Shown here piece by piece: positions 1 through 35,294 of a DNA stretch of 35,294 nt. The DNA is from Allokutzneria sp. NRRL B-24872. Lineage in GTDB: Bacteria; Actinomycetota; Actinomycetes; Mycobacteriales; Pseudonocardiaceae. How positions within the stretch are numbered: the first letter of the stretch is position 1; the number at the start of each line of letters is the position of its first letter. The position numbers and the translations under genes are program-made. Under the pieces are notes generated by a model. That model saw nothing but the letters and a program-made list of their open reading frames with translations. It had not been told where the DNA came from and searched no databases. Location: the NCBI RefSeq assembly GCF_002155965.1, contig NZ_MUMH01000125.1:157-35450 (forward strand). The letters are read 5' to 3'.

Positions 1-2205
<2,205 letters not shown>

Positions 2206-2209
<4 letters not shown>

Positions 2210-2820
2210 ACGGCAACGACACCGACGGCACACGCGGCCTCGGCGGGCACCAGGTCTTCGACCGGGAGCGCGCCGAGGCCGCTGTCCGCGAACTGCTCGC
2301 CGCGGTGGGGGAGGACCCCACCCGCGAGGGGCTGAGGGACACCCCGGCCCGGGTCGCGCGGGCCTACGAGGAACTGTTCGCCGGGCTGCGCGCGAACCCG
2401 GACGAGGTGCTCGACAAGACCTTCGACGAGAGCCACGAGGAGCTCGTCCTGGTCACCGACATCCCGATGTACTCCACCTGCGAGCACCACCTGCTGCCCT
2501 TCCACGGCGTGGCCCACGTCGGCTACATCCCGAACGCGCGGGGCCAGGTGACCGGGCTGTCCAAGCTCGCGCGGCTGGTCGACCTCTACGCGCGGCGCCC
2601 GCAGGTGCAGGAGCGGCTGACCTCGCAGGTGGCCGACGCGCTCGTGCGCAAGCTCAACCCCCGCGGGGTGATCGTGGTGATGCAGGCGGAACATCTCTGC
2701 ATGGGCATGAGGGGCATCAAGAAGGCCGGTGCGCTGACCACGACCTCCGCCGTGCGCGGGCTGATGCGGGACTCCGCGTCGACCAGGGCCGAGGCCATCG
2801 CGCTGATCAAGGCCCGGTGA
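2206..2820 (+). CDS. folE: GTP cyclohydrolase I (FolE), probable CTG start
   Basis: Converts GTP to 7,8-dihydroneopterin triphosphate, the first step of folate synthesis. The zinc-binding set is visible: Cys and His in [12 protein letters not shown] and the second Cys in EHLCMGMRG. Homology starts at [13 protein letters not shown] (from about 2257), yet the frame has no ATG, GTG or TTG in a usable position before it. The first in-frame GTG (about 2305) would delete conserved sequence. The best start is CTG at 2206, overlapping the ftsH stop as CTGA and preceded by AGGA at 2193-2196, which gives 204 residues, a normal length. The gene is the first of four overlapping folate genes. Function is certain; the start codon is inferred. 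Confidence 0.95.
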
Positions 2821-3668
2821 TGGTCCACTCCGCTCTGCCCAGCACCGGCCGGTGCGCCGTGATGGGCATCCTCAACGTCACGCCCGACTCGTTCTCCGAC
2901 GGCGGGCGCTACCTCGACCACGACGACGCCGTCGCGCACGGCATCGAGATGTTCCACCGCGGCGCCGACCTGATCGACGTCGGCGGCGAGTCCACCCGGC
3001 CCGGCGCGCAGCGCGTCGCCCCCGCCGTCGAGGCCGCCCGCGTGGTCCCGGTGATCCGCGACCTCACCTCGCACGGCGTGCGGACCAGCGTGGACACCAT
3101 GCGCGGCGAGGTCGCCGTCGCGGCGCTGGAGGCCGGTGCCACCGTGGTCAACGACGTCTCGGGCGGCTTGGCCGACGAGCGGATGGCGCACGTGGTGGCC
3201 GATGCTGGCTGCCCGTGGATCTTGATGCACTGGCGCGGTCACAGCACCGAGATGGACCTGCTCGCCAGTTACACCGACGTCGTCTCCGACGTGGCCGCCG
3301 AACTCACCGCGCGCGTCGAGGTGGCCGTCGCCGCCGGGGTCGCCGAGGACGCGATCGTGCTCGACCCCGGGCTCGGGTTCGCGAAGAGCCGCAGGCAGGA
3401 CTGGGAACTGCTGCGCAGGCTGGACGAACTGGTGAAGCTGGGCTTCCCGCTGCTCGTCGGGGCTTCGCGCAAGCGGTTCCTCGGCGCGCTGCTCGCCGAC
3501 GCTGACGGGGCGCCGCGCCCACCCGACGGCAGGGAGTTCGCCACCGCCGCGATCACCGCGCTGGCGGCCTCTTCCGGCGCGTGGGGCGTGCGGGTGCACG
3601 ATGTTGCTGGGTCGTTGGACGCGGTGGCGGTGGCGACCGCGTGGGCGCGAGGCTGGGAGGACCGATGA
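2820..3668 (+). CDS. folP: Dihydropteroate synthase (FolP)
   Basis: Condenses 6-hydroxymethyl-dihydropterin diphosphate with p-aminobenzoate to give dihydropteroate; it is the sulfonamide target. Family signatures are clear: [15 protein letters not shown] near the N-terminus, [11 protein letters not shown] for pterin/phosphate binding, and GASRKRFLG near the C-terminus. About 282 residues, typical for the family. ATG at 2820 shares one base with the folE stop (TGATG). A GTG one codon earlier (2817) would give a GTGA overlap, and the two cannot be separated by sequence alone. The end overlaps folB by four bases, so translation is probably coupled along the operon. Confidence 0.96.
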
Positions 3669-4045
3669 CGGACCGGATCACGCTGACGGGGCTGCGGGTG
3701 CGCGGCCACCACGGCGTCTTCGACCACGAGAAGCGCGACGGCCAGGACTTCGTCGTCGACATCACCGTCTGGATCGACCTCGACCGCGCCGCCGAGACCG
3801 ACGACCTCCGGCACACGCTGCACTACGGCGTCCTCGCCGAGCGCGCCGCGGAGATCGTCGGCGGCAAGCCCTGCGACCTCATCGAGACCGTCGCCGGCCG
3901 CGTCGCCGACGACGTGATGATGGACGAGCGCGCGCACGCCACCGAGGTGACGATCCACAAGCCCAACGCGCCGATCCCGTTGGAGTTCACCGATGTCGCC
4001 GTGACCGTTCGGCGTTCTCGGCGGAAGGGACGCGCGTCCGAGTGA
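3665..4045 (+). CDS. folB: Dihydroneopterin aldolase (FolB)
   Basis: Cleaves 7,8-dihydroneopterin to 6-hydroxymethyl-dihydropterin and glycolaldehyde. 126 residues starting [19 protein letters not shown], with the family's GxHGVF segment, a central [14 protein letters not shown] stretch and a C-terminal KPNAPIP motif, all normal for FolB. ATG 3665 overlaps the folP stop as ATGA. The protein ends in a short basic tail. It sits between folP and folK, as expected for an actinobacterial folate operon. Confidence 0.95.
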
Positions 4046-4527
4046 GCAGGGCTGTGCTGTCGTTGGGCTCGAACATGGGGGACCGCTTGGCGTTCCTCCA
4101 GGCCGCCGTCGACGGTTTCCGGCCCGAGCTGGTCGCCGTGTCGTCGGTCTACGAAACGGCTCCGTGGGGCGGGGTCGAGCAGGAGGACTTCCTCAACGCG
4201 GTGCTCGTCGTCGAGGCCGAGGACGCCGACGAGTGGTACTGGCTGCGCCGCGGTCAGGACCTGGAGGAGCAGGCCGGGCGGGAACGCCTCGTGCGGTGGG
4301 GCCCTCGGGTGCTCGATGTGGACGTGGTCGCCGTCGACGACATCGCCTCCGACCACCCCGAACTCCTGCTGCCGCACCCCGGGACACCGGATCGCGCCAC
4401 CGTGCTGCTGCCGTGGCTCGACGTCGAGCCCGACGCGGTGCTGCCCGGCCACGGCCCCGTGCGCGACCTCCTCGCCCGCCTCTCCACCAACGGCGTCCAA
4501 CGCCGCGACGACCTCGCCCTCACCTAG
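4042..4527 (+). CDS. folK: 6-hydroxymethyl-dihydropterin pyrophosphokinase (FolK)
   Basis: Transfers pyrophosphate from ATP to 6-hydroxymethyl-dihydropterin, making the FolP substrate. 161 residues. The N-terminus reads [19 protein letters not shown], with the usual LSLGSNxGDR substrate loop, and the HPPK signature [15 protein letters not shown] and LPHPG follow. GTG 4042 overlaps the folB stop as GTGA. It is the last forward gene of the folate operon here; the DUF3180 gene that usually follows folK in related genomes is displaced about 1.3 kb by a reverse-strand cassette. Confidence 0.95.
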
Positions 4528-4538
4528 CCCTCACCAGC

Positions 4539-4544
4539 TAAAAT
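4539..4544 (+). promoter_or_regulatory. Candidate -10 box TAAAAT of a leaderless start
   Basis: A near-consensus -10 hexamer, TAAAAT, sits 12 nt after the folK stop and 6 nt before a GTG (4551), the spacing expected for a leaderless transcript. There is no obvious -35 box. It would drive a very short open frame, described separately. Low certainty. Confidence 0.35.
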
Positions 4545-4550
4545 GGGCCC

Positions 4551-4598
4551 GTGCACCCCACCGCCCCGCTCCTCTCATCGCGCGTGGCCGAGGTCTAG
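4551..4598 (+). CDS. Possible leaderless 15-codon mini-ORF
   Basis: GTG at 4551 opens a frame of 15 codons (VHPTAPLLSSRVAEV) ending in TAG at 4596-4598, just downstream of TAAAAT. A 14-bp inverted repeat starts five bases after the stop. It might be a leader peptide, or the remnant of a gene start separated from its body by the reverse-strand cassette that follows. Only the promoter-like context argues that it is expressed; no homology is recognised. Confidence 0.2.
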   Translation: MHPTAPLLSSRVAEV

Positions 4599-5012
4599 AC
4601 CCTCCCGTTTCGTACTCCTAGCGGGAATTGGGAGCGCTCTCTTTCCCGGGTTGAGTACGAAACGGGTTTTGTCGAGCTCGACCATGAGGACGACGGTGCG
4701 GGTCGGGGCGATGGGGCGGTGCATGACGTTCTTGGGCACCGTGAAGGCTTGGCCGGGGCCCAGTTCGGCGTCCGGGCGGCCCTCGACCTCGATGATCAGC
4801 CGTCCTTCGACGACGTAGAAGAACTCGTCCTCGTTGTCGTGCTTGTGCCAGTGGAACTCGCCTTCGAGCACGCCGAGGCGGACGACGGAGTCGTTGACGG
4901 CGCACAGGGTCTGGTTGTGCCACTGCTCGGTGACGGCGGCGGCGACCTGGCCGACGTCGATGCGCTCCAGGTGGGCGAAGCGCGCTTCGGTGGTGATCGA
5001 GTACTCGGTCAC
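4575..5012 (-). CDS. Cupin domain-containing protein
   Basis: 145 residues, a single cupin barrel. The metal-site motif 1 is visible as FHWHKHDNEDEFFYVVEG (His-x-His with Glu), followed by LGPGQAFTVPKNVMHRP as motif 2 with its His. Such small cupins may be isomerases, dioxygenases or mannose-6-phosphate isomerase-like enzymes; the substrate cannot be told. The core ends around residue 115, and the tail is encoded by an inverted repeat. Its ATG overlaps the stop of the YbaK-like gene as ATGA, so it is the third gene of the ArsR-led operon and is probably controlled by that regulator. Confidence 0.88.
   Translation of the reverse strand: MTEYSITTEARFAHLERIDVGQVAAAVTEQWHNQTLCAVNDSVVRLGVLEGEFHWHKHDNEDEFFYVVEGRLIIEVEGRPDAELGPGQAFTVPKNVMHRPIAPTRTVVLMVELDKTRFVLNPGKRALPIPARSTKREGLDLGHAR
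4604..4666. terminator. 14-bp inverted repeat overlapping the cupin 3' end
   Basis: CCCGTTTCGTACTC at 4604-4617 is the exact reverse complement of 4653-4666, with a 35-nt spacer. It lies between the convergent folK and cupin genes but inside the cupin reading frame, whose last residues (from about 116) are encoded by the stem. It probably acts as a terminator for one or both directions. The spacer is longer than in a classical intrinsic terminator. Confidence 0.5.
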
Positions 5013-5494
5013 GGGGTGCTCCCCGCTTCGGCGATGCGTTCGAACCGTGGCCGGGTGATCGCGACGTAGTCGTTGGCAGACAAGGCGATCGAGCGGTCCA
5101 GGCGGGCGGCGTTGAAGTACAGCTCGTCCTGCTCGACCAGTGCGGGATCGACGATGAGTTCGAGGTCGGGGTGCCAGGTGAAGGGCAGGATGGTGCCGCT
5201 GGCGCTGCCCGCGAGGGCCTCGGCGACGTCCTGCGGGGCGAACGCGGCGTAGCTGCCGCCGAGCAGGTGCTTGAGCCCGGCCAGGTCGACCCTGCGATCG
5301 CCGGGCACCACGGCGAGCACGTGGCGCCTGGCCCTCTTACCGATCTTGACCATCACGACGACGCACTTGGCGGCCTGGGCGAGCGCGTTCCCGCGAAGTT
5401 CGCTGACGAGGTCGGTGCGGCCCTCGGGCGCGTGGTCGAGGACGCGGTAGTTGGCGCCCTCGGCGTCGAGGAGGTCGATGAGCTTGTCGTACAT
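5009..5494 (-). CDS. YbaK/prolyl-tRNA deacylase-like (aminoacyl-tRNA editing domain) protein
   Basis: 161 residues from ATG at 5494 (MYDKLIDLLDAEGANYRV). The fold signature is that of the YbaK/EbsC/ProX editing domain: an N-terminal helix, a HAPEGRT segment, AAKCVVVMVKIG with the lysine typical of these deacylases, and a C-terminal GTILPFTWHPDLELIVD region. Known members hydrolyse mischarged aminoacyl-tRNAs such as Cys- or Ala-tRNAPro; the substrate here is unknown. The start shares one base with the ArsR stop (TGATG) and the stop overlaps the cupin start. Pairing with an ArsR regulator suggests conditional expression rather than housekeeping use. Confidence 0.85.
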   Translation of the reverse strand: MYDKLIDLLDAEGANYRVLDHAPEGRTDLVSELRGNALAQAAKCVVVMVKIGKRARRHVLAVVPGDRRVDLAGLKHLLGGSYAAFAPQDVAEALAGSASGTILPFTWHPDLELIVDPALVEQDELYFNAARLDRSIALSANDYVAITRPRFERIAEAGSTP

Positions 5495-5793
5495 CACAGG
5501 TCCTTCATGGCTTCGCGGACTTCCTCGATGCGCTCCTCGTTGCGCCGGTAGAAGACCCACTGCTTGATCCGCGTGCCGACGATGAGGTCGGCGGCGGCCA
5601 GGACCTTGAGGTGCTCGCCCGCGCTCGGCTGGCTCATGCCGAGCTTCTCGGCGATGTAGAGCGCGCACACGCCGTCGCGTTCGAGGTCCCCGTCCACCTG
5701 GGGCGGGAAGTGCCGCGTCGGATCCTTGAGCCAGTCCAGGATCTGCATCCGCCGCTCGTTGGCCAGCGCCTTCAACACGTCGATCGTTGTCAC
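5494..5793 (-). CDS. ArsR-family winged-helix transcriptional regulator
   Basis: 99 residues from GTG at 5793 (MTTIDVLKALANERRMQIL). The helix-turn-helix is AEKLGMSQPSAGEHLKVLAAADLI, followed by the wing VGTRIKQWVFYRR. Only one cysteine is visible and no metal-binding Cys cluster, so it is probably not a classical arsenic sensor. It heads a three-gene reverse operon (ArsR, YbaK-like, cupin) with overlapping ends. A perfect AT-rich palindrome in its own promoter is the likely operator, which suggests autoregulation. Confidence 0.92.
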   Translation of the reverse strand: MTTIDVLKALANERRMQILDWLKDPTRHFPPQVDGDLERDGVCALYIAEKLGMSQPSAGEHLKVLAAADLIVGTRIKQWVFYRRNEERIEEVREAMKDL

Positions 5794-5808
5794 TTAGGCA
5801 GTTTGCTT

Positions 5809-5829
5809 ATTAGCTAATTGGCTTGTCAA
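5809..5829 (-). promoter_or_regulatory. ArsR promoter with candidate operator palindrome
   Basis: On the reverse strand a perfect -35 hexamer TTGACA (5824-5829) lies upstream of the ArsR start, and the perfect 10-bp palindrome ATTAGCTAAT occupies 5809-5818, just downstream of it. AT-rich palindromes in this position are typical ArsR-family operators. The -10 element is weak. The same region is the upstream region of the divergent DUF3180 gene, which could therefore be affected too. Confidence 0.6.
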
Positions 5830-5845
5830 GGGTGCAGGGGTCAGG

Positions 5846-6328
5846 ATGGGGAGTGTGAGATTCACCAGGCCACGGGATCTGGCGGTCGCGGCGGTGCTGG
5901 CGGCGTTGGTGGCCCATCTGCTGCTGGTCGTCGGGTACAACTCGCTGCCCCGCCTGCCCGCCTTCATCGGGCTGACCTTCCTGGTGCTCGGCGGCGTCGA
6001 GGTGTGGTTCGGCCTCAGCCTCCGCGCGCGCATCCAGCGCAAGCCGGGAACGGCGCCGGTCGACGCGCTGGTCGCGGCCCGCGCCGTGGCGCTGGCGAAG
6101 GCGTCCTCGCTGGCAGGAGCCATCATGGTGGGCGTGTGGGGCGCCGTGCTGCTCTACGTGGCGCCGCGCTTCGCCGATCTTGAAGCGGCGGCGGGCGACA
6201 CCCTCGCCGCGACCGTCGGACTGGTCAGCTCGGCGGCGTTGGCCGGGGGTGCGCTCTGGCTGGAGCACTGCTGCCGGACCCCCGAGGAACCGGACGATCC
6301 GGACAAGATCACCAGGCATCGGCGCTGA
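5846..6328 (+). CDS. DUF3180 family membrane protein
   Basis: 160 residues with four hydrophobic segments (about 13-31, 38-57, 90-106 and 125-141). The start MGSVRFTRPRDLAVAA contains the TRPRDL motif that I associate with DUF3180, an actinobacterial family of unknown function normally encoded right after folK (the Rv3605c position). ATG 5846 is chosen over GTG 5855 because AGGGG lies at suitable spacing. Here an ArsR operon separates it from folK, so it has acquired a different upstream region. No function can be given beyond membrane localisation. Confidence 0.85.
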   Translation: MGSVRFTRPRDLAVAAVLAALVAHLLLVVGYNSLPRLPAFIGLTFLVLGGVEVWFGLSLRARIQRKPGTAPVDALVAARAVALAKASSLAGAIMVGVWGAVLLYVAPRFADLEAAAGDTLAATVGLVSSAALAGGALWLEHCCRTPEEPDDPDKITRHRR

Positions 6329-6414
6329 GCAGAAAATCTGATGTGGATCACAACGTGCCTGCACCGAGACGGGAATGAGCCCGCCGATGAGGTCTCGGTC
6401 GGATAACCGCCAGG

Positions 6415-6420
6415 TACCGT
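6415..6420 (+). promoter_or_regulatory. -10 box TACCGT, leaderless start of the DUF6779-like gene
   Basis: TACCGT ends 7 nt before ATG 6428 and no Shine-Dalgarno sequence fits between them, as expected for a leaderless actinobacterial mRNA. No convincing -35 box is seen. Confidence 0.45.
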
Positions 6421-6427
6421 AGAGCCC

Positions 6428-8278
6428 ATGACCGGCCGCAGCGACTCGCCCGAGCGCAGCACAGGCCGTGGCATGGGCCTGGCGTTGGTCGTCGCAGTGC
6501 TGTCCTTCGCCGTGGTCGCCGCGGCCGTGTTGGTGTTCAGCGACTCCTCGCGTTGGCTGCGCCTCGCCGTGGTCGCCGCGCTCTGGGCGGCCCTGCTCGC
6601 CGCCTTCGCCGCCGCCCGCTACCGCAACCAGGCCGTGGAGCGCGAAGAGCGCGAGGACGAGCTGCAGCGGGTCTACGAGCTGGAGCTGGAGCGCGAGTGC
6701 GCCGCCCGCCGCGAGTACGAGCTGGAGGTCGAGGCCGAGACCCGGCGCCAGCTGGAGGACGACTCCCGCAGCGAGCTGGACGACCTCCGCAGTGAGCTGC
6801 GCACGCTGCGCGAGAACCTGGAGGCGCTGCTCGGCGGCGAGGTCCTGGTGGAGCGGGTGGCGCTGCGCGCTGAGGCGACGCGGATGCGCGCGCTGGACCA
6901 GGCCCGCCTGGTGGCCATCGCCGACAGCCGCGAGAGCCGCATCATCACGACCACCGAGGAGCACCGCCGCAAGCTCGCGCCCGCCCAGGCGCAGGTGCGG
7001 CAGCAGCCGGTCCGCGCGGACGCCGCGCACACGCAGGTGATGGCCAAGGACAGCGCGCGCCGCGTCGAGTCCGGTCGCCCGCAGCCCGTGCGCAACGAGC
7101 CGTCCCGCCCGCAGCGCCCGCAGCCCGCTCAGCGCCCCGAGCCGACGCGGTCCATGCCGCAACGGCGCGACCACCAGATGCAGCCCGCCGCGGCCATGCC
7201 CGAGGTCGTCGACGCCTGGCCCGTCACCCGCCCGCAGAAGCCCGCCGCCGCGACGACCGTGGTGCCGCCGGTGACCGCCGTGGAGACCACCGAGGTCCAC
7301 GAGCGCACGCCCGCTCAGCCGCCGCAGCGCCCGCGTGACTCGGGCCGCATGGCCGCACCCGCTCAGCCGCCGCAGGGTCCGCGTGACTCCGGGCGCATGG
7401 CCGCGCCCGCTCAGCAGCCGCCGCAGGGTCCACGTGACTCGGGCCGCATGGCCGCGCCAACCCCGACACCAGCGCCCGCTCCAGCTCCTCAGGCAGCAGC
7501 TCCGGCGACACCCACGCCAGCACCGGCTCCGGCGCCCGCTCCGACGCCGTCCGCACGGCCGCAGCGCCCGGAGCCCCAGGTGGTCAGCCGCCCGCCGGTG
7601 CGCGAGCCTCAGGTCGTCAACCGCGCGCCCGAACGCGCCCCGGAGCCGGAGACCAAGCCGGAACCGCGCCCCGAGCCCGAGGTCCGTCGCGCTGAGCCCG
7701 AGGCGCACAAGACCGATGTCGTGCGCCGGTCCGAGCCGCCGCGCCGCCCGGAGCCCGAGGTGCACGCCGAGCCCGAGGCGTCGGCGCTGTCCTCGTTGTC
7801 GGAGTCGTTCTCCCCACCCGAGCCCGAGCCGGAGCCCGCACCCGTGCCGGAGCCGGAGCCGTACGTCGAGCCCGTGCGCTCCTCCGGTCGCAGGCACCGG
7901 GGCGACGCCGAGCCGAGCTGGATGGACAAGCTCGCCGCGACCAAGCGCGAAGCCCTCACACCGCCTTCGGCCCCGGCACCGGCGCCGCCGCCTCCGCCGA
8001 AGGTCGACGTGAACGCGGAGTGGGCCACGCAGGACGACCCGCCTCCGCGCCGCGACACCTCGTCGTCCACTGGACGTCGTCGTCGTCCCGAGGGTGTCGC
8101 CCCGTCCTGGGACTCCACCGGCGCGTGGAACCCGGAACTGTCCGACGCCGAGCCCGCCAAGCCTGCGCCCGCCTCCGGCCACCACGGCTCAGGAACTGGG
8201 CTCTCCGTCAGCGACCTGCTCGCCGCCAACGGCGTGAACGACACCCCGCGCCGACGCCGCCGCCGGGCCGACGACTAG
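6428..8278 (+). CDS. Proline-rich membrane protein with coiled coil (DUF6779-like)
   Basis: 616 residues. Two hydrophobic segments (about 17-38 and 42-60) are followed by a charged coiled coil (about 65-145, rich in Glu/Arg/Leu heptads), a mid-part that resembles DUF6779 proteins, and a very long disordered region of Pro, Ala, Glu and Arg. The latter contains three tandem copies of a ~16-residue PRDSGRMAAP unit and runs of PEPEPE. The position matches M. tuberculosis Rv3604c, a membrane protein rich in Ala/Arg/Pro. Function unknown; the architecture suggests a membrane-anchored scaffold on the cytoplasmic side. The C-terminal motif RRRRRRADD is strongly basic. It abuts the convergent NuoD-like gene with no spacer. 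Confidence 0.8.
   Translation: MTGRSDSPERSTGRGMGLALVVAVLSFAVVAAAVLVFSDSSRWLRLAVVAALWAALLAAFAAARYRNQAVEREEREDELQRVYELELERECAARREYELEVEAETRRQLEDDSRSELDDLRSELRTLRENLEALLGGEVLVERVALRAEATRMRALDQARLVAIADSRESRIITTTEEHRRKLAPAQAQVRQQPVRADAAHTQVMAKDSARRVESGRPQPVRNEPSRPQRPQPAQRPEPTRSMPQRRDHQMQPAAAMPEVVDAWPVTRPQKPAAATTVVPPVTAVETTEVHERTPAQPPQRPRDSGRMAAPAQPPQGPRDSGRMAAPAQQPPQGPRDSGRMAAPTPTPAPAPAPQAAAPATPTPAPAPAPAPTPSARPQRPEPQVVSRPPVREPQVVNRAPERAPEPETKPEPRPEPEVRRAEPEAHKTDVVRRSEPPRRPEPEVHAEPEASALSSLSESFSPPEPEPEPAPVPEPEPYVEPVRSSGRRHRGDAEPSWMDKLAATKREALTPPSAPAPAPPPPPKVDVNAEWATQDDPPPRRDTSSSTGRRRRPEGVAPSWDSTGAWNPELSDAEPAKPAPASGHHGSGTGLSVSDLLAANGVNDTPRRRRRRADD
7310..7457 (+). repeat. Three tandem ~48-51 bp coding repeats
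   Basis: Within the proline-rich region three successive units encode PAQPPQ(R/G)PRDSGRMAA, the third with one extra Gln codon. The units are nearly identical at the DNA level, so copy number may vary between strains. Confidence 0.75.
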
Positions 8279-9415
8279 TCACTTGTCGATGTCGCCCACG
8301 ACCAGGGCAAAGGAACCGAGGACGGCGGGGAGATCGGCCACTTCGGTTCCTGGGAGAAGCGACGCCAGGGCTTGGACGTTGTTGAACGACGGGGTGCGCA
8401 GCTTCAGCCGCCACGGGGTCTTCTCGCCGCGTGAGGCCAGGTAGACGCCGCTGACGCCGAGCGGGGCTTCGAGCCAGGTGTAGACCGAGCCCTCGGGGGC
8501 CTTGACGGCCTTGGGCAGCCGCACGTTCACCGGGCCGCCGGGCAGGCGGTCCAGGCATTCGCGGGCCAAGCGGATGGACTGCGCGATCTCACCGGCCATG
8601 CACTCGACGCGGGCCAGGGCGTCGCCGGTGGTGCCGAGCACGGGCTCGACGGTGAGTTCCCCGTAGGCGCAGCTCGGGTCGTCGCGGCGGAGGTCGATGT
8701 CCACCCCGCTCGCCCGCGCGGCCGGGCCGGTGACGCCGAGTTCGAGGACGTCGTCGCCGGAGAGCACGCCGATTCCCGTGTGGCGAGCGCGAAAACCGGC
8801 TTCGTCCACAGTGGACTGACGGATGGCCGCCAGGTCCACAGTGGACAGTGCGGTGGCGACGCGGGCGGTCCAGCCTGCGGGCACGTCCTCGCGCAGGCCG
8901 CCGATTCTCGTTGCCATGAAGTGGATTCGCCCGCCGGTCGCCTCCTCCATGACCGACTGGACGGCGTGCATGCCCTGCTGCGCGGCGGTGGTGCCCGCCG
9001 TCGACGAGCCGTCCGGAGTGCGGGTGAGCGGGGCCAGGAACGCGAGGTGCGCGAGCATCCGGTTCAGCTCGCACAACAGGGTGCGCAGCCACAAAGCCCT
9101 TGGGGGAACGTCCATCCCGGTCATCCGCTCCACGGCGAGCGCGAGCGTGACCTCGTTGCAGAACGCGGCGAGCCAGTCGTGCCGGTTGGCCAGCGCGAGG
9201 GCCTGGCGGTAGTCGCGCACCTCGAAGAGCTTCTCCGCGCCCCGGTGCAGGTGGCCGACCAGGGGCTCCGCCTCGGTCACGACCGTGCCCTCCAAGCGCA
9301 GCCGCAGCCGGTACGCGCCGTGCGCCGCCGGGTGCAGCGGGCCGAGGTCGATCACGCGGTCGACTCCGAGGTAAGCCGCGCCCGCGCCGACCCCGATCGT
9401 TTCCTGCCTGCTCAC
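8279..9415 (-). CDS. Solitary NuoD-like protein (complex I 49-kDa / [NiFe]-hydrogenase large subunit fold)
   Basis: 378 residues from GTG 9415. Homology to NADH-quinone oxidoreductase subunit D runs full length: GPLHPAAHG near the N-terminus, GHLHRGAEKL, RIGGLREDVP, GVTGPAARASGVDIDLRRD, and the C-terminal APSFNNVQAL-type segment here reading TPSFNNVQALASLLPG followed by VGDIDK. No other complex I subunit gene is in the window, so it is a stand-alone paralogue. Residues equivalent to bovine His59 (His32) and Arg85 (Arg58) are kept, but the quinone-binding Tyr108 position is Trp81. The hydrogenase nickel cysteines are absent. It overlaps the upstream MidA-like methyltransferase gene as GTGA. 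Whether it joins the housekeeping complex I or works alone is unknown. Confidence 0.85.
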   Translation of the reverse strand: MSRQETIGVGAGAAYLGVDRVIDLGPLHPAAHGAYRLRLRLEGTVVTEAEPLVGHLHRGAEKLFEVRDYRQALALANRHDWLAAFCNEVTLALAVERMTGMDVPPRALWLRTLLCELNRMLAHLAFLAPLTRTPDGSSTAGTTAAQQGMHAVQSVMEEATGGRIHFMATRIGGLREDVPAGWTARVATALSTVDLAAIRQSTVDEAGFRARHTGIGVLSGDDVLELGVTGPAARASGVDIDLRRDDPSCAYGELTVEPVLGTTGDALARVECMAGEIAQSIRLARECLDRLPGGPVNVRLPKAVKAPEGSVYTWLEAPLGVSGVYLASRGEKTPWRLKLRTPSFNNVQALASLLPGTEVADLPAVLGSFALVVGDIDK

Positions 9416-10350
9416 GGGCCAATGCTTCCATGCAGCAGCCAGTGGAATCCGCCTAGCCCCATCGGGTCGGTCAGCTCGGCGATCCGGCCAGCTCGGGCGG
9501 CTTCCTCCAGCCAGCGCAGCGGATCTGTCGCGGCGAGCCCGGACGCGGGCGCGGCGGCGGAGACGCCGAGGGCGGCGAGCGCGGTGGCCTGCGAGGTGAT
9601 CACTCCGCCCCCGGCCGCGGCGGCGCACGAGTCCATGGCGACGTGCGCGGTCAGGTCGCGACTGCCGTCCGGGACCGGCAGAACTTGGCGCCCGCCCAGG
9701 TAGCCGGTCAGCGTGCCGAAGCGGGGCCGCCGCGCTCGGAGGTGCCCGTAGTCGACTGCCAGCGCCGCGCCCGCGCGCACCCGCCCGACCGCGTCAGCCC
9801 ACGCGACGTCCCTGGGCAGGCCGACCTCGGCTCGCTCCACGAACGGCCACCACCGGTGCAGCCACTCCAACGCGGGACCCGTGACGGGCGGCCCGACGGA
9901 CTCGGCGCCGTGGTCGTCGACGTGCACGGCGCGGATCTGTCCACTGTGGACTTCAACGATCTGGCACGGGATCGAGTCCAGCCACTCGTGGCCGACGAGC
10001 AAGCCCACGACCTGCTCGGGGAGGTCGCGGCGCACGCGCACCCCGGCGGGAACGGCGGGCGGGTCGAACTCCACGGCGGTCACGCACAGGCGCCGCCGCA
10101 GCGCGGGCGGGGCGAGGTCGTGCACGGCGGCGGACAGCTCGCCGCCGCCCGCGCCGACGTCGACGAAGTCCAGCGAAGCGGGGCGGCCGAGCGCGAAGTC
10201 CACCCGGGAGAGCAGTTCGAGCAGCGCCTGCGCGAGTTCGGGCCCGACCAGCGGCGAGGTCCTGAAGTGCGCGGACGGGCGCTCGCCCCGGGCGAAGAAG
10301 CCGCCGGGGGAGTACAGCGCCGCCTGCCACGCCTGCCGCCAGTCCCGCAC
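9412..10350 (-). CDS. MidA/NDUFAF7-like SAM-dependent methyltransferase (DUF185)
   Basis: 312 residues. The family's order of motifs is visible: an N-terminal YSPGGFFARG...HFRTSPLVGPELAQALLELL segment, the SAM-binding loop FVDVGAGGGELSAAV, and GHEWLDSIPCQIVEV, which corresponds to the NEFFDALP motif of MidA proteins. It then shows WLHRWWPFVERAEVGL and AVDYGH. Mitochondrial NDUFAF7/MidA dimethylates an arginine of NDUFS2, the NuoD homologue. Here the gene lies directly upstream of, and overlaps by four bases, a NuoD-like gene that keeps that arginine. The substrate is therefore predicted to be its neighbour; this is inference from context. The upstream region is shared with a divergent PrsW-like gene. 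Confidence 0.85.
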   Translation of the reverse strand: MRDWRQAWQAALYSPGGFFARGERPSAHFRTSPLVGPELAQALLELLSRVDFALGRPASLDFVDVGAGGGELSAAVHDLAPPALRRRLCVTAVEFDPPAVPAGVRVRRDLPEQVVGLLVGHEWLDSIPCQIVEVHSGQIRAVHVDDHGAESVGPPVTGPALEWLHRWWPFVERAEVGLPRDVAWADAVGRVRAGAALAVDYGHLRARRPRFGTLTGYLGGRQVLPVPDGSRDLTAHVAMDSCAAAAGGGVITSQATALAALGVSAAAPASGLAATDPLRWLEEAARAGRIAELTDPMGLGGFHWLLHGSIGP

Positions 10351-10421
10351 GGAACGGGCACCCTACCGAGCCCGGCGGGTGCGACCGGCACGTCCGTTCC
10401 GAGCGGTATGGGGCGAAACCG

Positions 10422-10427
10422 TAGGCT
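10422..10427 (+). promoter_or_regulatory. -10 box TAGGCT, leaderless start of the PrsW-like gene
   Basis: TAGGCT ends 8 nt before GTG 10436, consistent with transcription beginning at or next to the start codon. There is no purine-rich ribosome-binding site between them. Confidence 0.45.
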
Positions 10428-10435
10428 CACGCATC

Positions 10436-11653
10436 GTGACCACGGATGAGCTCCCGGCCCGGCCGGCTCAGCAACGCCGACAGCAGCGCGCCGTCATCGG
10501 CTCGGTGATCGGCCTGATCCTCCTCGGCACGTGCGGCCTCGTCCTGCTCGGGATGGCCACCTCGCGCGTCGGCCTGCTGGCCGTGCTGATCGGGGCGGGC
10601 ACAGCGCTGGTGCCGGTCGGTTTCGTCGTCGGCGCCTTCCTGTGGATCGACCGGTGGGAACCCGAACCGACCCGGCTGCTGCTCGCCGCGTTCCTCTGGG
10701 GAGCCTGCGGCGCCACGATCAGCGCGCTGCTCATCAACGACAGCGCCCGCGCGGTCGGCGATCTGCTGCTCGGCCCGTCCGGCGGCGACTTCCTCAGCTC
10801 GGTGGTCTCGGCGCCGCTGGTGGAGGAGACGGCCAAGGCGCTGTTCCCGCTCGCGCTGGTGCTGCGGCGCAGGCACGAGTTCGACGGCGTGGTGGACGGC
10901 ATCGTCTACGCGGGCGTCACCGCAGCCGGGTTCGCCTTCACCGAGAACATCTTCTACTTCGGTCAGGGCTTCGCCCAGGCCGGTTTCGGCAACGCCACCA
11001 GCGGTGTGGTCGCCGTGTTCATCCTGCGCGGAGTGCTCTCGCCCTTCGCCCACCCGCTGTTCACCGCGATGACCGGCATCGGGCTCGGCCTCGCGGCCAG
11101 CAGCTCGCGCGGTGCCGTTCGGGTTCTGGCGCCACTGCTGGGTTTCCTGCTCGCCATCGGCCTGCACGTGCTGTGGAACGCGGCGGCGACGCTCGGCGGC
11201 GGGCTGGACTTCCTCGACGTCTACTTCCTGATCATGGTGCCGATCTTCGCCGGGATGATCTGGCTGGTGGTCTGGCAGCGCCGCCGCGAGCAGCGGATCG
11301 TGGTCGACCAGCTGCCCGCGATGGCCGAGGCGGGCTGGATCGCGCCGAGCGAGGTGGCGCTGCTGGCCAGCATGGCGGGCAGGCGCTGGTGGCTCGGCCG
11401 GGTCCGGCACCGCGCGGGCGAGGAGGCCGCGCGCGCCGTCGCGGGCTACCAGACGGCGGTCACCGAACTCGCGTTCGTGCGCCACCGCATGCACAACGGC
11501 ACCTGCGGCGGTAACTCCGACCAGCGGCACGCGGAGCTGCTGGCCACGCTGCACGAGGCACGGGCCGCCGCGGTGAACGCTCCCGGCGCGCTGGGGACAG
11601 CGAACAACCGCCCGCCGCGTCGCCGACCCGGACGCCCGCAGAGCACCAGGTGA
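10436..11653 (+). CDS. PrsW-family intramembrane metalloprotease
   Basis: 405 residues from GTG 10436, with about eight hydrophobic segments. The PrsW/CPBP-like catalytic motifs are present: EETAK at residues 130-134, FTEN with Glu170, and conserved histidines in SPFAHPLFTA and IGLHVLWN. PrsW in B. subtilis cleaves the anti-sigma factor RsiW; actinobacterial members are common but mostly of unknown substrate. After the last membrane helix a cytoplasmic tail of about 125 residues has a WWLGR-type segment and a basic end. The frame is open further upstream, but the -10 box and the first hydrophobic segment support this start. Confidence 0.88.
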   Translation: MTTDELPARPAQQRRQQRAVIGSVIGLILLGTCGLVLLGMATSRVGLLAVLIGAGTALVPVGFVVGAFLWIDRWEPEPTRLLLAAFLWGACGATISALLINDSARAVGDLLLGPSGGDFLSSVVSAPLVEETAKALFPLALVLRRRHEFDGVVDGIVYAGVTAAGFAFTENIFYFGQGFAQAGFGNATSGVVAVFILRGVLSPFAHPLFTAMTGIGLGLAASSSRGAVRVLAPLLGFLLAIGLHVLWNAAATLGGGLDFLDVYFLIMVPIFAGMIWLVVWQRRREQRIVVDQLPAMAEAGWIAPSEVALLASMAGRRWWLGRVRHRAGEEAARAVAGYQTAVTELAFVRHRMHNGTCGGNSDQRHAELLATLHEARAAAVNAPGALGTANNRPPRRRPGRPQSTR

Positions 11654-11759
11654 AGCTGGTCACCAGGGTCGGCGCGGGCCCCCTCCTGGCGGTTAGTCTC
11701 GCGCCGCTGTCCGGTACCCGCGGAGGACGTGGGCCTGGAACACCACGAGGAGCAGGACG

Positions 11760-12656
11760 ATGATGTCGGAGCGCCCCGCGCGGCTCGCTGTCGGAGTGAT
11801 CTCCGCAGGGCGGGTCGGATCGGTGCTCGGCGCCGCCCTCGCCAGGGCAGGCCACATCGTCAACGGCGTCTGCGCGGTGTCCAGCGCTTCCCTCGCCCGC
11901 GCCGAGCAGCTGCTGCCCGGAGTCCCGGTGCTCGCGCCCGACGAGGTCGCCCGCAAGGCCGACCTGGTGCTGCTCGCGGTGCCGGACGACGAGCTCGGCG
12001 GCCTGGTGCGCGGCCTGGTCGCGACGAACTCCTTGCGAGCAGGGCAGATCGTCGTGCACACGGCGGGCGCGCACGGCGTTGAGGTGCTGCGGCCCGCGAC
12101 CGAGATCGGCGTGCTGCCGCTGGCCCTGCACCCGGTGATGACCTTCACCGGCCGCGAGGAGGACCTCCAGCGCATGGCCGCCTGCTGCGTCGGGGTCACC
12201 GCCGCTGACGAGGACGAGGTCGCCTGGCACGTGGCCGAAGCCCTGGTCGTGGAGATGGGCGCGGAGCCGGTGCGCGTGCCCGAATCGGCCCGCAAGCTCT
12301 ACCACGCCGCGATCGCGCACGGCGCAAACCACCTGATGACCCTGGTCGCGGAGTGCGCGGACCTGTTGCGGGACGCGGGAATCGGGCCGGCCGAGCGGGT
12401 GCTCGCGCCGATCCTGTCCGCCTCGCTGGACAACGCGCTCCGGCTGGGCGACCGCTCGCTCACCGGCCCCGTCGCCCGAGGTGACGCCGGGACCGTGCGC
12501 TCCCACGTCACCGTGCTCCGCAGCTCCGCGCCGGAGGCGCTGCCCGCCTACCTGGCGCTTGCCCGGCGCACCGCCGACCGGGCGCAGCGCTCCGGCCTGC
12601 TGCGACCCGACGCCGCCGACGCCGTCCGCTCCGAACTCTCCGAGGACCCGCGATGA
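11760..12656 (+). CDS. Rossmann-fold DUF2520 protein
   Basis: 298 residues. N-terminal NAD(P)-type fold with VGVISAGRVGSVLGAALARAGH, in which the first Gly of GxGxxG is Ser, followed by VLLAVPDDEL and LHPVMTFTG. The C-terminal half is the DUF2520 helical domain with KLYHAAIAHGANHLMTL. It resembles ketopantoate-reductase-like and 3-hydroxyisobutyrate-dehydrogenase-like folds. It is the Rv3603c-type gene found directly upstream of panC in actinobacteria, so a role in pantothenate supply is plausible but unproven. Start ATG 11760 (or 11763) follows AGGAG at suitable distance. The stop overlaps panC as ATGA. Confidence 0.85.
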   Translation: MMSERPARLAVGVISAGRVGSVLGAALARAGHIVNGVCAVSSASLARAEQLLPGVPVLAPDEVARKADLVLLAVPDDELGGLVRGLVATNSLRAGQIVVHTAGAHGVEVLRPATEIGVLPLALHPVMTFTGREEDLQRMAACCVGVTAADEDEVAWHVAEALVVEMGAEPVRVPESARKLYHAAIAHGANHLMTLVAECADLLRDAGIGPAERVLAPILSASLDNALRLGDRSLTGPVARGDAGTVRSHVTVLRSSAPEALPAYLALARRTADRAQRSGLLRPDAADAVRSELSEDPR

Positions 12657-13564
12657 CCACCAGCACGCCGAAGTTCACCCGCGACGAGCTCACGGTGCAC
12701 ACCGATCCCACCGAGCTGGGCAAGGTGACCAGGGCGCTGCGCGGCGTCGGCAGGAAGATCGCGCTGGTGCCCACGATGGGCGCGCTGCACGACGGCCACC
12801 TGGAGCTGATCAGGATGGCGCGGCGGCTGCCGAACGCCGTGACCGTCGTGTCCATCTTCGTGAACCCGTTGCAGTTCGGGCCGAACGAGGACCTGGCCAA
12901 GTACCCGCGCACGCTGGAGGACGACCTGGCCAAGTGCCGGGAGGCCGGGGTGGAGCTGGTGCTCGCGCCGTCGGCCGAGGCGATCTACGGCGACTCCCCG
13001 CAGGTCACGGTGCACCCGGGGCCGCTGGGCGATGAGCTGGAGGGCGCGGTCCGGCCGGGTCACTTCGCGGGCGTGCTCACCGTGGTGGCGAAGCTGTTCA
13101 ACATCGTGCGCCCGGACCACTCCTTCTTCGGTGAGAAGGACTACCAGCAGCTCGTGCTGATCAAGCGCATGGCGCGCGAGCTGAACTTCGAGACCTCCGT
13201 CGTGGGCGTGCCGATCGTCCGCGACCGCGAGGACCACCTGGCGCTGTCCTCCCGCAACCGCTTCCTCTCCGAGGCGGAGCGGGCCAGCGCGCTGGCGCTG
13301 CCCAAGGCGCTGTCCGCGGGCACCGACGCCGCGATCGAGGGAGCCGAGCAGGGGGTGGCGGCGGCGCGGGCGGTGCTCGACGCCCACCCCGAGGTGGTCG
13401 TTGACTACCTGGAGCTGCGCGGCAAGGACCTCGGCCCGGCTCCCGCCACCGGCGAGGCGAGGCTGCTCGTCGCCGCCAGGGTCGGCGGGACCAGACTCAT
13501 CGACAACACCCCCGTGCTGCTCGGCGTGCCCGAGGGCGGGGGGACTCCGGAACTCCACGGGTGA
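12653..13564 (+). CDS. panC: Pantothenate synthetase (pantoate-beta-alanine ligase)
   Basis: Joins pantoate and beta-alanine with ATP to make pantothenate. 303 residues: [15 protein letters not shown] contains the HIGH-type nucleotide motif (HDGH), then [41 protein letters not shown] and the KMSKS-like [10 protein letters not shown]. Length and order are typical. It is coupled to the DUF2520 gene by a four-base overlap and followed by panD and coaX, forming a pantothenate/CoA operon. Confidence 0.96.
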
Positions 13565-13577
13565 GAGGGGTAGCCCC

Positions 13578-14063
13578 ATGTTCCGCACGATGCTCAAATC
13601 GAAGATCCACCGCGCCACGGTGACCCAGGCCGACCTGGACTACGTCGGCTCGGTCACGGTGGACGAGGACCTGATGGACGCCGCGGACCTGCTGCCGGGC
13701 GAACAGGTGGCGATCGTCGACGTGACCAACGGCGCTCGGCTGGAGACCTACGTGATCCCCGGTGAACGGGGCAGCGGGGTGCTCGGCATCAACGGCGCCG
13801 CCGCCCACCTGGTGCACCCGGGCGACCTGGTCATCCTGATCGCCTACGGACTGATGGACGACGTCGAGTCGCGCGCCCACCAGCCGAAGGTGATCTTCGT
13901 GGACGCGGCGAACTCCATCGTCGAGCTGGGCACTGACCCGGCCTTCGCGCCCGAGGGCTCCGGCCTGACCAGCGGTGCGGAGACCGAGCCCGAGGCCGAG
14001 GGCCCCGCCGCCGAGACGGTGGACGCCGCCCGGCTGGACAAGCTCATCCAGGCAGAGGACTGA
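13578..14063 (+). CDS. panD: Aspartate 1-decarboxylase (PanD)
   Basis: Makes beta-alanine from aspartate, using a pyruvoyl group formed by self-cleavage. 161 residues. The cleavage site is Gly24-Ser25 in [11 protein letters not shown], and the catalytic [17 protein letters not shown] segment is intact. The protein carries an acidic C-terminal extension of about 30 residues (rich in Glu, Pro and Ala, ending [12 protein letters not shown]) beyond the usual length of about 127-139. Start ATG 13578 follows GAGAGGGG. It is the partner of PanC immediately upstream. Confidence 0.96.
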
Positions 14064-14076
14064 GAGGCGGTTCCCC

Positions 14077-14862
14077 GTGCTGCTCGCCGTTGACGTCGGC
14101 AACACCAACATCGTGCTCGGCCTGTACGCGGGCGACGGCGCGGACACCACGCTGCTGCGCGACTGGCGGATGCGCACCGACGCCAGGATGACCGCGGACG
14201 AGCTGGCGCTGACCACGCGCGGGCTGCTCGGCGAGCACGCCGACAAGATCACCGGCGTCTCGGCGCTGTCCACCGTGCCGTCGGTGCTGCGCGAGCTGAG
14301 GGTGATGCTCGGGCGCTACTGGGGCGAGGTGCCCCGCGTGATCGTCCAGCCCGGCGTGCGCACGGGTGTGCCGCTGCTGGTGGACAACCCCAAGGAGGTC
14401 GGGGCCGACCGCGTGATCAACACGCTGGCCGCGCACCACCTCTTCGACACCGCCTGCGTCGTGGTGGACTTCGGCACCTCGACCAACATCGACGTGATCT
14501 CCGCGAAGGGCGAGTTCCTCGGCGGGGCCTTCGCGCCCGGCATCGAGATCTCCGTGGACGCCCTCGCCGCGCGCGCCGCCCAGCTGCGCAAGGTGGAGCT
14601 GGTCCGGCCGCGCTCGGTGATCGGCAAGAACACCGTGGAGTGCTTGCAGTCCGGCATCCTCTACGGCTTCGCCAGCCAGGTGGACGGCCTGGTGAAGCGG
14701 ATCGTCGCGGAGCTGGAGGCCACCGACTCCGGCCCGGTCACGGTGATCGCCACCGGCGGGCTCGCGCCGTTGGTGCTGGCGGAGTCCTCGACCATCCAGC
14801 ACCACGTCTCCGACCTGACGCTGCTCGGCCTGAAGCTGGTCTACGAGCGCAACGCCAAGTAG
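14077..14862 (+). CDS. coaX: Type III pantothenate kinase (CoaX)
   Basis: Phosphorylates pantothenate, the first committed step of CoA synthesis. 261 residues from GTG 14077: LLAVDVGNTNIVLGLY is the ASKHA phosphate-1 motif, GADRVINTLAAHH and VVDFGTSTNIDVIS the second acidic and nucleotide-binding motifs, and GGAFAPGIEIS and VIATGGLAPL follow. Type III kinases are potassium-dependent and insensitive to CoA feedback. The gene is 13 nt after panD with GAGAGG as ribosome-binding site. It ends stop to stop with the reverse-strand methyltransferase (TAGCTA). Confidence 0.95.
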   Translation: MLLAVDVGNTNIVLGLYAGDGADTTLLRDWRMRTDARMTADELALTTRGLLGEHADKITGVSALSTVPSVLRELRVMLGRYWGEVPRVIVQPGVRTGVPLLVDNPKEVGADRVINTLAAHHLFDTACVVVDFGTSTNIDVISAKGEFLGGAFAPGIEISVDALAARAAQLRKVELVRPRSVIGKNTVECLQSGILYGFASQVDGLVKRIVAELEATDSGPVTVIATGGLAPLVLAESSTIQHHVSDLTLLGLKLVYERNAK

Positions 14863-15627
14863 CTAGAGCTTGCGGACCCGGATCGCGGTCGTGACCAGCG
14901 GCAGTTCGAACTCGCCCTCGGCGGTCTCGGGGGTCGCGTCGAGGTAGGCGCGCACCTCGGCGAGGGTTTCCGCGCGCTCGGCCTCGTCCTTGAGCAACGT
15001 CACCGAGTGGGTGGCGATGGTCTCGGTGAGCGTGGCCGCGGTCCTGCGGTGCGAGTGCTCGAAGCTCCGCTGGCCGAACGCGGTGAACACGTCGTTCTCC
15101 GGGAACAGCTCGGAGCGGTCGTGCTGGTGCTCGGTGTAGCGGACCTTGGTGCCGGTGATGTCGGCGAGCCCGGCCACCCACGGCACGCGGTCGTCGTCGT
15201 GGTTCCACAACGCCGCGAGCACGCCGCCGGGCTTGAGCACCCGCGCGATCTCCGGCAGCGCAAGCTCCGGGGTGAACCAGTGGAAGGCCTGCCCGACCAG
15301 GACCGCGTCCACCCGCTCGTCGGGCAGCGGGATGTCCTCGGCGGTGCCCTTCAGCGCGGCCAAGCCGGCGAGTCGGTTCAGCAGCTGCTCGCGCATGGCG
15401 TCGTCCGGCTCCACGGCGATCACCGCGACCGGCTCCTCCAGCAGGGCCTCGCTCAGCCGACCCGTTCCCGCGGCCAGGTCGAGCACGCGGACCTGCTCGC
15501 GGTCGCGCACCGGCTCCAGCGCCCAGCGCACCGCTTCGGCCGGGTAGCCGGGCCGGTGTTCGGCGTACTGGGCGGCGCGCGCTCCGAAGGACAGGGCGCG
15601 GCGGGCCTTCGTTGCGGAGTCCTCCAT
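14863..15627 (-). CDS. Class I SAM-dependent methyltransferase
   Basis: 254 residues from ATG 15627 ([19 protein letters not shown]). Seven-stranded methyltransferase fold of the UbiE/Methyltransf_11 type: motif [16 protein letters not shown], an acidic VIAVEPDD strand, [13 protein letters not shown] and [17 protein letters not shown]. The QAFHWF motif is common in uncharacterised methyltransferases of the trans-aconitate or ubiquinone-like group; the substrate cannot be assigned. The start was chosen at the conserved N-terminus; the frame extends 22 codons further upstream without homology. It interrupts coaX and lysS on the opposite strand. Confidence 0.88.
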
Positions 15628-15669
15628 CGGCAGACCGTATCCCGTTCGCCTCGCTGACAGGGGGTTCCG

Positions 15670-15675
15670 TACCCT
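15670..15675 (+). promoter_or_regulatory. -10 box TACCCT upstream of lysS
   Basis: TACCCT ends 8 nt before GTG 15684, fitting a leaderless lysS transcript. No Shine-Dalgarno sequence lies in the 8-nt gap. Confidence 0.4.
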
Positions 15676-15683
15676 TTTCCACC

Positions 15684-17195
15684 GTGAACTCAAAGCCCCA
15701 GCAGCAGCCTGCGACCAGCGAAGACGACCTGCCAGAGCAGATGCGGGTGCGCCGGGAAAAGCGGGAGCGCCTGCTGGAGGCAGGCGTCGACCCGTACCCC
15801 GTCGTGCTCGACCGCACGCACAGCCTCGCCGAGATCCGCGCGGCCTACCCGGACCTCGAACCGGACACCTCGACCGGCCTGGTCGTCGGGGTCACCGGCC
15901 GCGTGATGTTCGTGCGCAACACCGGCAAGCTCTGCTTCGCGACGCTGCGCGAGGGCGACGGCGTCGAGCTCCAGGCGATGCTCAGCCTCGACCGGGTCGG
16001 CGCCGACGCGCTGGCCGCGTGGAAGAGCGACGTCGACCTCGGCGACCACGTGTTCGTCCGCGGTGAGGTGGCCACCTCGCGGCGCGGCGAATTGTCGGTG
16101 ATGGTCACGGAATGGCAAATGGCGGCGAAGACGCTGCGCCCGCTTCCGGTCGCGCACAAGGAGCTCTCCGAGGAGACCCGGGTGCGCCAGCGTTACGTCG
16201 ACCTCATCTTGCGCCCGCAGGCCAGGGATACCGTTCGCTTGCGCTCCGGAGTGATGCGATCACTGCGCGAGTCCTTCAACGAGCGCGGATTCCTCGAGGT
16301 CGAAACGCCGATGTTGCAGACGCTGCACGGCGGCGCCTCCGCTAGGCCATTCGTCACGCACTCCAATGCCATGGACACCGATCTCTACCTTCGAATCGCG
16401 CCCGAGCTGTACCTGAAGAGGTGCGTCGTCGGCGGTATCGAGAAGGTCTTCGAGATCAACCGCAACTTTCGGAACGAGGGCATGGACTCCTCGCACTCGC
16501 CGGAGTTCGCGATGCTGGAGGCATACGAGGCCTACGGTTCCTACGACACCATCGGCGTGCTGACCAGGGAGTTGGTCCAAGAAGCGGCGCAGGCCGTATT
16601 CGGCACGCAGGTGGCCACGTTGGCCGATGGCACTGAGTACGACCTCTCCGGCGAGTGGACGACAATTACGATGTACGGCTCCCTGTCCGAGGCCCTCGGC
16701 GAGGAGATCACTCCGGCCACCTCGGTGGAGCTGCTGCGCAAGCACGCGGAATCGCGCGGTATCTCCACCGACCCCGCGCTCGGCCACGGAAAGCTGGTCG
16801 AAGAGCTGTGGGAGCACCTGGTCGGAGACCACCTGCACCTGCCGACCTTTGTGCGTGACTTCCCAACCGAGACCGCGCCGCTGACCCGCCAGCACCGCAG
16901 CGTCGCGGGGGTGACCGAGAAGTGGGACCTCTACGTGCGCGGCTTCGAGCTGGCCACCGGGTACTCCGAGCTGGTCGACCCCGTCGTGCAGCGGCAGCGC
17001 TTCGAGGACCAGGCCCGCCTCGCGGCGGCCGGTGACGTCGAGGCCATGCGCCTGGATGAGGACTTCTTGCGAGCGCTCGAGTACGGAATGCCACCGAGTG
17101 GCGGCATGGGAATGGGCATGGATCGCCTGTTGATGGCCCTGACCGGCCTCGGTATCCGCGAGACGATCCTCTTCCCACTTGTCCGACCTGAATGA
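15684..17195 (+). CDS. lysS: Lysyl-tRNA synthetase, class II
   Basis: Charges tRNALys. 503 residues: an N-terminal OB-fold anticodon-binding domain ([16 protein letters not shown], residues about 70-170), then the class II core with motif 1 around [14 protein letters not shown], motif 2 [20 protein letters not shown] (from about residue 255), and motif 3 [15 protein letters not shown] (about 473-487), ending [11 protein letters not shown] 15684 is chosen from the leaderless -10 and the conserved start of homology. The central part uses more A/T-ending codons than its neighbours. Confidence 0.96.
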
Positions 17196-17247
17196 CGTTC
17201 ACCACTTTGAGACCGAGCGGCGTCTGCTCTTTTGAACAGAGCTGCGC

Positions 17248-17253
17248 TAATGT
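17248..17253 (+). promoter_or_regulatory. Candidate -10 box of the lsr2 promoter
   Basis: TAATGT in the 141-bp gap between lysS and lsr2 is the best -10-like hexamer; a weak TGCTCT lies 17 nt upstream. It would leave a leader of about 75 nt. Low certainty. Confidence 0.3.
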
Positions 17254-17336
17254 CGCGATCAGTCTCGTTGCCGAGCTGGCGACTGGGGAACGCATCCGGA
17301 CCGCACACGTCGCCGGATTTCAGGGAAGGAAGACGC

Positions 17337-17684
17337 ATGGCTGAGAAGGTCATCCGGACCTTGGTGGACGACCTCGATGGTTCCGAGGCCGAGGAGACCG
17401 TCGAGTTCGCAATCGACGGGGTGTCCTACGAGATCGACCTTTCCGGGGGTAACGCCGGAAAGCTGCGTGACTCGCTCGCCGACTTCATCGCGAGCTCGCG
17501 CAAGGTCGGCGGCAAGCGTCGTTCCGCCGGTGGTCGTTCCGGCGCGCGTCCCGGCCGCCCGGCCGCCGCTGACCGCGAGCAGAACCAGGCAATTCGCGAG
17601 TGGGCGCGCAAGCGCGGCATGAAGGTCTCCGACCGCGGTCGTATCCCGGCCGACGTGCTGGAGTCCTACCACAACGAAAACTGA
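17337..17684 (+). CDS. lsr2: Nucleoid-associated protein Lsr2
   Basis: Small DNA-bridging protein that silences AT-rich, often horizontally acquired genes, the actinobacterial counterpart of H-NS. 115 residues from ATG 17337 with GGGAAGGA just upstream. The N-terminal dimerisation domain has [18 protein letters not shown]. The linker is Gly/Arg-rich, and the C-terminal DNA-binding domain [19 protein letters not shown] has the RGR minor-groove motif at residues 100-102. It sits between lysS and clpC in mycobacteria; here a transport island lies on its downstream side. Confidence 0.97.
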
Positions 17685-17709
17685 GCCAACAGGTTCAGAA
17701 GTGCAAAAG

Positions 17710-17748
17710 AGGACCCCTTCAGCAGCCCCGAACTGCTGAAGGGGTCCT
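17710..17748. terminator. Strong bidirectional terminator between lsr2 and the first siderophore-binding gene
   Basis: A perfect 16-bp stem, AGGACCCCTTCAGCAG at 17710-17725 pairing with 17733-17748, has a 7-nt loop. It lies 25 nt after the lsr2 stop and 21 nt from the stop of the convergent lipoprotein gene, so it can serve both. Confidence 0.85.
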
Positions 17749-17769
17749 CGCGTTTCGCCAGATCTCGAA

Positions 17770-18777
17770 TCAGCTCTTCGCCGGGTCGACCCCGAATGCC
17801 TTGGCCAGGTCGTCCAGGACCGCGTGCGCGCCCTGCAGGCTCACCGAGGCGATCCAGGTGCCGTCCTGGACATCGGTGACCTTGCCCTTGAGCTGCTTCC
17901 ACAGCGGGTTGGCCAGGTACTTCTCCTTGGCCTTCGCCGAGTCCCCCTTGGCGTCGGGGAAGGCCGAGACGAAGATCGCGTCGGCGTCGGCGTCCAGGAT
18001 GCGCTCCTCGGCCACGTTCACCGAGATGTCCTTGGCCTTGGAGTCGTCCTGCGAGGCCGGCCGGGCCAGGCCCGCGTCCTTGAGCACGATGCCGACGAAG
18101 CTGTTCGGCGTGTAGAGCCGGGTCGGGCCGTTCACGAAGCGCACCACGGAGATCGTCGGGTTCTTGCCCGCCTTGGCGCGGATCGACTCACCCAGCTTGC
18201 GGGCGCGCTCCTCGTAGCCCTTGATCTTCTTGTCGGCCAAGTCCTCCTTGCCGAGCGCGGTGCCCAGGAGGCGGATGTTGTCCTTCCAGGTCAGCCCGGT
18301 GGTCTGGCTGAACACCGCCGGCTTGCGCGCGGAGAGCTGGCCGTAGAGCTGCTCGTGGCGCACCTTCGCCGAGACGATCAGGTCCGGGTTCAGCGCCAGG
18401 GTCTCCTCGACCTTGGGCTGCTCCAGCGATCCGACGGCCTTGGCGTTGCGGCCGTACACCTCAGCTTCGGCCTTGAGGTAGTCCGGGAACTTGTCGCCGG
18501 TCAGCGGGAACAGCGTGAACGCGACGACCTCGGTCTCCAGCGCGAAGGCCGCGTCCACGTAGCTGCTGTCCAGCGCGGCGATCTTCTTCGGCGCGGCGGC
18601 GATGGTCGTCTCGCCCATCGCGTGCTTGACGGTCCTCGGGAAGCCCGCGCCCGCCTGGCCCGAGGCCGGTGGTGGCGAACTCGGTGCGGCCCCGCCGCAG
18701 CCCGCGACCACAGCGGCCACGGTCAGGGCGGCCACTCCGGCGAACGCCCGCCTGGCCAACAGCGCCCTTGTCCTCAA
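17770..18777 (-). CDS. Siderophore/iron ABC transporter substrate-binding lipoprotein (FecB-like), copy 1
   Basis: 335 residues from a TTG at 18777 placed 5 nt after GGAGG; an alternative TTG lies four codons upstream, within that ribosome-binding region. Lipoprotein signal with lipobox VVAGC (Cys27), then a periplasmic-binding TroA/FecB fold: ALDSSYVDAAFALETEVVAF, LNPDLIVSAKVRHEQLY, VVRFVNGPTRLYTPNSFVGIVL, ILDADADAIFVS and a C-terminal LDDLAKAFGVDPAKS. It probably binds a ferric siderophore outside the membrane. It is a close paralogue of the next reverse gene, with its own iron-box-like site upstream. Ligand unknown. Confidence 0.9.
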   Translation of the reverse strand: MRTRALLARRAFAGVAALTVAAVVAGCGGAAPSSPPPASGQAGAGFPRTVKHAMGETTIAAAPKKIAALDSSYVDAAFALETEVVAFTLFPLTGDKFPDYLKAEAEVYGRNAKAVGSLEQPKVEETLALNPDLIVSAKVRHEQLYGQLSARKPAVFSQTTGLTWKDNIRLLGTALGKEDLADKKIKGYEERARKLGESIRAKAGKNPTISVVRFVNGPTRLYTPNSFVGIVLKDAGLARPASQDDSKAKDISVNVAEERILDADADAIFVSAFPDAKGDSAKAKEKYLANPLWKQLKGKVTDVQDGTWIASVSLQGAHAVLDDLAKAFGVDPAKS

Positions 18778-18817
18778 CGTCTCCTCCAAGAGTCGTAAGT
18801 CCCTTTCACGAATGAGG

Positions 18818-18836
18818 ATAGGGTGCCCTAACTTCT
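18818..18836 (-). promoter_or_regulatory. Candidate iron box (IdeR/DmdR type) upstream of binding protein 1
   Basis: On the reverse strand the 19-mer has GTTAGGGCACCCTA at its core and agrees with the DtxR/IdeR consensus TTAGGTTAGGCTAACCTAA at 12 of 19 positions by eye. It lies about 40 bp upstream of the TTG start. It is weaker than the other boxes in the island. Confidence 0.5.
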
Positions 18837-18882
18837 GATGGCGTTCCCCGGGCGCTCCGCAACCACCTCGGAACCGGCGCGT

Positions 18883-18914
18883 GACCGCCCCCGGGCAGCG
18901 GCTCGGGGGCGGTC
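18883..18914 (-). terminator. Hairpin downstream of binding protein 2
   Basis: A perfect 11-bp GC-rich stem, GACCGCCCCCG (18883-18893) with 18904-18914, and a 10-nt loop lie just after the stop of the second lipoprotein gene on the reverse strand. There is no T tract. It would separate the two binding-protein transcripts. Confidence 0.65.
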
Positions 18915-18936
18915 CACGCGCGGGTCAGCGCTTCTG

Positions 18937-19923
18937 TCAGCTCTTCGCCGGGTCCACGCCGAAGGACTTGGCGAGGTCGTCCAGGATGATGTGCGCGCCC
19001 TGCAGGCTCACCGCGGTCACCCAGGTCAGGTCGTTGACCGCGACCACCTTGGACGCGAGCGGGCGCCACAGCGGATTGGTCTCGAAGCGCTGCTTCGTGC
19101 TGGCCGACTGGCCCTTCTCGTCGGGGTAGGTCGCCACGAAGATCTTGTCGGCGTCGGCGTCGCCGATGCGCTCCTCGCTGATCTCGGCGGCGAAGGACTC
19201 GGCGGCCTGCGGGGCCGGCCGGGCGAGGCCAGCGTCCTTCATCACGATCCCGGAGAAGCTGGCCTGCTGGTAGAGCCGGGTCGGGCCGTCGACGAAGCGC
19301 ACGATGGAGATCGTCGGGTTCTTGCCCTCCTTGGCCCTGATCGCGTCGCCGATGCGGCGGGCCCGGTCCTCGTAGGCCTTGATCTTCTTCTCGGCCAGCT
19401 CCTCCTTGCCGAGGGCCTTGGCCACCAGGCGGATGTTCTGCTTCCAGGTCGGGCCGGTGGTGTCGCTGAACACCGTCGGCACCTTGGCGCTGAGCTGGCC
19501 GTAGATCGCCTCGTGGCGCACCTTGGCCGAGACGATCAGGTCCGGCTTCTGGTTCAGCAGCAGCTCGATCTTGGGCTCGGCCAGCGTGCCGACCGCCTTG
19601 GCGCCCGCGCTCAGCCGCTTGCCCTCCTCGCCCAGGTAGTCGGGCACGCGGTCGCCGATCGAGCGGTAACTGGTGAAGGCCACGACCTCGGTCTCCAGCG
19701 CGATCACCGCGTCCACGAAGCTCGCGTCCAGCGCGGCGACCCGCTTGGGCGCGGCCTGGATCGCGGTCTCGCCCATGGCGTGCTTGACGGTCCTGGGGAA
19801 ACCGGCTGCGGGGGCGGCGGAGCCACCGCCCTGCGGGGTGGCGGGGGAGGGGCCGCAGGCGGCAACCGCGGCGGCCACGGCGATGATCGCCAGACTCCGT
19901 CTCGCCAACAACGCTCTGGACAA
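18937..19923 (-). CDS. Siderophore/iron ABC transporter substrate-binding lipoprotein (FecB-like), copy 2
   Basis: 328 residues from TTG 19923, with GGAGG four nt before the start. Lipobox VAAC gives mature Cys23, followed by a Gly/Ala/Pro linker and GFPRTVKHAMGET shared exactly with copy 1. The two proteins align end to end, including PTISIVRFV / PTISVVRFV and the identical ending FGVDPAKS, so they arose by tandem duplication. Differences cluster in ligand-facing stretches such as FTSYRSIGD versus FTLFPLTGD. It is divergent from the permease genes, with two iron-box-like sites in the shared promoter region. Confidence 0.92.
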   Translation of the reverse strand: MSRALLARRSLAIIAVAAAVAACGPSPATPQGGGSAAPAAGFPRTVKHAMGETAIQAAPKRVAALDASFVDAVIALETEVVAFTSYRSIGDRVPDYLGEEGKRLSAGAKAVGTLAEPKIELLLNQKPDLIVSAKVRHEAIYGQLSAKVPTVFSDTTGPTWKQNIRLVAKALGKEELAEKKIKAYEDRARRIGDAIRAKEGKNPTISIVRFVDGPTRLYQQASFSGIVMKDAGLARPAPQAAESFAAEISEERIGDADADKIFVATYPDEKGQSASTKQRFETNPLWRPLASKVVAVNDLTWVTAVSLQGAHIILDDLAKSFGVDPAKS

Positions 19924-19936
19924 GGTTCCTCCACGG

Positions 19937-19955
19937 TTCGGTTAGGCTTGCCTGA
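19937..19955. promoter_or_regulatory. Iron box (IdeR/DmdR type) in the divergent promoter, site 1
   Basis: TTCGGTTAGGCTTGCCTGA matches the IdeR/DmdR consensus at 15 of 19 positions by eye. It lies 14 bp upstream of binding protein 2 and 59 bp upstream of the first permease gene, so it can control both directions in response to iron. Confidence 0.75.
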
Positions 19956-19961
19956 CTATGG

Positions 19962-19980
19962 CAAGGTCGGCCTTACCTTG
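19962..19980. promoter_or_regulatory. Second, weaker iron-box-like site in the same divergent region
   Basis: CAAGGTCGGCCTTACCTTG, a near-palindrome itself, matches the same consensus at about 11 of 19 positions and begins 25 bp after the first site. Tandem boxes are common at strongly iron-regulated promoters. Confidence 0.5.
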
Positions 19981-20014
19981 ACGGGCGAACGGACCAGAGG
20001 GAAGGAGATGTTCG

Positions 20015-21106
20015 TTGGAACGCAGTGTGACCGTGGCGACGCCACCTGGGTCACAACGCTCCCCCCGGACGGGTGTCACCTCCGCAGGCAACGCTGACGC
20101 CACCGTTCGCCGCCGCAGGCGCAGGCTGGTCGGCCTGATCGTGCTCCTGCTGGTCCTGACCGCCGCCGTCCTCGCCAGCATCGCCATCGGCTCCAAGCCC
20201 ATCGCGCTCCCCGAGGTCTGGCACGCGCTGACCTCGCCGACCGGCACCGAGGACGACATCGTCATCGGCTCGCTGCGCCTGCCGAGGACCATGCTCGGCC
20301 TGGCCGTGGGCATCGCGCTCGGCGTCGCGGGCGCGCTGATGCAGGGCCACACGCGCAACCCGCTCGCCGACCCCGGCCTGCTCGGGGTGAACCAGGGCGC
20401 GGCCTTCGCCATCGTCCTGTCGATCTTCATGCTGCGCACCGACGACATCTACACGCTGGTCTGGTTCGGCTTCGCCGGAGCGCTGGTCGCCACGGTCGCG
20501 GTCTTCGCGCTCGGCTCGGTCGGCAGGGGTGGGCCGACGCCGGTCACCCTCGCGCTGGCCGGAGCCGCGATCAGCGCCCTGCTCTACGCGCTGACCTCGG
20601 CGTTGGTGCTGCTGGACGCGCAGAGCCTGGAAGCGTTCCGGTTCTGGCGCTCGGGCTCGCTCGCTGGCCGAGACCCCGACATCGTGCTCCAGGTGCTGCC
20701 GTTCCTGATCGCCGGCCTGGTGCTCGCGCTGATCAACTCGCCGGGGCTGAACGCGCTGTCGCTCGGCGAGGACGTGGCCCGCTCGCTCGGCCAGAGCGTG
20801 CTGCTGACCAGGGTCATCGGCATCGCCGCCGTCACGCTGCTGACCGGAGCCGCGGTGTCCGCGTGCGGGCCGATCGGCTTCGTCGGCCTGGTCGTGCCGC
20901 ACATGGCCAGGGCGATCACCGGCCCCGACTACCGCTGGCTGCTGCCCTACTCGGGGCTGCTCGGCGCGATCATGCTGCTGGTCGCGGACGTGGTGGGGCG
21001 CGTCGTCGCCCGGCCGGGTGAGCTCCAGGTCGGCATCATGCTCGCGCTGATCGGCGCCCCGTTCTTCTTGATCCTGGTCCGGCGGAGAAGGTTGGTGCGG
21101 CTGTGA
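20015..21106 (+). CDS. FecCD-family siderophore ABC transporter permease 1
   Basis: 363 residues, start TTG 20015 seven nt after AAGGAG. About nine to ten membrane helices. The family motifs are visible: LRLPRTMLGLAVGIALGVAGALMQGHTRNPLADPGLLG and ACGPIGFVGLVVPHMAR, the loop that contacts the ATPase. It forms the membrane channel with permease 2 and imports the siderophore delivered by the binding lipoproteins. The first gene of a three-gene forward operon, overlapping the next by GTGA. Confidence 0.93.
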   Translation: MERSVTVATPPGSQRSPRTGVTSAGNADATVRRRRRRLVGLIVLLLVLTAAVLASIAIGSKPIALPEVWHALTSPTGTEDDIVIGSLRLPRTMLGLAVGIALGVAGALMQGHTRNPLADPGLLGVNQGAAFAIVLSIFMLRTDDIYTLVWFGFAGALVATVAVFALGSVGRGGPTPVTLALAGAAISALLYALTSALVLLDAQSLEAFRFWRSGSLAGRDPDIVLQVLPFLIAGLVLALINSPGLNALSLGEDVARSLGQSVLLTRVIGIAAVTLLTGAAVSACGPIGFVGLVVPHMARAITGPDYRWLLPYSGLLGAIMLLVADVVGRVVARPGELQVGIMLALIGAPFFLILVRRRRLVRL

Positions 21107-22191
21107 GCGCGCAGTTGGGACGGGAGACCTCGATCCCCGGCCGCCCCGCGCTGCGCGTCGGGCCCGCCTCGTGGGTGCTCCGGTTGCGGCCGGTGCTCGT
21201 GCCGCTGATCGCGTTCGGGCTGCTCGTGCTGGCCATGGCGGTCAACCTCGGTCGCGGTGACTTCCCGATCAGCGTCGGCGACGTGCTCGCGGTGCTGCTC
21301 GGCGGCGGAGACGACACGCACGCCTACATCGTGCTCGAACTGCGGCTGCCGAGGGCGCTGACCGGGGCGCTCGTCGGCGCCGCGCTCGCGCTCGCCGGGG
21401 CGATCACCCAGTCCATCGCGCGCAACCCGCTGGCCAGTCCGGACATCCTCGGGGTGACCGCGGGCGCCGGGGTCGGCGCGGTCGCGGTGATCATGCTCGG
21501 CGGCAGTGCCGGTGGGATCAGCGGCGGTCTCGCCGAACTCGGCCTGCCCGCCGCAGCGCTCGGTGGTGGCCTGGTCGCGGCGCTGTTCGTGTTCGCGATC
21601 TCCTGGCAGCGCGGGATCGACGGCTACCGGTTGGTGCTGGTCGGGCTGGGCATCACCGCCGTGCTCGTGGCGATCAAGTTCTACCTGCTGACGCTGTCCG
21701 AGGTCGCGGACGCGGGCCGGGCGATGGTGTGGATCACCGGCAGCCTCAACGGCCGAGGGTGGGAGCACGTCACCCCCGTCGCACTCGCGCTGCTCGTGCT
21801 GGTGCCGCTCGCCCTGTTCACGGCTCGCCCGCTCGGCGGCCTCCAGTTCGGTGACGACACCGCGCGCGGCCTGGGCATCCGGGTCAACGGCTCGCGGGCC
21901 GCGCTGATCCTGATCGCGGTCGGCCTCGCCGCGACCGCGACCGCTTCGGCGGGGCCGGTGGAGTTCGTCGCGCTGGCCACCCCGCAGATCGCCATGCGGA
22001 TGGCCGGAACACCTCAGCCGCCGCTGGTCGGCTCCATGGTGCTCGGCGCGGCCCTCACGGTGATCGCCGACGTCATCGCGCGCACCGCCTTCGGCGTCGT
22101 CGAGCTGCCCGTGGGCATCGTGACCGCCGTGATCGGCGCGCCCTACCTCATGTACCTGCTGGTTCGTCGTTATCGAGAGGTCCGGACATGA
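21103..22191 (+). CDS. FecCD-family siderophore ABC transporter permease 2
   Basis: 362 residues, GTG 21103 overlapping the preceding stop. The FecCD signatures appear as LRLPRALTGALVGAALALAGAITQ, RNPLASPDILGVTAGAG and SAGPVEFVALATPQIAMRM, the last a variant of the usual GPIxFVGLxxPHxAR ATPase-contact loop. It is a diverged partner of permease 1, so the channel is a heterodimer as in FepD/FepG. It overlaps the ATPase gene by four bases. Confidence 0.93.
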   Translation: MSAQLGRETSIPGRPALRVGPASWVLRLRPVLVPLIAFGLLVLAMAVNLGRGDFPISVGDVLAVLLGGGDDTHAYIVLELRLPRALTGALVGAALALAGAITQSIARNPLASPDILGVTAGAGVGAVAVIMLGGSAGGISGGLAELGLPAAALGGGLVAALFVFAISWQRGIDGYRLVLVGLGITAVLVAIKFYLLTLSEVADAGRAMVWITGSLNGRGWEHVTPVALALLVLVPLALFTARPLGGLQFGDDTARGLGIRVNGSRAALILIAVGLAATATASAGPVEFVALATPQIAMRMAGTPQPPLVGSMVLGAALTVIADVIARTAFGVVELPVGIVTAVIGAPYLMYLLVRRYREVRT

Positions 22192-23030
22192 CTGCTACCG
22201 CTCAGGTGCGGCTGCGCGCCGAGGGACTCAGCCTCGGCTACGGCGAGAACCGCGTGGTCGAAGGCCTGGACCTGGACGTCATCGACGGCACCATCACCGC
22301 CGTCATCGGCCCCAACGGCTGCGGCAAGTCGACCCTGCTGCGCGCGCTCGGCCGCCTGCTCTCCCCGCAGGAGGGCCACGTGCTGCTGGACGGCAAGCGC
22401 ATCGACAAGACGCCGACCAGGGAGGTCGCCAAGATCGTCGGAGTGCTGCCGCAGACCCCGGTGGCCCCCGACGGCCTCACCGTCGGCGACCTCGTCGCGC
22501 GCGGTCGGCACCCGCACCAGGCCTGGTACCGGCAGTGGTCCTCCGACGACGAGGGCGCGGTCTCCGAGGCGCTGCGGATGACCGGGATGCTGGAGTTCTC
22601 CGAGCGGACGCTCGACCAGCTCTCCGGCGGTCAGCGGCAGCGCGCGTGGATCTCCATGGCGCTGGCCCAGGGCACCGACCTGCTCCTGCTCGACGAGCCC
22701 ACCACCTACCTCGACCTCGCGCACCAGGTCGACGTGCTCGACCTCGTGCAGCAGCTGCACGACCAGGCCGGGCGCACCGTGATCATGGTGCTGCACGACC
22801 TGAACCTGGCCGCGCGCTACTCCGACCGCCTGATCGCCATGCGGGACGGCAAGATCGTCGCGCAGGGCGACCCCAAGGACGTGCTGACCGAACAGCTGCT
22901 CAGCGACGTCTTCGACCTCGACGCGCGCGTGGTCCCCGACCCCGTCGCCGGCACTCCGCTCGTCGTCCCCATCGGCAGCCGCCACCGCGTCCGGATCGAC
23001 TCCACCGCCCTCGCCGACGACTCCATGTAG
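22188..23030 (+). CDS. FecE-type siderophore ABC transporter ATPase
   Basis: 280 residues, ATG 22188 overlapping the permease stop. Walker A GPNGCGKST at residues 41-49, signature LSGGQ at 145-149, Walker B LLLLDEP with Asp169-Glu170, and the switch His in MVLHDLN. It energises iron-siderophore import through the two FecCD permeases. A short C-terminal extension with a PVAGTPLVVPIGSRHR segment is typical of FepC-like proteins. It is the third gene of the operon started at the iron box. Confidence 0.95.
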   Translation: MTATAQVRLRAEGLSLGYGENRVVEGLDLDVIDGTITAVIGPNGCGKSTLLRALGRLLSPQEGHVLLDGKRIDKTPTREVAKIVGVLPQTPVAPDGLTVGDLVARGRHPHQAWYRQWSSDDEGAVSEALRMTGMLEFSERTLDQLSGGQRQRAWISMALAQGTDLLLLDEPTTYLDLAHQVDVLDLVQQLHDQAGRTVIMVLHDLNLAARYSDRLIAMRDGKIVAQGDPKDVLTEQLLSDVFDLDARVVPDPVAGTPLVVPIGSRHRVRIDSTALADDSM

Positions 23031-23044
23031 CCGTCTCGCCGAAC

Positions 23045-23050
23045 TAGACT
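23045..23050 (+). promoter_or_regulatory. -10 box TAGACT, leaderless start of the DUF6368-like gene
   Basis: TAGACT ends 6 nt before GTG 23057 and no ribosome-binding site fits, so this gene probably has its own leaderless transcript rather than belonging to the transporter operon. Confidence 0.45.
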
Positions 23051-23056
23051 CCCGGC

Positions 23057-23593
23057 GTGTCTGGCCCGACGTTGGTGATCGAGTTGGCGGAGCCGTTGTC
23101 CCCAACTGCGCTGCGGGAGTTCCGCGCGTTGATGGTGGGGCTCTCCTCCCACTTCACCGAAGAGCGACCAGGGTTCTTCGACGTCAATGTGCCCGCAGAT
23201 CGACTGGGCGTCGAGGACAGGCGGGGGGAGGACTGTCGCCGGCCTTTCCTGGTCTACTTGACGGGGCCGGGTGTCGACGAGGACCTCTTCGAGGCTGAGC
23301 ACGCGGACGAGCCGGAGGCAGAGGCCGTTCTCGGCTTCAAGCCGACGCATGCCGTCAATGTCAGCGCGGGCTGCAGCAGCGAGATCGACCACGTGGCCAC
23401 GGCCCTGTTGACCGCCGCTGTCATGGACGTCATCGGGGGTGTGGCCAACGCCGAGTTGCTGGACGGACAGGTGTCGGTGGTCGCTGGCCTTCCGGGGGTG
23501 TTGGGGATCGTGAACGACGACAGGTTCGCGCTGGGAACGGCGGAGTTCCTTCGGGCTTGGATCGGGCACCCCGCCTTCCGCCTGCTCAAGTAG
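23057..23593 (+). CDS. Hypothetical protein, DUF6368-like
   Basis: 178 residues. MSGPTLVIELAEPLSPTALREFRALM, the SSHFTEERPGFFDV segment and a C-terminal VVAGLPGVLGIV resemble the actinobacterial DUF6368 family, as far as I can recall; function unknown. There is no signal peptide and no membrane segment. It is soluble, mildly acidic and contains an EAEHADEPEAEAV stretch. Its own -10 box and more relaxed codon choice set it apart from the transporter genes. It ends just before a large palindromic element. Confidence 0.7.
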   Translation: MSGPTLVIELAEPLSPTALREFRALMVGLSSHFTEERPGFFDVNVPADRLGVEDRRGEDCRRPFLVYLTGPGVDEDLFEAEHADEPEAEAVLGFKPTHAVNVSAGCSSEIDHVATALLTAAVMDVIGGVANAELLDGQVSVVAGLPGVLGIVNDDRFALGTAEFLRAWIGHPAFRLLK

Positions 23594-23599
23594 TTCGTC

Positions 23600-23654
23600 A
23601 GCCCTGAATGACTCATTCAGGTACTTGAGGGTCCTCAATGAGTCATTCAGGGCT
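23600..23654. repeat. Compound inverted repeat between convergent genes
   Basis: Arms of 18 bp, AGCCCTGAATGACTCATT (23600-23617) and its exact complement (23637-23654), flank a 19-nt loop. The left arm region also folds alone, because CCTGAATGA-C-TCATTCAGG (23603-23621) is a 9-bp hairpin. It lies between the DUF6368-like gene and the convergent FhuF-like gene and probably ends both transcripts. Confidence 0.7.
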
Positions 23655-23684
23655 TAAGCGGAGTGCGGGGGTGGTGTGCGCGGG

Positions 23685-24605
23685 TCAGCGGCCGCGTTCG
23701 AGGACGCGGGCGGAGCGCTCGTCCTCGGTGATGCGGGGGCACGTGGTGCACGCGCGCTGCTCCGGCAGGGCGAAGTGGAAGCAGCAGCTCTCGCGGCGGC
23801 GGGTCCACAGCACGTGGCCGTCCTCGCCGGTGACCGTGCGCAGCGTGGACGCTGAGGTCAGCGGGGCCTCGGCGGCGGGCAGGAAGAGCGCGGAGTCGGC
23901 GACGCCGGCGCCCTCGTCGCCGCAGGCGCGCCCGGCGAGCCAGCCGGAGCTGTCCAGGGCGTCGGTGGCGGCGGCCCACAGCATCCGCTTGCCGAAGCGC
24001 GTTCCGGGGCCGAAGGCCGTGACGAACTTGGCGGCGTGCGCGGTGTAGCGGGCACGGAACATCGCGGCCAGCGCGCGCTCGTCGGCGACCGTGGTGGCCT
24101 CGGGGCGGTGCGACTCGGGGTCCTCCGGCAGGCAGCAGAAGTCGTCGCTGAGCAGGGCGACGGCGTTCGGGTGCGGCCGGTCGCCGGAGAGCCGGAAGGC
24201 GATGTCGGCGGGGCGCAGCGACGGGACCCGACGAGAAGCGTGGAACAGCAGACCGCCGAGGAAGCCGGGGACCTGGAGGTACCAGGACATGATGTAGCCG
24301 GAGGTCGTGCGCTCGGGGATCTCGGTGTCGTGGCGCTCGCTCAGCCAGTCGGCGAGCCGCTTGCGCCAGCGGTCGAACATCCCGGGATCGCCGAGCAGGT
24401 CAGCGCAGCTGATCCACTCTTCCGAAGAATCCGCGGGGAGCCCGTGGCGGACCTGCGTGGTCGCCAGGTGGCCGACCCGGTCCAGCGTCGTGGCCAGCAC
24501 GCCGCGCTCGCCGACGGTCTCCAGCGGGCTCAGGCCCGCGGTCACGGTCACCGGCGCGCCCGGAGGGCGGTGCTGGTGGTGCGTGGCACGGCGGCTCCCG
24601 GGCAT
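23685..24605 (-). CDS. FhuF-type siderophore-iron reductase ([2Fe-2S] protein)
   Basis: 306 residues from ATG 24605 (start uncertain: a TTG at 24629 and a GTG pair further in are alternatives). The C-terminal motif CC-x10-C-x2-C (ESCCFHFALPEQRACTTC) is the [2Fe-2S] ligand set of FhuF ferric-siderophore reductases. Upstream one sees the family's YIMSWYLQVPGFLGG and GKRMLWAAATDAL segments. It should reduce imported ferric siderophore in the cytoplasm and release iron, which completes the transporter. A strong iron box lies directly upstream, so it is probably repressed by an IdeR/DmdR regulator when iron is plentiful. Confidence 0.9.
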   Translation of the reverse strand: MPGSRRATHHQHRPPGAPVTVTAGLSPLETVGERGVLATTLDRVGHLATTQVRHGLPADSSEEWISCADLLGDPGMFDRWRKRLADWLSERHDTEIPERTTSGYIMSWYLQVPGFLGGLLFHASRRVPSLRPADIAFRLSGDRPHPNAVALLSDDFCCLPEDPESHRPEATTVADERALAAMFRARYTAHAAKFVTAFGPGTRFGKRMLWAAATDALDSSGWLAGRACGDEGAGVADSALFLPAAEAPLTSASTLRTVTGEDGHVLWTRRRESCCFHFALPEQRACTTCPRITEDERSARVLERGR

Positions 24606-24635
24606 CCTCGGCGGGTATCGATTCGGCAACCTCAG

Positions 24636-24654
24636 TCAGGCTTGCCTAACCTTA
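24636..24654 (-). promoter_or_regulatory. Iron box (IdeR/DmdR type) of the FhuF-like gene
   Basis: On the reverse strand TAAGGTTAGGCAAGCCTGA agrees with the consensus at 15 of 19 positions by eye. It begins one base downstream of the -10 box described next, covering the expected transcription start, a typical repressor position. Confidence 0.78.
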
Positions 24655-24682
24655 CATATAGGCGCTCGGCGTTGCTCCGCAA
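24655..24682 (-). promoter_or_regulatory. Promoter of the FhuF-like gene
   Basis: On the reverse strand, -35 TTGCGG (24677-24682) and -10 TATATG (24655-24660) with a 16-nt spacer. The iron box directly follows. Confidence 0.5.
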
Positions 24683-24718
24683 GGGTGGTCCGCTTAACAC
24701 ACCGGTGAACGGATCGTT

Positions 24719-24735
24719 GTTCGCGCTGAGCGGAC
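24719..24735 (+). promoter_or_regulatory. Candidate ClgR box upstream of clpC
   Basis: GTTCGC-GCTGA-GCGGAC fits the actinobacterial ClgR motif GTTCGC-N5-GCG. ClgR activates clp genes in Streptomyces, Corynebacterium and Mycobacterium. The site is about 160 bp before the clpC ATG, inside a 290-bp gap (24606-24895) that otherwise holds the reverse promoter above and no gene that I can see. Confidence 0.55.
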
Positions 24736-24895
24736 AGCACCGTGTTGGCGGAATCCCAGTACGTCAGAGCACGTTGAGCGTGATGTCGGGAGGGGGCGAC
24801 CTCTCACCCGGAGTCGTGCCACCAACCCGGTGCGACGGACCAGCCGACTACAGTGGTCATACGGTGCCGGTCCCAAAGTGCGGCAGGGAGTGCGA

Positions 24896-27430
24896 ATGTT
24901 CGAAAGATTCACCGACCGCGCAAGGCGGGTGGTCGTCCTGGCCCAAGAAGAGGCCAGGATGCTGAACCACAACTACATCGGCACCGAGCACATCCTCTTG
25001 GGCTTGATCCACGAGGGTGAGGGTGTCGCCGCCAAGGCGTTGGAGTCGCTGGGTATCGCGCTCGAAGGGGTACGCCAGCAGGTCGAGGAGATCATCGGCC
25101 AGGGACAACAGGCCCCGAGTGGGCACATCCCCTTCACGCCTCGGGCGAAGAAGGTGCTCGAACTGTCGCTGCGCGAGGCGCTGCAGCTCGGCCACAACTA
25201 CATCGGCACCGAGCACATCCTGCTCGGGCTGATCCGTGAGGGCGAGGGCGTCGCGGCGCAGGTGCTGGTCAAGCTTGGTGCTGACCTGAACCGGGTCCGC
25301 CAGCAGGTGCTTCAGCTGCTGTCGGGTTACCAGGGCAAGGAGCCCGCCGAGTCCGGCGGTGGCCGCGGTGAGGGCACTCCGTCCTCCTCGCTGGTCCTCG
25401 ACCAGTTCGGCAGGAACCTGACCTCCTCCGCCCGCGAGGGCAAGCTCGACCCGGTCATCGGGCGCGAGAAGGAGATCGAGCGGGTCATGCAGGTGCTGTC
25501 CCGCCGCACCAAGAACAACCCCGTGCTGATCGGTGAGCCCGGCGTCGGCAAGACCGCCGTCGTGGAGGGCCTCGCTCAGCGCATCGTGAAGGGCGAGGTG
25601 CCCGAGACGCTGAAGGACAAGCAGCTCTACACGCTTGACCTCGGCTCCCTCGTCGCCGGCTCGCGCTACCGCGGTGACTTCGAGGAGCGCCTGAAGAAGG
25701 TGCTCAAGGAGATCAAGACCCGCGGCGACATCATCCTGTTCATCGACGAGATCCACACCCTTGTCGGCGCCGGCGCCGCCGAGGGCGCGATCGACGCGGC
25801 GAGCATCCTCAAGCCGATGCTGGCCCGCGGCGAGCTGCAGACGATCGGTGCGACCACCCTCGACGAGTACCGCAAGTACGTCGAGAAGGACCCCGCGCTG
25901 GAGCGACGCTTCCAGCCGATCCAGGTGGGCGAGCCCTCGCTGGAGCACACGATCGAGATCCTCAAGGGCCTGCGGGACCGGTACGAGGCGCACCACCGCG
26001 TCTCGATCACCGACTCGGCGCTGGTGGCCGCCGCCACCCTGGCCGACCGCTACATCAACGACCGCTACCTGCCGGACAAGGCGATCGACCTGATCGACGA
26101 GGCCGGCGCCCGGATGCGGATCAGGCGGATGACGGCCCCGCCGGACCTGCGCGAGTTCGACGAGAAGATCGCCGACGTGCGCAGGGAGAAGGAGTCCGCG
26201 ATCGACGCGCAGGACTTCGAGCGGGCCGCCAAGCTCCGCGACTCCGAGAAGCAGCTGCTCGGCCAGAAGTCGGAGCGGGAGAAGCAGTGGAAGGCCGGTG
26301 ACCTGGACGTCGTCGCGGAGGTCGACGACGAGCAGATCGCCGAGGTGCTGGCCAACTGGACCGGCATCCCCGTCTTCAAGCTCACCGAGGAGGAGACCTC
26401 GCGTCTGCTCCGCATGGAGGACGAGCTGCACAAGCGGATCATCGGCCAGCACGAGGCGGTCAAGTCCGTCTCGCAGGCGATCCGCCGCACCCGCGCCGGT
26501 CTGAAGGACCCGAAGCGGCCGTCGGGCTCGTTCATCTTCGCCGGCCCCTCGGGTGTCGGTAAGACCGAGCTGTCCAAGTCGCTGGCGAACTTCCTCTTCG
26601 GCGACGACGACGCGCTCATCCAGATCGACATGGGTGAGTTCCACGACCGCTACACCGCTTCGCGGCTCTTCGGTGCCCCTCCCGGCTACGTCGGGTACGA
26701 GGAGGGCGGCCAGCTCACCGAGAAGGTGCGCCGCAAGCCGTTCTCCGTCGTGCTCTTCGACGAGATCGAGAAGGCGCACCAGGAGGTGTACAACACGCTG
26801 CTCCAGGTGCTGGAGGACGGCCGCCTGACCGACGGTCAGGGCCGCACGGTGGACTTCAAGAACACCGTGATCATCTTCACCTCGAACCTGGGCACGCAGG
26901 ACATCTCCAAGGCCGTCGGCCTCGGCTTCGCCAACAGCAACGCTCAGGGCTCCAACTACGAGCGGATGAAGCAGAAGGTCAACGACGAGCTGAAGAAGCA
27001 TTTCCGCCCGGAGTTCCTGAACCGGATCGACGACATCATCGTCTTCCACCAGCTGACCCAGGACGAGATCATCCAGATGGTCGACCTCATGGTCGCCAGG
27101 GTCGAGACCCAGCTGCGGAACAAGGACATGTCGCTGGAGCTGACCCCGCTGGCCAAGCAGTTGCTGGCCAAGCGCGGGTTCGACCCCGTGCTCGGTGCCC
27201 GGCCGCTGCGCCGGACCATCCAGCGCGAGATCGAGGACCAGCTGTCGGAGAAGATCCTGTTCGGCGAGCTGTCCGCCGGCCAGGTCATCCTCGGCGACGT
27301 CGAGGGCTGGGACGGCGAGGGCTCCGACGACCAGGCCCGGTTCGTCTTCCGCGGTGAGACCCGCGGTGGCGTGACCGTGCCGGACGCGCCGCCGGTCGAG
27401 GTGGCCGCCACCGAGGGCGACGCGGAGTAG
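24896..27430 (+). CDS. clpC: ATP-dependent Clp protease ATPase subunit ClpC
   Basis: AAA+ unfoldase that feeds substrates to ClpP. 844 residues from ATG 24896, with GGGAG five nt upstream. Two ClpN repeats ([11 protein letters not shown] occurs twice, at about 23 and 98) are followed by AAA domain 1 with Walker A GEPGVGKT (213-220) and Walker [13 protein letters not shown]-containing middle region follows ([19 protein letters not shown]), then AAA domain 2 with GPSGVGKT (550-557), [11 protein letters not shown] and [17 protein letters not shown]. It is the essential ClpC1-type protein, target of cyclomarin-class compounds in mycobacteria. Likely regulated by ClgR. Confidence 0.97.
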
Positions 27431-27459
27431 TACCGGGTACTGGGTAACAACATCGACAA

Positions 27460-27504
27460 CCGGTGGGGCGGGTGCGGCTATCGCACCCGCCCCACCGGCG
27501 TTTT
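27460..27504 (+). terminator. Strong intrinsic terminator of clpC
   Basis: A perfect 17-bp stem, CCGGTGGGGCGGGTGCG (27460-27476) with 27482-27498, and a 5-nt loop are followed by CGTTTT. Confidence 0.9.
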
Positions 27505-27520
27505 CGGGCACTCTGGAGGG

Positions 27521-28546
27521 GTGCACCCGCAGACCACGTACCCGGCTTACTCGGTCGAGCGACCGGTGGAGCAGGCGCGCGGCGCTCGCGGCGGCGCCGC
27601 CGTCGGGTTCCTGCTGTGGCTGCTGGCGGCGCCGTACTTCGTGCTCTGCCTCGCCCGTCTGCTCGGCCTGGACAGCAGCCACTGGATTCTTGTCGCGGCG
27701 GTGTCGCTGACGCCCTACGCGCTGCCGGTCGGCGCCGTGCTGACCGCGGTCCTGCTCCTCACGCGGCGGTGGATCGTCGGGCTGGTCTCGCTGTTGCTGA
27801 CCATCCTGCTGGTCACTGTGGTCGCTCCGCGCACCGCTGCTGCCGCGCGCCCCAACGGCTCGGGGGCGGCGCTGCGGGTGCTCAGCGTGAACATCTCGAT
27901 GGACCACGGGGACGCCGCCGCGGTCGTGCGACTGGTGCGGGAGCGCGCGGTGGACCTGCTCAGCATCCAGGAGCTGACACCGGGCGCGGAGCGTGCGCTC
28001 GACGCGGCCGGGCTCGCGGACGTGTTGCCGCACAGGGTGTTCAAGCCGCAGCCGGGTGCGGTCGGCGGTGGCCTGGCGTCACGGTTCCCGGTGCGCGAGC
28101 GCGTGGTCACCAAGCCCACCACGGCCGAGCACCCCGCCGCGCTCATCGACCTGCCGACCAGGCAGGACGTGGAGTTCGTGTCGGTGCACCCCTGGTACCC
28201 GGTCGGCCCGAAGGGCGCGGAGCCGTGGCTGCGGGACCTCGCGGGACTGCCGGGCCCAGACGGCACGCGGACGCCGAGAATCCTGGCCGGGGACTTCAAC
28301 GCCTCGCTGGACCACTCGGCCTTCCGGGGCGTGCTCAACCAGGGCTACCTCGACGCGGCGGAACAGGTCGGGGCGGGGCTCACCCCGACCTGGCCCACCG
28401 ACAAGCGGTTCGTGCCCGCCTTCGTCGCGCTCGACCACGTCCTGGTCGACGCGCAGAACTTCGTGGTCGAGTCCTTCGGCACGGCGGTGGTGCCCGGAAC
28501 GGATCACCACGCCGTCCTCGCCGAGGTCAAGCTCGTGCGGGGCTGA
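27521..28546 (+). CDS. Membrane-anchored endonuclease/exonuclease/phosphatase-family protein
   Basis: 341 residues from GTG 27521 (GGAGGG is directly adjacent, so a GTG at 27566 is an alternative). Three hydrophobic helices (about 28-45, 57-75, 80-100) anchor a C-terminal domain outside the membrane. The EEP catalytic residues are present: Asn124 in LSVNISMD, Glu151 in IQE, Asp258 and Asn260 in GDFNAS, and Asp328-His329 in TDHHAV, plus ALDHVLVD. Members cleave phosphodiesters of nucleic acids or phospholipids; the substrate here is unknown. This architecture is common in actinobacteria. Confidence 0.88.
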   Translation: MHPQTTYPAYSVERPVEQARGARGGAAVGFLLWLLAAPYFVLCLARLLGLDSSHWILVAAVSLTPYALPVGAVLTAVLLLTRRWIVGLVSLLLTILLVTVVAPRTAAAARPNGSGAALRVLSVNISMDHGDAAAVVRLVRERAVDLLSIQELTPGAERALDAAGLADVLPHRVFKPQPGAVGGGLASRFPVRERVVTKPTTAEHPAALIDLPTRQDVEFVSVHPWYPVGPKGAEPWLRDLAGLPGPDGTRTPRILAGDFNASLDHSAFRGVLNQGYLDAAEQVGAGLTPTWPTDKRFVPAFVALDHVLVDAQNFVVESFGTAVVPGTDHHAVLAEVKLVRG

Positions 28547-28552
28547 GCCCGA

Positions 28553-28930
28553 TCAGGAGCAGCCGAAGCTCTTGGACTTCAGCGAGTCGGCAACGGCCGA
28601 GCCCTCCGGCAGCACCGCACCCTGGAAGCAGGTGTTCTTGACGGTGCTGAACGGCAGCTTGACGGTGCGGCTCTGGCCCGAGCGCACCGGCATGTAGGTG
28701 TTGTCGAACTTGTAGTTGCTGCCCTGGCGGTAACCGAGCTTCACCCAGACCTCGCTGCCACCGGTCTTGGAGTAGGTGATCTCGATGTTGCTGCCCTTCT
28801 TCTGCGCGCAGACCTTGCCGTTGCTGTGCGTCTGGCAGTTCTCGGAGGCAGCGAGGGCGGTGCCCGGGGCCAGGAGGGCCGCACCGGCGATGACGGCCGC
28901 CAGGCCCAGAACCGTTGCCTGCTTGCGCAT
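28553..28930 (-). CDS. Small secreted protein, copy A of a paralogous pair
   Basis: 125 residues from ATG 28930 with AGGAG five nt before it. A Sec signal peptide MRKQATVLGL...PGTALA-A is followed by a mature part of about 98 residues with four cysteines (ENCQTHSNGKVCAQ, NTC and the last-but-one residue), likely two disulfides. Lys/Ser/Gly-rich and beta-strand-like (YSKTGGSEVWVKLGYRQGS). No family is recognised. Its relative lies 350 bp away, with the same first ten residues. Possibly a surface or antimicrobial-type small protein; no function is claimed. Confidence 0.75.
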   Translation of the reverse strand: MRKQATVLGLAAVIAGAALLAPGTALAASENCQTHSNGKVCAQKKGSNIEITYSKTGGSEVWVKLGYRQGSNYKFDNTYMPVRSGQSRTVKLPFSTVKNTCFQGAVLPEGSAVADSLKSKSFGCS

Positions 28931-29278
28931 GGAGTCTCCTACGTCGCTGAGCGCCCTTTGTGGGTCACTAACTGGTAACGACGGTATTTGGAAAACATGG
29001 CGCTTGCCCAATAGAGGGTTTGGGACTTCAGTCGCCCTGGTCGAGCGCGTCATTTCGTGCGGGGCCGGAATGCGAAGGCGGCGGTGGTGCAATCTTCGTG
29101 AAGTGGGCAACGGTGCCTGGCGGACGCCGGTAAGTGCCTCTGAGCAGGACGTTCGGGTCATGCTTCGCCGTGCGACGAATTCACGTTCATCAGGTAATTA
29201 ACGGACTTCGAGTGGTGGGGGCCACGGTGGAGTCCGCGCTCGGGTCGCCACCGTGGCCGCTTGCTCACCCGGTGTGCA
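28931..29278. other. Intergenic region between the two secreted-protein genes
   Basis: 348 bp without a convincing gene. Its left part should hold the reverse-strand promoter of copy A: TTCCAA, a 17-nt spacer and TAGTGA can be picked out but are weak. Its right part holds the terminator hairpin of copy B. The middle, about 29000-29210, shows nothing that I can name; its GC content is lower than that of the flanking genes. Confidence 0.5.
29220..29258 (-). terminator. Hairpin downstream of secreted protein copy B
   Basis: Perfect 11-bp arms GGCCACGGTGG (29220-29230) and 29248-29258 with a 17-nt loop lie 20 nt after the stop of the reverse gene at 29279. No T tract. Confidence 0.6.
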
Positions 29279-29656
29279 TCAGGTGCGGATGTGGTCCGTC
29301 TTCAGGCCGTGATCGATGTTCGTCCCCGCGGAGGCGACGATTCCCTGGAGAAAGGTGCCCGACTTCTTCTTGAGGTTCATGGTCTTGGTGACCGTCTGGC
29401 CGACCGCGACGGTGGCGGTCGGACCGGTGACGTAGACGCTGCCGTAGCGGTAGCCGAAGGTCGTGCTCGCCGTGCTGCCGCCCGTCTTCTGGTACCGCAC
29501 GTCGACGGTGGTGGCGTTCACCCTGGCGCACACGGTGCCGTTGGTGTGCTTGATGCAGCCGGTGAAGCCCGCTGCGGCGGATGCGGTTGCCGGGGCCACC
29601 AGAGCGATGGCCGCGATGGCCGTCGTCAGTCCCAGGACCGTCGCCTGCTTGCGCAT
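29279..29656 (-). CDS. Small secreted protein, copy B of a paralogous pair
   Basis: 125 residues from ATG 29656 with AGGGAG upstream. The signal peptide begins MRKQATVLGL as in copy A and ends ATASA-A. The mature part keeps the N-terminal cysteine pair (GCIKHTNGTVCAR) and the TGGS and FGYRYGS motifs, but the two C-terminal cysteines of copy A are missing (FLQGIV instead of CFQGAV, and a different tail), so it can form only one disulfide. No known family is recognised. Confidence 0.75.
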   Translation of the reverse strand: MRKQATVLGLTTAIAAIALVAPATASAAAGFTGCIKHTNGTVCARVNATTVDVRYQKTGGSTASTTFGYRYGSVYVTGPTATVAVGQTVTKTMNLKKKSGTFLQGIVASAGTNIDHGLKTDHIRT

Positions 29657-29691
29657 GAGTTCTCCCTGCTCGGTGTTGCTTTGCGAGCCGG

Positions 29692-29720
29692 ACGCTAAGC
29701 ACCAGGTCGTTGTGGCACAA
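29692..29720 (-). promoter_or_regulatory. Promoter of secreted protein copy B
   Basis: On the reverse strand TTGTGC (29715-29720), a 17-nt spacer and TAGCGT (29692-29697) lie about 35 bp upstream of the ATG. Confidence 0.45.
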
Positions 29721-29789
29721 CGAAAAGCCGTGATGAACGAATCGAGGCTGGGAGAGTTGAGATCGTGCTGTGCGCGCCTCCCCGCCGTG

Positions 29790-30614
29790 CTACAGGAGCG
29801 CGTCGAGTTCGCTGAGCGCGGCCAGCGCGGGCATGGGCAGCGAGACGCCGCGACCGTGCCGCACCTCGGGCTCGCGGGGATTGATCCGGATCAGCGACTG
29901 CGACGCAGCACTCGCCAGTTCCGCGTACCGGCGCACGGTGGGGACGGCCTGGCCCGCGCCGATCTCCACGACGACGAGCCGCTGCCCGCGCAGTCCCCTT
30001 CGCCAGGCGTTGAGCGCGTCGAGCTGGGCCTGCCCGCGGTCGGGGACCCACGTGGTGTCGCCGAACATGAGGATGTTGGGGCGCTCCAGGTCACCGCAGT
30101 CCGGGCACTCCGGCAGCGGCCGCACCGCGCGCATGGTCTCCGCGTCGACGGGTACCGAGACGCCGTCGGCGGAGCTGATGCGCCGCGAGCACGGGAAGAC
30201 GCACTGGAGGTGGTGGATCGAGCCGTGGCACTCCGCGATCTGGTCCTCGGCGAAGCCCGCGCGCTGGAACTGACCGTCCACATTGGACGTGAAGACGCGG
30301 ACGCCGCCGGGCAGCGCCGAACCCCAGCGGCGCAGCAGCTCGAAGCCCGCGTGCGGAACGGTGTCGCGGTAGAGCGCCGTGCGGTGCCCGTAGAAGCCCC
30401 ACGCCAGCTCGGGATCGGCGGCGAAGTGCACCGGGTCGGCCAGCTCCTCGAAGCTCATGCCGAGCCGGGCGTAGGGCGGGTACGCGCGCCAGAAGCCCTC
30501 GCCGCCCCGGAAGTCGGGCAGGCCGCTGTCCACACCCATCCCCGCCCCCGCGCAGACCAGCAGCGCTTCGGCGTCGGCGAGCAGGGCAGCGGCGCGCTCC
30601 AGTGCTTCAGTCAC
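29790..30614 (-). CDS. Sir2-family NAD-dependent protein deacylase
   Basis: 274 residues from GTG 30614. The NAD-binding GAGMGVDSGLPDFRGGEGF and the catalytic histidine in ECHGSIHHLQC are clear. Zinc cysteines come as C-x4-C (CVFPC) and C-x2-C (CPDC). The usual TQNxDxLHxxAG motif reads TSNVDGQFQRAG, so the glutamine is serine and LH is QF, while Asn and Asp are kept. Sirtuins remove acyl groups from lysines or, in some branches, act on ADP-ribose. The gene starts inside the last codons of the MhuD-like gene (8-nt overlap), so the two are cotranscribed. The functional link is unknown. Confidence 0.88.
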   Translation of the reverse strand: MTEALERAAALLADAEALLVCAGAGMGVDSGLPDFRGGEGFWRAYPPYARLGMSFEELADPVHFAADPELAWGFYGHRTALYRDTVPHAGFELLRRWGSALPGGVRVFTSNVDGQFQRAGFAEDQIAECHGSIHHLQCVFPCSRRISSADGVSVPVDAETMRAVRPLPECPDCGDLERPNILMFGDTTWVPDRGQAQLDALNAWRRGLRGQRLVVVEIGAGQAVPTVRRYAELASAASQSLIRINPREPEVRHGRGVSLPMPALAALSELDALL

Positions 30615-30918
30615 TGGCGGGCTTGGAGCCCAGGACGACCTCGAACTCCAGCAGGCTGGACCCGGACGCGACGGGCTTGGCGCGCTCGCCCGCGTGCGCC
30701 TCCTTGGCGGAGCCGCCCATCCAGTTGCGGAAGTCCTCGTCGGTCTCCCAGTGCGTCACCACGAAGTAGCGGGTCTCGCCGGACACCGGGCGCAGCAGCT
30801 CGAAGCCCAGGAAGCCGGGGGAGCTGTCCACCGCGCCGAGCCGGGCGGCGAAGCGCTTCTCCAGTTCGGGACCCGCGCCCTCGGGAACCTCGATCGCGTT
30901 GATCTTCACAACGGCCAT
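30607..30918 (-). CDS. mhuD: MhuD-like heme-degrading monooxygenase (ABM fold)
   Basis: 103 residues from ATG 30918, starting MAVVKINAIEVPEGAGPELE, very close to M. tuberculosis MhuD (Rv3592) as I recall it. The residues known to matter in MhuD are all at the same numbers: Asn7, Trp66 and the heme-ligand His75. MhuD opens heme to mycobilin and releases iron without carbon monoxide. In this window it complements the siderophore import genes as a second iron source. No iron box is visible in its short upstream region; a TACGCT -10 seven nt before ATG suggests a leaderless message. An upstream open frame (to 31068) has no homology. Confidence 0.9.
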   Translation of the reverse strand: MAVVKINAIEVPEGAGPELEKRFAARLGAVDSSPGFLGFELLRPVSGETRYFVVTHWETDEDFRNWMGGSAKEAHAGERAKPVASGSSLLEFEVVLGSKPASD

Positions 30919-30958
30919 GGGGCCCAGCGTAGCCACATCGCGTGGTAGACCTCGACGT
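30919..30958. promoter_or_regulatory. Overlapping divergent leaderless promoters
   Basis: Only 40 bp separate the two start codons. Reverse: TACGCT (30926-30931) seven nt before the MhuD-like ATG. Forward: TAGACC (30946-30951) seven nt before the hydrolase GTG. Each -35 region must lie over the other promoter's -10 box. Confidence 0.45.
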
Positions 30959-31789
30959 GTGGAACGTCGCGATGTGGTCGACTTCGGCGGTTCCGGGCAG
31001 CCGATCCTGGTGCTGCACGGCCTGATGGGCCGGGCGCGCACGTGGTGGCCGGTGGCGCAGTGGCTCAAGCGCTACGGCCGCGTGCACGGCCTCGACCAGC
31101 GCGGTCACGGACTGAGCCCGCACCGGGGGTTCCAGACGATCTGCACCGAAGACCCGCTTGCGGGGTCGAGCATCTGCACCGAAGACCCGCTTGCGGGGTC
31201 GAGCATCTGCACCGAGGACTTCGTCGACGACGCGGCCGAGCTGCTGGCTGAGCTGGGGCCCGCGGTGGTGATCGGGCATTCGATGGGTGGGCTGCACGCG
31301 TGGGAGCTGGCCGCGCGCCGCCCCGACCTCGTCCGCGCGGTCGTGGTGGAGGACATGGCCCCTGACCAGCGCGGAAAGACCGTCGATGCGTGGCGCGACC
31401 ACTTCGACTCGTGGCCGGTGCCCTTCGAATCGCTCGACCACGTGCGCTCGTTCTTCGGCGGCCCGGTCGGCGACTACTTCACCGAGTGCGTGACCGAGCG
31501 CGAGGACGGCTACCACTTCATGGCCGACCTGGAAGACCTCTACGTGATCGCCGCGGAATGGGGGCGGCGGGCGTACTGGGACTCCGTCGAGAACGTGCGT
31601 TGCCCGCTGCTGGCGATCGAGGCCGAGCACACCGCCATGCCGCCCGGACAGATCCGCGAGCTGGCCGATCGTGCTCCGGACGCGCGTTATGTGCGCGTGG
31701 AGGGCGCGGGGCACGTGGTCCACCGCGACCGCCCGGACACGTATCGCGGGGCGGTCGAAGCCTTCCTCTGCGAAGTGCTCGACCGCTAG
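30959..31789 (+). CDS. Alpha/beta hydrolase with in-frame tandem repeat
   Basis: 276 residues from GTG 30959. Oxyanion region VLHGLMGRARTWW, then DQRGHGLSPH, nucleophile elbow GHSMGG (Ser), and late GAGHVVHRDRP with the catalytic His. The family is that of Rv3591c, which is divergent from mhuD in M. tuberculosis. Between RGHG and the nucleophile elbow, two perfect 33-bp repeats insert ICTEDPLAGSS twice before ICTEDFVDDAAELL, lengthening a surface loop by 22 residues without breaking the frame. Substrate unknown. The stop is shared with the convergent gene in the palindrome CTAG. Confidence 0.88.
   Translation: MERRDVVDFGGSGQPILVLHGLMGRARTWWPVAQWLKRYGRVHGLDQRGHGLSPHRGFQTICTEDPLAGSSICTEDPLAGSSICTEDFVDDAAELLAELGPAVVIGHSMGGLHAWELAARRPDLVRAVVVEDMAPDQRGKTVDAWRDHFDSWPVPFESLDHVRSFFGGPVGDYFTECVTEREDGYHFMADLEDLYVIAAEWGRRAYWDSVENVRCPLLAIEAEHTAMPPGQIRELADRAPDARYVRVEGAGHVVHRDRPDTYRGAVEAFLCEVLDR
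31139..31215 (+). repeat. 33-bp perfect tandem direct repeat (2.3 copies)
   Basis: Copies at 31139-31171 and 31172-31204 are identical, and the first 11 bases recur at 31205-31215. Each unit contains the near-palindrome GACCCGCTTGCGGGGTC. The period is a multiple of three, so the hydrolase frame is preserved. Confidence 0.9.
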
Positions 31790-32292
31790 AGCAGCACGTC
31801 CACCGCGCCGGTGCGCGTGTCCACGATCCCGATCTCGGCGACGTCGGCGCGAACGGGCTCGACCGGGTGCAGCGCGGTGAAGCCGGTGACGATCTCCGCG
31901 TCCGAACACCCTTGCGCCAGAACGCAATGCGGCAACCACGAGCCCGGAAGGTAGTACGCGGAGGGGTTCTTCACCTTGCCCGCCAACACATCGTGCACGG
32001 CGGAGTGCACCGCGAGCAGTTCGCCGTCCACCACCGCGCCGAGCATCAGCACGTTCTCCGTCGAGGTGAACGTGCCGAGCGTGCGCAGCCACAACGACGG
32101 CATGGCAAGCATTTCCAGCTCGGCGCGCAGTTCGTCGCGCGTCTTCTGCGGGATCGCGCTGGCTGCCGCGAGCGTGAGCTGAGGTCGCTTGTCCGTGGGA
32201 GCCGCAACGCCCGCCTTCGCGAGCTTGCGCCACAGGCCCCGCACGGCGACCTCGGCCTCGCCGTCGAAGAACACCCGCAGCACGTCAGCCAT
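31786..32292 (-). CDS. 2'-5' RNA ligase / LigT-like 2H-fold protein, one catalytic motif altered
   Basis: 168 residues from ATG 32292 (an ATG at 32304 is also possible). The 2H phosphoesterase fold normally has two H-x-T/S-x motifs. The second is present as PHCVLA (His122), but the first reads RPQLTLA with Gln38 in place of His, so activity may be lost or changed. The rest fits: TFTSTENVLMLGAVVDGELLAVH is the central strand region. It overlaps the 3' end of mutY by 8 nt and is probably cotranscribed with it. Confidence 0.75.
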   Translation of the reverse strand: MADVLRVFFDGEAEVAVRGLWRKLAKAGVAAPTDKRPQLTLAAASAIPQKTRDELRAELEMLAMPSLWLRTLGTFTSTENVLMLGAVVDGELLAVHSAVHDVLAGKVKNPSAYYLPGSWLPHCVLAQGCSDAEIVTGFTALHPVEPVRADVAEIGIVDTRTGAVDVLL

Positions 32293-33178
32293 GGTCGCCG
32301 CCATCGCCCGGCAGCGCGAACAGCCCCTTGGCGGTCTGCTCGACCAAGCCGTCCACCAGCAGCGAGTCCAGGCAGCGATCCCGTTGCCCCGCTTCGGCCC
32401 ACGCGGCGTCGAGCTGCGCGCGGGTGACCGGGCCGGGCGCGTCGCGGAGCACGTCCAGCAGGCGCCCGCGCACCTGGCGATCGGTGCCCGCGAACTTCTG
32501 CACCACCTTCGCCGGGCCCGCGTACGCCGGACGGCCCGCTTCCTGCCAGGCGCAGGTGTCGTAGACCGGGCAGTCCGCGCAGCGCGGAGTGCGGGCCACG
32601 CACACGATCGCGCCGAGCTCCATCAGCGCGGCCGAGTAGCGTGCGGCGAAGCTGGCTTCCTTGGGCAGCAACGCATCCACGTCCGCGAGGTCGCGCTTGG
32701 TCGACGGCGGACCGGCGTCACCCGCACCGTGCACCGCGCGCGCCACGACGCGGCGGACGTTGGTGTCCACCACCGGGCAGCGCTGGCCGTAAGCGAAGGC
32801 CGCGACGGCGCGCGCGGTGTACTCGCCGATGCCGGGCAACGACAAGAGAGTGTCCACATTGGACGGAACGATGTCCCCGTGCTCCGCCGCGATCGCGGTC
32901 GCCGCCGCGTGCAGCCGCAGCGCCCGGCGCGGGTAGCCGAGCTTGCCCCACGCGCGGACCACGTCGCCCTGGCTCGCCGCGGCCAGCGCGGAGGGCTTGG
33001 GCCAGCGCTCCATCCACTCCAGCCAGATCGGCTGCACCCGGTTCACCGGGGTCTGCTGCAACATGATCTCGCTGACCAGCACGCCCCAGGCGTCGCAGTC
33101 TGGGCGCCGCCACGGCAGGTCGCGCGCCACCCGGTCGAACCAGTCGACCAGCACCTCTGGTTCCAGTCTCACGCTCAT
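32285..33178 (-). CDS. mutY: A/G-specific adenine glycosylase MutY
   Basis: Removes adenine mispaired with 8-oxoguanine. 297 residues from ATG 33178. Glu37 (SEIMLQQT) and Asp138 (PVVDTNV) are the catalytic residues, at the same numbers as in E. coli. The helix-hairpin-helix is LPGIGEYTA, and the iron-sulfur loop has C193-x6-C200-x2-C203-x5-C209. The C-terminal MutT-like domain is reduced compared with E. coli (350 residues) but is as short as in mycobacteria. The frame extends 11 codons further upstream without homology. Confidence 0.95.
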   Translation of the reverse strand: MSVRLEPEVLVDWFDRVARDLPWRRPDCDAWGVLVSEIMLQQTPVNRVQPIWLEWMERWPKPSALAAASQGDVVRAWGKLGYPRRALRLHAAATAIAAEHGDIVPSNVDTLLSLPGIGEYTARAVAAFAYGQRCPVVDTNVRRVVARAVHGAGDAGPPSTKRDLADVDALLPKEASFAARYSAALMELGAIVCVARTPRCADCPVYDTCAWQEAGRPAYAGPAKVVQKFAGTDRQVRGRLLDVLRDAPGPVTRAQLDAAWAEAGQRDRCLDSLLVDGLVEQTAKGLFALPGDGGDHG

Positions 33179-33271
33179 CGCGCCGAGATCCTGCCAGCCA
33201 TGGTCGCGCACCTGGCGGACAGGGAGGTCCTCACGCTGGAACGCCAGGCGCGGTGGTGACCGGGGAAGCGG

Positions 33272-33580
33272 TCAGCACGGGTAGATGTAGTAGGCGTACG
33301 TGGCCTTCTGCCGCCCATCCAGGAAAGTCCTGCCCGGAGCGACGCATCCGTCGCTCGTCGTCCCGTTCTGGTAAATGGTTCTGATCGCCACGTCCGTTGC
33401 GCCGCAATGGGTGTAGAAAGACCGGCCGAACCTGTCCTCCCAGTATCCGCAGATTTCGTTGGCGCTCTGGGACGCGGCATTCGTCGTTGATGAGGGTGCT
33501 GCTCCTGCGGCCGCTGCGGTGGGAACTCCCGTGAGGGCGGCGAACGCGATGGCCAATGCAAAACGACGGTTCCTGCTCAT
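33272..33580 (-). CDS. Small secreted protein, DUF6355-like, copy 1
   Basis: 102 residues from ATG 33580 with GGGAG six nt upstream. The Sec signal peptide MSRNRRFALAIAFAALTG... is followed by about 70 residues with four cysteines: ICGYWEDRFGRSFYTHCGATDVAI, GCVAPGRTFLDG and the final C. The pattern resembles the DUF6355 family of small exported actinomycete proteins (recalled, not searched). It is a tandem duplicate of the next reverse gene, starting 540 bp away. Function unknown. Confidence 0.75.
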   Translation of the reverse strand: MSRNRRFALAIAFAALTGVPTAAAAGAAPSSTTNAASQSANEICGYWEDRFGRSFYTHCGATDVAIRTIYQNGTTSDGCVAPGRTFLDGRQKATYAYYIYPC

Positions 33581-33638
33581 GACTCGCTCCCGGTGCGATG
33601 ATGTGTTCGAGGGTGATGCGATGCGCTCGGGAGGGAAA

Positions 33639-33666
33639 TCTATAGATTTCTTTGATATGACAGCAA
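33639..33666 (-). promoter_or_regulatory. Promoter of DUF6355-like copy 1 with palindrome
   Basis: Reverse strand -35 TTGCTG (33661-33666), 16-nt spacer, -10 TATAGA (33639-33644). The -10 box lies in a perfect 16-bp palindrome, GAAATCTATAGATTTC (33635-33650), a possible operator that copy 2 has partly lost. Confidence 0.5.
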
Positions 33667-33740
33667 GGTATTCATCTATCTTTGAATCGCTGCTCCATTC
33701 GCTGGAGTGTGAATCGCGTTCGCCGCATCGGGAACGGAAA

Positions 33741-33762
33741 AGCGCGGCCACGTGACCGCGCT
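33741..33762 (-). terminator. Hairpin downstream of DUF6355-like copy 2
   Basis: AGCGCGGCCACGTGACCGCG and the following CT form a near-perfect 22-nt palindrome with one mismatched pair. It is the duplicate of the hairpin 540 bp to the right. Confidence 0.6.
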
Positions 33763-33808
33763 CCGTCGTTTCTACTGCCTGTCGGGCGAGACATGACCGA
33801 GAAGCCGG

Positions 33809-34120
33809 TCAGCACAGTCTGCCAGCGTAGTAGGCGAACGTAACCTTCTTCCCGCCGTCCAGGAAAGTCTCACCCGGCGGGACGCATCTCTCTCCCTTGT
33901 CCCCGTCGTAGTAATCAATCTTGATCACCACTTTGGTGCCGCCACAATGGGTGTAGAAAGACCGGCCGAAGCCGTCCGACCAGTAGCCGCAGTTTTCGCC
34001 AGCGATCTGGGAGGCGGCACTCGCGGTTGACGAGGGCGCCGCTCCCGCGGCCGTCGCGGTGGGCGCTGCCGCAAGGACGGCGAACGCGATGGCCAGTCCA
34101 AAACGACGGTTTCTGCTCAT
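33809..34120 (-). CDS. Small secreted protein, DUF6355-like, copy 2
   Basis: 103 residues from ATG 34120. The signal peptide MSRNRRFGLAIAFAVLAAAP is nearly identical to copy 1. The mature part keeps the four-cysteine pattern: NCGYWSDGFGRSFYTHCGGT, RCVPPGETFLDGGKK and the C-terminal RLC. AYYAGRLC is closer to the DUF6355 ending as I recall it (YxGRxC) than copy 1's AYYIYPC, so this may be the more ancestral copy. Function unknown. Confidence 0.75.
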   Translation of the reverse strand: MSRNRRFGLAIAFAVLAAAPTATAAGAAPSSTASAASQIAGENCGYWSDGFGRSFYTHCGGTKVVIKIDYYDGDKGERCVPPGETFLDGGKKVTFAYYAGRLC

Positions 34121-34177
34121 GAATCACTCCCGGTGCGATATCTTTTTGAGGGTGATGTAATCCACTCGCGAGGGGAG

Positions 34178-34205
34178 CTTATAGATTTCTTCGGTGCGGC
34201 GGCAG
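34178..34205 (-). promoter_or_regulatory. Promoter of DUF6355-like copy 2
   Basis: Reverse strand -35 CTGCCG (34200-34205), 16-nt spacer, -10 TATAAG (34178-34183), the counterpart of the copy 1 promoter 539 bp away. Confidence 0.45.
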
Positions 34206-34280
34206 AGTGTTCATCCCACCTTGAATCTGCGCCATCTTTCGGTGTAATGCGAATCGAATTCGTCGCACTGAGAGCGAAAG

Positions 34281-34302
34281 AGCGCGGCCAGATGGCCGCG
34301 CT
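34281..34302 (-). terminator. Terminator hairpin downstream of the carbonic anhydrase gene
   Basis: Perfect 10-bp arms AGCGCGGCCA (34281-34290) and TGGCCGCGCT (34293-34302) with a 2-nt loop lie 28 nt after the reverse-strand stop. Confidence 0.7.
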
Positions 34303-34329
34303 CCGCTGTGTTCTCGGAAGTGGGGGCTG

Positions 34330-34821
34330 CTAGACGACCTCGTCCAGCAGGCCGGTCGCGACGTCGTAGACGAAGCCGCGGACGTTGTCGGGGCTGGGCA
34401 GGAAAGCACTGCGCCGTACGCGCTCCACGGACACCTTCACGCTGTCCTTGACCTCGCGGAAGGCCTCGACCGCCCACGTCGGCCGCAGCCCGGTGTCCTC
34501 CTCGACCATGGTCTTGAAGTCGTCGTCGGTGATCTGCGACAGGCCGCAGTTGGTGTGCTGCATGACTATCACCTCGCGCGTGCCGAGCAGGCGCTGGCTG
34601 ATGGTCAGCGAGCGGATCACGTCCTCGGTCACGATGCCGCCCGCGTTGCGCAGGATGTGCGCCTCGCCGTGCTTGAGCCCGAAGACGTCGAACACCTTGA
34701 TGCGGGCGTCCATGCACGTGACGATCGTCAGCGCGAGGCTGGGCACCGGCGTCTGGATCTCCGGGTGCCCGAGGTCCTTGCCCTGGGCGTGCCTGGCCAG
34801 CAGTTCGTTGATCGCGGTCAC
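34330..34821 (-). CDS. Beta-class carbonic anhydrase
   Basis: Interconverts CO2 and bicarbonate. 163 residues from GTG 34821 with GGAGG seven nt upstream. Zinc ligands and the Asp-Arg pair: Cys36, Asp38 and Arg40 in VTCMDAR, and His89 and Cys92 in HTNCG. The sequence (CMDARIKVFDVFGLKHGEAH, RSLTISQRLLGTREV, DVATG) resembles the short Rv1284/CanA type. Yet its place next to mutY is that of canB in M. tuberculosis, so I leave the symbol open. Cytosolic. Confidence 0.92.
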   Translation of the reverse strand: MTAINELLARHAQGKDLGHPEIQTPVPSLALTIVTCMDARIKVFDVFGLKHGEAHILRNAGGIVTEDVIRSLTISQRLLGTREVIVMQHTNCGLSQITDDDFKTMVEEDTGLRPTWAVEAFREVKDSVKVSVERVRRSAFLPSPDNVRGFVYDVATGLLDEVV

Positions 34822-34947
34822 GGCGCCGCCTCCTGGTCGGTCGGGTGCACGGCAGCCGCGGCGCTGCGGCTGTGGTCACGACCATGAGAACCCGAGGTGA
34901 ACTGCACTGACAACCGTTCCTGGTCGAATATCACGCGGCTGCGACAC

Positions 34948-34965
34948 ACCCGTACGGGTTACAGT
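34948..34965 (+). promoter_or_regulatory. Palindrome ACCCGTACGGGT overlapping a -10-like box
   Basis: A perfect 12-bp palindrome (34948-34959) is followed immediately by TACAGT (34960-34965). It lies in the divergent region between the carbonic anhydrase gene and the last forward gene and could be an operator; no regulator is suggested by the window. Confidence 0.35.
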
Positions 34966-34995
34966 GACGTCCACCACTCTCCGCAATCACGGGGT

Positions 34996-35001
34996 TACGG
35001 T
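34996..35001 (+). promoter_or_regulatory. -10 box TACGGT, leaderless start of the last gene
   Basis: TACGGT ends 6 nt before GTG 35008 with no ribosome-binding site between, the same arrangement as at several other genes here. Confidence 0.4.
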
Positions 35002-35007
35002 CAGGCC

Positions 35008-35294
35008 GTGTTGCAGCCGGTGGGTCCCCTCCCCGAGTCGGTGTACTGGCGCCGACGCGCGGTGGCTATTGCGGTCGGCGTGGGCGTGCTCCTCGCCGGC
35101 GTCTGGGGTGTGACCGCGATGGCGGGCGGTGGCGAAGATCCCGCCGTGCGCCCCGCGGCCAACCAGAGCGCGGAAGCGGCGAAACCCCCGCCCCCCGCCA
35201 CGTCCTCGCCCGAGCAGTCGCCGAACCCCTCGGTGTCCGGCTCCGCGACGCCGACCTCGGGACCGCCGCCGCCGAGCACGGAACCAGCGCCCCC
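35008..35294 (+). CDS. Proline/serine-rich single-pass membrane protein (3' end outside window)
   Basis: 95 residues visible from GTG 35008: a short cytoplasmic N-terminus, WRRRAVA, one hydrophobic helix (about 18-38) and then a Pro/Ser/Thr-rich extracytoplasmic stretch. M. tuberculosis has a membrane protein (Rv3587c) next to canB, and this may be its counterpart, but the diagnostic C-terminal domain is not in the window. Partial; function unknown. Confidence 0.65.
   Translation, partial: MLQPVGPLPESVYWRRRAVAIAVGVGVLLAGVWGVTAMAGGGEDPAVRPAANQSAEAAKPPPPATSSPEQSPNPSVSGSATPTSGPPPPSTEPAP

Follow-up and report, generated by a model that had tools for sequence, protein, structure and literature searches.

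A MidA-type methyltransferase gene accompanies the NuoD subunit of a reduced, probably membrane-free second complex I in actinobacteria

Analysing a 35,294-nucleotide stretch of the genome of Allokutzneria sp. NRRL B-24872 (the window), we found overlapping genes for a MidA-type methyltransferase and a NuoD-type complex I subunit, NuoD2 (Table 1). The explanation that we favor, at somewhat better than even chances, is that the second complex I of actinobacteria (nuo2) has been cut down in this lineage to a NuoB2-C2-D2-I2 electron-transfer module without a membrane arm, the N2 site of which is methylated by MidA. Within this explanation, support is good for the MidA-NuoD2 link and for the reduced gene set; that the reduced module is membrane-free is likely, judging from its sequences, and the electron donor and acceptor that we name are guesses.

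Table 1. Features of the midA-nuoD2 pair, in window positions
Feature	Position	Strand	Remark
nuoD2, NuoD/49-kDa-type subunit of the second (nuo2) complex I, reduced form	8279..9415	minus	378 aa from GTG
midA, MidA/NDUFAF7-type (PF02636) methyltransferase	9412..10350	minus	312 aa
GTGA overlap of midA stop and nuoD2 start	9412..9415	minus	
Arg58 codon in HRGAEK, equivalent to NDUFS2 Arg85	9242..9244	minus	ungapped alignment with mitochondrial LHRGTEK
Degenerate NuoD2 loop in place of SYPLEIGAITPxFYAFRERE of full NuoD2	8966..9034	minus	coordinates by our own count

The initial annotation had pointed out the GTGA overlap and an arginine at the NDUFAF7-type site; both are present in the sequence, with midA preceding nuoD2 and Arg as residue 58. 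NuoD2 passes PF00346 (Complex1_49kDa; E value of 1.7e-58, 198.3 bits, cut-off of 24) and stays below the NCBIfam equivalog cut-offs for NuoD (313.2 versus 360 for PRK06075, 297.4 versus 459.35 for TIGR01962), the former of which is cleared by the full NuoD2 of locus L291 (383.7). MidA passes PF02636 (Methyltransf_28; E value of 1.2e-10, 41.7 bits, gathering score of 23.3) and is the sole match to this family in a Pfam search of the genome. Its AlphaFold model (pLDDT 92.1) matches PDB entries 4f3n, 4g67, 1zkd, and MidA 5ztz with a TM of 0.77-0.80 of query, and the model of NuoD2 (pLDDT 84.6) has bovine NDUFS2 (7r4f_D) as its top match with a TM of 0.86, its loops 27-34 and 55-62, the latter of which holds Arg58, falling below pLDDT 50. 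The stop codons of nuoD2 and a convergent DUF6779 gene abut with zero bases between them (window 8276-8281). Elsewhere in the window, similar genes of secreted type stand in tandem twice, as pairs (17770-18735 with 18937-19878, and 28553-28930 with 29279-29656).

That the pair lacks other nuo genes, as first described, is true of the window but not of the genome, in which a complete canonical nuo operon, asked after by the same annotation, lies on contig C23 and a nuoB2-C2-I2 cluster, unlinked to midA-nuoD2, lies on contig C454 (L156, 7148-8609; Pfam matches to Oxidored_q6, Complex1_30kDa, and Fer4). The proposal of a stand-alone NuoD-MidA module therefore had to be abandoned: NuoD2 is the D subunit of a Streptomyces-type second complex I, with NuoB2-C2-I2 co-occurring on another contig, and a lone pair is ruled out by the two further gene sets together with the co-occurrence of NuoI2 and NuoD2 described below. 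The canonical NuoD reads GYLHTGIEK at the site in question. It shares its Thr with Mycobacterium smegmatis (8e9g) and Thermus (2fug); the human NDUFS2 sequence there is LHRGTEK. Canonical NuoD thus offers no methylation target there, and NuoD2 would be the target of a MidA that modifies the same position as NDUFAF7. No second NuoH was found in a genome-wide search, the one PF00146 match being within the canonical operon; NuoA2 and NuoJ2-N2 are absent beside nuoB2-C2-I2, a statement on this locus, since NuoH alone served as the genome-wide membrane marker.

The best sequence evidence that NuoD2 would work with NuoB2 is a reciprocal pattern of residues at the N2 site. According to the accessible part of PMC8042128, the Arg that stabilises N2 is provided by NDUFS2 in Yarrowia and by NuoB (Nqo6 Arg83) in Thermus, with Thr in the partner each time. 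In the window genome, Arg75 of canonical NuoB (NuoB1) aligns with Nqo6 Arg83, and NuoB2 has a Thr aligned with that of Paracoccus and mitochondrial NuoB, so that NuoB1/NuoD1 read Arg/Thr and NuoB2/NuoD2 read Thr/Arg. The Thr recurs in 28/28 NuoB2 and the Arg in 3/3 canonical NuoB, NuoB2 being counted only in clusters that were read, as second matches to PF01058 include hydrogenase-type subunits (L072, L074). The NuoD arginine is dimethylated in Paracoccus and unmodified in Escherichia coli, as stated in the accessible part of PMC3750175; a Pfam search found PF02636 absent from our E. coli control genome.

MidA and NuoD2 are present and absent together. Among the 61 genomes of the order sample, with NuoD2 called at E below 1e-80, NuoD2 is found in 25 and MidA in 24, all of which are NuoD2 genomes, and MidA is found in none of the other 36. 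The only NuoD2 genome without MidA is G008, whose NuoD2 gene sits some 470 bases from the end of a contig. Except for G013 (82% complete), where NuoD2 alone matched, all of the 61 genomes yield a canonical-type NuoD, as a match or as a fragment. Among the 90 genomes of the family sample, NuoD2 occurs in 28 and PF02636 in 29, with 25 in common. Three NuoD2 genomes have no Pfam MidA: G267 and G283 are positive by our own profile, and in G337 the contig stops 1.5 kb upstream. Weak partial PF02636 matches, two exceeding the cut-off, occur in four family genomes that have no NuoD2 (G255, G297, G301, and G328), and we take them for other methyltransferases. The Fisher values for the two samples (4e-16 and 6e-15) take no account of relatedness, although the genomes counted are related and the events not independent. 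We rejected a role of MidA in serving canonical complex I, given the Thr at the NuoD1 site and the 36 order-sample genomes that have neither MidA nor NuoD2.

The pairing of the enzyme with its likely substrate, first noted in this strain, holds far outside it, both in the order sample and among the loci named from the best 80 of 577 NuoD2 matches. HRGAEK is present in 80/80 of these loci, and MidA lies within the locus in 74 (partial only in L079 and L112), the remaining six ending less than 2.5 kb upstream of NuoD2. As to whether MidA is always adjacent, presence in the locus is the rule but tight linkage is not: among 68 gene-called pairs from the same loci, 21 lie within 60 bases on one strand, and the others are up to 8.6 kb apart or, in six loci, on opposite strands, as called by our own heuristic, which misses some genes, e.g., NuoI2 in L296. 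The PrsW-like protease that had been suggested as a third member lies beside the pair in 17 of these best 80 of 577 loci, all of the Pseudonocardiaceae type (L076-L092), and in 0/63 others, which indicates local synteny and led us to drop it as a module partner. MidA is fragmentary in Kutzneria sp. 744 (L079, 9303-9744), and in G038 and G047 it runs across two frames, by sequencing error or decay.

In a sample of the phylum, MidA was found in 66/198 genomes. The best NuoD2-type gene fetched from 63 MidA genomes (MidA genomes G149 and G233 left out) has Arg at the site in 63/63 cases (59 by pattern, 4 by eye), as do 41/42 of those from genomes without MidA (26 by pattern, 15 by eye), and the 15 canonical NuoD fetched from this sample all have Thr. 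Thus, MidA accompanies an Arg-type NuoD, and outside this class an Arg-type NuoD needs no MidA.

The second gene set of Streptomyces is described in the accessible parts of PMC3765725 and PMC8388888 as nuoA2, B2, and H2-N2 with nuoD2 elsewhere, and in that of PMC9239103 its function is called unclear and a hybrid nuo/nuo2 machinery is suggested. In a quick tree, NuoD2 of the window groups with NuoD2 of nuo2-bearing genomes in a clade of 35 rows (SH-aLRT of 100). The full nuo2 clusters that we read lack NuoEFG; nuoC2 is present in five of them (L164, L166, L167, L291, and L292), although PMC9239103, in its accessible part, lists Streptomyces nuo2 without NuoC. In the order sample, a second NuoH occurs in 15/61 genomes, all with NuoD2 (E values between about 1e-98 and 1e-104; the G025 match is partial), leaving ten NuoD2 genomes without it. 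Eight of these ten, including that of the window, have nuoB2/C2 plus I2 (I2 not at the G008 contig end), with NuoH2 not found between C2 and I2. The other two are G013, which is incomplete, and G024, which counts against our reading in having NuoD2 and MidA but a single NuoB match and a NuoD2 that keeps the loop discussed below. In the family sample, NuoI2 and NuoD2 are found in the same 28/90 genomes and NuoH2 in only two of the 28 (G278 and G314), where midA-nuoD2 and the whole of nuoA2-N2 share one neighbourhood; the four-part set of NuoB2, C2, D2, and I2 is kept in 26/90. NuoD2 of the window and 16 other reduced NuoD2 form one clade spanning three families (SH-aLRT of 98 in the same kind of quick tree, with long branches flagged), suggesting one reduction.

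The reduced sets have also changed within their proteins. Scored at 242 positions conserved in 15 full NuoD2, the 17 reduced NuoD2 keep the loop at positions 121-140 (segment GSYPLEIGAITPxFYA), which by homology would face the quinone and NuoH, at 0.27 and the segment after the Arg at 0.91. The loop is kept by the canonical NuoD of the window genome and retained in part by reduced G044, the latter counting against our reading. At the position of a Tyr in mitochondrial and Thermus NuoD, which is Phe in the canonical actinobacterial protein, NuoD2 has Leu; of the two features that we take to mark a NuoD quinone site, the loop is degenerate in NuoD2 and the tyrosine is replaced. The NuoB2 loop RHDFIRFG-PRQAD is lost or scrambled in reduced sets, and the N-terminal membrane helix of NuoI2, present in 4/4 full sets, is missing in 20/21 reduced ones, the exception, L158, retaining a helix-like stretch that again counts against our reading. 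The N2 cysteine motifs are found in 28/28 NuoB2 and both 4Fe-4S motifs in 25/25 NuoI2, and the window genome has NuoB2 and NuoI2 with their ligand cysteines. Within-genus dN/dS values, from our own Nei-Gojobori script, are 0.07-0.11 for NuoD2, 0.22-0.25 for MidA, 0.13-0.16 for NuoB2, 0.10-0.16 for NuoC2, and 0.03-0.05 for NuoI2, compared to 0.13-0.23 for canonical NuoD with the G262 rows left out. We rejected decay of the gene set in view of this purifying selection on all five genes (0.03-0.25).

We propose that NuoD2 serves as D subunit in the second complex I of actinobacteria, which has no NuoEFG, and that this lineage would have lost the nuo2 membrane arm. What is left would be a Q-module of four subunits, NuoB2-C2-D2-I2, with its genes at two sites; its components are seen as genes, and they would assemble into a complex. 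MidA would dimethylate Arg58 of NuoD2, next to the N2 cluster in NuoB2, just as Arg85 of NDUFS2 is dimethylated by NDUFAF7, and this modification may let N2 form or keep its potential. The most likely electron source would be ferredoxin, itself reduced by a 2-oxoacid:ferredoxin oxidoreductase; the electrons would enter via the two NuoI2 clusters and pass on to N2, from where a soluble or peripheral partner might accept them, rather than quinone in a pocket built by NuoH. Ferredoxin is put forward because a korA-type gene is found in 9 of the 22 nuo2 or nuoB2-C2-I2 loci read (L159, L163, L166, L167, L294, L296, L297, L299, and L301, from families f1, f5, f7, and f9), which is suggestive only; these calls are by N-terminal resemblance, with a Pfam test in L296 only, and no such gene is in the stretch read for the window genome. 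A wider version of the proposal, to which we give somewhat less than an even chance, is that a NuoB-C-D-I module was freed once from the membrane arm, before several actinobacterial families radiated, and became a soluble ferredoxin-linked enzyme with a non-quinone acceptor and an arginine methyltransferase dedicated solely to its N2 site.

The reduced set could instead use a borrowed membrane arm, with NuoB2-C2-D2-I2 docking on canonical NuoA, H, and J-N and making a ferredoxin-driven pump of them when electrons do not come from NADH. In 5/5 genomes of family f10, a single gene separates the canonical nuo operon from nuoB2-C2-I2 downstream of it. This agrees with such interchangeable arms, as does the hybrid machinery suggested for Streptomyces (PMC9239103, accessible part), but the parts that would face that membrane arm, namely the NuoD2 loop, the NuoB2 loop, and the NuoI2 helix, are the very ones lost while canonical NuoD keeps its loop, and we consider this arrangement unlikely. 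Sharing of parts could also be limited to NuoD2, serving as an alternative D subunit inside canonical complex I, e.g., under stress, and tuned by MidA. The shared fold and family and the presence of both NuoD genes in one genome would allow this, yet by the Arg/Thr switch it is NuoB2 that fits NuoD2, NuoD2 is present or absent together with NuoI2, and 62/90 family genomes do without it, all of which makes such a role most improbable.

The variable length and sequence of the loops and the scores of reduced NuoD2 under the NuoD equivalog cut-off would also suit a relic of nuo2, functionless today or moonlighting since the loss of the membrane arm. This is decidedly improbable given purifying selection that is, within genera, stronger on NuoD2 than on canonical NuoD, the retention of the four-part set in more than a quarter of family genomes and of the reduced clade across three families, and the intact Fe-S cysteines. 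It is very unlikely, too, that MidA has some other substrate and is linked to nuoD2 by inherited gene order: Arg-bearing NuoD2-type genes without MidA in other classes and the varying distance and strand of the two genes point that way, but midA and nuoD2 are present or absent together even when they are not adjacent.

Complex I forms that use ferredoxin and lack NuoEFG include Fpo and cyanobacterial NDH-1, both with a membrane arm. Full nuo2 clusters resemble these in lacking NuoEFG, and NuoD2 matches FpoD and PRK12322 in one stretch, whereas the reduced module seems to have no membrane arm. Mitochondrial NDUFAF7-NDUFS2 and Paracoccus denitrificans, whose NuoD is dimethylated, resemble our pair in the MidA-family fold and PF02636, the Arg in HRG-EK beside the loop to cluster N2, and the Thr in the partner NuoB (accessible parts of PMC3829151 and PMC3750175). 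In our case, unlike NDUFAF7-NDUFS2, the enzyme and its likely substrate are encoded by overlapping genes, the substrate has a canonical NuoD of the Thr type as a paralogue in the same genome, the cognate membrane arm seems to have gone, and methylation is predicted from genes. With Streptomyces nuo2 it has in common the NuoD2 clade and a nuoD2 unlinked from the rest (PMC3765725 and PMC8388888, accessible parts), but only nuoB2, C2, I2, and D2, with no second NuoH, were found in the window genome. The accessible parts of the same two papers do not mention midA beside nuoD2, and our literature search, which had most subscription papers outside its scope, found no MidA-NuoD link in Streptomyces.

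Loss of NDUFAF7 blocks assembly in human cells (PMC3829151), and mutation of the Arg destroys N2 in Yarrowia (PMC8042128); in the accessible parts of these two papers, the role of methylation has so far been inseparable from that of the Arg itself near N2. Here, a single cell would have an N2 site with the Arg in NuoD plus a methyltransferase and a second N2 site with Arg in NuoB, Thr in NuoD, and no such target, providing a simple bacterial system for asking what N2-site methylation is for. The module genes look dispensable, so that a midA deletion could probe the role of methylation with respiration still running. The module also offers a set of partners for the unexplained nuo2 of Streptomyces and, if it is truly membrane-free, would be an unusual case of the Q-module of a pump surviving as something else, with bearing on module exchange between complex I and hydrogenases.

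An HtpX-like gene directly follows nuoI2 in 15/15 reduced loci read (L156-L162, L293-L299, and L301), assigned as an M48 peptidase by Pfam in L156 (6176-7054) and by resemblance in the others. In family f10 (L157, L158, L160, L161, and L162), the one gene between the canonical nuo operon and the downstream nuoB2-C2-I2 encodes 332-336 aa.
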